A DNA stretch of 64,000 nt from NCBI GenBank assembly GCA_014382585.1, contig JACNJL010000057.1, forward strand, positions 1 through 64,000. The letters are read 5' to 3'. Shown here one piece after another: positions 1-64,000 of this stretch; positions within the stretch are counted from its first letter, which is position 1, and each line of letters starts with the position of its first letter. The translations under genes and the position numbers were made by a program. This stretch comes from Limisphaerales bacterium. GTDB lineage: Bacteria > Verrucomicrobiota > Verrucomicrobiia > Limisphaerales > UBA1100. The notes under the pieces were generated by a model. That model searched no databases. It saw only the letters and a list, made by a program, of their open reading frames with translations, and was not told where the DNA came from.

Positions 1-2
1 CC

Positions 3-119
3 GTCGTGCCCCAAGATAAAGCCCGCATCCGCACCCAAATCTCCGCCGCGCACACCCGGGAAGATCTCGAATTCGCCATCGCCAAGTTCGGCGAGGTGAA
101 AACTGAAATGGGGATTTAA
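3..119 (+). CDS. kbl: C-terminus of glycine C-acetyltransferase (2-amino-3-ketobutyrate CoA ligase), partial
   Basis: Only the last 38 codons are present; the gene enters from the left edge and ends in TAA. The reading VVPQDKARIRTQISAAHT followed by a charged helix and ending KTEMGI matches the conserved C-terminal tail of the alpha-oxoamine synthase family, in particular Kbl, which splits 2-amino-3-ketobutyrate with CoA to glycine and acetyl-CoA in threonine breakdown. Other members of the family (8-amino-7-oxononanoate synthase, serine palmitoyltransferase) have similar tails, so the exact substrate is less certain than the family. The stop codon sits directly in front of a repeat cluster. 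Confidence 0.7.
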   Translation, partial: VVPQDKARIRTQISAAHTREDLEFAIAKFGEVKTEMGI

Positions 120-258
120 TGACCAAACCCCAATGACCAAACCCCAAGGAATGACCAAATCCCAATTCCTCAAAATTACACCGGCGATTCGGGATTTGCA
201 CATTGGGATTTCCTTGGGATTTGGTCATTGGTCATTGGGACTTTCCCCGTCATTGGGA
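118..258. repeat. Cluster of 'ATGACCAAATCCCAA' repeats in direct and inverted orientation
   Basis: Three copies of a TGACCAAA(C/T)CCCAA unit lie at about 120-165 and reverse-complement copies (TTGGGATTTGGTCATTGG) at about 203-258. Bases 131-150 and 211-230 are inverted complements over 20 bp with one mismatch, so the RNA would fold into a long hairpin with a loop of about 60 nt. The element lies between the stop of kbl and the next start codon. It could be a REP-like element, a terminator substitute or an mRNA-stabilising structure. It also opens a spurious 5' extension of the next gene, which I excluded. Confidence 0.75.
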
Positions 259-268
259 CTTTGAAAAA

Positions 269-1240
269 ATGAACAAAGCCATCTGTTCATCCATCATCGA
301 CGTTGTCGGCCACGCGCCCATCGTGGATCTCTCTCGCCTCACGGCCGATATCGATGGGCGCATCCTCGCCAAGCTGGAATATCTGAACCCCGGCGGCTCG
401 AAGAAGGATCTCATCGCCCGGGCGATTATTGATTCAGCCGAAAAGAAGGGTCTTTTACAGCCGGGGCAAACTGTGATTGAACTCACCAGCGGCAACACCG
501 GCAATGGGTTAGCCATGATTTGTGCGGTGAAGGGATATCCGTTTATCGCGGTGATGTCGCGCGGCAACACCCCCGAACGCGCGGCAATGATGCGCGCGAT
601 GGGCGCCACGGTTGTGCTCGTCGAGCAAGGCGATTCCAAGGCAGGGGTTACCGGCGAAGACTTGGATCGCGTGGAGGCCACAACCGCCCGCCTTGTCATC
701 GAGCACAATGCTTTTCGCGTGGACCAATTCAAGCGCGAGGAAAATTCGCAGGCGCACTACGAACACACCGGCCCGGAATGGCTCCGCCAAACCGACGGCA
801 ACATCGATGCCTTCTGCGATTTTGTGGGCACCGGCGGCGGCTTCGCCGGAGTGGTGCGCGCGTTCAAAGAGCACAATCCGGCAATCGGCTGTTACATCGT
901 CGAGCCGCACGGCGCGGCCAAGCTCGCGGGTCAATGCATCAGTTGCTGCGCGCACGTGATTCAAGGCGGCGGTTACGCCAAGGATTTGCCGCTGATTAAT
1001 CAAGACCACGTCGACGGCCATCTCACGGTGGAGGACGCGGATGTCACCGAGGTCACGCGACGGCTCGCGCGCACCGAAGGCATTTTCGCCGGCTACTCTT
1101 CCGGCGCAAACATCGCCGCCGCATACCAACTCTTGCGCGGCGAGTTCAAAGGCAAAACCGTTGCCGTCAACATCTGCGATTCCGGCCTCAAATATTTGAG
1201 CACGGATTTGTGGGACGACGAACTCAGCACGCCCGCCTAG
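269..1240 (+). CDS. Cysteine synthase family PLP-dependent enzyme
   Basis: This is a 323-residue fold-type II PLP enzyme of the cysteine synthase/cystathionine beta-synthase family, which performs beta-replacement on O-activated serine. The motif NPGGSKKD at residues 40-47 holds the expected Schiff-base lysine (K46), SGNTGNGLA begins at S74 and binds substrate, and the phosphate-binding GTGGGFAGV loop lies near residue 190. The C-terminus CDSGLKYLST is typical of the family. I chose ATG 269 (MNKAICSSIID); an in-frame start at 203 would translate the upstream repeat cluster and has no family match. The third glycine-rich residue (GTGGG instead of GTGGT) and SGNTGN instead of SGNTGI are mild deviations, so substrate preference (acetylserine, phosphoserine or other) is open. 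Confidence 0.85.
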   Translation: MNKAICSSIIDVVGHAPIVDLSRLTADIDGRILAKLEYLNPGGSKKDLIARAIIDSAEKKGLLQPGQTVIELTSGNTGNGLAMICAVKGYPFIAVMSRGNTPERAAMMRAMGATVVLVEQGDSKAGVTGEDLDRVEATTARLVIEHNAFRVDQFKREENSQAHYEHTGPEWLRQTDGNIDAFCDFVGTGGGFAGVVRAFKEHNPAIGCYIVEPHGAAKLAGQCISCCAHVIQGGGYAKDLPLINQDHVDGHLTVEDADVTEVTRRLARTEGIFAGYSSGANIAAAYQLLRGEFKGKTVAVNICDSGLKYLSTDLWDDELSTPA

Positions 1241-1252
1241 TTGCAAAAAACA

Positions 1253-4200
1253 ATGGCCACCGAAATCCAATCATTGGAGGCGCGGGCGATGGCGCTGGCG
1301 CGCGAGCTGCAAACCACCGCCGGCACGCTCATCACGCCCGCCGAACAGGCGCAGCTCGATGAACTTTCCGGAATGCTCGAGCATCCGCCGGACAAGGTGA
1401 CCGTCGCCCAGCTCACTGACCAAGCTTTCCGCCCGCGCTCGGCCTCGCGTGGCATTAGTCAGTTTCAACATTTGCTTGAGACGCGCGGCATCCCGCGATT
1501 CTTTGGCCCGCTCGACAAGCTTGGCCTGCAAATGCTCCGCCGCATCGGACAGCTGGTGGCGTTCGTGGCATTCCCGCTGTCGCGCCGCAAGATTCGGCAG
1601 GACACCGCCGATGTTATCCTGCGAGCCGAGCCTCCGCCGCTTACCGCGCACCTCCGCCAACGCCACGCCGAGGGGCTGCGAATGAACGTCAATCTTCTTG
1701 GCGAAGCGGTGCTCGGCGAAACCGAAGCCGCCCGACGCCTCGAACAATATCTCGCCACGCTCGCCTTACCCGAGGTCGAAGTGGTGTCCGTGAAAATCTC
1801 CACGCTCTATTCGCAGGTTAACCCGCTCGCGCGCGAACACACGGTCGCCGTGTTGTGCGGGCGATTGGAAAAGCTTTTTCGTGCCGCTGCCGATCAAACA
1901 TTCACCCGCCCCAACGGTGATCGCGTGGCGAAATTTGTCTACCTCGATATGGAGGAATACCGGGACATGCACCTCACCACCGCCGCGTTTATGCGCACGC
2001 TCGATCGCGATGGGATGGAAAACATCAGCGCCGGCATCGTGTTGCAGGCGTACCTGCCTGACGCCCATGCCGTGCAGCAACAACTCAATGCGTGGGCGCG
2101 CGCGCGCGTCGATGCGGGCGGCGCGCCCATTCGGTTGCGGTTGGTGAAGGGTGCGAACATGGAAATGGAACGCATCGAGGCGGCCATCGGCGGTTGGCCG
2201 CAAGCGCCGTTCAATGTGAAAATCGATAGCGATGCGAATTTCAAACGGATGTTGCACGAGGCGATGCGCGAGGAAAACATCGCCGCCGTGCGGCCCGGCA
2301 TCGCGTCGCATAATCTCTTCGACATCGCGTATGGCTTACTGCTCGCACAGGATTGCGGCGCGATTCACCGCGTGCGGTTGGAGATGCTCGAGGGGATGGC
2401 CAGCCATCAACGCCGCGCCCTTACCAAGCACGCGGAAAATATTCTGCTCTACGCGCCCGCTTGCCGCGATGAGGAATTTATCAACGCGATTGGATATTTA
2501 ATTCGCCGACTGGACGAAAACACCGGGCCCGATAATTTCCTGCGGCACGCCTTCCACATCAGCGTGGACGACCCCGAATGGTCGCACCTCGAAAAAATAT
2601 TCAGCGATTCCGTGCACCGCATCGAAAGTTTGCCCAATCATCCCAATCGCCAACAAGATCGGTGCGAGCCGCCCACCACGTCCAAGCTCGCCGATGATTG
2701 GCGCGAATTCACCAACGAACCCGACACCGATTTTTCATTGCCGCAAAACGGCGAGTGGGTCGAGGGCATCATTGCAAAATGGAAACCGCGCTGCGGCGAT
2801 GACGCCACAAACATCCCGCTCATCATCGCCGGCGAAGCCGTCACCGAAGATCGATCTATAATAGAGAGCACCGATCCGTCGCGGCCGGACACCATCATCG
2901 CCCGCACGCCGCAGGCGAATGCTGACGACTTGCGACGCGCCGTTGCCTGCGCCCAGGCGGATCCCGCCGGTTGGCGTGCGATGCCGATGGCCGAACGCAA
3001 TGCCATCCTTGCCAAGGCCGCGCAGTGCATGCGGGAAGCGCGGACGGATCTCATTGGCGCGGCGATGGCCGACGGCGGCAAGATCGCGCCGGAATCCGAT
3101 TCAGAAATTTCCGAGGCCATCGATTTCACGGAGTTTTACCCACGCACCGCGCAGGCGCTGCACGATTTACCAAACCTTACCGCGCGACCCAAGGGTGTGG
3201 TGGCGGTGATCTCGCCCTGGAATTTTCCCATCGCAATACCATGCGGCGGCGTGGCGGCGGCGTTGGCGGCGGGCAACACGGTGCTGCTCAAGCCGGCGAG
3301 CGACACGCTGTTGCCGGCGCATCTCATTTGCGAATGTTTTTGGAACGCCGGCGTGCCGCGCGAGGCCTTGCAACTGCTGCCGTGCCCGGGCCGTTTGGCG
3401 GGCAAGCATTTGGTGGAGAGTGATGACGTGGACGTGGTCATCCTCACCGGCGGCACGGAGACGGCGCAAACGATGTTGCGCGCGAAGCCCTCGCTGAATT
3501 TGCTGGCGGAGACCGGCGGCAAAAATGCCACCATCGTCACCGCGATGGCCGACCGCGATCAAGCCATCAAGCACGTGCTGCACTCGGCCTTCAGTCACGC
3601 GGGGCAGAAGTGCTCGGCCACGTCGCTGTTGCTGTTGGAGGCGGAAGTTTTTGATGACGCAAAATTCAGGCGCAGCCTGCGCGACGCGGTGGAGAGCCTC
3701 GCCGTTGGATCCGCGTGGGAGTTGCATACAAAAATGAATCCGCTCATTCGCCCTGCCAGCGGCGACCTCGCCCGCGCGCGGGAAGCGCTCGAGCCCGGCG
3801 AGCAATGGCTGGTGCCGCCGTTGCCTGCGGACAATCCGCACCTTGCCTCGCCCGCGGTGAAATGGAATGTGCAGCCCGGCAGCCACGCGCATCTCACGGA
3901 ACTCTTCGGCCCGATGCTCAGCGTGATGCGTTACGAGAAGTTGGATGACGCCATCGATCTCATTCACCAAACCGGTTTCGGCCTCACCTCCGGCATCGAG
4001 ACGCTTGACGAGCGCGAGCAGGAATTTTGGCAACGCCGCGTGCGTGCTGGAAATTTATATATCAACCGCCCCACCACCGGCGCCATCGTGCTGCGCCAAC
4101 CCTTTGGCGGTATGGGCCAAAGCGCTTTCGGCCCCGGCATCAAAGCCGGCGGGCCAAACTATGTGGCGCAGTTGATGGATTTTGAGGAGAGGAATGATAC

Positions 4201-4813
4201 ACGTGCTGCCACGGACTCGCAGGCTCGTCCCTCCAATCAACCGCAATGGAGGGACGAGCCTGCGAGTCCGCATAATTTTTTAAAAGCCCTCGCCATTCGC
4301 GTGCCTTCCGTGGAATCCGCGTTGCGCAGCTACACAAAACAAATCCAAGACGAATTTGATGCCGAGCACGATCACCTGCGTCTGCTCGGCCAGGACAATC
4401 TCCGCCGCTATCGCCCCATCGATCGCCTCTGCATCTGTCTGCACGCCGACGACACCCAACTCGAAATCGCCGCCCGCATCGGCGCTGCCATCTCGGTGGG
4501 GTGCGAAGTCTCCATCACCGGCCCCGGCGCGGAAGACTGGCGTGAATTCGCCCAAGTTGTCCCCGAACCCGCTGTCAAAAAATTTGACCGCCTCCGCTAC
4601 GCCAAGCCATCGCGCGTCCCCGAAGCCATCCGCCAAGCCGCCAACGAAGCCTGCATCTACATCGCCGACACGCCCGTGCTCGCTGAAGGTCGGTTGGAAT
4701 TATTGTGGTACGTCGAAGAACAAAGCCTCTCCCACGACTACCATCGTTACGGAAATCTCGGGCCAAGGTTTGACGAGCAGCGCAACGGGCCAGTTAACAC
4801 AATCGCAAGGTAG
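1253..4813 (+). CDS. putA: Bifunctional proline dehydrogenase / delta-1-pyrroline-5-carboxylate dehydrogenase
   Basis: The 1186-residue protein oxidises proline to glutamate in two steps. The N-terminal half is an FAD-dependent PRODH barrel (LRLVKGANMEMERIEA near residue 295). The second half is an aldehyde dehydrogenase: SPWNFPIAIPCGG cofactor region, LAETGGKNA with the general base near residue 753, and HAGQKCSA with the nucleophilic cysteine near 786. A C-terminal segment ending EEQSLSHDYHRYGNLG is usual for this PutA clade. Two oddities are visible: about 20 residues near 988-1006 are encoded by a perfect palindrome (4213-4269), and the last residues after YGNLG run into another repeat (4809-4861), so the natural tail appears replaced. 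ATG 1253 is preferred over TTG 1241, which directly follows the previous stop. Confidence 0.95.
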   Translation: MATEIQSLEARAMALARELQTTAGTLITPAEQAQLDELSGMLEHPPDKVTVAQLTDQAFRPRSASRGISQFQHLLETRGIPRFFGPLDKLGLQMLRRIGQLVAFVAFPLSRRKIRQDTADVILRAEPPPLTAHLRQRHAEGLRMNVNLLGEAVLGETEAARRLEQYLATLALPEVEVVSVKISTLYSQVNPLAREHTVAVLCGRLEKLFRAAADQTFTRPNGDRVAKFVYLDMEEYRDMHLTTAAFMRTLDRDGMENISAGIVLQAYLPDAHAVQQQLNAWARARVDAGGAPIRLRLVKGANMEMERIEAAIGGWPQAPFNVKIDSDANFKRMLHEAMREENIAAVRPGIASHNLFDIAYGLLLAQDCGAIHRVRLEMLEGMASHQRRALTKHAENILLYAPACRDEEFINAIGYLIRRLDENTGPDNFLRHAFHISVDDPEWSHLEKIFSDSVHRIESLPNHPNRQQDRCEPPTTSKLADDWREFTNEPDTDFSLPQNGEWVEGIIAKWKPRCGDDATNIPLIIAGEAVTEDRSIIESTDPSRPDTIIARTPQANADDLRRAVACAQADPAGWRAMPMAERNAILAKAAQCMREARTDLIGAAMADGGKIAPESDSEISEAIDFTEFYPRTAQALHDLPNLTARPKGVVAVISPWNFPIAIPCGGVAAALAAGNTVLLKPASDTLLPAHLICECFWNAGVPREALQLLPCPGRLAGKHLVESDDVDVVILTGGTETAQTMLRAKPSLNLLAETGGKNATIVTAMADRDQAIKHVLHSAFSHAGQKCSATSLLLLEAEVFDDAKFRRSLRDAVESLAVGSAWELHTKMNPLIRPASGDLARAREALEPGEQWLVPPLPADNPHLASPAVKWNVQPGSHAHLTELFGPMLSVMRYEKLDDAIDLIHQTGFGLTSGIETLDEREQEFWQRRVRAGNLYINRPTTGAIVLRQPFGGMGQSAFGPGIKAGGPNYVAQLMDFEERNDTRAATDSQARPSNQPQWRDEPASPHNFLKALAIRVPSVESALRSYTKQIQDEFDAEHDHLRLLGQDNLRRYRPIDRLCICLHADDTQLEIAARIGAAISVGCEVSITGPGAEDWREFAQVVPEPAVKKFDRLRYAKPSRVPEAIRQAANEACIYIADTPVLAEGRLELLWYVEEQSLSHDYHRYGNLGPRFDEQRNGPVNTIAR
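4213..4269. repeat. Perfect 23-bp inverted repeat inside the putA reading frame
   Basis: Bases 4213-4235 and 4247-4269 are exact reverse complements with an 11-nt spacer. The element is translated in frame as a hydrophilic insert (DSQARPSNQPQWRDEPAS) between the aldehyde dehydrogenase domain and the C-terminal PutA segment. A second, diverged copy (6 differences in 57 bases) lies at 8771-8827. This resembles, in principle, the protein-coding palindromic elements known from Rickettsia. Confidence 0.95.
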
Positions 4814-4861
4814 GGCGGGGTGCCCACCCCGCCGCGGCGCGCCGGGACAGCGTGCCCTACC
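4809..4861. repeat. GTAGGGC-type palindromic element at the putA 3' end
   Basis: The 53-bp element starts GGTAGGGC and ends GCCCTACC (8-bp terminal inverted repeats) and holds an internal palindrome at 4814-4833. It overlaps the putA stop codon (TAG at 4811-4813), so it supplies that gene's last residue and stop. A similar-sized element with the same ends (GTAGGGC...GCCCTGCC) is at 38208-38259. It may act as a transcription terminator here, but no T-run follows. Confidence 0.8.
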
Positions 4862-4945
4862 TGGTTCACAATGGTTGAAAAATATACCCGCCCAGAGAAT
4901 AATTTGTGTTGATTTCCCATGGCGTTTGACTGATAGGGACGCCGC

Positions 4946-5731
4946 TTGAATTCCGATTTAAAAATAGAGGGCCTGGACTGGCGTCTGGGAAACGGCCCCG
5001 TGCTGGCGACCGCCATCCACGCCGGACACCGGCTGCGGCCCGGCATGGCGGGTTGCCTGCGACTGCCGGAACCCGATCGGCTGCGTGAGGAGGATCCGTT
5101 TACCAATGAATGGACAGTGATTGGTGCGCATGGGTTGGTGGTGGAATGGTCGCGATTTGATGGCGACCTCAATCGGCCCCGGGAGAATGCGGTGTATGCC
5201 GGACCGGAAGCCGCGTGGGGTTTGGATTTATACGAGGCGCCGTTGCCGGAGGTCGTTCAGCAAACGGCGCTGGATTTTTACGATGCCTTTTATGAGGCCG
5301 TGGCTTTCTTTGTGGACGCGCAGTTGAAGCAACATCGCCACTTGCTCGTGCTCGATCTGCATACCTACAACCATCGTCGGAATGGGCCTCAGGCCGACTC
5401 AGCGAATTCGGAGACGAATCCGGAGATCAATCTCGGCACCGCCCGGTTGACCTGCCCCGAACAATGGGCGACGGTGCTGGACTCTCTGGAAAGTGCCTTG
5501 CGGGCGGAAGGTTTGGACACACGCCGCAATGTGAAGTTTCAGGGCGGCCATTTTTCCCAGTGGCTGAACGGGCGCTGGCCCGGCCGCGTTTGTGCGGTGG
5601 CGGTGGAAGTCAAAAAAATGTTTATGGACGAATGGACGGGCATCCGTGATGACGCCACCTTTCGGCGGATCACGAACGCCTTGGACACCGCCGCATGGTC
5701 CGCCGAACGGGCGTTATTGAATTTGAACTGA
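4946..5731 (+). CDS. N-formylglutamate amidohydrolase family protein
   Basis: The 261-residue protein matches the N-formylglutamate amidohydrolase fold, a zinc hydrolase related to carboxypeptidases. Family signatures are an early histidine motif (AIHAGHRL, residues 23-30), FDGDLNRPREN around D74-R77, LVLDLHTY with D137 and H139, and PEINLGT. No ATG is available in a suitable place; the best start is TTG 4946, with a purine-rich GGGA about ten bases upstream. The stop overlaps the next start (TGATG), so the two are translationally coupled. With the following zincin and ATP-grasp genes it forms a three-gene unit, which suggests it cleaves an amide made by the ligase and does not serve histidine degradation; no other hut gene is present. 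Confidence 0.8.
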   Translation: MNSDLKIEGLDWRLGNGPVLATAIHAGHRLRPGMAGCLRLPEPDRLREEDPFTNEWTVIGAHGLVVEWSRFDGDLNRPRENAVYAGPEAAWGLDLYEAPLPEVVQQTALDFYDAFYEAVAFFVDAQLKQHRHLLVLDLHTYNHRRNGPQADSANSETNPEINLGTARLTCPEQWATVLDSLESALRAEGLDTRRNVKFQGGHFSQWLNGRWPGRVCAVAVEVKKMFMDEWTGIRDDATFRRITNALDTAAWSAERALLNLN

Positions 5732-7659
5732 TGCCTGCCCGCACCCCCAGCCCGTCATTGGACGCCGCCTTCGTGGAGGAGATGGCCCGATTGTGGCGCG
5801 ACAACAAGCGGATCCATCGCCGGCTCCCTTTCGGAGGGCTGTTGCACATCGATCGTCAACTGCCGTTTCTCTGTGTGTATCGTGATCCGGTGGGGATGGA
5901 GGATGAAGGCACCGATTGGCTGGTTCGCGGTGAAGCCTCTTATTTAATTTGCTCCGCACACAAAAATCTCCGGCGGCCATTGAACGCCCTTCTTTCAACG
6001 TTGCTGCAGGAAATGAATGAAGCCTTTGGCGCGTCGTTGGTGTTGGAACTCTGGTCCGGCGACCATCATGCCGTGCCAAAGAAGACGGAGAGCACGGAGG
6101 CATTTCGCCCCGGGTTTACCGTGCACGCCGTTCGGCATTCTGGAAAAACCGTGGAAGCGTTGGAGCAAACGCTTCGCAAGGTGCGCGTGCTCAAACAACC
6201 CGCTGAGGTGCGCGTTCAACATCACCCGCGTTCGTACCCGATTGATCTCCCGCCACTGCTCTCCCCCCGTCAACGGGAGCAATGGAATGTGCGGTTGATG
6301 GGCTTGGAGGTGCGCCCGATTTATCAGCCCCGTGAAAACGGGTTGCACGAGTACACCCAACTCCGCCGCCGCATTCACCGGGGACTGTCCCGTGGATTGC
6401 GTCAGGCCTTTTACGAATTTGCCCGATCACAAACCCCTCAGCAACCGCCGCATTTTCATGCGTTGGGCCCCCGAGCCGTCACCCGCGCAGTGTGGGATGT
6501 CGACCGTCGACTGGCAGAGATCGCCGAGCAATTCGATTTTTTACTGCTCAGCACGCCGGTCAATATTCAGCCCAGCTGGCAGACATTTCATCGGCGTAAA
6601 TTTGAACGGACTCCGGAATTTCAATACCGCCCGTTGCCCATGGATCCGGCACGGTTGAAGGGCGCGCTGTACCGCATTGATCTGGATCGCGTGGAAGACC
6701 CCACGCTTTCCGCCCTTTTTCGCAGTAAACGCACGGAACTGGATCGGCAGCTGACCATGCTCATGGACCGCGGGACGCGCAATTTTCTTTACGGCAGTCT
6801 GCAGTTGTTTGAACCGGTTGATGACGCATTGCTGCAAGCGGCCCAACGCATCCTCCACGCGCTGCCCGGACGCACTCGGGATGATCTCTCTTTTGGTCGC
6901 CTGCCGGCCGAGCAATACGTCCAGCGCGCCGAAGCGGAGATCCAACGCATGAAACGGTGCAATCCCTTGGTGCAGTCCAAGGTCATTCTGACAGATCAAG
7001 TCGCCAGCCTGATGGTTTCCGAAGGCAACATGCTCGTGCCCTCCCACGCTCGTCTCCCCGCCAATCGTCTGAATGCATTGATTCAGCATGAAGTCGGGAC
7101 ACACGTGCTAACCTACTGGAACGCCCGCCAACAACCCTTGCGCCTTCTGGCGTCCGGCTTGCCGGGTTATGACGAAATGCAGGAAGGGCTTGCCGTGCTC
7201 AGCGAATATTTTGCCGGTGAACTGACTGCGATTCGTTTGCGCTTGCTGGCCGGACGGGTCATCGCGGCGCATCATTTGCAGGAAGGCAGGTCGTTTGTGG
7301 AAACCTTTCGCGAATTGACGGGCCGTTGGGAATTTGAAAACCGCGCCGCTTATGGCGTCACCGCCCGCACCTACCGCAGCGGCGGGTTGATCAAGGATGC
7401 CATGTACCTGCGCGGCGTGTTGGCGCTGTTGCGCTACTTCGAAGCCGGCGGCGCATTGGAGCCGCTGTGGATCGGTAAAATCCACCAACGCCACCTGCCC
7501 ATCATCGCCGAATTGCGACTGCGACAAGTGTTGCAACCGCCTCTTTTGATCCCTTCCTACACCGAGACGCCAAAATTTGCCGCTCGGCTTGAACGGCTTC
7601 AGCGGCCTTGTACGCCGTTGGACCTGATTGCCACGCCGCGACGACGGGCTTCCCATTGA
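5731..7659 (+). CDS. QEGLA-motif zincin-like metalloprotein (DUF1704 / MATCAP-like family)
   Basis: A 642-residue protein with the hallmark motifs of the DUF1704 family, often labelled 'flavohemoglobin expression-modulating QEGLA motif protein'. HEVGTH at residues 453-458 is a zinc-binding HExxxH, and DEMQEGLAV at 481-489 supplies the name-giving motif and a likely third zinc ligand. The family is a putative metallopeptidase; eukaryotic relatives (MATCAP) remove C-terminal tyrosine from tubulin. The start ATG 5731 overlaps the preceding TGA; an in-frame start at 5695 would overlap the upstream gene by 37 bases and is less likely. It sits between an amidohydrolase and an ATP-grasp ligase, so a role in trimming or recycling an amide-linked modification is a reasonable inference. 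Confidence 0.85.
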   Translation: MPARTPSPSLDAAFVEEMARLWRDNKRIHRRLPFGGLLHIDRQLPFLCVYRDPVGMEDEGTDWLVRGEASYLICSAHKNLRRPLNALLSTLLQEMNEAFGASLVLELWSGDHHAVPKKTESTEAFRPGFTVHAVRHSGKTVEALEQTLRKVRVLKQPAEVRVQHHPRSYPIDLPPLLSPRQREQWNVRLMGLEVRPIYQPRENGLHEYTQLRRRIHRGLSRGLRQAFYEFARSQTPQQPPHFHALGPRAVTRAVWDVDRRLAEIAEQFDFLLLSTPVNIQPSWQTFHRRKFERTPEFQYRPLPMDPARLKGALYRIDLDRVEDPTLSALFRSKRTELDRQLTMLMDRGTRNFLYGSLQLFEPVDDALLQAAQRILHALPGRTRDDLSFGRLPAEQYVQRAEAEIQRMKRCNPLVQSKVILTDQVASLMVSEGNMLVPSHARLPANRLNALIQHEVGTHVLTYWNARQQPLRLLASGLPGYDEMQEGLAVLSEYFAGELTAIRLRLLAGRVIAAHHLQEGRSFVETFRELTGRWEFENRAAYGVTARTYRSGGLIKDAMYLRGVLALLRYFEAGGALEPLWIGKIHQRHLPIIAELRLRQVLQPPLLIPSYTETPKFAARLERLQRPCTPLDLIATPRRRASH

Positions 7660-7692
7660 ACCCTTTTTTGCATTAAACTCCCCGTGAAACCT

Positions 7693-8751
7693 ATGGATCG
7701 AATCCCAATAAAAATCGCCTTCTTCGTCAATGACCTGCTCACCGAAGAAGACAACTACACCACCACCCGTCTGGCCATGTACGCCCACAACCGCGGGCAT
7801 CAGGTGTATTATCTGTCGCCCGACGATTTTGCGTTGGATCCGGACAATCAGGTCCGCGCCCGGGTGGTCAGTCCGCCGGCCCGAAAATTCAAAAGTCTCA
7901 AAAGTTTTATCACCAATGTCAAAAGCCCCAAAGCCTCGCGGGAACGCCTGACCCTGGGCGAGTTGGATGTGTTGTTTCTACGAAACGATCCTTCCACCGA
8001 ACGGGCGTCCCGCAACTGGGCTGCCCAGGCCGGCATACTGTTCAGCCGCCACGCACTGCAGCACGGCGTGATTGTGCTCAATGATCCCAATGGTCTCATG
8101 CAGGCCATGAACAAAATGTACTTCCAGAATTTCCCCGAGGAAGTCCGCCCGCAAACACTCATCACGCGCGACCGCAATGAGATTAAATCCTTTGCGAAAG
8201 AATTCGGCGACACCGTCATCAAGCCGCTTCAGGGCTCCGGAGGCGCCAATGTCTTCATGGTCCGCAAATCGGATATTCCGAATCTGAACCAGATGATCGA
8301 CGCGATTGTGCGCGACGGCTATGTCATTTGTCAGGAGTTCCTCAAGGAAGCCGAGCACGGCGATACACGCATGTTTCTGATGAACGGCCAACCCTTGCGT
8401 TTCAAGGGACGCTACGCCGCATTCCGGCGCGTGCGCGAGGGAGGCGACCTTCGCAGCAATATTCACGCCGGCGGCATCAAGGCCAAAGCGGAAATCACCG
8501 ACAAGGAACTGGCCATCGCCGAGATCGTCCGCCCGAAGCTGGTTCAAGACGGGATGTTCCTTGTTGGACTCGATATCGTCGGGGATAAACTGATGGAAAT
8601 CAACGTGTTCAGCCCCGGGGGATTGGGGAGCGCGCGCGAGTTTGAGAAAGTCAATTTTTGCACGCCCGTCCTCGACTCCATCGAGCGCAAGGTCCAGTAC
8701 ATGACCCACTACAACCGGGAATTCAACAACACCGGCATGGCGTGCCTGTAA
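7693..8751 (+). CDS. ATP-grasp ligase, glutathione synthase/RimK-like
   Basis: The protein (352 residues from ATG 7693; GTG 7684 would add three) has an N-terminal domain starting IKIAFFVND and an ATP-grasp core: VIKPLQGSGGANVF (ATP-binding lysine and glycine loop), CQEFLKEAEHGDTRMFL, and the metal-binding LMEINVFSPGGLG. These resemble GshB glutathione synthase, but the neighbours argue for a different amide bond former: no gamma-glutamylcysteine ligase is nearby, and the gene follows an N-formylglutamate amidohydrolase-like gene and a QEGLA zincin in the same direction with a 33-bp gap. I infer that it ligates an amino acid to a carboxylate in the pathway served by those two genes. Confidence 0.85.
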   Translation: MDRIPIKIAFFVNDLLTEEDNYTTTRLAMYAHNRGHQVYYLSPDDFALDPDNQVRARVVSPPARKFKSLKSFITNVKSPKASRERLTLGELDVLFLRNDPSTERASRNWAAQAGILFSRHALQHGVIVLNDPNGLMQAMNKMYFQNFPEEVRPQTLITRDRNEIKSFAKEFGDTVIKPLQGSGGANVFMVRKSDIPNLNQMIDAIVRDGYVICQEFLKEAEHGDTRMFLMNGQPLRFKGRYAAFRRVREGGDLRSNIHAGGIKAKAEITDKELAIAEIVRPKLVQDGMFLVGLDIVGDKLMEINVFSPGGLGSAREFEKVNFCTPVLDSIERKVQYMTHYNREFNNTGMACL

Positions 8752-8765
8752 ACCGGCCCTACGCC

Positions 8766-9066
8766 GCCACAGACTCGCGGGCTTGTCCCTCCAATCAACC
8801 GCAATGGAGAGACGAGCCTGTGAGTTCGCAAACACACAAAGTTGAAGTATTCAAAGCCCTCGCCACCCGCGTGCCCTCCGTGGAGCCCGTGTTGCACAGT
8901 TACACCCAACAAGCCCATGACGAATTCCACGCCGAGCACGCCCGTGCTCGCTGAAGGTCGCTTGGAATTATTGTGGTACGTCGAAGAACAAAGCCTCTCC
9001 CACGACTACCATCGCTACGGCAACCTCGGCGCGCGGGGCAATGAAAAGCGGGCTGGGGTGGAATGA
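8766..9066 (+). pseudogene. Truncated, internally deleted copy of the putA 3' end
   Basis: From 8766 the sequence repeats the last part of putA: the palindromic element, then a stretch matching 4283-4370 (ALATRVPSVEPVLHSY versus ALAIRVPSVESALRSY), then a jump to a stretch matching 4669-4757 (VLAEGRLELLWYVEEQSLSH). The jump removes 302 bp and falls on a shared CACG, so the reading frame is broken. The copy begins just after the stop of the ATP-grasp gene and ends near 9066 with a tail (GARGNEKRAGVE) that may be the original PutA C-terminus. There is no start and no catalytic domain, so it is a non-functional remnant. Confidence 0.85.
8771..8827. repeat. Second, diverged copy of the putA palindromic element
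   Basis: The 57-bp stretch matches 4213-4269 with six substitutions. The 11-base central spacer is identical and the arms have lost perfect pairing. It is part of the putA remnant and so was already in the gene when that segment was duplicated. Confidence 0.9.
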
Positions 9067-9067
9067 T

Positions 9068-9286
9068 TCACCACAGAGGCACAGAGTTTTTTATTTTTCT
9101 CTGTGCCTCTATGGTTGAAAAAATGCCTGCCAAAGGGATGATGAACATCAGGTATCTTTCTCCGCCAGTTTTGGCCGGCGTGAATCCAGTGAAGCCCATC
9201 TTGGTTTCAAGAAAATCAACCGAATACCAATTCAGAAAGAATCCGATCGCAATGATGACTCCGAAAACACGCGGTATATTTTGCAA
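9068..9286 (-). pseudogene. Truncated copy of the small tandem membrane-protein family
   Basis: The 72 codons start like the gene upstream (MQNIPRVFGVIIAIGFFLNW versus MQQIPRACAALILIGFFLPW), including a similar leader (AAAGGGAAAATTATTG versus AAAAGGAAAATAATG), but ATG is replaced by TTG. After a second hydrophobic segment (YLMFIIPLAGIF) the frame runs into the 9075-9110 hairpin and stops, where the paralogue continues for about 75 more residues. It is a 3'-truncated duplicate; whether the stub is translated is unknown. Confidence 0.6.
9075..9110. repeat. Hairpin repeat 'AGAGGCACAGAG' at a truncation junction
   Basis: AGAGGCACAGAG (9075-9086) and its exact complement CTCTGTGCCTCT (9099-9110) flank a 12-nt A/T spacer. 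The hairpin lies at the join between the putA remnant on the left and the cut-off membrane gene on the right, and it provides that gene's last codons. Because the spacer is T-rich the structure might also end transcription from either side. Confidence 0.8.
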
Positions 9287-9314
9287 TAATTTTCCCTTTG
9301 GTCGTGCGGGTTAA

Positions 9315-9758
9315 TTACACTAAATCTTCACCGGTCGCATCGATTGATCCGCTGTTCGGCTTCGGCTCAGTTACGATCGATCCAAATATTAACATTCCAA
9401 CACAACCCGCGAAGCACATGTACAAGCCATAACCTCTTTCTACGCCCATTGCTGCAGCACCGGCTTTCAAGAAAACAGGCCCTACGAACAAAATCACGAC
9501 GGCGGCTAGAATTGAACAAGTAGCGTATCCTTTTCTGGAGTGAAACGCTGCAGCGGCGATGGCGACAATTGGAGCGAACAAAAGGGCATATTGTGCCTCG
9601 CCCATAGCACCTTTGGTAGTGGCAAACTGATATCCAGATATATTGAGACCGCCTTCACTTCCCAAGAGAGCTCCTAGCCCTCCTAAGTCCATTGTGATCC
9701 AAGGCAGAAAAAAGCCTATTAGAATGAGAGCTGCACACGCACGTGGTATTTGTTGCAT
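9315..9758 (-). CDS. Small multi-pass membrane protein of a tandem family
   Basis: The 147-residue protein has about four hydrophobic segments (residues 6-24, 57-76, 80-100 and 110-130 approximately). It begins MQQIPRACAALILIGFFLPWI, and the R-x(n)-FFLPWI pattern is shared with both flanking genes. A good ribosome site (AAAGGAAA, six bases before ATG) precedes it. I do not recognise the family. It is the middle member of a minus-strand row of three related genes. The C-terminal tail (about 20 residues) is polar and probably cytoplasmic. Confidence 0.7.
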   Translation of the reverse strand: MQQIPRACAALILIGFFLPWITMDLGGLGALLGSEGGLNISGYQFATTKGAMGEAQYALLFAPIVAIAAAAFHSRKGYATCSILAAVVILFVGPVFLKAGAAAMGVERGYGLYMCFAGCVGMLIFGSIVTEPKPNSGSIDATGEDLV

Positions 9759-9857
9759 TATTTTCCTTTTGTTATGTTGGCAACCATGCCCTAGCAGGAA
9801 GCCATCTGGTTTTTATGGTTAGCGTTGGGGTTAATTACTTTTATCAATCTTGTGGGG

Positions 9858-10370
9858 TTATATTGAGCCAGATTCTTCGGCATTATCCATATACACAATT
9901 GCTCCAAAGAGTTGCCCAAAAGGGGCTAAAATAGTCACCCAAAGACCGATTGACATAATTTGAAGCATGGAAAATTCGCCATCTCCCAGCTCCCCACTCA
10001 AAGTGCTGCGTAAGTCTACAAACGCCCAAATTACGATGCCCAAGATGAAAATAGCTGAAAAAATATGAAGCAGCTTCTTGTTAAAAATGGCCGAACTTAC
10101 CCCAAGAATCGGGAAGAGCATGGTTCCATAAAGCCACAGAGGTTTTGATAATTCCTCCGCCTCGAGTGGACCCTCTCCCGCTCCTTCGGAGAAGGCATTT
10201 GCAAATGACTGTAATCCTGATTGCAGTCCCTGCATTTTATTGAACATGCTGTTCAATTCCATTCCGCTAAAACTGAAAAGCATGATATCGATCCAAGGCA
10301 GGAAAAAGGCCGCGACGATTGTTCCGCCGCAAATTCGCGCAACATTCTTATATTTATTTTGAATAGCCAA
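9858..10370 (-). CDS. Small multi-pass membrane protein, first of the tandem family
   Basis: The protein has about 170 residues from TTG 10370 (TTG 10388 would add six). It shares the N-terminal pattern VARICGGTIVAAFFLPWIDI with the next two genes downstream, then has a loop of about 55 residues rich in small and acidic residues (SEGAGEGPLEAEE), followed by three hydrophobic segments. No ATG start is available; TTG 10370 gives MAIQNKYKNVARI and is preceded by AGAGAG at suitable spacing. The function is unknown. The loop is much longer than in the paralogue at 9315-9758, so the copies have diverged considerably. Confidence 0.65.
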   Translation of the reverse strand: MAIQNKYKNVARICGGTIVAAFFLPWIDIMLFSFSGMELNSMFNKMQGLQSGLQSFANAFSEGAGEGPLEAEELSKPLWLYGTMLFPILGVSSAIFNKKLLHIFSAIFILGIVIWAFVDLRSTLSGELGDGEFSMLQIMSIGLWVTILAPFGQLFGAIVYMDNAEESGSI

Positions 10371-10495
10371 AACAGTTCTCTCTAACAAGCCAAGATAATA
10401 GCATGTTATAAAAAGTTTGCATACTGTAAAAACTGGGTAATTTTATAATGGTCAAAATTTCTACTGCGGATCTTAGCTTGATCGTCGTCTTGTAT

Positions 10496-12424
10496 ATGCC
10501 ACACTCCGTCGTGACTTTGTTGAAATATATCTCATGGGTATGGCTTGCTTCAATATGCCTGCTACCAGCCGCTGATCTTGAACGGATTAAGTACAATCAT
10601 CCCGGGCTGAAGGTGGACTTGGGGGTGGGGCTGTGGGCTTGGCCGATGCCGGTGGATTGGGATGGAGACGGTGATCTCGATTTGGTGGTGGATTGCCCGT
10701 GCAAGCCGTACAACGGGATTTGGTTTTTTGAAAATCCGGGAGGCAGCAAAACGCCGGTGTTTAAGGCGGGCAAACGGTTGCGCGGGTCGCTGCGTAATAT
10801 TCAAGTGAGTTGGGTGGACGGTAAGCCGCGCTTTGTTTTGCCGGGAGCAGAGGTGTCGGCGGACCTCACGAAGATTACAAAGATTTATCCAACCGCACGC
10901 GTCGAACGGCATCGAAAGATTCGCGCGAACCAATGGAAGTACGTGGATTACAACGGCGACGGCGCGCTGGATCTCGTCGCTGCGGTGGGCGTCTGGGACG
11001 ATTACGGCTGGGACAACGCCTATAACGCGAAGGGCGAATGGACCAACGGCCCGCTGCACGGCTACCTCTATCTGATGCTCAACGAAGGCACGACGGCCGC
11101 GCCGAAGTACGCGGCGCCCGCCAAGGTGCAGGCCGGCGGCAAGCCGGTGGATGTGTACGGCCGGCCCTCGCCGAATTTTGCGGACTTCGATGGCGATGGC
11201 GATCTGGATCTGCTCTGCGGCGAGTTTGTGGACAGCTTCACTTATTTTGAAAACACCGGCACGCACAAGGCCCCCAAGTACGCCGCTGGCCGCAAGCTCA
11301 CGCACAACGGCAAAACGCTGACGATGGAGTTGGAAATGATCCTGCCCAGCGCGGTGGATTGGGATGGCGACGGTGATGTTGATTTAATTGTGGGCGATGA
11401 GGATGGCCGCGTGGCGTTGGTCGAACACACGGGCAAGGTGCGCGATGGGCTGCCGCAGTTTTTGCCGCCGGTATATTTTCAGCAGGAAGCCGATGAGGTG
11501 AAGTTTGGCGCGTTGTCCACGCCAGTAGGGTTTGATTGGGATGGCGACGGTGATGAGGATATTATTTGCGGCAACACCGCCGGCCACATTGCGTTCATCG
11601 AAAATCTCAGTGGGCCGAAAGTCGAACGCCCCAAGTGGGCTGCGCCGCAGTTGCTGGAGGCCGGCGGCCAAACGCTCCGCATCATGGCCGGTCCGAACGG
11701 CTCCATCCAGGGTCCGTGCGAACGCAAATGGGGGTACACCACGCAGACGGTGGCCGATTGGGATCACGATGGGCTGCCGGATTTGATCGTTAATTCCATC
11801 CTCGGCAAGGTCGTGTGGTATCGCAACGTCGGCACGCGACGCGCGCCCAAGCTGGATGCCGCGGCGCCCGTGGAAGTGGAATGGCGCGAGGGCAAACAAC
11901 CCGCGCTCAAGTGGGGCTGGATGCGGCCGCAAGGCAAGGGCCTGCTCACCCAATGGCGCACCACGCCGGTGGCGATTGATTGGAACGAGGACGGCTTGAC
12001 CGACCTGATCATGCTCGATCACGAGGGTTATCTCGTGCTTTTTCCGCGCGCCCGGCGTGATGGCCGGGTGGTGCTTGATGCGCCGCAGCGCATTTTTGAA
12101 ACTCAACAGCCCGGCTACGTGCGCCTGAACACCCGCACCGCCGGTGGCAGTGGTCGGCGCAAAATCTGTGTGGTGGACTGGGACGGCGACGGCCGCCGCG
12201 ATGTGCTCGCCAACAGCCCCAACGCCGAGCTTTGGCAATCCACCGGCTCCCGCGAAGGCATGGTTCGTTTGGTCAATCGGGGCACGTTATTTGAGCGCAA
12301 CATTTCGAGCCACACCACCAGTCCGACGGTGGTGGATTGGAACGGCAACGGCGTGCCGGATTTGTTGGTGGGCGCGGAGGATGGTTTTTTATATTACGGG
12401 AGGAACACAAAAAGCCAGAAATGA
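10496..12424 (+). CDS. Secreted FG-GAP/VCBS-repeat protein
   Basis: The 642-residue protein begins with a signal peptide (LLKYISWVWLASICLLPAAD) when started at ATG 10496; an in-frame ATG at 10448 would put 16 extra residues before it. At least nine D-x-D/N-x-D-G motifs occur at regular spacing (DWDGDGDLDLV, DYNGDGALDLV, DFDGDGDLDLL, DWDGDGDVDLI, DWDGDGDEDII, DWDHDGLPDLI, DWNEDGLTDLI, DWDGDGRRDVL, DWNGNGVPDLL). These are the calcium-binding loops of FG-GAP/VCBS blades, so the protein should fold as a beta-propeller or a pair of them outside the cytoplasm. Its ligand is unknown. It converges on the channel gene with a gap of 34 bases. Confidence 0.85.
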   Translation: MPHSVVTLLKYISWVWLASICLLPAADLERIKYNHPGLKVDLGVGLWAWPMPVDWDGDGDLDLVVDCPCKPYNGIWFFENPGGSKTPVFKAGKRLRGSLRNIQVSWVDGKPRFVLPGAEVSADLTKITKIYPTARVERHRKIRANQWKYVDYNGDGALDLVAAVGVWDDYGWDNAYNAKGEWTNGPLHGYLYLMLNEGTTAAPKYAAPAKVQAGGKPVDVYGRPSPNFADFDGDGDLDLLCGEFVDSFTYFENTGTHKAPKYAAGRKLTHNGKTLTMELEMILPSAVDWDGDGDVDLIVGDEDGRVALVEHTGKVRDGLPQFLPPVYFQQEADEVKFGALSTPVGFDWDGDGDEDIICGNTAGHIAFIENLSGPKVERPKWAAPQLLEAGGQTLRIMAGPNGSIQGPCERKWGYTTQTVADWDHDGLPDLIVNSILGKVVWYRNVGTRRAPKLDAAAPVEVEWREGKQPALKWGWMRPQGKGLLTQWRTTPVAIDWNEDGLTDLIMLDHEGYLVLFPRARRDGRVVLDAPQRIFETQQPGYVRLNTRTAGGSGRRKICVVDWDGDGRRDVLANSPNAELWQSTGSREGMVRLVNRGTLFERNISSHTTSPTVVDWNGNGVPDLLVGAEDGFLYYGRNTKSQK

Positions 12425-12458
12425 ACACGGATATTCACGGTGTTCAGGATTCAATATC

Positions 12459-13502
12459 CTAAATATCCTGCTCATCTGTTTTAATATACGCACCGTGCAA
12501 AGTCTCTCCGCAGGCGTGGCAGTGGACGGCATCGGTTCGATGCCCTTCGACTCCGCAGTTGGGGCAGGCGCGGGTGTTGGGGGCGTGCGGGCCATCGACG
12601 CGGGTCATTTCGGCGGTGACGATGCCGGTGGGCACGGCGATGATGCTGTAGCCCATAATCATCACCACCGCCGCAAGGAACTGCCCGAGTGCCGACGTTG
12701 GGGTGATGTCGCCGTAGCCCACGGTGGTGAGCGTGACGATCGCCCAGTAAATACTTTTTGGAATGCTTTCAAATCGTTCGTTGCGCGGCTTCGTTAACAC
12801 CCCTTCGCTCAGCAACACAGTTTCGGTTCGCTGATCGGTAAACTGTACGTGTGCCATCGGGATGGGGTCGCCTTGGTTGGAAACGCTTGTGACCTCGGCA
12901 ACGTGATTGCGTACAAACACCGCATCGCCCTGGGTGAGTTGACGGGGTTCCTTGATGGTTTCGTGTTGGCCTTCCACCAGATACATCACCGCGCCGATGA
13001 TGGTGGCCAGAATAACCACGGCCATCAGGAACACGGTGATCTTGGCAAAGCTCGCGCGCAGAGCGTGCATGATGGTGCGGGCGCCGCGGACGTATTCGAT
13101 GAGTTTTAATATCCTGAAAATGCGCAGCACTCGCAGCGCGCGGACGACGAGCAGATATTCGAGATGCGCACCGGGGATGAGGCTGAGGTAAGTGGGCACG
13201 ATGGCCAGCAGATCGATGACGCCAAAAAAGCTGCGCGCGTATTTGGCGGGCGAATCGACCGACCATAACCGCAACGCGTACTCGATGGTGAACAGAATCG
13301 TGAAGCCCCATTCAACAGCGTCGAGTGTCTTGGCCCAATGTTCCATGCCGGGCACGGTGATAAACATCACTACGCCGACACTGGCGAGGATGGCGAAGAT
13401 CAGCGCCACGTCGAACGCCTTGCCCGCGGGCGTGTCCGCCTCGTGGATGATGATGCGCACGCGCTCGCGCAAGTCCACAATGGGTGTGTTTGATTCAGCC
13501 AT
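12459..13502 (-). CDS. Voltage-gated potassium-type ion channel with C-terminal zinc ribbon
   Basis: The 347-residue protein has the six-helix voltage-gated layout: S1-S3 (about 31-105), an S4 sensor with spaced arginines (VVRALRVLRIFRILK, 119-133), S5 (152-176), pore helix (246-258), selectivity filter TVGYGD (260-265) and S6 (273-297). A zinc ribbon follows, with C313, C316, C328 and C331. Between S5 and the pore helix, residues 180-242 form a long soluble insert with beta-type sequence (GDAVFVRNHVAEV...MAHVQFTDQRTETVLL), absent from ordinary bacterial Kv channels. The start ATG 13502 is set by a strong GGAGG seven bases upstream; the longer open frame to 13706 has no homologous features. 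Potassium selectivity is inferred from the filter. Confidence 0.9.
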   Translation of the reverse strand: MAESNTPIVDLRERVRIIIHEADTPAGKAFDVALIFAILASVGVVMFITVPGMEHWAKTLDAVEWGFTILFTIEYALRLWSVDSPAKYARSFFGVIDLLAIVPTYLSLIPGAHLEYLLVVRALRVLRIFRILKLIEYVRGARTIMHALRASFAKITVFLMAVVILATIIGAVMYLVEGQHETIKEPRQLTQGDAVFVRNHVAEVTSVSNQGDPIPMAHVQFTDQRTETVLLSEGVLTKPRNERFESIPKSIYWAIVTLTTVGYGDITPTSALGQFLAAVVMIMGYSIIAVPTGIVTAEMTRVDGPHAPNTRACPNCGVEGHRTDAVHCHACGETLHGAYIKTDEQDI

Positions 13503-13592
13503 ACGTCCTCCGCCAAATTGTGTACGCGAAAAACGCGGACAAAACAATTCGTTTTGCATTGCCACCCACGCGCTACCGGCGACAATGGCTCG

Positions 13593-16500
13593 ATGACAAG
13601 GGCGTGGCCAATGACGCTGATGCTGTTTATGGTGCTGACGGCTGATGCCGCAGATTATTTGCGCGACATCAAACCGGTGCTCAAGGCGCGATGTTTTGCG
13701 TGTCACGGGGCGCTCAAGCAGAAGGCGGGCCTGCGGCTCGACACGGCGGCGAATATTCGCAAAGGGGCAAAGGGCGCTGCGGTAGTGGTGCCCGGCAATC
13801 CGGCGGACAGCGAGCTGTTGTCTCGCTTGACCTCAAAAGATAACGACGACCGGATGCCGCCGGAGGGGGCGGCCTTGAAGGCGGAAGAAATCGCGGCGAT
13901 TCGGGATTGGATTGCCGACGGTGCGCCGGTGCCCAAGGGCGAGATCGCCGAGGCTGATCCGCGCGTGCATTGGGCGTTTCAAATGCCAACAAAAATGCCG
14001 TTGCCGGGGGATGCCGGAAATCCTATCGACGTGATTTTGGATGACCGCCGCGCAACGCGGGGTCTGAAAACGCAACCGGAAGCGGAGCGGACGATTTTAT
14101 TGCGGCGATTGTACCTCGACCTCATTGGGTTGCCGCCGACCCGGGAGCAGTTAGATGACCGCCGACCGTGGAATGAAATCGTCGATGCGCTGTTGAATAA
14201 CCCGCAACACGGCGAGCGGTGGGGGCGGCATTGGATGGATGTCTGGCGGTACACGGATTGGTACGGGTTGGGCGCGCAACTTCGCAACAGCCAAAAGCAC
14301 ATCTGGCATTGGCGTGATTGGATTGTGGAATCGCTGAACGCGGACAAGGGCTACGACCGGATGATTCTGGAAATGCTCGCCGCCGACGAACTCGCGCCGG
14401 AAGACCCCAAGGCGCTGCGGGCCACCGGTTTTCTTGCGCGCAATTATTATCTCTTCAACCGCACCACTTGGCTCGATGCCACCATCGAGCATACCGGCAA
14501 AGCCTTCATCGGACTCACGCTCAATTGCGCTAAATGCCACGACCACAAGTACGACCCCATCACGCACAAGGACTACTACCGGTTCCGCGCCATTTTCGAA
14601 CCCCACCAAGTCCGCCTGGATCCCGTGCCCGGCGTGACGGATTTTGAACAAGACGGCCTTCCCCGTGTTTTCGATAATCACCTCGACATCAAAACTTATT
14701 TGCATTTGCGCGGTGACCCGAAAACCCCTGACACCAATCATGTGATGCAAGCCAGTGTGCCTGCAATCCTGTCCAGCTTCGCACCGAAAATCGAACCGGT
14801 GCAACTCCCCATCAGTGCCTTTGCGCCTGCCGCGCGCGACTACGTGAAACAGGATCGACTGAAATTAGCGCAGGCAAAAGTAGACGCGGCAAAGACGGAA
14901 TTGGCCGCCGCCAAAACGAAAGTCGCCAACGCGCCCAATAAGAAGCCCGCGTCGGAAAAACCTTCGTCGGCAACACCCACGCCGGAATTTGCAGTAAAAG
15001 ATGATTTCAACAAACCCAACCCGAAGGTGTGGGAAGTCTTCGGCAAGGGTTGGGAATTTAAAGACGGCGCACTGCACCAAACTATCCCCACGCGCGATGC
15101 CGAACGGCTCGTGCTGCGTCAGCCCGTGCCGCGCGATTTCGAAATCACCTGCCGCTACACGCACACGGGCGGCGCGCTGTACAAATCCGTGACCTTCCGC
15201 TTCGACGTCACGCCCGACCGCAAGTACGCCAACTTCGTTTATACCAGCGCCCACGAGCCCGGCCCGAAACTGCACGTGGCTTATCAGCGCAACGGTGAAA
15301 GCTCGTACCCCGCCGAGGGTCGCGTCGTGCAGCCCATTAAAATTGGCACGCCGTACACGCTGCGCTTTGCCGTGCGCGATCGCTTGGTGAATGTGTGGCT
15401 CAACGAAAAATTCCAAATCGGCTACACCCTGCCCGATCGCAAACCGGGCGGGCGCTTGGAATTGTCCGGCTTCGATGCGACGGTGGCATTTGACGATATC
15501 TCCATCCGCTCACTACCTGCGGAGGTAAAGCTGGTGGAGTCCAACGATTCAACGCCATCAGCGAAGCCCGCCACCTCAGTGCAGGCGTTGACTGCCAAGC
15601 TCGCGGCCGCCGAGGCGCAGCTGATTTCGTTAAAGGCAATTTTCGTGGCTGAACGTTTGGTGCACAATAAGAGTCACTTCAAAGCGGCATCACGGGTGGC
15701 CGCCAAGCGCGAAGCGGAGGCGATGAGGGCGGCGGGTGAGTACGAATTGCTCGCTGCGGGCAAAGACGCGAACAAAGTGAAAGCGGCGCGAACAACAATC
15801 GCCGGCGCGGAAAAGAAACTCGCGGCGGCGGCCAAAGGCGCGGGCGGCTTCACGCCCATTCGCGCAGCGAAGAAAGCGTTGGAAACGCCCGCGCACAAAG
15901 AGGCGCAGTATCCCACTACCTATCCGGAAACCAGCACCGGTCGGCGGTTGGCGTTGGCGCGGTGGATTGCGTCAAATAAAAACCCGCTCACCGCGCGCGT
16001 GGCGGTGAACCATGTTTGGCTGCGGCACTTCGGCGAGCCGTTGGTGGAATCGGTGTTCGACTTCGGTTTGCGCGCCAAACAACCGATGCAGGTGGAATTG
16101 CTCGACACGCTGGCGGTGGAGTTCATGGAATCCGGCTGGAGCTTCCGGCACCTGCACCGGCTCATCGTTACTTCGCGCGCATACCGTCTCAGCTCCACCA
16201 CCGCCGGGGCAGACGCCAAGACGCTGGTAGCCGACCCCAATAACCATTTTTACTGGCGCATGAACAATCGCCGAATGGAGGCGCAAGTAGTGCGCGATAG
16301 CCTGCTCCATCTCGCCGGGGTGTTGGATCCAAAAATGGGCGGCCCATCCATCAACCCAGGCGATGCCGCGCGTCGGCGCAGTTTGTATTTCAAACACTCC
16401 CGCGATCAGCAGGACAAGCTGTTAAAAATGTTCAACGACGCCGACCATCTTCAATGCTATCGCCGCACCGAAAGTATCGTCCCGCAACAGGCACTCGCAC

Positions 16501-16757
16501 TCTCAAACAGTAAACTGGCGATTGAGATGTCCGGTTTGATCGCACAAAAAATAAAGGGTGAAAAATTTGTGGACGGGGCATTTGAAATCCTGTTAGGCCG
16601 CAAACCAAATCCGTCCGAGCGGCAGGAGTGCCTGAAGGCGCTGGCCGAACTTGAAGCCGCGGCCGGAAAGGCAAAGAAGGCAAATCCAAAACAGCGTGCG
16701 CGGCGGGGGCTGGTTCACGCGTTGCTGAATCATAATGACTTTGTTTCAGTCAGATAA
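13593..16757 (+). CDS. PSD1-type secreted cytochrome-like protein (PSCyt1 + DUF1549 + DUF1553)
   Basis: A 1054-residue exported protein (signal peptide MTRAWPMTLMLFMVLTADA). A planctomycete-type cytochrome domain follows with C34-x-x-C37-H38, then DUF1549 (about 125-340, with LNCAKCHDHKYDPI carrying another CxxCH), then a concanavalin/DUF1080-like jelly-roll (about 470-640, starting VKDDFNKPNPKVWEVF), an Ala/Lys-rich coiled segment, and DUF1553 (TGRRLALARWIAS onward). The family is abundant in Verrucomicrobiota and Planctomycetota, usually next to a DUF1501 gene as here, and is thought to act in periplasmic oxidative breakdown of sugars. The 91-bp gap to the divergent channel gene should hold its promoter. 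ATG 13593 is chosen because it creates the signal peptide. Confidence 0.9.
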   Translation: MTRAWPMTLMLFMVLTADAADYLRDIKPVLKARCFACHGALKQKAGLRLDTAANIRKGAKGAAVVVPGNPADSELLSRLTSKDNDDRMPPEGAALKAEEIAAIRDWIADGAPVPKGEIAEADPRVHWAFQMPTKMPLPGDAGNPIDVILDDRRATRGLKTQPEAERTILLRRLYLDLIGLPPTREQLDDRRPWNEIVDALLNNPQHGERWGRHWMDVWRYTDWYGLGAQLRNSQKHIWHWRDWIVESLNADKGYDRMILEMLAADELAPEDPKALRATGFLARNYYLFNRTTWLDATIEHTGKAFIGLTLNCAKCHDHKYDPITHKDYYRFRAIFEPHQVRLDPVPGVTDFEQDGLPRVFDNHLDIKTYLHLRGDPKTPDTNHVMQASVPAILSSFAPKIEPVQLPISAFAPAARDYVKQDRLKLAQAKVDAAKTELAAAKTKVANAPNKKPASEKPSSATPTPEFAVKDDFNKPNPKVWEVFGKGWEFKDGALHQTIPTRDAERLVLRQPVPRDFEITCRYTHTGGALYKSVTFRFDVTPDRKYANFVYTSAHEPGPKLHVAYQRNGESSYPAEGRVVQPIKIGTPYTLRFAVRDRLVNVWLNEKFQIGYTLPDRKPGGRLELSGFDATVAFDDISIRSLPAEVKLVESNDSTPSAKPATSVQALTAKLAAAEAQLISLKAIFVAERLVHNKSHFKAASRVAAKREAEAMRAAGEYELLAAGKDANKVKAARTTIAGAEKKLAAAAKGAGGFTPIRAAKKALETPAHKEAQYPTTYPETSTGRRLALARWIASNKNPLTARVAVNHVWLRHFGEPLVESVFDFGLRAKQPMQVELLDTLAVEFMESGWSFRHLHRLIVTSRAYRLSSTTAGADAKTLVADPNNHFYWRMNNRRMEAQVVRDSLLHLAGVLDPKMGGPSINPGDAARRRSLYFKHSRDQQDKLLKMFNDADHLQCYRRTESIVPQQALALSNSKLAIEMSGLIAQKIKGEKFVDGAFEILLGRKPNPSERQECLKALAELEAAAGKAKKANPKQRARRGLVHALLNHNDFVSVR

Positions 16758-18158
16758 ATGATGGACATGAATCGCAGATTATTTTTGGGCCGTTCGGGTC
16801 TGGGCTTCGGTGGCATGGCACTGTCCTCGATGCTGCGCGGGGCGGAAGGATTGCCGCATTTTGCGGCCAAGGCGAAGAGTGTGATTTGGTTGTTCATGCG
16901 CGGCGGCGTGAGCCACATGGAAAGTTTTGACCCGAAGCCAATGCTCAACACGCTCGCGGGGAAATCAATTGGCGAGACGCGCTTCAAATACGTGATGGAT
17001 CGCGAGCGGCTGAAGAAGGTGCGCGTGGTGGTAGTGAACGATGCCAACGGCCAACAGCGCACCAAGCTGTATCCGCTGCAGGTGGGATACAAAAAATACG
17101 GCCAGAGCGGCATCGGGGTGAGCGATTGGTTTCCGCATCTTGGTGGATGCATTGATGACATCGCGGTGATTCGCTCGATGTGGACCACCGACGATAACCA
17201 CGGCGCGCAGGTGCAATTTCATTCCGGGCGCCACATGCTCGACCCACGCGTGCCCACCATCGGCGCGTGGGTCAACTACGGCCTCGGCACGCTCAACGAA
17301 AACCTGCCGCAATTCGTCGGCATGGGGCCGCGCTATTTTGACCGCAGCGATGGCCATTACCTCGGCCCGGCGTACGACGAGGTGAAGCTGAAAATTGATC
17401 CCAAGAATCCGCTCGACTACGCCCGGCCCGAAGGCGACATCACAAATGCAGAGCAACTGCTCGGATTCGAATTGGTCAACCGACTGAACCGTCTCAGCCA
17501 AAAAAATTATCCGAATGACGCCGCACTCAAAGCACGCATCAAGTCGTATGAGCTGGCGTACCGAATGCAAACCTCCGTGCCCGGCGTGGTAAATTTTGAT
17601 CGCGAAACCGAGGCGACCAAAAAACTGTACGGCTTTGACCAAAAAGAAACGAAGCCCTTCGGCCAACAACTGCTTGCCGCGCGGCGGTTTGCCGAACGCG
17701 GAGTGCGGTTCATTCAAATCATGCACGGCAGTGGCGCGGCCGGTGCGTGGGACCAGCATTCCAATCTAAAGGCCAAGCATTCCGAATTGGCAATGCAAGT
17801 GGACCGTCCCGTTGCCGGTTTGCTGAAGGATCTCAAGCAACGCGGAATGCTCGACGAAACGCTTGTTGTCTTCGCCACAGAATTCGGCCGCACCCCCGGC
17901 TCGCAGGGCAGCAACGGCCGAGATCATCACCCCTATGGCTTCAGCGTGTGGATGGCCGGCGGTGGTCTCAAAGGCGGCATCGCCCACGGCACCACCGATG
18001 AAATTGGGTTTCACACCGAGGAACATCCCCACTACGTCACCGACGTCCACGCGACGCTCCTGCATCAACTCGGCCTCGAATCCGAGCGCATGGAACTCCC
18101 CGGCCACAAACGCCTCGAGCGTGATTTCGGCCACGTCATCAAAGAGATCATCGCCTGA
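16758..18158 (+). CDS. DUF1501 protein with Tat signal
   Basis: The 466-residue protein begins with a twin-arginine signal ([22 protein letters not shown]), so it should be exported folded. The body matches DUF1501, an alkaline-phosphatase/sulfatase-like fold: [68 protein letters not shown] and [12 protein letters not shown], with histidines and aspartates placed for a metal site. The start codon directly follows the stop of the PSD1 gene (no gap), and its stop overlaps the next start by one base. Its partner role with PSD1 proteins is a common genomic pairing; the substrate is unknown. Confidence 0.92.
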
Positions 18159-19498
18159 TGCCGGCGGTGACAAGCAAATTGCCCCCGCCACCCAGCCCGT
18201 CCAGGGCGCGATTCAAAGTGCTCGGGATGCTGTGTGTCGCGGCTTTGTTGGCTTATATTTGCCGTAATTCCATCTCTGTGGCAGAGAGTTCCATCCGAGC
18301 AGATTTGGATCTGACCAAGCGCGAAACGGGTTGGATGATGGCGCTGTTTTTTTTGCCATACGCGTTGATGCAAATCCCAAGCGGTTGGTTGGCGCACCGA
18401 AAAGGCACGCGGTTTTGCCTGCCACTCTTCGCAACGGCGTGGTCGGTGGCCACCCTGTTAATGGGCAAAGCCAGCGGGTTAGCCATGCTCATGGGCGCGC
18501 GCGCGGGCCAGGGCATCACGCAGGCGGGGCTTTTCCCGGCGTCCACCAACACCATTGCCAAGTGGTTCCCCGCCACGGAGCGCGCCTTTCCCAGCGGGGC
18601 GCTTGGCGGATTCATGGCGCTGGGCGGGGCGGTGGGCATGTGGATTGCCGGCATGCTTGTGGTGCATCCGGACATCGGCTGGCGAGGGATGTACTTTATT
18701 TTCAGTGTGCCCGGAATTCTGTTTGCGGTTCTTTTTTGGTTTTGGTTTCGCGATCTCCCCGAGGAGCATCGCGCTGCAAACGCCGCTGAGGTGGCGCATA
18801 TCACGCAGGAAGATGTTCACGCGGGTCCATCGGGGAAAAGCATCCCACCGCTTTGGCGGCACTTGCTCGCCAGTCCGGCAACGTGGTGGATTTGTGGTCA
18901 GCAATTTTGTCGCGCCGCGGCGATGATGTTTTTCAGCAGCTGGTTCGCGACTTATTTGCAGGAACACCACGGCGTGACCATCAAGCAATCGGGCCTTTTC
19001 ACGATGCTGCCGCTGTTAGCGGCGGTGGGGGGAACTCTACTTGGCGGCGCGGTGGTGGACACAGTTTATCGGCGCACTGGCAGTCGTCGCGCTTCCCGCC
19101 AAGGGGTGGCCTGCACTTCGCTCGTCCTGTGCGCGCTGTTCGTTGTGCCTGCGTTTTTTGTGAAGGGTGCCCCGATAGCGGTGGCCCTCGTCACCGCCGG
19201 CAGTTTTTTCGCAGGCACCGCCGGGCCATGTGGCTACACCATCACCATCGACATGGGTGGCCGCCATGTGGCTCCGCTGTTTTCCACGATGAATATGGCG
19301 GGCAACCTCGGCGCGGTCGCGTTTACGATTGGCGTCCCGTACCTTCAGGAAATGGTAGGTTGGTCGGGCGTGATGATGCTGTTTTGTGGCCTCTACCTTG
19401 CGGCGGCTTATTTTTGGTGGCTGCTCGATTCCTCAGGCACCGTCTTCGACCAATCCCTGTTACGCAAAACTGCGTTGCCCGATGCCGATGCACATTGA
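18158..19498 (+). CDS. MFS transporter (sugar-acid/phthalate permease type)
   Basis: The 446-residue protein has 12 likely transmembrane helices. After a short Pro-rich cytosolic start comes the family-typical first helix, then a cytosolic loop between helices 2 and 3 (GWLAHRKGTR) and a RAGQGITQAGLFPASTNTIAKWFP stretch typical of the anion:cation symporter subfamily that carries hexuronates, galactonate and similar acids. The start overlaps the previous stop by one base (TGATG). With the dehydratase at 20889 this supports sugar-acid import. Confidence 0.88.
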   Translation: MPAVTSKLPPPPSPSRARFKVLGMLCVAALLAYICRNSISVAESSIRADLDLTKRETGWMMALFFLPYALMQIPSGWLAHRKGTRFCLPLFATAWSVATLLMGKASGLAMLMGARAGQGITQAGLFPASTNTIAKWFPATERAFPSGALGGFMALGGAVGMWIAGMLVVHPDIGWRGMYFIFSVPGILFAVLFWFWFRDLPEEHRAANAAEVAHITQEDVHAGPSGKSIPPLWRHLLASPATWWICGQQFCRAAAMMFFSSWFATYLQEHHGVTIKQSGLFTMLPLLAAVGGTLLGGAVVDTVYRRTGSRRASRQGVACTSLVLCALFVVPAFFVKGAPIAVALVTAGSFFAGTAGPCGYTITIDMGGRHVAPLFSTMNMAGNLGAVAFTIGVPYLQEMVGWSGVMMLFCGLYLAAAYFWWLLDSSGTVFDQSLLRKTALPDADAH

Positions 19499-20888
19499 CA
19501 TCCCTCAAAGCCGTTGCCGATTTGCCATCGCGCATGGTGATATTACGCCGCCGGCGGATATTTATCATCGCATGTGGGGTGCGGCGAAACACGATCGCGC
19601 CACGGGCATCCACCAGCCATTGCGCGCTACCGTCACGGCACTCGCACCGGCTGAAGGGGACGGGCGGCAGTTCATCATCGCGCTGGATCATTGCGTGATG
19701 GGCCGGGAGGAGATGGATCATCTGCTCGCTCACGTCAGCAAAGGCACCGGAATTTCGCGCGCGGATTTAATTGTCGTCTTTTCCCACACCCACGCTGCCG
19801 GGTTGATGGGGCTTGAGCGCGGCGACCTTCCCGGGGGTCATCTCATTGCGCCGTATCTCGATGACCTTGCGGTGCGCGTCATCGAGCTTGCGTGTGAGGC
19901 GTGGGATCAACGACAGATCGCCACGCTCGTCTACGGAACCGGCCGATGCAACCTCGCCGCGCATCGCGATTTTTGGGATGAGGAAAATAAACTTTGGGCC
20001 TGCGGCTACAACCCCGGCACGCCTGCCGATGACACCGTGCTTGTCGGGCGCGTTCACGCGGAAGACGGCGCGCTACTCGCCACCCTGGTCAACTACGCCT
20101 GCCATCCCACCACGCTCGCTTGGGGCAACACGCTCATCAGCCCCGATTACCCCGGCGCGATGCGCGACACCATCGAAGCCGCCACCGGCGCGCCCTGTCT
20201 TTTTTTGCAAGGCGCCAGCGGTGAGCTTGGGCCCGTTGAAGGGTTTGTGAGTGACCCCGAAGTGGCCGAGCGCAACGGGCGTCAACTCGCCTACGCCGCG
20301 CTCAGCGCCTTAGAGGCGTTGCCCGTTGCGGGCACTCGCTTTGCGTACCATGGCCCCGTCGTCTCCGGCGCAACGCTCGGCGAATGGAAACACACGGATC
20401 TTCCCGCCGCTCACGCCGAGGCCAACGCGCGTTGGCAACTCCATCGCGAAACCATTGACCTCCCCATCCGCCCCGGCACGCCGACCCCCGAGCAAGTCAC
20501 CGCCGAACTCGCCGAATGGGAATCGCAGGACCCCCCCGAGGCCCGCGCAATGGCTGAGCGTAAGCGCCGCCTGCTCCATCGCTTGAGCCAATTTCCCCCG
20601 GGGGATGCGTTTCCGCTGGAGACCATCGTCCTCAAAATTGGCGGCGCGGTGTGGGTCATCGTGCAGGGCGAGCCATACAGCATTTTGCAAACGGCACTGC
20701 GCGAACGCTTCCCCGGCACGCCGATCATCGTCGCCGCCATCGCCAGCCATTGGGGTGCGAGCTATTTGCCGCCGCGTGCGCTGTACGACAAAGGAATTTA
20801 TCAGGAAAGTATCGCCGTCACCGCGCCGGGGAGTTTAGAAACCGTGATCGAAACCATCGGCTCGAAAATTGAATCCCTCTCAAAATAA
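19482..20888 (+). CDS. Neutral ceramidase-like (alkaline non-lysosomal ceramidase N-terminal family) protein
   Basis: The protein is 468 residues from ATG 19482 (ATG 19488 is also possible) and overlaps the transporter gene by 17 bases. Signatures match the neutral ceramidase N-terminal family: FAIAHGDITPP, VVFSHTHAAG, NYACHPTTLAWG, SPDYPGAMRD and FLQGASGELGP. These supply the zinc-binding histidines and the catalytic-loop serine region. In this bacterial group such proteins lack a signal peptide and the C-terminal Ig domain of true ceramidases, and they sit in carbohydrate operons; the actual amide or ester substrate is not known. I see no export signal, so it should be cytoplasmic. Confidence 0.8.
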   Translation: MPMHIDIPQSRCRFAIAHGDITPPADIYHRMWGAAKHDRATGIHQPLRATVTALAPAEGDGRQFIIALDHCVMGREEMDHLLAHVSKGTGISRADLIVVFSHTHAAGLMGLERGDLPGGHLIAPYLDDLAVRVIELACEAWDQRQIATLVYGTGRCNLAAHRDFWDEENKLWACGYNPGTPADDTVLVGRVHAEDGALLATLVNYACHPTTLAWGNTLISPDYPGAMRDTIEAATGAPCLFLQGASGELGPVEGFVSDPEVAERNGRQLAYAALSALEALPVAGTRFAYHGPVVSGATLGEWKHTDLPAAHAEANARWQLHRETIDLPIRPGTPTPEQVTAELAEWESQDPPEARAMAERKRRLLHRLSQFPPGDAFPLETIVLKIGGAVWVIVQGEPYSILQTALRERFPGTPIIVAAIASHWGASYLPPRALYDKGIYQESIAVTAPGSLETVIETIGSKIESLSK

Positions 20889-22067
20889 ATGAAAATCACC
20901 GCTATCGAAACGCATGTTTGCCACGCGCGGATGCGAAACTGGATTTTTGTAAAAGTGATCACCAGCGAGCCGGGCCTGATCGGCTGGGGCGAAGGCACGC
21001 TCGAATGGCACACGCGCGGCGTCGTCGGTGCGGTGGAGGATATCAGCGATCTGCTGATCGGCGAGGACCCCACGCGTATTGAGCACCTTTGGCAGATGAT
21101 GCATCGCCAGCATTTTTGGCATGGCGACGGCGTAGTCCGCTCCACCGCCATCTCTGCCATCGACATCGCACTGTGGGATATCGCCGGAAAAATTCACGGC
21201 GTCCCCTGCCACAAACTTTGGGGCGGGCCCGTGCGCGACACCATCCGCACCTATAGCCATCTGGGCGGAGGCAACATGGAAACGTTTTACGAAACGCCCG
21301 TCGACAACGCCAAGCGGTTCGCGGATCTCGCATCGGCCACTGTGGCCGAAGGCTTCACCGCATTTAAAAGCATGGCCGTACCGCCAATGATGCCGCTCGA
21401 AGGCCAAGCGCCTATCCGTGCTGCCGAGGCGTGCGTCGCCGCCATGCGCGAGGCTGTCGGGCCGGACATCGACATTATGGTTGACTGCCACGCCCGCCCT
21501 TCGCCCGCGATGGGTTTGCAGCTTGGCAAAGCCCTCGAGCCGCACGGGCTGTATTTTTTTGAGGAACCTTGCTGGCCCGAGAGCATCGACGGCATGGTCG
21601 CCATTAACGCGGCCATCACCACGCCCGTGGCTACGGGCGAACGCGTTACGCGTCTTGCTGACTTTCGCGATCTTTTCAACGTCCGCGCCTGCGAGGTTTG
21701 CCAAATGGACCTCACTCATGTCGGCGGCTTTACCGAGGCCCGCCGCGTCGCCGCGCTGTGCGAGGCGCATCGCATCTCACTTGCTCCGCACAATCCGCAA
21801 GGGCCGGTGAGTACCGCTGCCTCGCTGGAGTTTGGCTTCAGCCAGCCGAGTTATATCATTTGCGAAACCGTCCACGCCGACGTTCCATGGCGCGATGACA
21901 TTGTGACCACAGGATTTTCCATTGAGGAAAAAGGCCGCCTCGTGCAGCCCAATCAAAACCCGGGGCTCGGCATCGAGCTCAACGAGGACGAAATTAAAAA
22001 ACACCCTTACAAGCCCGAGCTGCCGCAACGCGTATTTCACCGAGACGGCAGCGTCGGCGATTGGTAG
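20889..22067 (+). CDS. Enolase-superfamily sugar-acid dehydratase (galactonate dehydratase-like)
   Basis: The 392-residue protein starts immediately after the previous stop. It has the mandelate racemase/galactonate dehydratase layout. Likely metal ligands are D199 (in DCHAR), E225 (EEP) and E251 (GER); likely catalytic bases are H201 and H301 (PHNPQGP), with E326 near the end of the barrel. The His in DCHAR two residues after the first metal ligand and the PHN histidine match the D-galactonate dehydratase branch. The likely reaction is dehydration of an aldonate to a 2-keto-3-deoxy acid in the cytoplasm. The upstream transporter is a plausible source of the substrate. Confidence 0.88.
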
Positions 22068-22170
22068 TGCAGTTTCTCCAACTCGGGCGGGTTGCATCCG
22101 GGAGCACGTCCAATCCGTGGCATAAATCAGCTTGCGGCTTTGGGCGCACGCTTTACCCTCGCGGCACATC

Positions 22171-23517
22171 ATGAATCGGATCATCCCACTTTTATTTTTC
22201 GTTTCGCCCCTTGTTGCCGCGCCTCAAAAAACCGCCCTCGACCGCTATGTCGCCAAGCCGGATCCGGCATATAAATATCATCTCGTTCGCACGGTGAAAA
22301 CCAGGGGTGCGACGGCCTACATTCTAGATATGACCTCTCAGAAATATCTCACCCCCAAAGAGGTCAACCGCCCGTTTTGGAAACACTGGGTGATCATCAC
22401 CAAGCCCGACCGAGTGGAGCATCGCACGGGGCTGCTCTTTATTGGCGGCGGCAGCAATGGCGGTGACGCGCCGAACAGTGCCTCAAAAGAAATGATGCAA
22501 ATCGCTCTGGCCACCCGTTCCGTGGTGGTGGAACTCAAGATGACCCCCAATCAGCCGCTCATTTTTGCCGGCGAAAAACGCGAGCGCTCCGAGGACGCCA
22601 TCATCGCCTATACGTGGGATAAATACTTGAAAACCGGCGACGAAAAATGGCCGCTCCGGCTACCGATGACCAAGGCGGCGGTGCGCGCAATGGACACGGT
22701 CACGGATTTTCTAAAGCGCAAAAAGGGAGGCGAATTGAAAGTGGATCAATTCGTCATCACCGGCGGCTCCAAGCGCGGTTGGACGACCTGGAGCACGGCA
22801 GCGGTTGACAAACGGGTGGTCGCCATCGCGCCAATTGTCATCGATATGCTCAACGTGGTGCCTTCTTTCCGTCACCATAAAAGTGCTTACGGCCGCTACT
22901 CCAATGCCGTGCAGGATTATGTGGACATGAAAATCATGGAATGGTTGGACAAACCCGAGTTTGCCAAACTCAAGCGCATTGAAGATCCATACGAATACCG
23001 CGATCGCCTCACGATGCCCAAGTTTCTCCTCAACTCCTGCGGTGATCAGTTTTTCCTGCCGGACTCGTGGCAGTTTTACTGGCATGATCTCAAGGGGCCC
23101 AAGCATATCCGTTACGTGCCCAACACCGGCCACGGCCTCAAGGACAGCGACGCCCTCGACAGCCTGGTTTCATTTTACCATTCCATCTTGAACCAAAAAC
23201 CGCTCCCGAATTATGAATGGAACGTGGCGACCAATGGCACCATCACCGTACACGCCAAGGATAAGCCGATCGAGGTGCGCCTGTGGCAGGCCACCAATCC
23301 GGAGGCGCGGATATTTCGCATCGACGAGCTTGGCCCCAAATGGACGAGCACCCTCTTGAAGCCTGGCCAAAACGGCGCGTACACCGCCCGCCCGCCAGCT
23401 CCTCCCAAGGGTTGGACCGCCTATATGATTGAGCTGACCTTCCCCGGCAAAGTGCGCCCATACAAATTCACCAGTGGCGTGGTGGTCACCCCCAAGGCAC
23501 TGCCGTTTGCAAAATAA
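22171..23517 (+). CDS. PhoPQ-activated pathogenicity-related (PqaA-type) secreted alpha/beta hydrolase
   Basis: The 448-residue protein has a signal peptide (MNRIIPLLFFVSPLVAA) when started at ATG 22171. ITGGSKRGWTTW carries the family's serine S200 in a G-G-S-x-R-G nucleophile elbow; ...FLLNSCGDQFFLPDSWQF and VPNTGHGL give the expected aspartate and histidine. The family (PF10142 type) was first named in Salmonella, but in PVC bacteria it is found in carbohydrate clusters and probably acts as an esterase on a secreted substrate. The 103-bp gap before it is the largest within this block, so a separate promoter is possible; the next gene follows after two bases. Confidence 0.88.
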   Translation: MNRIIPLLFFVSPLVAAPQKTALDRYVAKPDPAYKYHLVRTVKTRGATAYILDMTSQKYLTPKEVNRPFWKHWVIITKPDRVEHRTGLLFIGGGSNGGDAPNSASKEMMQIALATRSVVVELKMTPNQPLIFAGEKRERSEDAIIAYTWDKYLKTGDEKWPLRLPMTKAAVRAMDTVTDFLKRKKGGELKVDQFVITGGSKRGWTTWSTAAVDKRVVAIAPIVIDMLNVVPSFRHHKSAYGRYSNAVQDYVDMKIMEWLDKPEFAKLKRIEDPYEYRDRLTMPKFLLNSCGDQFFLPDSWQFYWHDLKGPKHIRYVPNTGHGLKDSDALDSLVSFYHSILNQKPLPNYEWNVATNGTITVHAKDKPIEVRLWQATNPEARIFRIDELGPKWTSTLLKPGQNGAYTARPPAPPKGWTAYMIELTFPGKVRPYKFTSGVVVTPKALPFAK

Positions 23518-23519
23518 AA

Positions 23520-25076
23520 ATGCAACGCCTTCCGACCGTTGACTTGATTGTATTGGTCATTTACCTCGCCGCCGTAGTGGGGTTGGGCGCGTGGTTTGCT
23601 CGGCGCAATCGCACCACACACCACTTCATGGCCGCAGGGGGATCGCTGCCCGGCTGGGCGGTGGGACTCTCAATTTTTGGCACGTACCTTTCCAGTAACA
23701 CCTTTATCGGCGTGCCCGGCAAAGCGTACGGCGGCAATTGGAACGGGTTCGTCTTCAGCCTTTCACTGCCGTTGGCCGCGTGGGTGGCGGTAAAATATTT
23801 TGTGCCGTTCTATCGCAAGAGCCGCGAAATCTCCGCCTATCATCATTTGGAAAACCGCTTCGGCCCGTGGGCGCGCACATATGCGCTCGTCTGTTATCTG
23901 CTCACGCAACTGGCGCGGATGGGGGCGATCCTCTTTGGCGTGGCCATCGGGCTCAACGCGCTTACCGGCTGGAGCCTGCCGGTCATCATTATTGGGGCCG
24001 GCGTGGCGGTGACTTTCTACACCCTGCTCGGCGGCATTGAGGCGGTAATTTGGACGGATGTGATTCAGAGCATTGTGTTGCTGGTGGGTGCATTGGCAAT
24101 CGGGGTGTTGCTGTTGGTCAACCATCCCGGCGGCACCGGCGAGGCGCTGCACGTTGCGGCCGGCGCTGGCAAGTTTAGCTTCGGCAGCTTCGCCCTCGAT
24201 TTCACGCAATCTACTTTTTGGGTCATGTTGCTTTTCGGCATCTTCATCAACCTCAACAATTTTGGCATCGACCAAAGTTTTGTGCAGCGCTACCACGCCG
24301 CCAGCAGCGGACGCGAGGCCAAACGCTCCGTGTGGCTTGGCGCGCTCCTTTACGTGCCCGTATCAGCCCTGTTCTTTTTTATCGGCTCCCTGCTGTTTAG
24401 CTATTACGAGGCCAGCCCGAATTTGCGAAATGAAGTGCAAACACAAGTTGCAAAAAAAGAGTTAATCACCAAAGGGATTGAAGTGACCCCAACCTCTCTT
24501 GCAAAGGTCACTGTAACGCAAGAACACAAGGACTACGGAGATCAAATTCTCCCTCATTTTATGGCCACCCAATTGCCCACTGGAGTGGCCGGGCTGTTGA
24601 TCGCTGCGATCTTTGCCGCCGCCATGAGTAGTATCGATACCAGCCTCAACAGCTCCGCCACAGTCACGCTCAAGGATTTTTTCCAACGCTATTTGAAGCG
24701 CGGACAAGACGAAGCCGCCGCCCTGAAAATTTTGCGGGGTGCAACGCTGGCATGGGGCGTACTCGGCACGGGTGTGGCGTTGGTGATGATTGGCCAAAAA
24801 AGTTTGCTCGATGTTTGGTGGAAACTTTCCGGCATTTTTGCGGGTGGAATGCTCGGCCTGTTTTTACTCGGACTGATCGCCCGTAAAGCGGATCACGCGG
24901 CGGCACTCACGGGCGTGACGATCGGCGTGCTCGTAATTTGCTGGATGACCGTTGCCGATGGATTGCCCGAATTCCTTCGCAGCCCTTTTCATGCAAACAT
25001 GATTATTGTCATCGGCACGTTGACCATTTTTCTTGTGGGACTGGGAGTGAGTCGGGTGCGTCAATCGAAGCGGTGA
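23520..25076 (+). CDS. Sodium:solute symporter (SSS family)
   Basis: The 518-residue protein has about 13 transmembrane helices. It begins with a periplasmic N-terminus and helix DLIVLVIYLAAVVGLGAWFA, followed by GGSLPGWAVGLSIFGTYLSSNTFIG, the first sodium-site region of the family, and FAAAMSSIDTSLNSSATV, the conserved helix-8 sodium motif. The substrate is probably a sugar or carboxylate, inferred from the operon. The 2-bp gap to the preceding hydrolase gene implies co-translation. Confidence 0.92.
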   Translation: MQRLPTVDLIVLVIYLAAVVGLGAWFARRNRTTHHFMAAGGSLPGWAVGLSIFGTYLSSNTFIGVPGKAYGGNWNGFVFSLSLPLAAWVAVKYFVPFYRKSREISAYHHLENRFGPWARTYALVCYLLTQLARMGAILFGVAIGLNALTGWSLPVIIIGAGVAVTFYTLLGGIEAVIWTDVIQSIVLLVGALAIGVLLLVNHPGGTGEALHVAAGAGKFSFGSFALDFTQSTFWVMLLFGIFINLNNFGIDQSFVQRYHAASSGREAKRSVWLGALLYVPVSALFFFIGSLLFSYYEASPNLRNEVQTQVAKKELITKGIEVTPTSLAKVTVTQEHKDYGDQILPHFMATQLPTGVAGLLIAAIFAAAMSSIDTSLNSSATVTLKDFFQRYLKRGQDEAAALKILRGATLAWGVLGTGVALVMIGQKSLLDVWWKLSGIFAGGMLGLFLLGLIARKADHAAALTGVTIGVLVICWMTVADGLPEFLRSPFHANMIIVIGTLTIFLVGLGVSRVRQSKR

Positions 25077-25122
25077 TTTTCACTCGCCATTCGCGCGTGG
25101 GAACGCATAATTTCAGCCACCG

Positions 25123-28100
25123 ATGAAATTGCGTCTTCTTATTTTCATTCCGTTTTTCCCCTTGATTTGCCCGGCCGCACCGAAAACCGGTCTGGCCGCC
25201 ATCACTGTTCCGGATGGGTTTACGGTTGAACGGGTCGCGGGGCCGGAACTGGCGCCGTACGGTATGCTGGCGAGTTTTGATGACCGGGGGCGACTATTTA
25301 TCGCGGCCTCGTCGGGCAAAAATATAGGCGGGCAGGCGATGTCGAAAAAGCCGGAGTGCAAAATTTTTATGCTCGAAGATGAAAACGGCGACGGCGTGTT
25401 TGACCGCAGCACGGTGTTTGCGGACAAGGTGGGGATTCCGATGGGCGTGTTGTGTTGGAAGGGCGATGTGTTTGTGGCGTCGCCACCGGATGTGTGGCGG
25501 TTTCGCGATACCACTGGCGATGGTGTGACGGATCAGCGCGAAGTGCTTGCCAGCGGCTGGGTGACGCGCGGCACGGCGAGCCTGCACGGGCCGTTTCTCG
25601 GGCCGGAAGGGTGGCTGTATCTTACCGATGGCCGACATGGGTTTGATATTAAAACCAAAGATGGCCGTCACTACAAAGGCCTCGCTTCACGCATATGGCG
25701 ACTGCGCACCGACGGCACGGGATTGGAGCCGGTGGCCGGTGGCGGCATGGATAACCCCGTCGAGGTCGCTTTCAATTCCGCGGGCGAGATGTTCGGCACG
25801 ATGACTTATTTCACCAACCCGCGCAACGGCCAGCGCGATGCGCTGATGCATTTCCTCGAGGGCGGGGTGTACTTGAAATGGCACGCGAGTGTTTCGGAAT
25901 TCAAACTCACCGGCGACTTGCTCGGCCCGATGACGCGTTTCGCCCGCGTAGCTCCCGCAGGCCTGATGTGCTATCGCGGCACGTCTTTCGGCAAGGCGTA
26001 TCAAGGGGATCTTTTCAGCGCGCACTTCAATCCGCAGCGCATCCAGCGCCACGTATTGAAACGCAAAGGCGCCACGTTTGTCACCGAGGACAGCGAGTTC
26101 CTGCATTCCTCCGACCCCAACTTTCATCCCACCGATGTGCTTGAGTCGCCCGATGGCAGCCTCATTGTCATTGATACCGGCGCGTGGTACATCGACCAAT
26201 GCCCCCTCTCGCGTATCTCGCGCCCCGAACACAAAGGGGGCATCTACCGCATTCGCCGCACAGGCGCGCCAAAGATTCCCGACCCCCTCGGCGCGTTTCT
26301 GGACCGTGCTGAAGTTCCGCCCGCGGGATTGGCTAAACTGTTGGCCGACCCGCGCCCCTTTGTGCAGGACAAAGCGATCGACCGCCTCGCCCAAAGTTCC
26401 GCCGCCGTGGTGCCGCACATCGCCGCGTTATTCAAAGACAAAACCATCTCCGCCGAAGCTCAATGCCGAGCTATTTGGGCATTGCATCGCCAAGGCTCCA
26501 AGCCTGCACGCGAAGTCATTCGCACAGCGTTGACCCATCCTGCGCCCGAGGTCCGCATCGCCGCCGCGCGCTCCACCGGACGCGCTGCTGACCAAGCCGC
26601 GATCCAACCCGTGCTGGACGGGCTCCGCGCGAAGCACCCTGCTGTCTCCCGCGAGATGGCTACGGCCCTCGGCCAAATGGGCTGCCGCAGCGCCACGGTT
26701 GCCCTCGCCGATGCCGCCGAACGTAGTGCCGATGCCCATCACGACCACGCCATCATTCGCTCGCTCATTCAACTCAATGTTCACGAAGCACTGTTCGACC
26801 GTTTGCAAAAAGGCTCGCCCAAGGCCCGCCGCGCCGCGCTGATTGCGCTGGATCAAGTGGATGACAGTCCATTGAAAATGGAGCACGTTACCCCGCACCT
26901 TGCCGCCACCGATCCCGCCCTCGCACGCTCCGCCGTGTGGGTAATGACTCACCACGCCGACTGGGCCCCTGGCATCGTCGGCCACTTGCGCACGCAGTTC
27001 AAAAAAATAAAGTGGACCGATGCCGAAGCGCAAACAATGCGCGATGCCCTCAAGGCGTTCGCGAAAAATGCCGAAGTGCAAACACTGATCGGCGAAATTT
27101 TGGCCGGCGAACAAACCGCCTCCCGTCGGTTGTTCCTGCTGGATGCCATTGAGAAAAGTGAAGTCAACACGCTGCCCGCCGCGTGGATTGCGGCCATCGG
27201 AAAGATCATCAGCCACAAAAATGTGTCTGAGCACATTCGCCTGCGCGCCGTGGGCTTGGTGCAGGCGCGCAACCTCAGCGCGCTCGACCCGCAACTCAAA
27301 CAGGCCGCTGCAGACGAATCCGCGCCCGAGCCATTTCGGCTGGCTCTTCTCGGCGCATTGGCGCCGCGGCTGAACATCGTGGAGCCGGAAATTGTCCGTT
27401 ACTTGATCCGTCATGCCACCGGCAAATCCGCCACCATCCGTGCTACCGCCGCCCGCGTTATTGGTCAATTGCCGTTGAACGAAAAACAAATTTTGTCCGT
27501 CGCTGAAAAAGCGATGCCGAGTGCTGACGCCATTACGCTGACGCCGCTGCTATCCGTATTCACCCGCAACCCCACCGACGACACCGGCCTCGCGCTGGTA
27601 ATTGCGTTGGGCAAAATGGAAGTGGAAACGCTCAACGCAACGCAAATCCGGCAGGTGCTTGCCACCCAACCCAAGTCGGCTCAACACATCGCCCAACCGC
27701 TGCTTGCCCAACTGGCCGCCCGCGAAAAAGCACAAGCCGCGCAGCTCGCCGGGCTGGAGCCGCTGCTCACCGGAGGTGATGTTGGTCGAGGTCGCCGCGT
27801 GTTCTTCGGTGAAAAGGCAGCGTGCGCCACCTGCCACGCGATCGGTAATGAGGGCAGCAGACTGGGGCCCGACCTCACGTCCATTGGCGGCATTCGCGCC
27901 GGGCGCGATATTCTCGAGGCGGTGGTTTTCCCCAACGCCAGTCAGGTTCCCGGCTACGAGGCGTTTTTGGTTTTAACCAAAACGGGCCGCGCGCATATGG
28001 GCGTCATTGCGCGCGAGACTGCCGCCGCGGTTACCCTCCGCGCGGCCGGAAACATTGAGACGCGTCTGGAGCGTTCGAAAATAAAATCCATCCAACCCGC

Positions 28101-28263
28101 GCCCGTTTCGGTCATGCCGCAGGGCCTCGACAAGGCCATCACCCGCGGACAACTCGCTGACCTTCTCGCTTTCCTGCAATCGCAAAACGGCGAAGGTTGG
28201 CTCCAGCCGGTGAAGCTCGGAACGGGTGACATTCGAGTTCGGGATTCAGGAATCCGCGAGTAG
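25123..28263 (+). CDS. PVC-type haem-binding CxxCH protein (propeller + HEAT repeats + cytochrome c)
   Basis: The 1046-residue exported protein (signal MKLRLLIFIPFFPLICPA) starts with a beta-propeller of the 'membrane-bound dehydrogenase' type (FTVERVAGPELAPYGMLASFDDRGRLFIA onward to about 380). Then come HEAT-like helical repeats (about 400-870), and a C-terminal cytochrome c with C901-A-T-C904-H905 followed by GPDLTSIG, where a distal methionine is expected. This domain order is characteristic of Verrucomicrobiota and Planctomycetota. It likely oxidises a sugar or alcohol outside the cytoplasmic membrane and passes electrons to haem. It is 46 bp downstream of the symporter and may be part of the same transcript. 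Confidence 0.9.
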   Translation: MKLRLLIFIPFFPLICPAAPKTGLAAITVPDGFTVERVAGPELAPYGMLASFDDRGRLFIAASSGKNIGGQAMSKKPECKIFMLEDENGDGVFDRSTVFADKVGIPMGVLCWKGDVFVASPPDVWRFRDTTGDGVTDQREVLASGWVTRGTASLHGPFLGPEGWLYLTDGRHGFDIKTKDGRHYKGLASRIWRLRTDGTGLEPVAGGGMDNPVEVAFNSAGEMFGTMTYFTNPRNGQRDALMHFLEGGVYLKWHASVSEFKLTGDLLGPMTRFARVAPAGLMCYRGTSFGKAYQGDLFSAHFNPQRIQRHVLKRKGATFVTEDSEFLHSSDPNFHPTDVLESPDGSLIVIDTGAWYIDQCPLSRISRPEHKGGIYRIRRTGAPKIPDPLGAFLDRAEVPPAGLAKLLADPRPFVQDKAIDRLAQSSAAVVPHIAALFKDKTISAEAQCRAIWALHRQGSKPAREVIRTALTHPAPEVRIAAARSTGRAADQAAIQPVLDGLRAKHPAVSREMATALGQMGCRSATVALADAAERSADAHHDHAIIRSLIQLNVHEALFDRLQKGSPKARRAALIALDQVDDSPLKMEHVTPHLAATDPALARSAVWVMTHHADWAPGIVGHLRTQFKKIKWTDAEAQTMRDALKAFAKNAEVQTLIGEILAGEQTASRRLFLLDAIEKSEVNTLPAAWIAAIGKIISHKNVSEHIRLRAVGLVQARNLSALDPQLKQAAADESAPEPFRLALLGALAPRLNIVEPEIVRYLIRHATGKSATIRATAARVIGQLPLNEKQILSVAEKAMPSADAITLTPLLSVFTRNPTDDTGLALVIALGKMEVETLNATQIRQVLATQPKSAQHIAQPLLAQLAAREKAQAAQLAGLEPLLTGGDVGRGRRVFFGEKAACATCHAIGNEGSRLGPDLTSIGGIRAGRDILEAVVFPNASQVPGYEAFLVLTKTGRAHMGVIARETAAAVTLRAAGNIETRLERSKIKSIQPAPVSVMPQGLDKAITRGQLADLLAFLQSQNGEGWLQPVKLGTGDIRVRDSGIRE

Positions 28264-28290
28264 TGCGAGTAGTGCGAAAAAGGAAGTGGA

Positions 28291-28815
28291 TTATTTTTTC
28301 GCAACGAGCACGACGCGATTGGTGACGCGGTCAATCTCGAAACGCTGACCCACCGGAGCCATCGGCAGCATTGGAAGGTGATCGCCCATCACGAGGTCAG
28401 CAATCTTCTCAGGTAACTCTTCGTGGGTGGTCAGCCATGCATCGAGGGCTTGGTTGAGTACTTCCAAATTTTCCTCCGGATCATCGCTGATGAGTTTGCG
28501 CGCTTTGATTTCTTCGGGCGTCAGCTTCGGTTTGGCCGGTTCAGGTGCCGGTTCAGTTTTTGGCGGCGTGGGTTCCGCTTTCGGCGGTACCACTTTAGGA
28601 GTTTCAACAGGGGCCGGCAGGAGTTGAATCTTGGAAGGCTCCGCCACAACAGGTTTGGCGACCTTGGGTGGCGGTTCGGGGAGAATGGTTTCTTCGGGCT
28701 GCGAAGCGAGCGGTGGCTTGGGCGCGGGAGAGATGTCCTGCTGAGCAAGCTCCAGCGATTCCTGGCTACAACCAACCAGAACCGCACACACCAGCATTTT
28801 TCCAAGCAACTTCAT
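28291..28815 (-). CDS. Proline-rich lipoprotein of unknown function
   Basis: The 174-residue protein begins with a lipoprotein signal (MKLLGKMLVCAVLVGC, lipobox LVGC) from ATG 28815. A proline/lysine/glutamate-rich linker (about residues 25-100) leads to a small C-terminal domain with NLEVLNQALDAWLTTHEELPEKIADLV and ending RFEIDRVTNRVVLVAKK. The C-terminal part resembles the short domains in PVC proteins related to pseudopilin-like substrates (residues to be checked), but I do not recognise it securely. It is likely anchored to the outer membrane. It converges with the haem protein gene, 27 bp away. Confidence 0.75.
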   Translation of the reverse strand: MKLLGKMLVCAVLVGCSQESLELAQQDISPAPKPPLASQPEETILPEPPPKVAKPVVAEPSKIQLLPAPVETPKVVPPKAEPTPPKTEPAPEPAKPKLTPEEIKARKLISDDPEENLEVLNQALDAWLTTHEELPEKIADLVMGDHLPMLPMAPVGQRFEIDRVTNRVVLVAKK

Positions 28816-29126
28816 CAGACATTCAGACAACGGATGGGCCGAGGCCTTCTTTACCTATACGCTCAAACCTCCGAAAAGTCAATGGACAGCATACATTTGG
28901 CCTTCGGACGTCTCTATTGGACGCATTCTGCGGGCAAACCCCCCCAGCGAAAGAGGATCTTATTCGCCGTTATTCACGGGTTTTCCACAATTGCCCTGGC
29001 GGCTGGACGCCTCCCTTGTGCTGCCACCAGACCGACTGTTCATTTCTCTAGCTTGCAAAAATCGTCATCATTCACGAAATATTCACCTGCCCTATGAAAC
29101 GGGTGTGTTTAACTGGCTGTGGCCAT
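28816..29126. other. Intergenic region between divergent genes
   Basis: No convincing gene is seen. It must hold the promoters for the lipoprotein (minus) and the transglutaminase-like gene (plus). A weak TTGCAA (29053) followed by TATTCA about 20 bases on precedes the latter, but spacing is poor. ATG 29094 in frame with the next gene would add 11 residues before its signal peptide. Confidence 0.4.
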
Positions 29127-31220
29127 ATGAAAACAAAACTATTATCTTGTACGATTTGCGCTCTGATCTTGATTGCCTTTGACGGGAACGTGACTGCGGG
29201 CGCCGATGAAAATCAGGATAGCACATCCGGTATTTCCGGAAACAATGCTGAATCCAGACGGCAATTGCGACTGGGAGGCATGATCGATGAGCCCGAAACT
29301 AACTCATCATATGGAGAACTCCCCAACGAGCCAAATCAAACTGAATCACCCGAAGGCAGCAATCCGAAATCGACTGATACGGAAGAGCTCGGCGAGTTAG
29401 GCGGGTGCGAAGTGTTATTGCCCAACCCGGGCCAACCCCGGGAATTGACGGGTAATTTTTGGATTCAGGAAATAAAGTATGAGAACGATCTGCCCATCAT
29501 TATGGATGAACCCGTGCCGGCTATTGATGAAACCACAGGGGAGGAAATTCTTGAGTACCTGTACTTTGTCGATCCCGCCAACGAGGGCGAAGTGCATTGG
29601 CGCGCGAAAGCAGGAAGCGGATCAGGCCCGAGCCATAGCCATCCGGTGTGCTATGTAAGCGGGCAATACATTGTGGTGCAGCCCGTCATTCGATTTCCAC
29701 TCCCCGCACTGAAGCCGGATGATTTGGTTTGTTTAATTGGGATACGAGTGATGCGAAACGCCTCAGGCGATGTCACCGGACGGAACGTCTTCACAAAACC
29801 GACGATTGAAGAAAACCGAACCCTTGGCAATTATGCCGATCTTACATTTGGGGTAATGCATTCCAAAACAAAGCTGGCCCGCAAAGTGGATTTAATCGAT
29901 CCACTCGAAATAGAATGGTATGTATCAGTAACTTCCGGAAAAGACATTAACCTCAACGACACCCACCCCCACATTCCCAAAGATTTCGAATATGCCGGTA
30001 CAACCAAAAACCGGATGTATGTGACGTTGAGGAACCCTACAGTATCGTGGAAGGAGGAAGCTGGGTTTAATGGCGAGGGAAGCGGCCCGGATAATCCTCC
30101 AATCCAAGACCCGGCAAAAGGTGGGGATCCTGAAGCTGAAGCAGAAAAAGTAAGAATTTTAATCAATAAGATGGTGAAGGATAATGACATCACCTTGCTG
30201 GAAACTGTGTTAGATATCAGCTGCCGCAATGGCAAAGGGCAGGAGACTGATGAAGAAATCATAAAAAGAATATGGGCAGATTTTGAAGATAGAGAGGTAA
30301 AGCGACGGGATGGGGAATTGTTGCTTTACTGGGGCTCATGGGGAGACCCGAAAATGAACGCGAAGAGACTTCCACCCCACCGAACTCATAATGAGAGGGT
30401 TGAATGGCTAAAAATTTGGGCTTTTGATATGGTCAGAAAAAGAACAGGCAGGTGCGGCGAATGGGTTCATCTATTTAGAAGTTGCTTGGAAGCTCAAGGC
30501 GTAAAAAAGGCAATGGAAGAGGCAAGAATTCTTTATGTAAACAACATGATGAATCGGATTAAACCTGGAAGGCACTTCCAAACGATGATTTATGTCAAAA
30601 AATGGGTAGACGGTAAAGGGTTGAAAAACCACCAAAAGGTTATGATTCATGACAATTATATCCGCTCCCAAGCGGCTGTGATATGCGGTAAATCAGTTAA
30701 CAAAATTAATATAACCGGTGAAAGGACGGGTATGAAAATGGTTGAAATTGGAGGCATCACCAGCCCTCAGCTGCGATTGCTAAGTTTTGGCATTGACACA
30801 AAGCTTCAAAAGTATAACTGGATGGAGATTGACGGGAAAATATATGCAGATGTGATTGATGATGAAGGCATAGCAGCGCAGGGCATGCAAAATCCACCTT
30901 CATATTTTGATTCGCATACAATTCTTCGGGTGGGAGGGGTTCTTTATGACCCATCATATGGTGTTCATTACCCAGCAGCGGCTGATATTGTGGATAAAAT
31001 TTATGCGTGTGTAGTTCAAGTGGAATGCTCAAGCGCGGCCGGGCTAAATAAGCCGTTCGAATATATAACTGATGTAAATCCAGTCATCACTACGGAAAAA
31101 TGTAAGAGCCGAAAAGTCGTTGTGCATTTTTTATCTCCAACAAAAACTAAATTAAACGAATTATGGCTCTACTGGCGATCAGCTGATGGGAGGCCTCACA
31201 GAGTGCAGCTTAAAAAATAA
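29127..31220 (+). CDS. Secreted transglutaminase-like (papain-fold) protein
   Basis: The 697-residue protein has a signal peptide (MKTKLLSCTICALILIAF...TAGA) from ATG 29127. The N-terminal third is low-complexity and acidic. The C-terminal part has a transglutaminase-type triad: GRCGEW (C443), FDSHTILRVGG (H597) and LYDPSYG (D608). GRCGEW recalls peptide N-glycanases and other transglutaminase-fold enzymes. The 150-residue gap between Cys and His is longer than usual, so there is a domain insertion. The gene is AT-richer than its neighbours (A-rich codons, AAA and ATA frequent), hinting at transfer. It overlaps the next gene by one base (TAATG), so the two likely act together outside the cytoplasm. 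The substrate is not known. Confidence 0.7.
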   Translation: MKTKLLSCTICALILIAFDGNVTAGADENQDSTSGISGNNAESRRQLRLGGMIDEPETNSSYGELPNEPNQTESPEGSNPKSTDTEELGELGGCEVLLPNPGQPRELTGNFWIQEIKYENDLPIIMDEPVPAIDETTGEEILEYLYFVDPANEGEVHWRAKAGSGSGPSHSHPVCYVSGQYIVVQPVIRFPLPALKPDDLVCLIGIRVMRNASGDVTGRNVFTKPTIEENRTLGNYADLTFGVMHSKTKLARKVDLIDPLEIEWYVSVTSGKDINLNDTHPHIPKDFEYAGTTKNRMYVTLRNPTVSWKEEAGFNGEGSGPDNPPIQDPAKGGDPEAEAEKVRILINKMVKDNDITLLETVLDISCRNGKGQETDEEIIKRIWADFEDREVKRRDGELLLYWGSWGDPKMNAKRLPPHRTHNERVEWLKIWAFDMVRKRTGRCGEWVHLFRSCLEAQGVKKAMEEARILYVNNMMNRIKPGRHFQTMIYVKKWVDGKGLKNHQKVMIHDNYIRSQAAVICGKSVNKINITGERTGMKMVEIGGITSPQLRLLSFGIDTKLQKYNWMEIDGKIYADVIDDEGIAAQGMQNPPSYFDSHTILRVGGVLYDPSYGVHYPAAADIVDKIYACVVQVECSSAAGLNKPFEYITDVNPVITTEKCKSRKVVVHFLSPTKTKLNELWLYWRSADGRPHRVQLKK

Positions 31221-32173
31221 TGCGATACATTTTCCTAATTTTTGTGTTTAATTTGATTGGGCTAGCGCTTTCGGTTCACGGCGGCTCGCTGGTGATAACG
31301 GTTGCCGGACCAAGGCAAGGCGGTGAGCCAGCGCATTTTGATGCTTCACCCGATTTTGGTTGGAAACGAACAGCCCTCGTACCAGCAAAAGATGAGAAAA
31401 CACAGGGTGCTTTATTGTTTGAGAATCAAATAAAATTTTTTGTCGGTATAAAAGGCGATGTGGTTGTGCATTATGAATCGGTTACAGACATGTCTGGCAT
31501 GTGGGCCTTGGGGGCAAAACCTGACAGCATTCTTGCAGGGCGGCACGATTTCTATGTGTGGGATTTCAGGATGCATGCCCCTTCAGGCACAATTGATATT
31601 GAAAGTTTAAAGAAAATTTGTGATCAGCCTGGAGCATTTGTGTCGGCCCCGGGAAGGTGGAGGCACCTGGAAAACGGTATTGCAATACAAGATGATAAAA
31701 CAAAAAACTTAAAGTGGCTGTCTTTGTCTCAACAGGCGAAATTGAAAACACAATTGCTGTTGATGATTGAGGCCCTGAGACCCGAAACATACGAGCAGCT
31801 CATGCAACGAACGGAAGCAGATGCGTTTCCAGATAAAGTGAACCCGGAAATGAAACTTTTCATTGAAAAGGTAAAGAAACGCATTAGTGCGAACCTCTTG
31901 GGGAATGCTCAAGATTGTAAAATGCAACTGCGGTTGATGTTAACCACCCCCAATTTCTTTGAACTCAACCGGTTCCACAAATGGGCCAACCGATACACCG
32001 CCACGGAATTTCATTCGCGCACCAATTATTTTAAGGGCCCGGATCGTCGAGCTTGTGCGGAGGCGGTGAATGCGTTGAAGGCGAAGGGGAAGCGGTTGCC
32101 GCTTGATTTGCCGCCGGTGCGTGTTTGGGCCCCTTCGTTACCTTTGTCGCGCCCATTTCATCCTTATCGTTAA
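31220..32173 (+). CDS. Exported protein of unknown function, partner of the transglutaminase-like gene
   Basis: The 317-residue protein begins with a hydrophobic export signal (MRYIFLIFVFNLIGLALSVHGGS). I recognise no domain. The central part is mixed alpha/beta (FVGIKGDVVVHYESVTDMSGMW) and the C-terminal third is helical and rich in charged residues, ending in a Pro-rich tail. The first two thirds share the AT-rich composition of the upstream gene. From about 31,950 the base use turns GC-richer, like the following genes, so the 3' end may derive from a different source. Start and stop overlap with the upstream gene (TAATG) points to co-translation. Confidence 0.65.
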   Translation: MRYIFLIFVFNLIGLALSVHGGSLVITVAGPRQGGEPAHFDASPDFGWKRTALVPAKDEKTQGALLFENQIKFFVGIKGDVVVHYESVTDMSGMWALGAKPDSILAGRHDFYVWDFRMHAPSGTIDIESLKKICDQPGAFVSAPGRWRHLENGIAIQDDKTKNLKWLSLSQQAKLKTQLLLMIEALRPETYEQLMQRTEADAFPDKVNPEMKLFIEKVKKRISANLLGNAQDCKMQLRLMLTTPNFFELNRFHKWANRYTATEFHSRTNYFKGPDRRACAEAVNALKAKGKRLPLDLPPVRVWAPSLPLSRPFHPYR

Positions 32174-32212
32174 AAAATCTTTGCTACTAAGAAACCTATT
32201 TCATTCTGTTTA

Positions 32213-32872
32213 TTGATCGCCTTGGTGGCGGGTTGTTCGAAGTCAAAGCCAGAACAGCTAAAAGCGTCACAACAGGCGCAGGCGGGCGAAACCAATGCGC
32301 CGATCATCCTGCGAAATGGATCCGCATCGGCCAGTGGCCAGCGGGTTCGGGTGACGCCTTTCAAGCAACCTTTTCCGGTGCCTCTGAGGACGCTTTTCCT
32401 AACTCTGGATCGCGGGCTTTGGAGTCTTCAAGTCGCGCCGGATGGTGCGGCCACGGCGGTGCGGCATGATTATCCAGTGGCGATGGGCAAGGTGGCTGCG
32501 GAGACGTTCCATTTTCCCACGATCCGAAATATGGTGTTGGATGAAAAAAACTGGGGCACGGAGGGGGACTTGGAATTTTATTTGTGGTTTGGGGGTCGCA
32601 CGCCCAGCTCGCGGATTCAGGGTTTGAACGCGGAGACTTCGGATCATCTGTTGGCTCTGTTCCTGAAAAATTTGAATCAATTCCGTTTTAACAATCCGGA
32701 TCCGGCGGCGATGATGCGCTTTGATATGACGAATAAGGCCAACGCGTTGATGCCCCAAAAAACAGCTGGCCGAATCATGGGATATGGATTTGATCGGGGC
32801 AATCGGGAGTTTGAAGGACGACACATCCCAGCATCCGTCGAGAGGAACCGGGCCGCGCCCAAGAAAAAATAG
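32213..32872 (+). CDS. Lipoprotein of unknown function; start codon uncertain
   Basis: The frame encodes a lipobox (LVAGCSKS) close to its beginning, then about 200 residues without a family I know (RTLFLTLDRGLWSLQV, YGFDRGNREFEGRHIP). The only ordinary start in frame is TTG 32213, but this leaves a signal of six residues with no basic residues. The in-frame codons from 32174 (after a stop at 32171) read KIFATKKPISFCLL, a good lipoprotein n-region and h-region, yet contain no ATG, GTG or TTG. A non-canonical ATC/ATT start (32177 or 32198), or a lost ATG, would explain this. The previous gene ends at 32173. Confidence 0.6.
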   Translation: MIALVAGCSKSKPEQLKASQQAQAGETNAPIILRNGSASASGQRVRVTPFKQPFPVPLRTLFLTLDRGLWSLQVAPDGAATAVRHDYPVAMGKVAAETFHFPTIRNMVLDEKNWGTEGDLEFYLWFGGRTPSSRIQGLNAETSDHLLALFLKNLNQFRFNNPDPAAMMRFDMTNKANALMPQKTAGRIMGYGFDRGNREFEGRHIPASVERNRAAPKKK

Positions 32873-32959
32873 TTCCTTTTCCAGCGTTGGCCCCCGCTGG
32901 CCCGGGCCGACTAAACAACATCACTGGACGTTTGGGGGCGTACGGTTTATCTTTTGCCC

Positions 32960-34027
32960 GTGCCGTTGGCGGAATTTTCAACTCAGGAAAACGTGGTGAC
33001 TTTGCTGCAGCGCAGCTTGGAGCGCGGGCGGTTGGGGCACGCGTATCTGTTCACCGGCACGGATTTGGCGGAGCTGGAGGCGGTGGGGTTGGCGTTGGCG
33101 CAGACGCTGAATTGTCAGGAGCCGCCGCAAGCCGCGCCTGATGGCACGCCGCTGGATGCGTGCGGTGGTTGCGCGAGTTGCCACAAAATTGACAATACGA
33201 ATCACGCGGACGTGATGGTCATCCGGCCGGAATCCAAGCTGCGGCAAATCAAGATTGAACAAATGGTGCGGCGCACTGGAAGCCCGCCGCGCGTGTTGCA
33301 CGATTTGGTAAACAACAAAGCCACGGAGGGTTTATATAAAGTGGCGCTGCTGGTGGCGGCGGATCGGATGAATGCGAACGCGGCCAATTCGCTGCTCAAA
33401 TCGCTGGAAGAACCGCCGGAGCGCACGGTGTTTATTTTGCTTTCCACTGAGCCGGAGCGCTTGCTGGATACGATTCACTCGCGTTGCCTTCGGCTGACCT
33501 TTGCGGGTGATGGTCGGCCGCGCTTTGGCGAAGATGAACAGGCGTGGCTTGGCGAATTCGCCCGAATGGCGGCGGAGGGTAAGAAGGATTGCTTTGGTCG
33601 GTATCGTTTGCTGGGCACGTTGATGGCGCGTTTGGAGGAAATGAAATCAGTCATCGAAACTGAAGTGGAAGAAGCCTCGCCGCTGCACGATCACGATGAG
33701 GTGGATCCGGAATTACGCGAGCAATGGGAGAACGAATGCAAAGCGGCCGCCAGCGCGGAGTATCGGCTGCGGCGCGCGGGGTATCTCGGCGCGTTGCAGG
33801 GTTGGCTGCGCGATGTGTGGTTGCACAGCGCGGGCGTGAGCAGCGTGAATGGTGATTTGGCATTGTTTCCAAATCTGGATTACACGGCGGAAGCGGTGGG
33901 TGGCCGATTATCATCCGCCGATGCGGCGGCCAATTTGCGTTTGATGGAACAAACCCAGCGCACGTTGCACACAAACGTGCAGGAATTGGTTGCGTTAGAA
34001 ACGGGTTTGTTGAAATTGAAGTTGTGA
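32960..34027 (+). CDS. holB: DNA polymerase III subunit delta'
   Basis: The 355-residue protein resembles the clamp-loader delta' subunit: an AAA+ core starting after ENVVTLLQRSLERGRLGHAYLFTG, a zinc site (CGGCASCHK), the NSLLKSLEEPPERTVFILLS sensor region and IHSRCLRL. The phosphate loop is replaced by GTDLAELEA, so ATP would not be bound, which is normal for delta'. The start is either GTG 32960, preferred because it gives MPLAEFSTQEN, or TTG 32954. A C-terminal helical collar domain (about 210-350) contains an acidic linker. A role in replication clamp loading is well supported by family. Confidence 0.85.
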   Translation: MPLAEFSTQENVVTLLQRSLERGRLGHAYLFTGTDLAELEAVGLALAQTLNCQEPPQAAPDGTPLDACGGCASCHKIDNTNHADVMVIRPESKLRQIKIEQMVRRTGSPPRVLHDLVNNKATEGLYKVALLVAADRMNANAANSLLKSLEEPPERTVFILLSTEPERLLDTIHSRCLRLTFAGDGRPRFGEDEQAWLGEFARMAAEGKKDCFGRYRLLGTLMARLEEMKSVIETEVEEASPLHDHDEVDPELREQWENECKAAASAEYRLRRAGYLGALQGWLRDVWLHSAGVSSVNGDLALFPNLDYTAEAVGGRLSSADAAANLRLMEQTQRTLHTNVQELVALETGLLKLKL

Positions 34028-34056
34028 GCGGCGTGCGCAGCCGCTAGATTTTTCCC

Positions 34057-34491
34057 GTGAAAATTTTGTTTCTCAATGGACCGAACTTAAACCTGCTCGG
34101 CCAACGCCAACCGGAAATCTACGGCACCACCACGCTAGCGGATATCGAGGCCGCCGTGCGCGCGCAGGCGGAGGGGCGCGCTGAGATTGAGTTTCGCCAA
34201 ACCAACGACGAAGGCGAATTGGTGACGTGGATTCAAGAGGCTGCCAGCGCGGCGAATGTCGCCGTGATCAACGCCGCCGGTTACACGCACACCAGCGTCG
34301 CGCTGCGTGATTCCATTGCCGCCAGCGATGTGCCGATCATTGAAATTCACCTTTCAAACATCCACGCGCGGGAGGAGTTTCGGCACAATTCCCTCATCGC
34401 CCCCGTGTGCGAAGGGCAAATTTGCGGTTTCGGCCCTACTTCGTACGTGCTGGGATTAGAGGCGGCTTTATCCTTAAAGATAAGTGATTAA
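34057..34491 (+). CDS. aroQ: 3-dehydroquinate dehydratase, type II
   Basis: The 144-residue protein, 29 bp after holB, has the type II fold: NGPNLNLLGQRQPEIYG with the catalytic tyrosine Y22, the flexible-loop arginine just before it, INAAGYTHTSVALRD and EIHLSNIHAREEFR with the catalytic histidine. It removes water from 3-dehydroquinate in the shikimate pathway and forms dodecamers in other bacteria. The start is GTG 34057 (no ATG available). The cccGTGAAA context also occurs at thiE here. Confidence 0.95.
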   Translation: MKILFLNGPNLNLLGQRQPEIYGTTTLADIEAAVRAQAEGRAEIEFRQTNDEGELVTWIQEAASAANVAVINAAGYTHTSVALRDSIAASDVPIIEIHLSNIHAREEFRHNSLIAPVCEGQICGFGPTSYVLGLEAALSLKISD

Positions 34492-34675
34492 ACGGTTATA
34501 ATGGCTTGATTATTGTTCGGTAGCGGTCGAGGTTAATAATCTCGGCTTGACGATTTGGCTATTTTTGGCAGGGTGGCGGCGCTGTTTACGTGATGGCGAC
34601 CAACCTCAATCTATTACAAAAAAGTAATCTTTTCGGCAACACTTGTGCCGGATTGTTTGCCTGACTTTTCCTATT

Positions 34676-35164
34676 ATGGATCTCAAGGACATCAAGAGCA
34701 TTGTTGATCTAATGAAGAAAAATGCCCTCTCGGAATTCGAGATGGAAGAGGGCGACTTCAAAATTAAACTCAAACGCGATGCCGCAGGCAAACCGCGCAA
34801 AGGCGAACCGGTGGTGGTGCAGGAAGCGCCAATGGTGTTGCCCGCCGCCGCGCCAATCCCCGCTGCCATTCCGGCGGCAGCACCAGCACCGGCCGCGGCT
34901 CCCGTTGCCGCACCCGAACCGGAGGGCACGGAAGTGAAGTCGCCGATGATCGGCACGTTTTATCGCAAGCCCTCGCCGGATGCAGAACCGTTTGTGGAAG
35001 TAGGTGCCAAGGTAGACGCGGACACGGTGGTGTGCATCATCGAGGCGATGAAGGTGATGAATGAAATCAAGGCCGAAGTGAAGGGTACTATCATCGAAGT
35101 GCTAATGGAGGAAGGCAAGCCGGTGGAGTATGGGCAGGGGCTGTTCCGGATTGATCCGAGCTAA
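34676..35164 (+). CDS. accB: Biotin carboxyl carrier protein of acetyl-CoA carboxylase
   Basis: The 162-residue protein has the expected N-terminal helix domain ([20 protein letters not shown]), an Ala/Pro linker (about 50-80) and a biotinyl domain with EAMKVMNE, where K126 is biotinylated. It carries the carboxyl group in malonyl-CoA synthesis, the first step of fatty acid synthesis. ATG 34676 is chosen since it places the conserved MDLKDI at the N-terminus. accC follows after 50 bp, the usual pairing. The 180-bp upstream gap contains no gene and should hold its promoter. Confidence 0.96.
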
Positions 35165-35214
35165 AACAAGTTCGGCGCATCATTTCTTTTTCTTGTTTTT
35201 ATCTTGTTAAAAAT

Positions 35215-36591
<1,377 letters not shown>

Positions 36592-36603
36592 ATTGGCGCC
36601 CCC

Positions 36604-37260
36604 GTGAAACCCCTTGCCGACTGCCGCCTCTACGCCTTCGTCGACAGCGCCTATCTGCACGACCACACCCCCGTCGATCTCGCCCAACAACTCTGCGACG
36701 GCGGCGCCGACCTCATCCAACTCCGTGCCAAAGACTGGCCCGAAGAAAAAATCCGCCAAACCGCTGAAGCAATTATCCCCATCACCCGTGCCGCCGGAAT
36801 CCCCCTTGTCATCAACGACCACTGGCAGATCGCCACCGACCTCGAAGCCGAAATCTGTCACCTCGGCCAAGAAGACTACTTCGAGTCAAGCGCCCCCCCG
36901 CAACCCTCAACCTTCATCCCTCAACTCGGTTTAAGCACTCACGCCCCCGAGCAAGCCGCGCGCGCGATGGAAACCAACGCCGCTTACTTCGCTGTCGGCC
37001 CCGTTTTCCCCACGCCCACCAAGCCCGGACGGCCCGGCGTCACGCTTGAATATGTCCGCTGGGCCGCCGCACACATCGATCGCCCTTGGTTTGCGATCGG
37101 TGGCATTACGTTGGAAAATATAGATTCAGTCCTGGAAGCCGGCGCGCGTCGGATTTGCGTGGTGTCCGCAATTTTGAATGCGCCCGATGTCGCCCACGCT
37201 TGCCAGCAATTCCGCGAACGCTTAGCCTCCGTGCCGCCACAAACCCAACAAATCCCATGA
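36604..37260 (+). CDS. thiE: Thiamine phosphate synthase
   Basis: The 218-residue TIM barrel joins the HMP-pyrophosphate and thiazole-phosphate precursors to thiamine phosphate. Visible signatures are DLIQLRAKDWPEEKI, PLVINDHWQIA, CHLGQEDY (the family's H-L-G-Q-D region), LGLSTHAPEQA, FAVGPVFPTPTKPG and AIGGI. The start is GTG 36604 (cccGTGAAA). The stop overlaps the next start (ATGA). The short gap to accC leaves no room for a thiamine riboswitch directly upstream. Confidence 0.92.
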   Translation: MKPLADCRLYAFVDSAYLHDHTPVDLAQQLCDGGADLIQLRAKDWPEEKIRQTAEAIIPITRAAGIPLVINDHWQIATDLEAEICHLGQEDYFESSAPPQPSTFIPQLGLSTHAPEQAARAMETNAAYFAVGPVFPTPTKPGRPGVTLEYVRWAAAHIDRPWFAIGGITLENIDSVLEAGARRICVVSAILNAPDVAHACQQFRERLASVPPQTQQIP

Positions 37261-38156
37261 GCTTATTAGTCCTCGGTACTACTGCCCTCGATTCCATCAA
37301 AACCCCGCACGCGGAAAACCCGCGCCTCCTCGGCGGGTCTGCCAGCCACGCTGCAGTTGCTGCGAGCTTTTTCACCACGCCCCATCTCATTGGTGCGGTG
37401 GGCGATGATTTTCCACGCAAATATATCAACCTCTATCGCAAGCACGGTCTCAACCTCGAAGGCCTTCAACAGCTCAGCGGGCAAACCTTTCACTGGTCCG
37501 GCGAGTACGAGCTGAACATGAATCACCGCCGCACACTCGATACTGTGCTCGGCGTCATCGAAAATTTTTCACCCACCCTCACCGCCGCCCAAACGCGCTT
37601 GCCGTACGTCCTCCTTGCCAACTGCGCACCCGATTTGCAGGCCAACGTGCTCGACCAAATGCGGCGCCCGAAATTTGTGGTGGCAGACACCATGGATCTC
37701 TGGCTCAACATCGCCCGCGCTCCGCTGCTGAAGCTGCTGCCGCGCCTCGATTGCCTTGTGCTCAACGACAGCGAAGCCGCCCAACTCGCCGAAGAAGACA
37801 ACCCCATCGCCGCCCTCCCGCGTATTCATAAACTCGGCCCCAAATACGTAATCGTAAAAAAGGGCGAACACGGCGCCATCCTTTCCGGCCCACGCGGGCT
37901 GTTTGTGGCACCGGCTTATCCGCTCAAAAAAGTAGTGGACCCCACCGGCGCCGGCGACAGCTTCATCGGCGGCCTCATGGGCCACCTCACCAGCCAAAAA
38001 GGCAGCCCTGAAAAAAATCTACGTTCAGCGCTCATCCAAGGCACCATCACCGCCAGCTACTGTTGCGAAGCCTTCGGACTCAAGAAAACCACGAAGATTA
38101 AAAAAGCCGATATCACGAAACGTGTCCGTGAGTTAACGAAGATGGTGAAGTGGTGA
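37257..38156 (+). CDS. PfkB-family carbohydrate kinase
   Basis: The 299-residue protein starts at ATG 37257, overlapping thiE by four bases. It has the ribokinase fold: the substrate-site stretch LLGGSASHAAVAASFF, GAVGDDFPRKYINL and DPTGAGDSFIGG at residues 228-239 with catalytic base D234. The N-terminus MSLLVLGTTALDSIKTP and the late IKKADITKRV resemble a subgroup annotated only as 'sugar kinase'; substrate could be a sugar, a nucleoside or, given thiE, a vitamin precursor. The translational overlap suggests co-regulation with thiE. Confidence 0.9.
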   Translation: MSLLVLGTTALDSIKTPHAENPRLLGGSASHAAVAASFFTTPHLIGAVGDDFPRKYINLYRKHGLNLEGLQQLSGQTFHWSGEYELNMNHRRTLDTVLGVIENFSPTLTAAQTRLPYVLLANCAPDLQANVLDQMRRPKFVVADTMDLWLNIARAPLLKLLPRLDCLVLNDSEAAQLAEEDNPIAALPRIHKLGPKYVIVKKGEHGAILSGPRGLFVAPAYPLKKVVDPTGAGDSFIGGLMGHLTSQKGSPEKNLRSALIQGTITASYCCEAFGLKKTTKIKKADITKRVRELTKMVKW

Positions 38157-38207
38157 ATCGGGAATAGTGAGTGGGAATAGGATCTTTGATTTGGAAGTTG
38201 GCTAAAA

Positions 38208-38259
38208 GTAGGGCTCGCTCTCCGAGCACGCTGCGGCGGTTTCGGAAAACCGCCCTGCC
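38208..38259. repeat. GTAGGGC-type palindromic element, second member
   Basis: The 52-bp element begins GTAGGGC and ends GCCCTGCC and carries a strong hairpin, GGCGGTTT (38235-38242) with AAACCGCC (38247-38254). Its size and ends match the element at 4809-4861, though the interior differs. It lies between the PfkB gene and the tRNA gene, where it could serve as a terminator. Confidence 0.7.
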
Positions 38260-38306
38260 TCCCTCGACTCCCACAGCCCCTTTTGCTAAACTCAGCCCCT
38301 TCAAAC

Positions 38307-38380
38307 GCGGGTGTCGTACAATGGTAGTACGTGAGCTTCCCAAGCTTGAGACGTGGGTTCGATTCCCATCACCCGCTCCA
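38307..38380 (+). tRNA. tRNA-Gly (anticodon CCC)
   Basis: The 74-nt sequence folds as a full cloverleaf: acceptor stem GCGGGTG/CACCCGC, D-stem GTAC/GTAC around AATGGTA, anticodon stem TGAGC/GCTTG with loop TTCCCAA (anticodon CCC), T-arm GTGGG-TTCGATT-CCCAT, discriminator T and an encoded CCA end. It reads GGG glycine codons. No other tRNA is adjacent. Confidence 0.97.
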
Positions 38381-38436
38381 ATTCTTGTCTGAGTATTCGG
38401 TGGGGGAAACCTGTGGTTAAATGAGGGGGTGGGGTG

Positions 38437-40293
38437 TTAGTCCATTCCCAGCACGTACGTTTCAGAATAGCGCAAGGCGCCGGTGAAGGCATCGTGAAAC
38501 TGGAACATTACCTGGGGATGCGGGAAGGCAAACCAGCGCTCGCCATTCCGTTCCACAGGGTTGTTGAAGACGTTGTTTACTTGCACCACGCAATAGTGCG
38601 GGAAGGTGCGGTTTGCCCGCGGGATGTCGGCCATGGCGTAGCTGCTCCAGCGGATATCGCAGGCGCGTGGACCGTACTTGAATCTGCCGTTGGCCGGGCG
38701 GCCGCCTTCGTCCTTCATCGGCGCATGGTTGATGGAGTTGTGTGGGCCGCTTGCAAATTCATAGACGTTATCGGTGATCTTAATGGCGAAGCTGTTGTGC
38801 AGGTCGCCGGTGAGCACAAAGACGCCTTTGTCGAGCTTGTCCCAAAAATCGATGAGTTCCTCACGTTCCTTCAGGAACACCGTCCACGCATCATCTTTCT
38901 TAATGGTGAGCTGCTGGTCGTCTCCCCCTCCGCTGCCCACGTGGGGCACCATGAAATTCACTGAGGAGACGATGAAGATAAAGTCAGCCTTACTCTTGCT
39001 AATGTTGTCCTTAAGCCACTTTAGCTGTTGTTTGCCCAGCATGGTGGCCTTGGGGTTTGCTGGTTTGTCTACATTATGAAGGTTGCGGTGTGAACGGGTG
39101 TCGAGGAGGAAGAAATCGCAATTAGACACGCTGAACTTGCCGTAACATCGGCGGCCAATGGAGTAGCCCGCGGTACCGTCAGCCTTGGCCGGTGGATGGA
39201 TGCGGACTTTGGTGGGGCTAAGCACCTCCACGATGTCATACACTGCAGAGTTTGGATTACCCGGTTGGCCATCAAGCTTGGCATCGGGCACGCCGGCTGT
39301 GGGAGTGCCCCAGTGCACGTGTAGGTTGCCCAGTTCCTTATAGTTTAGTTTTGTAAAATCCGCCTCGGGATCCTCAAGTACATCGTTGTTTTTCTTGAAC
39401 TTGCCGGTGCCAAACCACGCGGATGAATTATGCTGTACGGGGTTGGCCCACGCGAGGTAGTCGAACCACGCTTTTGTGCCGATATCGCGAAAGACGGCGC
39501 GGCGATTGACGTAGCCCGCTTCGGCGGTTCCATAGATGTCATTGATCAGTTCGTGGTCGTCTGCAGTGTAGAAGGAGGGCACATGACGATGCCATTCACT
39601 CAGGTTACGGCCCCGCGTGAGGTAGGTTTTATAATTTTCCCAAACACCCACCACCGTTGGTGCCTTTTGAACGATGCGTGGGGCCTGTTGCATTGTGTCG
39701 AGGCCGACCTGGCGCAGCCAGTCTTTTGGAGAATAATCGCGGCGTTGTTCGTAGAGCCAGTCGCCATTGAGAATGGCGAAGTTGATGTCGTCGCGCACTT
39801 TTGCATTCAACGTTTTAAATACAGGGACGGTCGGCCCTGCGCTGTTGCCGCCGCCCCCTTGATTGTTGCCACAGGCAAACTCGAATTTAAAATTAAAGAG
39901 TCCCTTGGGGTTGCCCTTCGGGTTCTTGAAATCTACTGCGCGCGGCATGGTGCGGAAAGAGCCCTCCAGTTGATGATCATCGATACGGTAGTAATAACGC
40001 GTATTAGGTTTCAGCTTATTGATGGTGATGATGGCCGTGTTATCACGGGTGATGTCGGTCGTCTCAATGGATGCTTCGTGCGTGAACATATCTTTCTTGG
40101 TGCCGTAAAGAACCCTCACCTTGCCAGGGCGTTCGGTGCGCACCCACAGGCTCATGGAATCGGGTGCGGGCCTGCCGAGCATTGGCCCGTGGGTCACACG
40201 TGTCTCGGTGGGATTGCCATCGGGTAGCTGGGCTTGCGTTTCGAGGGCTAGATTTAGACTGAGTCCAAGCAGAAGGGTAATGGCAGTTTTCAT
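38437..40293 (-). CDS. PhoD-like phosphatase/phosphodiesterase, secreted
   Basis: The 618-residue protein has a signal peptide (MKTAITLLLGLSLNLALETQA). The N-terminal Ig-like domain (SLWVRTERPGKVRVLYGTKK and LKPNTRYYYRID) and the metallophosphatase domain (NFAILNGDWLYE, FYTADDHELINDIYG, VFVLTGDLHNSFAIKI and FASGPHNS) match the PhoD alkaline phosphatase group, which uses iron and calcium to release phosphate from phosphodiesters or monoesters outside the cell. It is a stand-alone gene on the minus strand facing the tRNA gene. Some members act on cell-surface teichoic acid-like polymers; the substrate here is not known. Confidence 0.9.
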   Translation of the reverse strand: MKTAITLLLGLSLNLALETQAQLPDGNPTETRVTHGPMLGRPAPDSMSLWVRTERPGKVRVLYGTKKDMFTHEASIETTDITRDNTAIITINKLKPNTRYYYRIDDHQLEGSFRTMPRAVDFKNPKGNPKGLFNFKFEFACGNNQGGGGNSAGPTVPVFKTLNAKVRDDINFAILNGDWLYEQRRDYSPKDWLRQVGLDTMQQAPRIVQKAPTVVGVWENYKTYLTRGRNLSEWHRHVPSFYTADDHELINDIYGTAEAGYVNRRAVFRDIGTKAWFDYLAWANPVQHNSSAWFGTGKFKKNNDVLEDPEADFTKLNYKELGNLHVHWGTPTAGVPDAKLDGQPGNPNSAVYDIVEVLSPTKVRIHPPAKADGTAGYSIGRRCYGKFSVSNCDFFLLDTRSHRNLHNVDKPANPKATMLGKQQLKWLKDNISKSKADFIFIVSSVNFMVPHVGSGGGDDQQLTIKKDDAWTVFLKEREELIDFWDKLDKGVFVLTGDLHNSFAIKITDNVYEFASGPHNSINHAPMKDEGGRPANGRFKYGPRACDIRWSSYAMADIPRANRTFPHYCVVQVNNVFNNPVERNGERWFAFPHPQVMFQFHDAFTGALRYSETYVLGMD

Positions 40294-40585
40294 AATTAAA
40301 ATGTGGGTGCTCGGAAGATAGGGGCAGAATTCAGACTGCGCAACACTGCGGTGTTACAAAAAAATTTCCCGAAGAAGGAGGGGGGATGGGGCCGAGCTTC
40401 TGCCGTCAAAAGAAGAAGGCGACACAAACAAAATAGAACGGAGAGCAGGGCTTACATTACTGAGAAAATCCCAACCCGCCATCGTAATTCAGGGAAACTC
40501 GGCCCCGCCCCAATTTAACGGTTCCACCTAATTCCCAAAAAGTACCCCATTTTATTTTGTGACGGGTACGGCGGGTGCAGCCCAA
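40294..40585. other. Intergenic region without recognised genes
   Basis: About 290 bases lie between the PhoD-like and MlaA-hydrolase genes, both on the minus strand. The sequence is A/G-rich near 40370-40450 on the plus strand. I see no RNA gene, clear promoter or perfect hairpin. It should contain the phoD-like promoter. Confidence 0.4.
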
Positions 40586-42406
40586 TTATTTCCAGCGAAT
40601 CACTTCACTAATGGCTTGGTGGACTTCTTTTTTCCAGAGTTGGCCCATGTGGCCGCCTTTTTCATTGTAAATGATTTGGTTGGGGAAGTTTTGGCGGAAC
40701 CAGTTCAGGTGCTCGTCGCTTAAAAGAAAGTCGTTGCTGGTGAGGACGAGGTGGAGGCTTTTGGCGGCGGTGGCGCCGGCTTGGCGTTGGCGGAGGTCGC
40801 TGGCGTTTGTGAGGGTGGCAACGGGGATGGTTTGTTGGGCGAGGTGGGGGGTGAGGATTTTTGTGAAATAATCTTCCCAGCTGAGGGCGTTGACGCGGTG
40901 GTAAAGACGGCGGCGGGCAGGGAGGTCGCGGCCTTCGAGGTTCAGGTGGCCGGAGAGGATGGCTTGGCGGAGGGTGATGCGATAGCTGAGGCCGATGAGG
41001 TACGAAGCTTCGGCGTCGGTGAAGGGCATGTTGGCGCCTTGCTCAGCGGTTTGTTTTTGGTTAACGGCGATCTTAAGCAGTGCGATTTGGCGGAGGGCTG
41101 CGGAGTCTTTGCCCGGGGTACGGTAGAGACGGTCGAGCGCTTTGAGGCCGTGGACGAGATCGAGCGGCGGGTTGATGGCGACGGCGTGTGCGTAGGTTTC
41201 GGGCGGGCTGGTGGCGGCGAGGTTGAGGGTGTACCAAGCGCCCATTGAAAAGCCGAGTAGCGACTGGCCGGTGAGGTGCGCTGCGCCGTGTTTGGTCGTG
41301 AGGTGGGCGGCGACGGATTGTTGGACGGCACGGATGGCGGCGAGGTCGTGTGGCATATAGCCGGGCAAATAATCGGCGGGGGCGCTGCGGATGAATTCCC
41401 AGTTGAAATTATTGCTGATGCAAACGACGTGGTAGCCTTCGGTGTGGGCTTGTTCGGCGAGGGCGAGGGCGCGGGTGCTGAGGCGGTGGCCACCGAGGCC
41501 GGGGAGGATCCACGCGATGGGGGCGGCTTTTTTTTGCAGCCATAGGGAAACGGTGAGGGGACGGGCGAAGTTTTTGGGTGTTACTTCGAGTTCATCCGCG
41601 AGCTTGGCGAAGTCTGGATTTTTTGGGCGCGAGTAAATCGCCATCAGCGTTTGTGTTTGGCCGGTATCTTCGGCAGAGCCGCCGAATTGGAGGTCGCGCA
41701 CTTGGGCATCGCGCTTGAGGGTATAATTCATTTTGGCGAGTTCATACGGATCGTACTCAGTCTTGAGCATTTGGCTTAGGGTGCGGCTGCTAAAGGAGAC
41801 GTGGTTGAAGCCCATCCCAATCCGGGCGGCGGGTGCAAGCGAGGCGGGATCAAGCCCCAATCCGGTAAAGCTGCCGAGCGCATCACGTTCAGAGGAGGCA
41901 CCCAGCACAGGGACGTACAAATACATTTTCGATTCCCAACCCCAATGGCCGAACACTTGGCCAAGGTCTTCGCCGGTGGAGGCGAGGTTGTATTTGTGCG
42001 TGGCCGGATCGCCCAAGCCGGCCACGCCGAGAGTGGTGTTGATGAGAAACCGTTTGGTCTCCGTGCCCGCGCCGCTCCATTTGCCCTGCAATAAATTACT
42101 GACGAGTCGTAGCGGATAAAACAGATTATTGCGAAAATTACGGACGCCCGTGCGAGCGGGCTTGGGGATGAGCGTGTTGTAAACGCCTACGGCCGGGTCC
42201 ACCGCATAGGCAAACAAAAATTCATTGAGCGCGAAGGAAGCACGGTTTACTGGCTCAATGGGGTCGGCCACCGAAGGCGTCATCAGCAGAGCGTCGGATG
42301 GATGTGATGCCTCCGGAAGCGAGTAGGTACGCGGCGCGGCGCATCCAATGCCGAGCAGGCCAAGGCAAACCATCAGCAGGACGAGGGATGGGTAAACAAA
42401 ACGCAT
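40586..42406 (-). CDS. MlaA (VacJ) lipoprotein fused to an alpha/beta hydrolase
   Basis: The 606-residue protein starts with a lipoprotein signal (MRFVYPSLVLLMVCLGLLGIGC, Cys22). Residues about 45-240 are an MlaA domain (DPIEPVNRASFALNEFLF, NFRNNLFYPLR, INTTLGVAGLGDPA, STGEDLGQVFGHWG), the outer-membrane part of the Mla phospholipid-trafficking system. Residues about 290-606 are an alpha/beta hydrolase with PIAWILPGLGGHRLS, nucleophile elbow GFSMG (S387), D559 (TSNDFLL) and H586 (GGHMG). The likely role is pulling phospholipid from the outer leaflet and cleaving it, a phospholipase-MlaA joined in one chain; this is inference. ATG 42406 creates the lipoprotein signal; the longer frame to 42472 does not. 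Confidence 0.85.
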   Translation of the reverse strand: MRFVYPSLVLLMVCLGLLGIGCAAPRTYSLPEASHPSDALLMTPSVADPIEPVNRASFALNEFLFAYAVDPAVGVYNTLIPKPARTGVRNFRNNLFYPLRLVSNLLQGKWSGAGTETKRFLINTTLGVAGLGDPATHKYNLASTGEDLGQVFGHWGWESKMYLYVPVLGASSERDALGSFTGLGLDPASLAPAARIGMGFNHVSFSSRTLSQMLKTEYDPYELAKMNYTLKRDAQVRDLQFGGSAEDTGQTQTLMAIYSRPKNPDFAKLADELEVTPKNFARPLTVSLWLQKKAAPIAWILPGLGGHRLSTRALALAEQAHTEGYHVVCISNNFNWEFIRSAPADYLPGYMPHDLAAIRAVQQSVAAHLTTKHGAAHLTGQSLLGFSMGAWYTLNLAATSPPETYAHAVAINPPLDLVHGLKALDRLYRTPGKDSAALRQIALLKIAVNQKQTAEQGANMPFTDAEASYLIGLSYRITLRQAILSGHLNLEGRDLPARRRLYHRVNALSWEDYFTKILTPHLAQQTIPVATLTNASDLRQRQAGATAAKSLHLVLTSNDFLLSDEHLNWFRQNFPNQIIYNEKGGHMGQLWKKEVHQAISEVIRWK

Positions 42407-42490
42407 AAGTAAACTGTAACGACACGGAACGCGTGGATAATCGCTCGGGCGCGCAATAAATAGCAAGCCCATCCGGCGAAAAATAAAACT

Positions 42491-43432
42491 TTACGGCCCG
42501 AATATTTTGCAATTGGGCAATGCCTTGCGCAGGGCCGCGGCTTGCGCGGGCGGGATGGGGCAATGTTTGATGGAGAGAAAGCGCAGCTTCGTGAGGCTGT
42601 ACAGCGGGGTCACGTCGGTTGCCTTATTGGAGGTCAACACGAGGCGGCGGAGTTGGGTGAGGCGCGCGAGGGGCTGGAGATTAGTCGCGCCGCAGCTGTC
42701 GAGTTCCAGCACCTCAAGTTGGGCGAGGTTAGCCAGCGGCTGCAGATCGTTGATGGGGGGATTGATGGAGAGCTGAAGCTCGCGCAGGGCGGTGAGTTTG
42801 GCCAACGGCTTGAGGTCGGCGATGCGGTTTTCATAGGCATAGATCACTTCCAGCTTGGATAGCCCCGCCAGCGGTGTGAGATTGGAAAGGCCATTTCTGC
42901 CGAGATCCACTTCGCGCAGTGCATGGCATTGAGCCAGCAAAGAAAGATCGCGCAATCGCATTGAGGCTAAATCAAGCTTCGTCACCCGCGCCCAGTCGGC
43001 GGGCGTGAGTGCGGCGTCCATCGGCATATCGAGCCCTGCCCGTACTGCCGCTTCAACGCGTTCCTGCGGGGACAAGCGTTTGGGTTTTACCTTGGGTTGA
43101 TTCGTTTGTGTTGGCTTGGTGAATTGTGGCGGATGAATTTTCACCCACGACGCCACCAGCTTTTGGGCGACGGCAATTTGTTTGGCCGACATATTTTCCG
43201 CGCAATCCCGTAGGTTTTCGCCGGCTACCACATCCCCATTGGTGGAAGCAATGGCATACCATTTGTAGGCTTGGACCAAATCCGCCTCGCCCTCCTCGGC
43301 GGCTTCAAAAAGTGTTGCCAAATCAAACTGCGCGCTTACATCGCCAGCCATTGCTTTCTCTTCAAGTTTATCCGCTTCCGATGAGCAGCCCACGGCCAAC
43401 AGGCCAATCACAGGAATCCAAAAAAAACGCAT
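42491..43432 (-). CDS. Lipoprotein with Sel1-like and leucine-rich repeats
   Basis: The 313-residue protein starts with a lipoprotein signal (MRFFWIPVIGLLAVGC, Cys16) from ATG 43432. A Sel1-like helical repeat follows (AGDVSAQFDLATLFEAAEEG...AYKWYAIAS), then a Lys/Pro/Gln-rich linker, then about seven leucine-rich repeats (ALREVDLGRNGLSNLTPLAGL, KLEVIYAYENRIADLKPLA, ALRELQLSI, QLEVLELDSCGATNLQPLA, QLRRLVLTSNKATDVTPL). The Sel1 and LRR parts both bind proteins, so an envelope-scaffold role is plausible. It is 39 bp from the flippase-like gene, on the same strand. Confidence 0.82.
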   Translation of the reverse strand: MRFFWIPVIGLLAVGCSSEADKLEEKAMAGDVSAQFDLATLFEAAEEGEADLVQAYKWYAIASTNGDVVAGENLRDCAENMSAKQIAVAQKLVASWVKIHPPQFTKPTQTNQPKVKPKRLSPQERVEAAVRAGLDMPMDAALTPADWARVTKLDLASMRLRDLSLLAQCHALREVDLGRNGLSNLTPLAGLSKLEVIYAYENRIADLKPLAKLTALRELQLSINPPINDLQPLANLAQLEVLELDSCGATNLQPLARLTQLRRLVLTSNKATDVTPLYSLTKLRFLSIKHCPIPPAQAAALRKALPNCKIFGP

Positions 43433-43471
43433 GACGAAGTGTAGAATTTGGTGAAGAAAATGCAATCGTTG

Positions 43472-44488
43472 TTAGCTTGCGTCTTCGGCTTGGGATTCGG
43501 TGCGCAGGGATTTCCAGGTGGCTTCACCGACGTAAAGTAGCAGCCAGCCGAGTGCCGCGAAAAACACATCGCGTCCGCGCCGCACGACCGCATACTGCGC
43601 GCCCAGCTCGTGGCCGTAGCCGAAGAGCGTGAACAGCCCCACCACGCTGAACTCCTGCACGCCCAGAGCGCCGGGCACCACGGTGTTAAACCCTCGCGCC
43701 ACGCTGATGAAGGCTTCGATTGCAAAGGCATCGGCCCACGTCACTTGCGCGCCGAGCAGATGGGCGACGACCATAATTTCCACGGTGTCGAACATCCAGC
43801 CGGCAAGATACGTGAGTGTGCACCAGCGGAAATATTTTCTGTCGCGATTGTAAAAAACATAAATTTCATCATCGAATTCGCGAATTTTTTTCTCCTTGGG
43901 CACCAGCGACTTCAGCCCAAATCCCAGTCGCCGCACCCACCCGATGAGCGTGGAGCAAAGCCCGTGTCGTTGGATGCGGAAAAGCAGCGCCATACACGTG
44001 AAGGCGAATAACGCGATGGCGGCGAATGCCCATTTGATTTCCGTGTGTTCCGCGGGCAACGCTACCGCCGCCACCGCAGCACCCAGCGCGATGAAGGTGG
44101 ATTGCGCCACCGACTGAGCCGTCTTCGATCGTACCGCCGCCGAGGCCGCGGTGACCATCGGCACGCCTTGGCGTTTGAGCAGCCCCACTTTCACCGCCTC
44201 GCCGCCCACGTACATACTGGGAATCACGTTGTTAATCGCTTCGCCAATGAGCCGAATGCTCCACACCACGCGAAATGGAATGCCCTTCAACGCCGTCGGC
44301 CCAAAGGTAAACTGCCAGCCGACGCAATCGATTGTGAACACGATCGCGTATGGAATGAGCGCCACGAACATCCACGGGCCGAGCTTGGCAAAGGGGTCGC
44401 GGATGTCCGTCCAGCCGGTGCGTTGGATGAACCACACAAACAACGCAAGGCCCACGGCGAGCAACAAGAAGCGCCATTTTTTTTTCAC
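43472..44488 (-). CDS. Lysylphosphatidylglycerol synthase/UPF0104-type membrane protein (flippase-like)
   Basis: The 338-residue protein has about eight hydrophobic helices (first: WRFLLLAVGLALFVWFI) and the family's AFAIEAFISVARGFNTVVPGALGVQE and EAINNVIPSMYVGGEAVK motifs, typical of the lysylphosphatidylglycerol-synthase-TM domain group that flips lipids. The start is GTG 44488 and overlaps the upstream stop by four bases (GTGA), so it is translated with the CDP-alcohol phosphotransferase-like gene. A joint role in making and moving a phospholipid or glycolipid is inferred. Confidence 0.85.
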   Translation of the reverse strand: MKKKWRFLLLAVGLALFVWFIQRTGWTDIRDPFAKLGPWMFVALIPYAIVFTIDCVGWQFTFGPTALKGIPFRVVWSIRLIGEAINNVIPSMYVGGEAVKVGLLKRQGVPMVTAASAAVRSKTAQSVAQSTFIALGAAVAAVALPAEHTEIKWAFAAIALFAFTCMALLFRIQRHGLCSTLIGWVRRLGFGLKSLVPKEKKIREFDDEIYVFYNRDRKYFRWCTLTYLAGWMFDTVEIMVVAHLLGAQVTWADAFAIEAFISVARGFNTVVPGALGVQEFSVVGLFTLFGYGHELGAQYAVVRRGRDVFFAALGWLLLYVGEATWKSLRTESQAEDAS

Positions 44489-45591
44489 GCGGTTACCTCC
44501 GCGTCATCGCGTTGATGCACCCACAGCGCCGCGATCCAAAACAAATGAACGCCAATCGCCGCCATCCATAGAAACCAATCAACGCGTTGCGCAATGACCA
44601 GCGCGAGCAGCAGCACGGAGAAATCGCGGTTGGCGGTTTTGTTGATAAACGACTGGAGCCGAACGTGAGCGCGCAGCATCACCGCGAAGAAAATCACCGT
44701 GCCCACTGCCGCAGAAAGCCCCAGCCACAACGCCGGACCACTGTTGCCGTTGAGTTTGTAAACCCCTGCGCCGAGGCCGGCGAACAGGCACAGTCGTACA
44801 ATTTGGTTCCCGCCCAATTCAATCCACTTGCCGATTGCAGTTTCCTTAAACCCCATCCGCGCGAGGTCGCCATCGATGCAGCCCATCACCGCCGAGAGTT
44901 GCAACAGCACCGCGCCGAGGATCATCCATTGGGGCAAACCAATCGTGAAACAAGCCGCCGCAACCACGCCCAGCAATGTGGCGAAAACAGAAACCTGGTT
45001 TGGCGTGACCCGCGTGTGAATCAGCAACCGCGACAATGGCCGACCCATCGGACGATTGAAATGCGTGTCCACAAGGCCATCGGTGGGGCTGCCCATCGTG
45101 TCCCAAAGGGCGTCCTCCGCCTGCGCGGCGCTGAGGCCATCCTTCACCGCACACGCCACGCCACGGGCATGGATGCGCGGGCGATCCGGCAACGAATCTT
45201 CCAACGAATTTTTCCATTCCGCCACCCAGCCGCACGGCAGCGGTTCGCGCGTTTCAGAAAATAATCGACCGCCTTCAGTCAGCACTTTTTTAAAATCCGG
45301 CAACTGCACCACCAATTGGCCGGAAGCGATGAGTGAATTTTCCTCCAACGGGGGCATCTCCTCTACCCAGTTCACCGCGGTCCCCAGTGCTTTGGCGCGC
45401 GTGAGCTTGGGCCGTTCGCCGGCGCAAACGAGAGTGATGTCCTCCGCGCCCGCACGGTGAGCAGTCATCACCAACCGATCCAGCACCGAAAGTCCCGCAA
45501 TCGTGCGGTGACACGCGGAGTCATCAGCCAATAAAAACACAGAAACACTCACAGCAAATTCCCGCGTACCCAACAACTCCTCCGCCCGCAA
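44485..45591 (-). CDS. CDP-alcohol phosphatidyltransferase-like protein with degenerate active-site motif
   Basis: The 368-residue protein has an N-terminal nucleotidyltransferase-like half (about 1-160), then a CDP-alcohol phosphotransferase membrane domain with HTRVTPNQVSVFATLLG and the motif SAVMGCIDGDLARMGFKETA. In the family motif D-x2-D-G-x2-A-R-x8-G-x3-D-x3-D, only the second aspartate (D240) is kept: the first is G237, the third is E258 and the fourth is N262, though G241, A244, R245 and G254 are in place. The fusion resembles bifunctional inositol-phosphate cytidylyltransferases. Start at TTG 45591 is uncertain (no ATG; GTG 45552 is possible). Activity may be lost or altered. Confidence 0.78.
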   Translation of the reverse strand: MRAEELLGTREFAVSVSVFLLADDSACHRTIAGLSVLDRLVMTAHRAGAEDITLVCAGERPKLTRAKALGTAVNWVEEMPPLEENSLIASGQLVVQLPDFKKVLTEGGRLFSETREPLPCGWVAEWKNSLEDSLPDRPRIHARGVACAVKDGLSAAQAEDALWDTMGSPTDGLVDTHFNRPMGRPLSRLLIHTRVTPNQVSVFATLLGVVAAACFTIGLPQWMILGAVLLQLSAVMGCIDGDLARMGFKETAIGKWIELGGNQIVRLCLFAGLGAGVYKLNGNSGPALWLGLSAAVGTVIFFAVMLRAHVRLQSFINKTANRDFSVLLLALVIAQRVDWFLWMAAIGVHLFWIAALWVHQRDDAEVTA

Positions 45592-45609
45592 AGCAAGGGA
45601 ATTTAGCGG

Positions 45610-47466
45610 CTAACTCCAGAGCGCGTCGCGCAGGCCGGAGGCGCGGGTGGTCTTGGCTTCAATGGCGTCGGTGAGGACTTCCGGCGGGGCCATCAAGGTG
45701 ACTTCGTTTTTGGCACGCGTGATACCCGTGTACACCAACTCACGCGTGAGCACCGGCGCAGATTGCGAAGGCAATACCACAAGTACGCGGTCGAATTCCG
45801 ACCCCTGCGATTTATGAATTGTCAGTGCAAAGGCCGTTTCGTGTTCGGGCAACCGCCCTGGGGCAAATTGCATCAGCTCACCGGTTGGGTTGATGAAATA
45901 AACGGCTAACCCGGTTTTATCCTGCCAGACAATGCCGAGGTCGCCATTGAAAAGCCGGGTGGGATAATTGTTGCGCGTGATGATGACGGGGCGTCCGTGA
46001 TACCACTGGCCGGGTTTGCGGTCGCCGGATTCCAGCAGGGCTTGTTCCAGCTGTTGATTGATACGTGGCGCACCGAAGGGGCCGCGGCGCATCGCGCACA
46101 GAATGCGGAACGCGTTCCACTCCGTCAGAGCCTGTTCGGGGCTGTCGGCTTGCGTGACTTGCTGGAAGACATCACGAACGGGAGTCAATAGACGGTCGGT
46201 GAGTTGATTTGCAGCTGGAAGGGTTTCGCGGGCGAGATGAGTGTTTTCTGGTTGATCCATCCACTGGATTGCGGCGGCAGCATTCCCATCGTTAATATGT
46301 GCGGCAAGGGTGAGAATATCTTGTGAATTAGCGGCGCGATGGCTGAAATCCAGCCGCACCACGCAGTCGCCGAGTGGGTTGGTTTCCTTTACGGATTGGA
46401 TTGGCTGGCCGGTGGCGGCGGCTGCGGCGGCGGTGTATTCGGGCGTGGCGGGGAGGTCGTGGGCGTTGCCGCAGATGTCGGCCAACACGCTGCCCGCTTC
46501 CACGGAGGCGAGTTGGTCCGGATCGCCTAAGAGGATGATGCGGGCATCGGAACGGCAGGCGTGGAAGAGGCGAGCCATCATTGTGAGATCAATCATTGAT
46601 GCTTCGTCGACGAGTACCACATCGTAAGGCAACAGATTGTTTTCATCAAAACGAAAGCGCGATCCATCGGCGCAAGCGCCGAGCAAACGGTGCAGGGTGC
46701 GGGCTTCGGGCAATTCGGCGGCATCCAGTGGCTTGGGAAGCAGTTGGCTTTTTTCGGCATCGGCGAGTGCGTTACGGATTTGTTCCTGCAAACGGGCGGC
46801 GGCTTTGCCGGTGGGGGCGGCGAGGGCAATGCGGAGGGGATCGATCACATCGAGTTTGATTCCAAGAGTGAGCAGGCGTCCGGCCACATAAGTTTTCCCG
46901 GTGCCGGGGCCGCCGGTGATGATGGATAGCCTTCGGGTGAGGCCCACGTACGCGGCGAGGTATTGCCGGTGAAGGCCGTCTTTCGAAGGTTGGCTGCCGG
47001 GGAAAAACGCGGGCAGGTTTGATTTGAAATCCGCCGCATCAAGGGCATCGGGTGGCTCCGCCGCGCGCGCGCGCAGGGTTTCGGCGAGGCCGGTTTCAAA
47101 GTGGTGCAAACGGTGGAGATAAAGGCGGTGCGCGTCATCGAGAATGAGTGGCTGAAAATCGTCGGGCTTGCCGACAAGCGGGCTGTTATTCAACACCTTC
47201 AGCCAATCCTCGCGTGCGGGCAGGGGAAGGGGGGCGCCGTGATCGCGCGTGAGTTGGGATTGGAATTCTTTTGGGCCAAAGGGCAGGCAAACATCGCCGC
47301 GCCCGCGCGCGCGGGAAAGCACTGCGGCGGCCAGGGCCAGCTCCGGAGGGGCTTTCGTGTCCATTCGATGCAGCAACGCGCCAAGCGCGCGATCCACGGA
47401 GCGAAATTCGTCGCTGTTCACCACGGAAGCGTGTTCACCGAAAACAGTGTTTAGGTCGTGACTCAT
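45610..47466 (-). CDS. recD: Exodeoxyribonuclease V subunit alpha
   Basis: The 618-residue protein is a superfamily 1B helicase: ITGGPGTGKTYVAGRLL (Walker A), VVLVDEASMIDL (Walker B), a QTQ-type arginine and LTIHKSQGSEFDRVLVVL motif VI region, ending with AKNEVTLMA. It is the fast 5'-3' motor of the RecBCD complex that processes double-strand breaks. Its ATG overlaps the recB stop by four bases. An N-terminal region of about 140 residues precedes the helicase core, as in RecD. Confidence 0.95.
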   Translation of the reverse strand: MSHDLNTVFGEHASVVNSDEFRSVDRALGALLHRMDTKAPPELALAAAVLSRARGRGDVCLPFGPKEFQSQLTRDHGAPLPLPAREDWLKVLNNSPLVGKPDDFQPLILDDAHRLYLHRLHHFETGLAETLRARAAEPPDALDAADFKSNLPAFFPGSQPSKDGLHRQYLAAYVGLTRRLSIITGGPGTGKTYVAGRLLTLGIKLDVIDPLRIALAAPTGKAAARLQEQIRNALADAEKSQLLPKPLDAAELPEARTLHRLLGACADGSRFRFDENNLLPYDVVLVDEASMIDLTMMARLFHACRSDARIILLGDPDQLASVEAGSVLADICGNAHDLPATPEYTAAAAAATGQPIQSVKETNPLGDCVVRLDFSHRAANSQDILTLAAHINDGNAAAAIQWMDQPENTHLARETLPAANQLTDRLLTPVRDVFQQVTQADSPEQALTEWNAFRILCAMRRGPFGAPRINQQLEQALLESGDRKPGQWYHGRPVIITRNNYPTRLFNGDLGIVWQDKTGLAVYFINPTGELMQFAPGRLPEHETAFALTIHKSQGSEFDRVLVVLPSQSAPVLTRELVYTGITRAKNEVTLMAPPEVLTDAIEAKTTRASGLRDALWS

Positions 47467-50400
47467 TGTTGTTTTTTGTGCAGGCCGAAGGCGGTTGAGA
47501 GTTCGGCGATCAATTCGGGTTGTGGCAGGTCAAAGAAAATCCCTTGGCCGGGCCGGGCGGGGTCGATGCCGCGGTTGAACACATAATACGCGCCGCCGAA
47601 ATGGGTGGCGTACGCGTAGCCTTCCACGCGTTGGCGCAGGTAGGCATCGAGCGCCACGGTGTAAATATGATATTGCAGGTGATAAAAACTTCGGGCCATC
47701 GCGGCGGGTAGCTGGTCGGGGGTGTAGGCGCTGGCGTCGTGGCCGAGGCGGTTGGATTTCCAATCGAGGATGAAAAAGCGTTCGCCGCGGCGGAAGACGA
47801 GATCGATGGAGCCGCGCATATAGCCGCGTAATGTTTTAAATGAAAGTTGGCCGATACGATTCGGCAGCGTGTTCGGCCAGGCGTCACTTTGATGGCGTGC
47901 AAAAATGTCGCGGAGTTGGGCCGGTTCCACCTTGGCTAAACGCTGGGTGAAGTCCAGTTCGGCGATGCGGTCTTTGGTTTTTAGTTTCGCCAAGGTGAAA
48001 TCGTCGCCTGCGCGCAAAGGCGTGTTGAGGAGATCGCGAATGTTTTGGTGAAACGCTTCGGTCAATCCATCTTTCAATTCACCGAATCCAAAGCGTTCGA
48101 GGTATTTCTCGATGATGGCGTTTTGTGAGGCGTCGTTGGTGGCGGCTTTTTCGAAATCGAGATGCTCCATAATTCCGTGGAGACAATTGCCGGCGGTGGT
48201 GCCGGCTGGGAATTTGTGGATGCCCTTGGGTTCGGCGGGCTCCACCGGTTCGTTGGTTCCGGCGTCGTGGTCAGGTTTTTCGTGGCGATCGTGAAAATGA
48301 TGGTCGCCCGCCGTCCAGCCGGAGAAGGAGTGGATGCCTTCGCGGGCATCGGTGTTGCCGGTGAAGGACTGGGCGGACAATGGTTGATCTGAAGCCGTCT
48401 TGGACTTCCAGCGGTCGCCATTTGATTGAGGCAGCAATTCGGAGCCGATAGTCCCGCCCGTTTTTTTGGCCAATGCCTCCAAATCTTCGGTGATCATTTC
48501 CGGGGTGAGCTTGGCGATGCCGGCGTCGTTGTCGGCGGGGGCCACCTCCATGCCCGCGTCGGGATGGAGCAGCCAAGCGAGGCTGGTGATTTCCTTTTGG
48601 CCTTGTTTGTTCGGATTACCCAGCCGACCGTGGACCACGGTGCAGCGGTGCTTGGCGCGGGTGGTGGCCACGTAGAGGAGGCGTAACTCGTTGGCGAGCG
48701 TTTCTTGTGCGGCAAGTCCCCGGCTTTTTTCTACTTCTTTGGAGCCCAAATCGAGCACGACCTGACCGGGATGTTCTTTGGCGTCGGGATGAAAAACGAA
48801 GCCTTCCTTTGGCGTGTTTTTCCGATCCCACGCGAAGGGCACGTACACGATCGGATATTCCAAGCCTTTACTGCGATGTACGGTGACGAGGCGCACGGCA
48901 TTTTCGTCGCTCTCCAAGCGGAGTTGATTTTTGTCATCGGGCCGGTCGTCCTGACGTTGACGTGCCAGCCAACGGGCGAGGGAAGTGGCGCTCATCCGAT
49001 GGGTGGCCATCGTGTCCTGCAAAATTTCGCCCAGATGAAAAAGGTTAGTGAGACGGCGATCGCCATCATCAAAACGCAATGCTTGTTCGCGCACTTTGCC
49101 CTCGGTGAGGAATCGTCGGTACATCGGCAGGAAACCTTCCTTTACCATCAGCGCCTGATAATCCGACAAGCCTTTGGCCACCTTGATCATTCGTTGTTCG
49201 TCTTCGGTGCATTCGGAGAGTGAAGTGGGCCCCAAGTCGTAGAGTTCCGGCAACCGATGCAAGGCGTGGCCGTCGAACCCGAGGAGATCTGTGGCGAGGA
49301 GTTGTTTGATTCGGCTGAGGTTATTAGGTGCGGCGAGGGCTTCCAAAAGCAATTCCAGCTCGGCCGCCTCGGCACTGGCAAAGACACTTTCGTGAGTTTT
49401 CAAAACTGCCGGAATGCCGCGTTCCGCGAGGGCTTTTTTCATCGCCACGGCTTGGGCGTTCTTGGCGACGAGCACGGCGATGTCGCCAGGCTTAACCGGC
49501 CGGGGCTCTTTGCCGGGCTGTTCAAAATGCGCGTCACTGTGCAGCAGCTTCACAATCGCCGAGGCCACCACGCCGGGGAGTTCGCCCCGGGCCTTGCCGG
49601 CGGCCACCCAGTCATCGCCTACGCGCGGGAGCCCCGAGGGTGATTTTTCCGTGCCAGGCCATAGCCAGAAATTTAAGTGAGCGGCAGCATCGCCCACCAA
49701 TGTTGCCCCGCGATCGCTATAATTATCCGGCGCCTTGGAGGGCTCGAATTGGATGTCATCAAAGAAAAATGGCCCGGGAGTGTGGCTGCCACGATTTTCA
49801 AACAGTTGACCCACGGCTTGGATGGATGGCGGCTCGGAGCGGTAGTTGGTGAGCAGCGTGCGCTCCTCGTCGGCCAGCGCGCGCGCGGCGAGGTAGCTGA
49901 AAATATCCGCACCGCGAAAGCTGTAAATGGATTGCTTGGGATCGCCGATGAGAAACAGCGCAGTTTGCCCTCCACCGTGAAAGAGCGTCTTGAAAATATT
50001 CAACTGCACCGGGTCAGTGTCCTGAAATTCATCAATCAGCGCCGCCTTGAATTGGCTGCGCACTTGCTGGGCGAGGGGGCCATCGGGAGCCTCTCGAAGC
50101 ACGGCGTCCAGCTCGGTCAACATATCGCCGTACCCCAGCAGCCCGGCCGCCTCTTTGCGCTTCGGCAATTCCGTTTGTGCAAATTGGAGAAACGCGGATC
50201 GGCATCCATTGGCAATTGCATCGCCTGTTTTTGAAATGGATTCGCAAGCCTCAAAGAATGACATCGCGTCAGAATCGGGCGGCTCAAAGTCCATGTTCTG
50301 ATTTTTGGGTTCCAGAATCGTTTCGGGCAGGAACCAGCTCAAATCTTTCCAGTGACTGGCGGTGAAAGACATTTGTTCAATGGCCTCCAAACTCTCAAGA

Positions 50401-51224
50401 TAACCATCCACCGTTTCCGATTTGTAAGGGCCGCGTTTGAGTTTGCTTTCCTTTAGGAACCTGATGGCATCAGCCCGCGCACCATCCAAATCGGCAAGGG
50501 CGCAAATGGCGGTTTCCAAATCCTGTTCGAGATCCTCCATCGATTGATCGGTGATGGGGCCGCGCACTTCCAGCCCGGGATAATTCAACAGCGGGCTGCC
50601 CAGCGTGGCCAGTCCGTCTGGCCCAAGGCACTTGTTGCCGGGGCCGCCGCGCCAGAGAGAAAGGTCTTCGCCGACCAGAATGCTGGCGGTCATTTTGCGG
50701 GGCACCACTTGGACGCGCCAGAAATCGCGGGCGATTTCGCCCAGCAACCCGATTTCGTTCGTGGTGATTTCCTGCTCGAAAGGTCGGCCGCATTCGAAAG
50801 CGCGATCGGCCAGCATTCGTTGGCAGAAACCGTGGATGGTGAAAATGGGCGCATTGTCAAATTCCGCCCGCGCCAACTGCAATCGCAGCTTGGAGGTTTC
50901 GCGGTTGAGCTCACCGGAGGCGGCTTTTTCGCGCACTTGATTCATCAACTGATCGTTGGGGTCTTTGACCTTTTCCGTCTCGAGCACCAGCAGGGCTTCG
51001 GCCAATCGGCGTTGGACGCGGTCGCGCAATTCCTTGGTGGCGGCTTCGGTGTACGTTACCGCGAGAATTTCGCCCGCCTCCAGCCCGCGCTCTAAAATGA
51101 GCCGCGTGAATAGCCCGGCGATGTTATAGGTTTTGCCCGTGCCCGCGCTGGCTTCAATCAACGTCACGCCCTCTTCCAGCGAGGCGTTAGTTAAATCAAA
51201 TTCTTGTTTTACAGGTTCACTCAT
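47463..51224 (-). CDS. recB: Exodeoxyribonuclease V subunit beta
   Basis: The 1253-residue protein joins a superfamily 1A helicase (TLIEASAGTGKTYNIA, IDEFQDTDPVQLNIF, RLVTVHRSKGLEYPIVYVPF) with a C-terminal nuclease domain (YMRGSIDLVFRRGERFFILD, with the D...D-x-K nuclease signature ending DWKSNRLG). It degrades and unwinds DNA ends and loads RecA at Chi sites in known systems. The recC stop overlaps the recB start by eight bases. Size and order match the family. Confidence 0.96.
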   Translation of the reverse strand: MSEPVKQEFDLTNASLEEGVTLIEASAGTGKTYNIAGLFTRLILERGLEAGEILAVTYTEAATKELRDRVQRRLAEALLVLETEKVKDPNDQLMNQVREKAASGELNRETSKLRLQLARAEFDNAPIFTIHGFCQRMLADRAFECGRPFEQEITTNEIGLLGEIARDFWRVQVVPRKMTASILVGEDLSLWRGGPGNKCLGPDGLATLGSPLLNYPGLEVRGPITDQSMEDLEQDLETAICALADLDGARADAIRFLKESKLKRGPYKSETVDGYLESLEAIEQMSFTASHWKDLSWFLPETILEPKNQNMDFEPPDSDAMSFFEACESISKTGDAIANGCRSAFLQFAQTELPKRKEAAGLLGYGDMLTELDAVLREAPDGPLAQQVRSQFKAALIDEFQDTDPVQLNIFKTLFHGGGQTALFLIGDPKQSIYSFRGADIFSYLAARALADEERTLLTNYRSEPPSIQAVGQLFENRGSHTPGPFFFDDIQFEPSKAPDNYSDRGATLVGDAAAHLNFWLWPGTEKSPSGLPRVGDDWVAAGKARGELPGVVASAIVKLLHSDAHFEQPGKEPRPVKPGDIAVLVAKNAQAVAMKKALAERGIPAVLKTHESVFASAEAAELELLLEALAAPNNLSRIKQLLATDLLGFDGHALHRLPELYDLGPTSLSECTEDEQRMIKVAKGLSDYQALMVKEGFLPMYRRFLTEGKVREQALRFDDGDRRLTNLFHLGEILQDTMATHRMSATSLARWLARQRQDDRPDDKNQLRLESDENAVRLVTVHRSKGLEYPIVYVPFAWDRKNTPKEGFVFHPDAKEHPGQVVLDLGSKEVEKSRGLAAQETLANELRLLYVATTRAKHRCTVVHGRLGNPNKQGQKEITSLAWLLHPDAGMEVAPADNDAGIAKLTPEMITEDLEALAKKTGGTIGSELLPQSNGDRWKSKTASDQPLSAQSFTGNTDAREGIHSFSGWTAGDHHFHDRHEKPDHDAGTNEPVEPAEPKGIHKFPAGTTAGNCLHGIMEHLDFEKAATNDASQNAIIEKYLERFGFGELKDGLTEAFHQNIRDLLNTPLRAGDDFTLAKLKTKDRIAELDFTQRLAKVEPAQLRDIFARHQSDAWPNTLPNRIGQLSFKTLRGYMRGSIDLVFRRGERFFILDWKSNRLGHDASAYTPDQLPAAMARSFYHLQYHIYTVALDAYLRQRVEGYAYATHFGGAYYVFNRGIDPARPGQGIFFDLPQPELIAELSTAFGLHKKQQ

Positions 51225-54200
51225 TTGGATCTCTCAAGTCTGTGAGGGCTTTGCTCCGGCGCGTGGGGTTGTGTTTCACCAAGGGTTCAAAAATGGCTTG
51301 AGCCAACTCGGCAAAACGCGGATCGATCAGTGGATCCACATTTTGAAAACAAAGCTGGTGAGCAGCATCCTCGCTTTCGGGAAATCCTTTGCCAAATTCA
51401 TCCGGCTCCCATTTTTTCCGCGCCTCCTCGATGCGCTTGGCCTGAATGGCTTCTGGGTCATCCGCGCCCTTCGTGCTGGCTTTCATAAAAGCGAACGACG
51501 TTTTTGGAAAAAACAACAACGGCTCCTGTTGGCCCTGCCAATAAATCTGCAGCAATTCAGCCAGCCATTGGTGAGCGTCCTCGATTTTCTCAATGGGCTT
51601 GAGCCATTTCAACTCCTGCACGCCTTCTTTCTGGCCGACGACGAGGGTGAGTGTGGGCGAGAGCGTGGCCGGAGAAAGTGCGTGCCACACTACGTGCCGT
51701 ATCCAGCCGGCCAAGAATTCGCGGCCATTCACGTTGGCGCAGCGCAGGCTCACTTGAGTGCGGGGATCGGCAAACGAATCCAGCTCGCCCGTGAGGTGAA
51801 ATCCCCTGATTTTGAGATCCACCGTTTCCCGCAAGTCCGCCTGAGGCACCAAGGAACCCGAAGGTTCCGCGCGCAGGCTTTGGGTAAATTGGGCCATTCG
51901 CTTGCGCAAATTCTCAAAGGTCGCACGGCCAAATTCGCCGTGCGGCAGCCTTCCCTCGGCTTGGAATCGCGCCCGCAGCGCAGCCGTTGCGTCTTCCAGA
52001 TTTACGTCCGCATCCAGCGCGAGCTTCAAGAGATCGTCATTGATTTTATATTCATCCAGCCTGTTCAACACAAACGGTTCTTCGTCGGCCAACAAATCGT
52101 CGCGCGACCGCAAATACATCTCCATCCGGTTGCGCACAAAGTGTTCCACGGGTTTCCGGTAAAATTGCAGCAGCTCATCGAGGGTCACCGCCTTGCGTTC
52201 CGCCTCCGGGGGATCCAGCGGTTGTTTGATAAACCATTGGGATTCCGCCGCCGTCTCGACGGCCTCTTCATCGCGCCCCAAAGTTTCCCGCAGCTTTTCC
52301 GCTGCGGCGGCTTGGGTGGCGGAATAGCTAATGAGCTTCGGATTGTCGGCGTCAAAATACGCCGCACTGAAAGCCTGCAGCCGATGTTCGTGCACCAGAG
52401 TATCCCGCGCGGATTTCTCAAATTCAAACGAGCGATCCAACGCATCGAGCAGTTCACCAATCGCAACCGAAGGCGGATACGAGTGCTCATCAGCCTGCGA
52501 TTGGCCCAGATAACTGAAATACAAGACTTCACGCGCCGCCAACACGGTTTCCAAAAAAAGATAGCGGTCATCATCGCGCACCGAGCGGTCGCCGGGCTTT
52601 CGCCGGACGGCCATCAAGTCGAAGGCCTCCGCTCTGTCGGCCCGCGGGAAAACGCCATCGTTCATTCCCAGCAAACAAATCACGCGAAACGGCACGCTGC
52701 GAAGCGGCTTGAGAGCGCAACACGTCACCATACCGCGCAGGTAGCCATCGCGTGTCTTGGTTTCCTCCAACGTGGCCAGCAGTTGCGCGCGCACCACGGC
52801 GATGTCCACTTCAGCAGTGTAGTCCGCGTCGCCCGCCAATTTTTCCAACCGGTCAATGGCTTTTTGCAGTTGGCCCAATTCATCCTTTTCATCGCCGCGC
52901 GCGTCAAAGAAACGCTTCAGCAACGCCCGCAAATCGCGGGTCCATTGGGCGACCGGACGCAACGTTTGGAAATCCTCAGCCGTTGCATGCAGCGCGTCCA
53001 CGAAATCGGACAGCCCTCCCACGGCCTCGGCCAAGTCGCCCTCCACGCCGGGCAGCGGCAGCCGACCTTCGCAGAGCTGTTCGCCATCGGCCTGCATCGC
53101 GTATCCCAGCACCATTCGATCCAAGCCAAAGCGCCACGTATTCTGTTCCTCGGGCGTTTCACTTTTGATGCCAATGGACGTGTCGCGATGTGTTGCATCG
53201 TAACCCCAATTGATGTGGGCATCGCGACAGCGCGGGTACAACAATTGCAGTTCCTCCGCGCCAATGCCAAACCGTCGGCTCACCGCCGCTGTTTCCAATC
53301 GGGTGAGCACTTCGTTGATTGGCAAAACGGTATCATCCATTTCCAGCAACGACAGAAAGGCATCCACAATGGCGCTCGCCGCCCGCGGATGGCGGTCAGC
53401 GATAGTAAAGGGAATGCAGCTGGCCGGATCTTCCGGATTATCGAACACCGCCCGGATGAGGGGCGCATACGATTCAATGTCGGGCGTCATCACTACTACT
53501 TCGTGCGGGGCAAGGTCATCGTGCGTTTGGAATAAATGCAGCAACTGATCGTGCAACACTTCAACCTCGCGCAATGCGCCGTGGCAGGAATGGACCTGCA
53601 ACGAGTCATCCATTGGCGCCTTGCGCCCATCACGCGCGGGCAAATCCACTGCGCCAATATCCGCCTGTAATTCCCGCAGTAGTGTGCCGCGCTTGGGTTT
53701 CCCAAAAAGAGCTTCGTCCCAGCCCTCGTTTCCACCCAGCAACATTGAATGAAATTCCTGACCCACGCGGCCCATTGAAACGAGCAGGGGATGCCCGTCG
53801 GGCGAAGCGGGCACCTCGCTCCCGGCCACCTCCACTTGGCGCCAGTGATCACGCACGGATAACAGATCATCCCAAATTTCAGCCGTCGGTTGGGTGACCA
53901 GCAAATGTACCGCTTGTTGAGTAGCTAAGGCGCGGATCACCTTCCAGTGTTCTGGCGGCAACATTCCCAATCCAAATAAAAAAACCGGGCCGGTTCCGGC
54001 CGCCGTTGGCTTCGTCAAAAAAATCTCCCGCAAGGCCGCCGGATGATCGGTGCCCACGCCTCGGTATACACCCTGCCATAACGCCGCCTGCCACCGCGCC
54101 GCCTCACCGCTCGGCCACTGGCCCAGCATCTCGGGCCGATATAAAAGATATTGATCGAACAAGCCTGCCACGCGCCGGGCCAGCCCAAAGGCTTTGAGTT

Positions 54201-54543
54201 GCCGCGGGTCGTCTTTCAGAAAACGTGCCGGCTCCTCAAGCGTGGTTCCATTGAGCAAACCCAGAATACGCCAAGTTAGTGCTTCTGATCCGTACCCCGA
54301 CACGTCTTTGCCATTCGCTACGCACCGCTCAATAAAATCCGTTGGAAAAATTAACTCAATGTTCGCGCAAATCCCCTCTGTTTCTGCCAGCCATCGTGTG
54401 AGCCAATGCCGCATCCCCAAGCTGGGCACCACCACCATTTGTGGCTCAAACGGATCCGTTGGCCGATAGTTACGCAGCAGCCCGGCCAGATGCGTAGCCA
54501 GTCGCTCGAGGTCGTTACTTGCATGAATTTGGATGCCTGCCAT
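51217..54543 (-). CDS. recC: Exodeoxyribonuclease V subunit gamma
   Basis: The 1108-residue protein starts MAGIQIHASNDLERLATHLAGLL. It resembles RecC, the inactive-helicase scaffold that recognises Chi: PFEPQMVVVPSLGMRHWL near the start, VMTPDIESYAPLIRAVF, RVICLLGMNDGVFPR and ...YLFLETVLAAREVLYFSYLG. It begins the recC-recB-recD transcript. The 122 bases upstream (54544-54665) should contain the promoter; I could not pick one. Confidence 0.93.
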   Translation of the reverse strand: MAGIQIHASNDLERLATHLAGLLRNYRPTDPFEPQMVVVPSLGMRHWLTRWLAETEGICANIELIFPTDFIERCVANGKDVSGYGSEALTWRILGLLNGTTLEEPARFLKDDPRQLKAFGLARRVAGLFDQYLLYRPEMLGQWPSGEAARWQAALWQGVYRGVGTDHPAALREIFLTKPTAAGTGPVFLFGLGMLPPEHWKVIRALATQQAVHLLVTQPTAEIWDDLLSVRDHWRQVEVAGSEVPASPDGHPLLVSMGRVGQEFHSMLLGGNEGWDEALFGKPKRGTLLRELQADIGAVDLPARDGRKAPMDDSLQVHSCHGALREVEVLHDQLLHLFQTHDDLAPHEVVVMTPDIESYAPLIRAVFDNPEDPASCIPFTIADRHPRAASAIVDAFLSLLEMDDTVLPINEVLTRLETAAVSRRFGIGAEELQLLYPRCRDAHINWGYDATHRDTSIGIKSETPEEQNTWRFGLDRMVLGYAMQADGEQLCEGRLPLPGVEGDLAEAVGGLSDFVDALHATAEDFQTLRPVAQWTRDLRALLKRFFDARGDEKDELGQLQKAIDRLEKLAGDADYTAEVDIAVVRAQLLATLEETKTRDGYLRGMVTCCALKPLRSVPFRVICLLGMNDGVFPRADRAEAFDLMAVRRKPGDRSVRDDDRYLFLETVLAAREVLYFSYLGQSQADEHSYPPSVAIGELLDALDRSFEFEKSARDTLVHEHRLQAFSAAYFDADNPKLISYSATQAAAAEKLRETLGRDEEAVETAAESQWFIKQPLDPPEAERKAVTLDELLQFYRKPVEHFVRNRMEMYLRSRDDLLADEEPFVLNRLDEYKINDDLLKLALDADVNLEDATAALRARFQAEGRLPHGEFGRATFENLRKRMAQFTQSLRAEPSGSLVPQADLRETVDLKIRGFHLTGELDSFADPRTQVSLRCANVNGREFLAGWIRHVVWHALSPATLSPTLTLVVGQKEGVQELKWLKPIEKIEDAHQWLAELLQIYWQGQQEPLLFFPKTSFAFMKASTKGADDPEAIQAKRIEEARKKWEPDEFGKGFPESEDAAHQLCFQNVDPLIDPRFAELAQAIFEPLVKHNPTRRSKALTDLRDPNE

Positions 54544-54664
54544 TGGGTGGATATTATTCTAATTATTAGATATCGGTTTCGCAAACAGTTTTCCAAATTG
54601 CAGACGACAAGAAGACCGTATCAAAGCCAGTGGGACAATGGTAGTCCCAGGATTGTAAGGACAC

Positions 54665-54690
54665 AAAAAAGCCCCCGCACGCGGGGGCTT
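54665..54690 (-). terminator. Rho-independent terminator after the YHS-like gene
   Basis: On the minus strand AAGCCCCCGC and GCGGGGGCTT form a 10-bp stem with a 2-base centre (effective small loop), followed by TTTT. It ends 20 bases past the stop of the gene at 54711 and protects recC from read-through. Confidence 0.9.
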
Positions 54691-54710
54691 GCAAATGGGT
54701 TAGGAGAATC

Positions 54711-55142
54711 CTACTTGAGGTTTTTCTCGTACTTCGCGGGATTGCCCTTGAAGCGGGTCAAGGCGCGTTCCTTGGAGAAGTAGATTTTTTTGCCTTTGTA
54801 TTCCATGGACGGGCTCTTGGGATGTACGCGGGTGTCGCTGTACACGGGGCAGAATTGCTGCGCCATCGGCTTGATGGTTTTGGAGGCCACGGCTTTGAGC
54901 TGCGGGGCTTGCTCGACGCTGACTACGGCGTAGTAATCCGGGTTTTGGGCCCAAAGTTTTTTGCATGTGCCGCAGCAGGTGTAGACTTTGACACCTTTGT
55001 ACACGACGAACTCTTCTTCATCGATTTCGTCTTCGATCATTAGCGGGCACATTTTTTGTGCGGGCGCGGCTTGGGTGGTCACGGCGATGCCTGTCAAAAA
55101 GGCGGCCACTATCAGTGTTTTTGTAAAAACGTGTTTCAGCAT
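54711..55142 (-). CDS. Secreted YHS/TRASH-like double-domain protein
   Basis: The 143-residue protein has a signal peptide (MLKHVFTKTLIVAAFLTGIAVTTQAA). Two similar units follow: KMCPLMIEDEID...VVYKGVKVYTCCGTCKKLW...PDYYA (about 30-72) and QFCPVYSDT...MEYKGKKIYFSKERALTRFKGNPAKY (about 95-140). Both have the C-P...Y-K-G-x-(K/x)-(V/I)-Y pattern of YHS heavy-metal-associated domains. The first holds an extra CC-x2-C. A metal-binding role in the periplasm is inferred. A strong terminator follows. Confidence 0.82.
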   Translation of the reverse strand: MLKHVFTKTLIVAAFLTGIAVTTQAAPAQKMCPLMIEDEIDEEEFVVYKGVKVYTCCGTCKKLWAQNPDYYAVVSVEQAPQLKAVASKTIKPMAQQFCPVYSDTRVHPKSPSMEYKGKKIYFSKERALTRFKGNPAKYEKNLK

Positions 55143-55294
55143 GGTTTCGTATTTGTGTCTTAGTTTGTTTCCCTAATTTAAGTGCGGGAGGGATAAGACG
55201 CCATAAAGGGCAGGGTGCATTCAACTCAATTTTTTCAAAACCGCACGTTTATCGACCTTTTCTTGTCATAAACAGGTGGGGTTTGCAGCGAGGG

Positions 55295-55708
55295 TCATTT
55301 TTTCTTCAACGCTTTTTTCATTAGCACCACCACTGGCTTGAGGTCGGCGGGCTTGTCGGTGCGGGCGATTTCTGTGCCATCGGAGCTCAGCACAATGGCG
55401 TAAGTTTGGTTGCGTTTTACTTTCAGCCGATCCCCGTGAGGCGCGCGTCCATTCCGGGTATCGAAATGCAGAACCACAAATTTGGGTGTCAGTTTCGCGA
55501 ACGCACGGTCCGCCTCCGGTTTCCTTTCCAAGGCCCGGCAAAAGCGTCCTCAGATGGAATCATAAACGTAAATGAACACAGGCTTGTGATGCGCCTTGGC
55601 CTCGGCCAGTGCCTTGGGCAAATCGGTGTGCGGCTCGCCGGCAGATGTCTGAAAGTTTGCCCAAAACAAAGACATCAAAATCGTCGCGGTCATAAGTGTC
55701 AGTTTCAT
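55295..55708 (-). CDS. Secreted thioredoxin-like protein with in-frame TGA at codon 53
   Basis: From ATG 55708 a signal peptide (MKLTLMTATILMSLFWANFQ) leads into HKPVFIYVYDSI, then TGA at 55550-55552, then GRFCRALERKPEADRAF and a further 72 residues with a thioredoxin-like pattern (FVVLHFD, YAIVLSSDG), ending in TGA 55295-55297. Frame and composition are continuous across the TGA, and it sits where the first cysteine of a redox motif is expected, four residues before C57. It is either a selenocysteine codon, a nonsense mutation or a sequence error. A small hairpin with CCTT/AAGG around GGA starts 17 nt downstream. The piece after TGA could also be a separate ORF from TTG 55531. Confidence 0.55.
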
Positions 55709-55850
55709 TTCGAAATTCTATGTTTCATTTGACGCAGCGATGCAGTTGCTCTTTCAACCAATCGGGGTTTTTTATCCATCGTCATTTCGTCCAATGGGAC
55801 CGTTTGCGACATAAGCGAAAGCTAGCACTCATTGGGGTTTGCACAAGGGC

Positions 55851-55886
55851 ACAAAAAACCCGCGCCGGCAATTGCGGGCGCGGGTT
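55851..55886 (-). terminator. Rho-independent terminator after the Gfo/Idh/MocA gene
   Basis: On the minus strand AACCCGCGCC and GGCGCGGGTT form a 10-bp perfect stem around a 10-base loop, followed by TTTT. It begins 15 bases past the stop of the gene at 55902. Confidence 0.9.
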
Positions 55887-55901
55887 GTTAATGGGTTTGG
55901 C

Positions 55902-57044
55902 TTATACGTCTTTCCATGCGCGGTCCTTGGCGGAGGCGAGGACGGCGTCGCAGACGTGGGCAGTTTCGAGGGCGTCGCGGAAGGTTGGGTTGCACGGTTT
56001 GCCGCTGTCGAGGCTGCCGAGGAAATCGGCGACTTGATGCACAAATGTGTGTTCGTAGCCGATGCACAGTCCGGGCACCCACCACTTGTCCATATAGGGC
56101 ATGTCGCCGTCGGTGATGTGCACGCTGCGCCAGCCGCGGGTGGTGGACTCATCGCTGTGGTCAAAAAACTCGAGCCGGTTGAGGTCGTGCAAATCCCAGC
56201 GGATAGAGGCATCGGCACCGTTGATCTCGAAGGTGTACAGCGCCTTGTGTCCGCGGGCGTAGCGGGTGGACTCAAACAAGCCGAGCGAGCCATTTTTAAA
56301 ATGGCAGTGGAAAAGACAGGCGTCGTCGATGGTGACTTCCTGTTTCTCGCCGGTGGCAGTGTGGACGCGTTCTTTAATAAACGTCTCGGTGACGGCGGAC
56401 ACGTCGGCGATGCTGCCATTGAGCCACAGAGCGGTGTCGATGCAGTGGGCGAGCAGGTCGCCAGTGACGCCACTGCCGGCGGCCGCGGCGTCCAATCGCC
56501 ACAAGCCTTCGCCGCCTTGCGGGAGGTCGGCGCTGATGGTCCAGTCCTGCAGGAAGTTGGCGCGGTAATGAAAAATCTGGCCGAGCTTGCCGCTGTCGAT
56601 AATTTGTTTGGCAAGCGTGACGGCTGGCACGCGGCGGTAATTATACCAAACCGTATTCGGGACGCCGGCTTTCTCGACGGCGGCGACCATTGGCAAACTT
56701 TCGTCAGCGGTGCGGGCGAGGGGTTTTTCGCACAGCACCATCTTGCCCGCTTCGGCGGCGGCGATGGCCACCTCGGCGTGTTGATCGTTGGGTGTGCAAA
56801 TGTCGATGGCGTCGATATCATCGCGCTTGAGCAGCTCGCGCCAATCGGTTTCAAAACTTTCGTAGCCCCACTGTTCGGCGAAGGCTTTGGTGCGATCTTC
56901 CGTGCGGCCGCAAACGGCCTTGAGCACCGGCCGATGGCCGAGGTCCGGAAAAAAGTCGCTCACGCGCTTGTAACCATTCGTGTGAGTGCGGCCCATAAAG
57001 CCGTAACCGACGAGCCCGATGTTAAGTGATTTTTTTTCGCTCAT
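55902..57044 (-). CDS. Gfo/Idh/MocA-family oxidoreductase
   Basis: The 380-residue protein has an N-terminal Rossmann fold ([19 protein letters not shown]), the family lysine region [12 protein letters not shown], and a C-terminal dimerising sheet ([36 protein letters not shown]). It uses NAD(P) to oxidise or reduce a sugar or cyclitol hydroxyl. No export signal is seen. It follows the sugar isomerase gene by 12 bases, the pairing typical of inositol/sugar catabolic modules. Confidence 0.9.
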
Positions 57045-57056
57045 TATTTCAAAAGA

Positions 57057-58085
57057 TTATTCCCAGCCGTGCGCGTCGCGGACGTCGATCATGGCTTTGA
57101 GGATGGTGTTCCACGTTTCGGGGTTTTCGAGTGTGGCGTTGGGGAACATGCAGCCGTCCCAGCAGATGTGTTGGATGCCGCGGTCGGCGGCGTCCTTGAG
57201 CCAGTAGCCGGAGCATTTTGTGATGTCGAGTTTGCCGTTCGGGTCATCGGCGGGGCAGTGTTTGCCGGTCTTGTCGTGGTCGCCGGCGCCGTGCACTTCG
57301 CCATCGTTTTGGGCGACGTGGAAGTCGATGGTCCACGGGCGGAGGGCATCCGTCATCTTCTCGTACGCGGGCCAGAACTCTTCGTCGCTGTAGCCTTCCT
57401 GCACGAGGGCGTGCTCAGGGGCATTGTAGCCCAGCGTATAAAGATAAGTGTGTGCGAGGTCGGCCTGGAAGCCGAGCGCCTCGGGCATTCCCACGCCTTC
57501 GAGGACGTCGAGCATATCTTTCCAACTGTGCATTCCGGCCCAGCAAATCTCGCCTTCGGCAGCGAGGCGTTCGCCGTGGCCGGCGGCGATGGTCGCGGCT
57601 TCTTTAAAGGTCTCCACGATTTGCGCAGTGTTAGCGGTGGAATCTTCGCGCCATTTCTCGACGCCGAATTCTGCGGAGTCGATGCGGATGACGCCGTACT
57701 TGCGTGCGCCGTGTTCGTTGAAAATTTTCGCAATGCGACAAGCCATTTTCACTGCGTCGAGAAACTTTCCGCGCTGCTCGGCCGATCCCATCGCCGAATC
57801 GCCCACGGTGCCCGGCCAAATGGGCGCGACGAGCGAGCCAATGTCGAAGCCTTTGCCGACGATGAGGTCGGCGATGCTTTTCAGCTCATCATCGGTGGCC
57901 TCGGGATTGGTGTGCGGCAGGAACAAAAAATAATCGATGCCATCAAATTTCTGTCCGTCCACTTCGGCGGCGGCGGTGAGGTCGAGCATATGCTCGAGGC
58001 TGATTGGCGGCTCCTGGCCTTCGTCGTCGCCTTTGCCGACGAGTCCGGGCCACATGGCATTATGAAGTTTTGGGGATTTGCTCAT
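57057..58085 (-). CDS. Sugar phosphate isomerase/epimerase (xylose isomerase-like TIM barrel)
   Basis: The 342-residue protein has TIM-barrel isomerase signatures of the AP-endonuclease 2/xylose isomerase-like family ([47 protein letters not shown] and [13 protein letters not shown]), with several His/Asp/Glu residues able to bind a divalent metal. It begins [18 protein letters not shown], a start usual in PVC members. It is transcribed with the downstream oxidoreductase; together they may convert a sugar or cyclitol through a keto intermediate. The substrate is unknown. Confidence 0.82.
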
Positions 58086-58186
58086 AAAAAGTTTAGTTGA
58101 TTAAACACATGGAAACGGCGGCCAAGGTAGCAACCCAGCGGCTGCGTTCAACTCCAAAATGCTACGAAGTGCAACGGCGTTCTGAA

Positions 58187-60016
58187 TTACGCCAATTGCA
58201 GCGAGCGTTGTTTCTCGGAGCGTTTGCGGTCGTGTTCGTTGAGGATTTTTTTGCGGAGACGGAGGGTTTTCGGGGTGGCTTCGACGTATTCGTCGGGGGC
58301 GATGTATTCGAGCGCGCGCTCAAGGCTGAGGATCATCGGGGCATTTAATATAATGCCTTTGCCGTCGCCTTGGGAACGGAAGTTGTTGAGGTGCTTGGCG
58401 CGGATGGGGTTCACGGGCAAGTCGTTGTCTCGAGCGTTTTCGCCGACGATCATTCCTTTGTAAACTTTATCGCCGGGGACGATGAGCATCCGGCCGCGGC
58501 CTTGGAGGGTGTCGAGCGCGTAAGCGGTCACGGTGCCATCTTCCATGCTGACGAGTGCGCCGGTGCGGCGCGCGGGGATGTCGCCGGTGTCCGGCGCGTA
58601 CTCATGGAAAAGATGGCTCATGATGCCTTCGCCGCGCGTGAAGTTGAGCAGCTCGACCTCGAAGCCGATGAGCCCGCGCGTGGGCACGAGCGCCTCGAGC
58701 GTCATGCGGTCGCCGGCGGGAGACATATCGGTGACGTTGCCTTTGCGCGTGGCGAGCGCTTCCATCACGTCGCCCACGGAGTCCTGCGGTACTTCGAGAA
58801 AAACTTTTTCAATCGGCTCGAGCCACTTGCCGTTTTCGTCCTGATGCTTCAGCACCTCGGGACGGCTCACAAGCACCTCGAAACCTTCGCGCCGCATTTG
58901 TTCGATGAGCACGGCGATCTGCATTCCGCCCCGACCGGTGACGTGGAAAATTTTGCTGTTATCCGTCTGCGCAACTTGCAGCGAAACATTCGCACGCCCC
59001 TCGCGTTCGAGGCGTTCCCAAATGCTACGGGCGGTGACTTTTTTGCCGTCCAATCCCGCGAGCGGACCGTCATTCACCGCGAAGGCCATTTTAATGGTCG
59101 GCGGATCGATGGGCTTAAAAGGCAACGCCGGACGATCGAGGCTGTCCACGAGCGTTTCGCCAATTAAAATATCCGGCAAGCCCGCTACGCCCACGATGTC
59201 GCCGGCGTGGGCTTCCTCGATTTGGATTTGCTTGAGCCCCTCAAAATGAAATAGCGCCGTCACCTTGCCCGCCACCGGTTCCGCATCGCCGCGCAAACCA
59301 AAAAGTGGATCGCCCACACGAATGGTGCCCGTGCGAATTTTGCCAAACCCAATTCGGCCGAGATAATCCGAGTAGCTCACATTGGCCACCGCCAGGCGAT
59401 AGCCTTCGCCCGCATCACTCGTTGGCGCTGGCACGCGGTCGACGATCATCTCGAAGAGCGGCGTCATTTCACCGCCGAGTTTTGTGTGATCCGTCGTCGC
59501 GTAGCCATCCTTGGCGCTGGCGTAAATATACGGAAAATCCAACTGCGCATCCGTGGCGCCCAATGCGATGAAGAGCTCAAATACCTGATCCAAAACCCAT
59601 TCCGGCCGCGCGTGGTCGCGGTCGATTTTGTTGATCACCACAATCGGCTGCGCGCCCGCCTCCAACGCCTTGCGCAGCACAAACCGCGTCTGCGCCTGCG
59701 GCCCTTCTTTCGCATCCACCAGCAACAACACGCCATCAATCATACTCAGCGACCGCTCCACCTCGCCGCCAAAATCCGCGTGCCCCGGCGTGTCCACAAT
59801 ATTCACATGATGCCCGCGAAACTCGAATGCCGCATTTTTTGCCGTGATCGTGATGCCCTTTTCGCGCTCCAGATCCATCGAATCCATGATCCGCTCCTCC
59901 AAAGCGATCGCCTGATTCGCACGAAAGGTCCCCGATTGCTTGAGAAAACAGTCCACCAACGTGGTCTTCCCATGATCCACGTGCGCAATAATTGCAATGT
60001 TACGGATTAGCTCCAT
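58187..60016 (-). CDS. typA: Ribosome-binding translational GTPase TypA/BipA
   Basis: The 609-residue protein has G1 [11 protein letters not shown]3 [14 protein letters not shown] and G4 NKIDR, followed by EF-G-like domains and the BipA C-terminal domain ([19 protein letters not shown]). The length equals the family standard (605-613). I chose ATG 60016; the longer open frame to 60145 adds no family sequence. TypA helps ribosome assembly and stress growth. Confidence 0.96.
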
Positions 60017-60172
60017 GATGTCCCCTCCCGAGGAGCCGGGGACTATGCACGCCTTGAGGGTGCTACACAAGAAAAAGCCTCCGGAAATTAGAAGACTGGC
60101 TGCGGAGCCGTCATCGTGTAGCCAACAAATTCTTGACTCACACATTCCGGGGATGTCAATTGCGCCTATCGA

Positions 60173-61753
60173 ATGAATTTCATTTCACTGGAATACGGCT
60201 GCCTTCTTCTCGCGGCCTTTGTTTTATTTTGGATTTCACCGCAGCCGTGGCGCATTCGGCTTTTGTTCGCCGCCAGTTATCTATTCTATCTTGCGTGGGA
60301 CGTGCGCTTTGTGGCGCTGCTGCTCGCTTCCAGCACCACTTATTATCTTTGCGGACTCGGGATCGCCAATCGGCAAAAATCCATTGGAAAAATAGCGACC
60401 CTCGCCGTGCTGCCCGGGGTATGGCTCGCGGTATGCGCGATTTTTGGTTTCCAAGGTAAAACTGTTTCCAACGGAATCCTGATGGTGGCATTTTCATTCC
60501 TCCCCTTGATGCTCGCTGCAAACCGTTTCATTGGAACGTTTTCCTTAGAATCAGCCCGCCGGAAAGGGTATTTATGGCTGGCACTCGGCATCAACTTGGG
60601 ATTGCTCGGATTTTTCAAGTATTTCAATTTCTTTGCGGAATCAATCGGCAACTGGGTGGGGCAACTCGGGTTTTCATCCAGTTGGACGCTCACCCACATC
60701 ATCCTTCCCGTGGGCATTTCATTTTACACCTTCCAAGCCATCAGCTACATCGTTGATATCAAAAATAAAAAAACGGAACCCACAGATTGCTTTATCACCT
60801 TCGCAACTTATCTGGCATTTTTTCCGCAATTGATCGCCGGCCCCATCGAGCGCAGCACCAAATTGCTCCCACAATTGATCGCTCCGGCAAAATGGGATAT
60901 GGGCCATATGCATATCGGACTCCGACTGTTGCTGGTGGGATTTTTCAAAAAACTGTTTGTAGCGGATAACTGCGCCATCATCGCCAACCACGTATTTTCG
61001 TCCGGCCATCCTGAGTTAAACACCCCTTGGGCCTTGCTGGGTGTGATTGCGTTTGCCTTTCAAATTTATGGAGACTTCTCTGGCTACAGTGACATTGCCC
61101 GTGGATCGGCGCGCCTCTTGGGCATTGAGCTGACACTAAATTTCCGCTTCCCCTATTTCGCCCTCAACCCATCCGAATTTTGGCGGCGATGGCACATCAC
61201 CCTTTCAACTTGGTTTCGAGATTTCGTCTATATACCGCTCGGCGGCAACCGCAGTACCGATTGGCAAACCTGCAGAAATCTCACCATCGCAATGGTGCTC
61301 GCCGGATTGTGGCACGGCGCAGCTTGGAAATTTATTTTATGGGGCGCATACCACGCCTGTTTGTTGATGGCATTTCATTTCTCATCCCATTGGCAGCGCG
61401 CATCCGAATCGGGGAGTTTAGCGAAGCTGGCGTGTTGGGTTTTTATGTGCATCCTCACGTTGGTGGGTTGGGCGATATTCCGTGCTGAATCAGGTGCCGA
61501 ATTAATCTTATGGTTCACCGGCATTTTCCAATGGCAAGTGGCCGGCGCAATGGAATGGGAAAAGCCGGCCCGTTGGCTGCTGCTGCACATAGGCCCATTG
61601 CTGCTGCTGCAATGGGCAACACTCAAGGAACGTGATGAAGCATCACTGGATCTGCATCATTGGGCTACGCGAGGCATCATTTATTTGCTGCTGTTTGTTC
61701 TGACTGTCACCTCTATGGTGAATGACCAGGAATTTATTTATTTCCAATTTTAA
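60173..61753 (+). CDS. MBOAT O-acyltransferase, AlgI-like
   Basis: The 526-residue membrane protein has about 11-12 helices and the MBOAT motifs of AlgI/DltB: ILPVGISFYTFQAISYIVD, FFPQLIAGPIER, FSGYSDIARGSARLLGI, FNFRFPYFALNPSEFWRRWHITLSTWFRDF (in part) and GLWHGAAWKFILWG with catalytic H381. It transfers an acyl group, often acetate, across the membrane to a polysaccharide or lipid. The next gene, an SGNH hydrolase, starts six bases after its stop and is the usual partner in such systems. Confidence 0.92.
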   Translation: MNFISLEYGCLLLAAFVLFWISPQPWRIRLLFAASYLFYLAWDVRFVALLLASSTTYYLCGLGIANRQKSIGKIATLAVLPGVWLAVCAIFGFQGKTVSNGILMVAFSFLPLMLAANRFIGTFSLESARRKGYLWLALGINLGLLGFFKYFNFFAESIGNWVGQLGFSSSWTLTHIILPVGISFYTFQAISYIVDIKNKKTEPTDCFITFATYLAFFPQLIAGPIERSTKLLPQLIAPAKWDMGHMHIGLRLLLVGFFKKLFVADNCAIIANHVFSSGHPELNTPWALLGVIAFAFQIYGDFSGYSDIARGSARLLGIELTLNFRFPYFALNPSEFWRRWHITLSTWFRDFVYIPLGGNRSTDWQTCRNLTIAMVLAGLWHGAAWKFILWGAYHACLLMAFHFSSHWQRASESGSLAKLACWVFMCILTLVGWAIFRAESGAELILWFTGIFQWQVAGAMEWEKPARWLLLHIGPLLLLQWATLKERDEASLDLHHWATRGIIYLLLFVLTVTSMVNDQEFIYFQF

Positions 61754-61758
61754 GCGCC

Positions 61759-62754
61759 ATGAAAAATAAATCCCTATTCACACCCGCCTTCCTCATCGGA
61801 CTGTGCCTGTTGATTGCCGTGGAGTTGGCCGTGCGCGTCTTTTTTAAGGAGAATATGTCAGGCAGGTTTGAATACGGTTTCCACCCCTCGGCAGGTTTCG
61901 TCGAATCAGACGGGCAAGTAAACCTCAAGCGTACTGGCGGTCGCCGCTTCCGGCCCCAGTCGTTCGCCATCGAACCGTCCGAGGGGGTATTCCGAATTTT
62001 TGTGGTTGGCGATTCCGTCACGCGAGGCTCCAGCGTGGAAAGCTCCTACGCAGGCCAAATCGCCGTAAACCTGAAAGGTCAGGGCATCTCGGCCGAGAGC
62101 ATCAACCTCGGCATCGGAGGCCACGGGGCCCGGCGGAAACATCTGACATTGGCGCATTCGCTTAAATACAAACCAGATTTAATCATATTGCACATCAACA
62201 ACTCCAATGAATTTGAAGATGAAAGGGAATTCCTGCGAAGCACCGAGTTTGATTCCTGGCACCCAAGAAACTGGCCAATGAAAAGCAGAGCACTGAGGCG
62301 CCTGTATGAAATGAAAACTGAAAAAGTTTTATGGAAATGGATCCCCGCCTCTATCCGAATGAAGCACGCAAAAAATGATGCTGATGCCGAAATTGTGGCG
62401 ATGTCAGCAGCGGGAGCTTTGGAAAGGTGGAATCAATTGGTAACAAAAATAACCGGTGAAAGCACCCAAGCTGCCGCCTCGAAACAAATTCCCATCCTAC
62501 TAATTACGCAGGCCTACAAAATGGAAGACGTAAACAAAGCCCGGCGCTTGGAGGATAACGGGCTGGAGAAAATTGCGGAAAGCCACGTGCGCAGAGGAGT
62601 GCTTCACCTGTCGATGAAACAGGTTTTTGGAAGTTTGAATTTCGAGCCCCTCTATTCCGACCGAAGCCACCTCCGCGCCGAAGGCCACGAGGCACTGTCA
62701 AAGGCCATCGTGAAGAAACTCATCGAAGCAGGAATTATTACGCCAGAGAATTAG
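61759..62754 (+). CDS. SGNH/GDSL hydrolase family protein, membrane-anchored
   Basis: The 331-residue protein has an N-terminal signal anchor (LFTPAFLIGLCLLIAVELAVRVFF). SGNH blocks are visible: VVGDSVTRG (S86), NLGIGGHG (Gly), HINNSNE (Asn) and DRSHLRAEGH (D301, H304). Such proteins esterify or deacetylate surface polymers and are often encoded next to MBOAT genes, as here (6-bp gap). It is likely the extracytoplasmic partner that passes acetyl groups on or removes them. Confidence 0.88.
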   Translation: MKNKSLFTPAFLIGLCLLIAVELAVRVFFKENMSGRFEYGFHPSAGFVESDGQVNLKRTGGRRFRPQSFAIEPSEGVFRIFVVGDSVTRGSSVESSYAGQIAVNLKGQGISAESINLGIGGHGARRKHLTLAHSLKYKPDLIILHINNSNEFEDEREFLRSTEFDSWHPRNWPMKSRALRRLYEMKTEKVLWKWIPASIRMKHAKNDADAEIVAMSAAGALERWNQLVTKITGESTQAAASKQIPILLITQAYKMEDVNKARRLEDNGLEKIAESHVRRGVLHLSMKQVFGSLNFEPLYSDRSHLRAEGHEALSKAIVKKLIEAGIITPEN

Positions 62755-62765
62755 CGGTCTTCTTT

Positions 62766-64000
62766 TTAATCAAACTTCCGCTCGCGGTAATCTCCGATCG
62801 CGGGGGCGTCTTTGTTGACCTCGGGGCCAAAGTAGCGCAGGAGCACGAGGGGCTCGGTGGCGCTGGTGTTCTCGAAGGTCACCCCCGCCTTGGCCCCGGC
62901 TTCGGTGCAGAAATATTCGTCCTCGGTCAGCTCGTGGAAGCGGATGAGTTTGGGACTGTTTAAGGGTTGGCCGTTGATGGTGCCTTTGCCTTGGACGCAG
63001 ATGCCGCCCCACGCGCCTTTGTCTTTGATGGTGCACTTGGTGCCGGGATCGATGGTGAGTTCCTTGGCGGTGAAGAGCTGTTCGCGCTTGATCCGACCGT
63101 ACACGATCCAGCGATCGACGTAGCCTTCGCTGCGCGTGTCGGCCACGGGGATGGGCTCGAGGTAATGGTTGTCCTTGAAATTCGGGTCCACGTTGCCGGC
63201 CCAGTCGAGTTGGTCGACGATGAAATCGATGTCTTTGTGTTTGCTCTTGGGCATGTCTTTCACCAGCAAACTCCACGGGACCTCGCGGCCTTCGACGAGG
63301 TTTTGGTACATGCCGAACACGTCGCTGCCCCATTGCGGCTCGTAAGTGCAGAGGCTGCCGGGCGCGTGCAAAATGCAGGGCGGGATGAGCCAACCGGTGC
63401 CGGGCTTGAGGCGGTACGCGCGGCTGAGGTCGAGGATGCCGTTGTCGCCTTTGTTCCAATCCGCGATGCACTTGCGCACTTGCGCCTTGGTCGTGCCCGG
63501 CTCGAGGCCCATGAAGGTGTACGGAAAATTGTTGCCCACGTTGTTGTGTTGCGGAGGGAAATAATAACTCTCCGGCTTGCCTTCCTGCCCGACCAGTTTC
63601 GCCTGTTTGGCACTTTGGTGCATGTGATGCGGGATGGGCCCCATGTTATCAAAAAACTTCGAATACACTGGCCACTTGCCGTACTTGTTCCAAATGCGCT
63701 TGCCGATGATCTCCGCGCCGCACTCGGCCACCGCATCGCGCAGGGTGAATCGGTTACGCCCGTGCACCACGTAGCTGAGGCCCTCGTCCGGCACGCGCCC
63801 TTCATTGGCCGCCTCGGTGGTGGAGCCAAACCAACGCTCATCAATGCCGCCGCGATTGAGCCCGTAAGCGTACGTGTCATCCGGATGTAGTTTAAGCCGC
63901 AAGCCCGGCTGCAAAAACGACCGCGGCACCCAAGTCGGCGCGAGTCGCAATAGCCCGCCCGTTGCTTCGAGCGCGGCGTCCACGTGTTTGCGCACATTTT
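62766..64000 (-). CDS. Cupin protein, class I mannose-6-phosphate isomerase-like, partial
   Basis: The frame is open to the right edge; GTG 63995 is the first visible start and translation may begin outside the window. About 410 residues are seen. A cupin pattern with HHMHQ, YYFPPQHNN, GLEPGTT, WLIPPCILHAPGSLCTYEPQWGSDVF and AKELTIDPGTKCTI resembles the ManA-like cupin group of PVC bacteria. The likely metal ligands are in the HHMHQ and ILHAPGS regions. The enzyme may interconvert mannose or fructose phosphates, but this divergent branch has little experimental support. It converges on the SGNH gene with a 12-bp gap. Confidence 0.72.
   Translation of the reverse strand, partial: NVRKHVDAALEATGGLLRLAPTWVPRSFLQPGLRLKLHPDDTYAYGLNRGGIDERWFGSTTEAANEGRVPDEGLSYVVHGRNRFTLRDAVAECGAEIIGKRIWNKYGKWPVYSKFFDNMGPIPHHMHQSAKQAKLVGQEGKPESYYFPPQHNNVGNNFPYTFMGLEPGTTKAQVRKCIADWNKGDNGILDLSRAYRLKPGTGWLIPPCILHAPGSLCTYEPQWGSDVFGMYQNLVEGREVPWSLLVKDMPKSKHKDIDFIVDQLDWAGNVDPNFKDNHYLEPIPVADTRSEGYVDRWIVYGRIKREQLFTAKELTIDPGTKCTIKDKGAWGGICVQGKGTINGQPLNSPKLIRFHELTEDEYFCTEAGAKAGVTFENTSATEPLVLLRYFGPEVNKDAPAIGDYRERKFD

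Follow-up and report, generated by a model that had tools for sequence, protein, structure and literature searches.

A palindromic repeat in frame in putA of a Limisphaerales bacterium, probably a copy of a dispersed REP/REPIN-like family

The palindrome that lies within putA of this marine Limisphaerales bacterium is probably a copy of a dispersed, non-autonomous REP/REPIN-like palindromic family, fixed in frame in the gene and translated as a tolerated, disordered linker. In-frame coding repeats have already been published, Verrucomicrobia included, and the best reading is that the putA palindrome belongs to this known kind; what is unusual is the conservation of its arms and the inversion of its loop at one coding site. 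The window analysed here is a stretch of 64,000 nucleotides (contig JACNJL010000057.1, positions 1 to 64,000); the genome to which it belongs (G000) comprises 3.7 Mb in 70 contigs and is 95% complete. All genomes compared are drafts, and most or all of them are metagenome-assembled.

The palindrome and its predicted peptide

A repeat search of the window gave palindrome arms of 24 nt that are 100% complementary around an 11-nt loop (Table 1). This bears out the perfect-arm, in-frame palindrome described in the first-pass annotation, which had been placed at 4213-4269; at 4212-4270 it is one base longer on each side. The RNA fold of the palindrome has an energy of -54.3 kcal/mol (z -10.7 compared to shuffles), and the arm pattern, allowing up to three mismatches, has four matches in the window where shuffles predict none. 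The host ORF of 1190 codons runs across the palindrome without a stop, and on the 1185-aa protein Pfam places both Pro_dh (132-431) and Aldedh (533-973) upstream of it. Based on the open frame and the conservation of length, the palindrome would be translated in frame, between the aldehyde dehydrogenase (ALDH) domain and the C-terminal domain of PutA.

Table 1. Coordinates in the window of the putA palindrome, its host gene and the duplicated putA fragment.
Feature	Position	Strand	Remarks
putA host ORF, bifunctional proline dehydrogenase / aldehyde dehydrogenase	1241..4813	+	1185 aa from ATG at 1256
Translated segment TDSQARPSNQPQWRDEPASP	4211..4270	+	residues 986-1005 of 1185-aa PutA; predicted unstructured linker
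Left arm of palindrome	4212..4235	+	24 nt; family core GGACTCGCAGGCTCGTCCCTCC at 4213-4234
Loop counted between 22-nt family cores	4235-4247	+	13 nt, AATCAACCGCAAT
Palindrome loop	4236..4246	+	11 nt between 24-nt arms
Right arm of palindrome	4247..4270	+	perfect reverse complement of left arm
Decayed duplicate of putA 3' end (element and downstream putA sequence, internal deletion)	8763..9050	+	behind glutathione-synthetase-like gene
Second palindrome copy, within putA duplicate	8771..8827	+	loop same as putA copy; 3 substitutions per arm

In an AlphaFold2 model of PutA built with 22 sequences (mean pLDDT 81, pTM 0.83), residues 981-1003, which cover the insert between the ALDH and C-terminal domains, have a pLDDT below 50, and the insert is predicted to form a disordered linker of about 19-20 residues. 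The other in-gene copies of the family, in a glycogen debranching enzyme, a NAGK-MurQ protein and a protein kinase, also lie between domains, which is the pattern expected of tolerated linkers. In the amylase/glycogen debranching gene the insert separates GDE_N from GDE_C. G004 (the MAG bin84o) and G006 have it nearly intact and G005 slightly worn, and in G000 (L356, 1756-2040) it is a relic worn to ordinary coding sequence, still in frame. Outgroup debranching genes carry an element-free linker of similar length at this junction, and the insertion may thus have replaced linker sequence. A partly decayed copy is found in frame at the junction of a BadF-type kinase and MurQ in G000, in G004 and, up to the contig end, in G006, and the linker of a protein kinase in G000 contains one more in-frame copy.

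A dispersed family and the search for its transposase

A search of the genome and its relatives for the element, which the first-pass annotation had proposed, returned 94 blast rows over about 50 places in G000. Arms with at most one mismatch number about 80 in G000, 81 in G004, 12 in G006 and 11 in G005, and there are none in the congeners G001-G003; exact arms occur in 15 of 320 genomes from the order, and these include a second cluster in another family (G187, G193, G177). Inward-facing arm pairs, of which G000 has 30 and G004 has 32, are the commonest arrangement among the copies read, with loops of 12 to 42 nt; in a second arrangement the arms face outward, often with a 21-nt spacer, and 48 of 80 arm pairs are perfect. 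For most of the 30 inward pairs in G000 no coding-like ORF extends across the pair, and the copies are mostly extragenic. Since copy sites L007, L013, L063 and L020 of G000 are empty in the corresponding loci of G005 or G006, copies have appeared or vanished within the genus. At these empty sites no clean target-site duplication (a mark of MITEs, along with terminal inverted repeats and a parent transposon) was found, nor was an exact empty site at the congener loci compared, and a plasmid search with the element gave no match. The recurring family suggested earlier is borne out, with an uneven copy number and sites that are empty in congeners.

It had also been proposed that a second copy within the window shows a mobile or at least recurring family. 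Recurrence still holds, because of the 94 blast rows over about 50 places and the 80 arms in the genome, but we reject the second copy as a sign of mobility. At 8763-8830 the 13-nt loop AATCAACCGCAAT recurs as in the putA copy, and the DNA 3' of it is 81% identical over 91 nt to the putA sequence after the first copy and then jumps to the putA 3' end. Because the two copies share the same loop and the second is followed by putA-like sequence, the latter is a segmental duplicate of the putA tail, decayed and internally deleted, rather than an insertion in its own right.

Repeats of other kinds are also present in these genomes. Three intergenic sites of G004 (L288, L291 and L293, corresponding to L013, L066 and L007 of G000, where the putA-type palindrome stands) carry a different palindromic family, GTGCTGCCGGCATCTTGCCGGCAG and its complement, which suggests either shared hotspots or replacement. 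At positions 118-239 of the window, direct and inverted copies of CCAATGACCAAACCCCAATGACC are clustered, and similar strings are found near other copies of the family.

No dedicated transposase was found for the family in a Y1_Tnp/RAYT search of the genome and its relatives, the assemblies being incomplete. The only Y1_Tnp gene of G000 (L031; contig C30, 94543-97884) was rejected as its RAYT, as another repeat flanks it; it is surrounded by the palindromic family AGTCGCGAAGCGAC / GCCGCGAAGCGGC, and gene and palindromes together are a probable REPtron. A RAYT of G004 located some 400 bp from a family copy was likewise rejected: it has a flanking repeat of its own, and a tRNA-like sequence, recognised by eye, lies in between. 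The family flanks none of the remaining RAYT loci that were examined in relatives, and the sole arm in their vicinity is one about 1.3 kb away in G187. A pair of inward arms separated by 1 kb on contig C38 might have enclosed an autonomous element, but judged from sequence the main ORF between them resembles a formylglycine-generating-enzyme-type protein and not a transposase.

Relation to known repeat systems

The first-pass statement that in-frame palindromic elements are known mainly from Rickettsia is overstated, since in-frame REP dimers have been published, including from Verrucomicrobia (Di Nocera et al. 2013, PMC3733652). In that paper, REP families tagged GTAG or CGTC occur within ORFs, often as dimers encoding 20-30 residues; intragenic REPs are most numerous in Opitutus terrae and Rickettsia conorii, with GTAG ones highest in Opitutus terrae (Verrucomicrobia); two Xanthomonas species have different REPs at nearly the same place in recB; and GTAG families have a RAYT, whereas CGTC families have no associated transposase. 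The putA family resembles these repeats in consisting of short, mostly extragenic, often inverted dimers with variable spacers, some of them in ORFs, and it is like the CGTC families in that no associated transposase was found. Unlike them it carries neither tag, the inner end of its arm reading GGAG; and unlike a canonical REP, its single arm is a poor hairpin that folds no better than shuffles (z 0.3 to 0.6) and has a GGAC..GTCC core only. Without a tag, and with a single arm that makes a poor hairpin, the family does not qualify as a strict REP. The consulted part of PMC3733652 does not mention arms that stay conserved while the loop turns over and inverts at a single coding site; small hairpin-loop inversions are known from chloroplast genomes.

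REPINs are genome-dispersed inverted REP doublets in which two conserved units surround a less conserved spacer and form a long predicted hairpin, singlets probably being remnants (Bertels and Rainey 2011, PMC3116915). The putA family is similarly dispersed, multi-copy and mainly extragenic, and its inverted doublets can form a long hairpin; it differs in having no RAYT gene beside it, in spacers that vary in length without a common sequence, and in arms that pair almost perfectly over 24 bp. With the Rickettsia palindromic elements, which we compared by description only, it shares in-frame insertion into unrelated genes (putA, GDE, NAGK-MurQ, protein kinase) and, to judge by the open frames, translation; the organism is different, however, and most copies here are extragenic.

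Directly behind putA, at 4810-4833 of the window, lies a GTAG-tagged REP-like hairpin, GTAGGGCGGGGTGCCCACCCCGCC, whose TAG is the putA stop codon. The string GTAGGGCGGG has 14 matches in the genome, fewer than a reversed control; GTAG REPs that supply stop codons are reported in PMC3733652. The genes that follow (4946-8748) encode an N-formylglutamate amidohydrolase, a MATCAP (tyrosine carboxypeptidase) family protein and a glutathione-synthetase-like ATP-grasp protein.

The putA element between species and competing explanations

For the putA comparison, relatives were taken from whole genomes and from named contigs. The element occurs at the same position of putA, 57 bp long and in frame, in the window, bin84o (JAAZZB010000089.1), NIOZ-UU28 (G020; JACNJE010000051.1), ARS81 (NYYJ01000147.1) and SB9160_S9_bin_9 (JAPPPH010000067.1). 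The first-pass annotation had pointed to close PutA homologues as the place to look for missing residues, and the insert is indeed absent from the congeners AH-558-L06 and FRAM_RAS_EGC1617_bin25, where a 14-residue linker stands instead; distant PutA homologues all lack the element. As the putA linkers differ by 10 to 17 residues and none is an exact empty site, a base-level reconstruction of the insertion is not possible. Across the five species the arms match at 44 of 44 positions (43 of 44 for ARS81), although the 400-bp flanks are 75-92% identical. The loop of NIOZ-UU28, ATTGCGGTTGATT, is the exact reverse complement of the window loop, a match with a chance probability of about 4 to the power -13. 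Other orthologous pairs keep their loop orientation, which makes this the single inversion observed; in those pairs the arms are mostly, though not always, better conserved than the loops.

The two putA arms of NIOZ-UU28 are the only arms in that genome at up to three mismatches, and the copy there has therefore travelled with the gene. Its PutA is like that of ARS81 and SB9160 over most of the protein and like that of the window over much of the last third, element included. Between species, the element appears to behave as part of putA. One single arm beyond putA is present in G178, a genome with the same ORF length and putA arms as ARS81. A search for more putA loops from the second genus yielded only two further genomes with the tail at E 1e-30 or better; their ORF lengths equal those of ARS81 and SB9160, and they are probably these two genomes themselves. 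The putA of bin84o carries a further in-frame palindromic insert, located between the proline dehydrogenase and ALDH parts (L153, ~4440-4620; LTPTLSPRRGS...LPLPQGEGRGEG), which is absent from the window and the other congeners.

We propose that a unit of the family, an arm of 22-24 nt usually present as an inward-facing inverted pair around a variable loop of 12-42 nt, entered putA in a single old insertion. Its length of 57 nt, divisible by three, its arms, stop-free in this frame, and the position of the peptide at a domain boundary would explain why the insertion was tolerated. Later movement between species would have been by recombination of the 3' third of putA rather than by transposition, and the loop may have been changed and inverted by hairpin-tip processing or by exchange between identical arms. 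The REP/REPIN-like reading is weakened by the missing dedicated transposase, by single arms that fold no better than shuffles and by the lack of a clean target-site duplication.

The arms might alternatively have escaped drift because the hairpin was recruited, a DNA or mRNA structure at the domain boundary being under selection, for instance for translational pausing between the ALDH and C-terminal domains or for mRNA stability. The third position is unchanged in 13 of 14 arm codons, compared with 51 of 140 flanking codons with a conserved amino acid (Fisher p=4.7e-5, to be read with care, as the test treats codons as independent and the five putA sequences are linked by recombination). The fold is also very stable, the arms persist in NIOZ-UU28 and ARS81, where hardly any further copies exist to convert from, and other in-gene copies decay (GDE in G000, NAGK-MurQ). 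That decay equally means that other sites can do without the hairpin, two congeners lack it in putA, and the comparison comprises five recombination-linked sequences only; we consider recruitment unlikely. Gene conversion with other genomic copies would keep the arms identical and swap loops in either orientation, and in family-rich genomes such as those of the window and G187 it could account at once for the identity of the arms, the exchange of loops and the inverted loop. Yet among the copies read the putA loop occurs in no other copy of the window's genome outside the putA duplicate, NIOZ-UU28 and ARS81 have no donors, and the putA arms of bin84o are of the GCAGGC type although its arms are mostly GCAAGC. 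Weakened by the missing donors, conversion is rejected as the sole explanation and seems very improbable.

The family might instead have inserted independently at the same putA nucleotide in several lineages, each time with its own loop. In line with this, the loops of the window, bin84o, ARS81 and SB9160 are unrelated (8/13 or fewer), the linker sequence upstream of the element varies between genera, and several intergenic sites carry different palindromic families in G000 and G004. Independent insertion nonetheless seems improbable to us: all five loops are exactly 13 nt, those of the window and NIOZ-UU28 are exact reverse complements, NIOZ-UU28 and ARS81 offer essentially no further copies of the family that could be a source, and no strict target sequence is apparent around other copies. 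As for the inversion itself, it might be an assembly artefact in NIOZ-UU28: an assembler with k <=24 can cross a perfect hairpin either way, the arms are 24 nt long and the genomes in question seem to be metagenome-assembled drafts. Assemblers normally use longer k as well, which counts against an artefact, and the window loop orientation recurs in the window's decayed duplicate, where the two arms have ceased to match each other; that orientation at least is thus genuine, and we give the artefact little credence.

We give only a small chance to the further idea that the arms are kept perfect at the DNA level while the loop flips or is rewritten, as a tiny invertible, frame-safe segment (SNQPQW vs SIAVDW) that is possibly still switching within populations; if true, a host enzyme would contain an invertible segment that changes without breaking the protein. 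The putA case separates arm conservation from loop change within one gene, and hairpin selection, gene conversion and loop inversion are testable from reads. Together the in-gene copies form a graded series from repeat to protein. The repeat is intact in putA of five species and in GDE of two relatives, worn but in frame in GDE of the window's genome, and partly decayed in kinase-MurQ.
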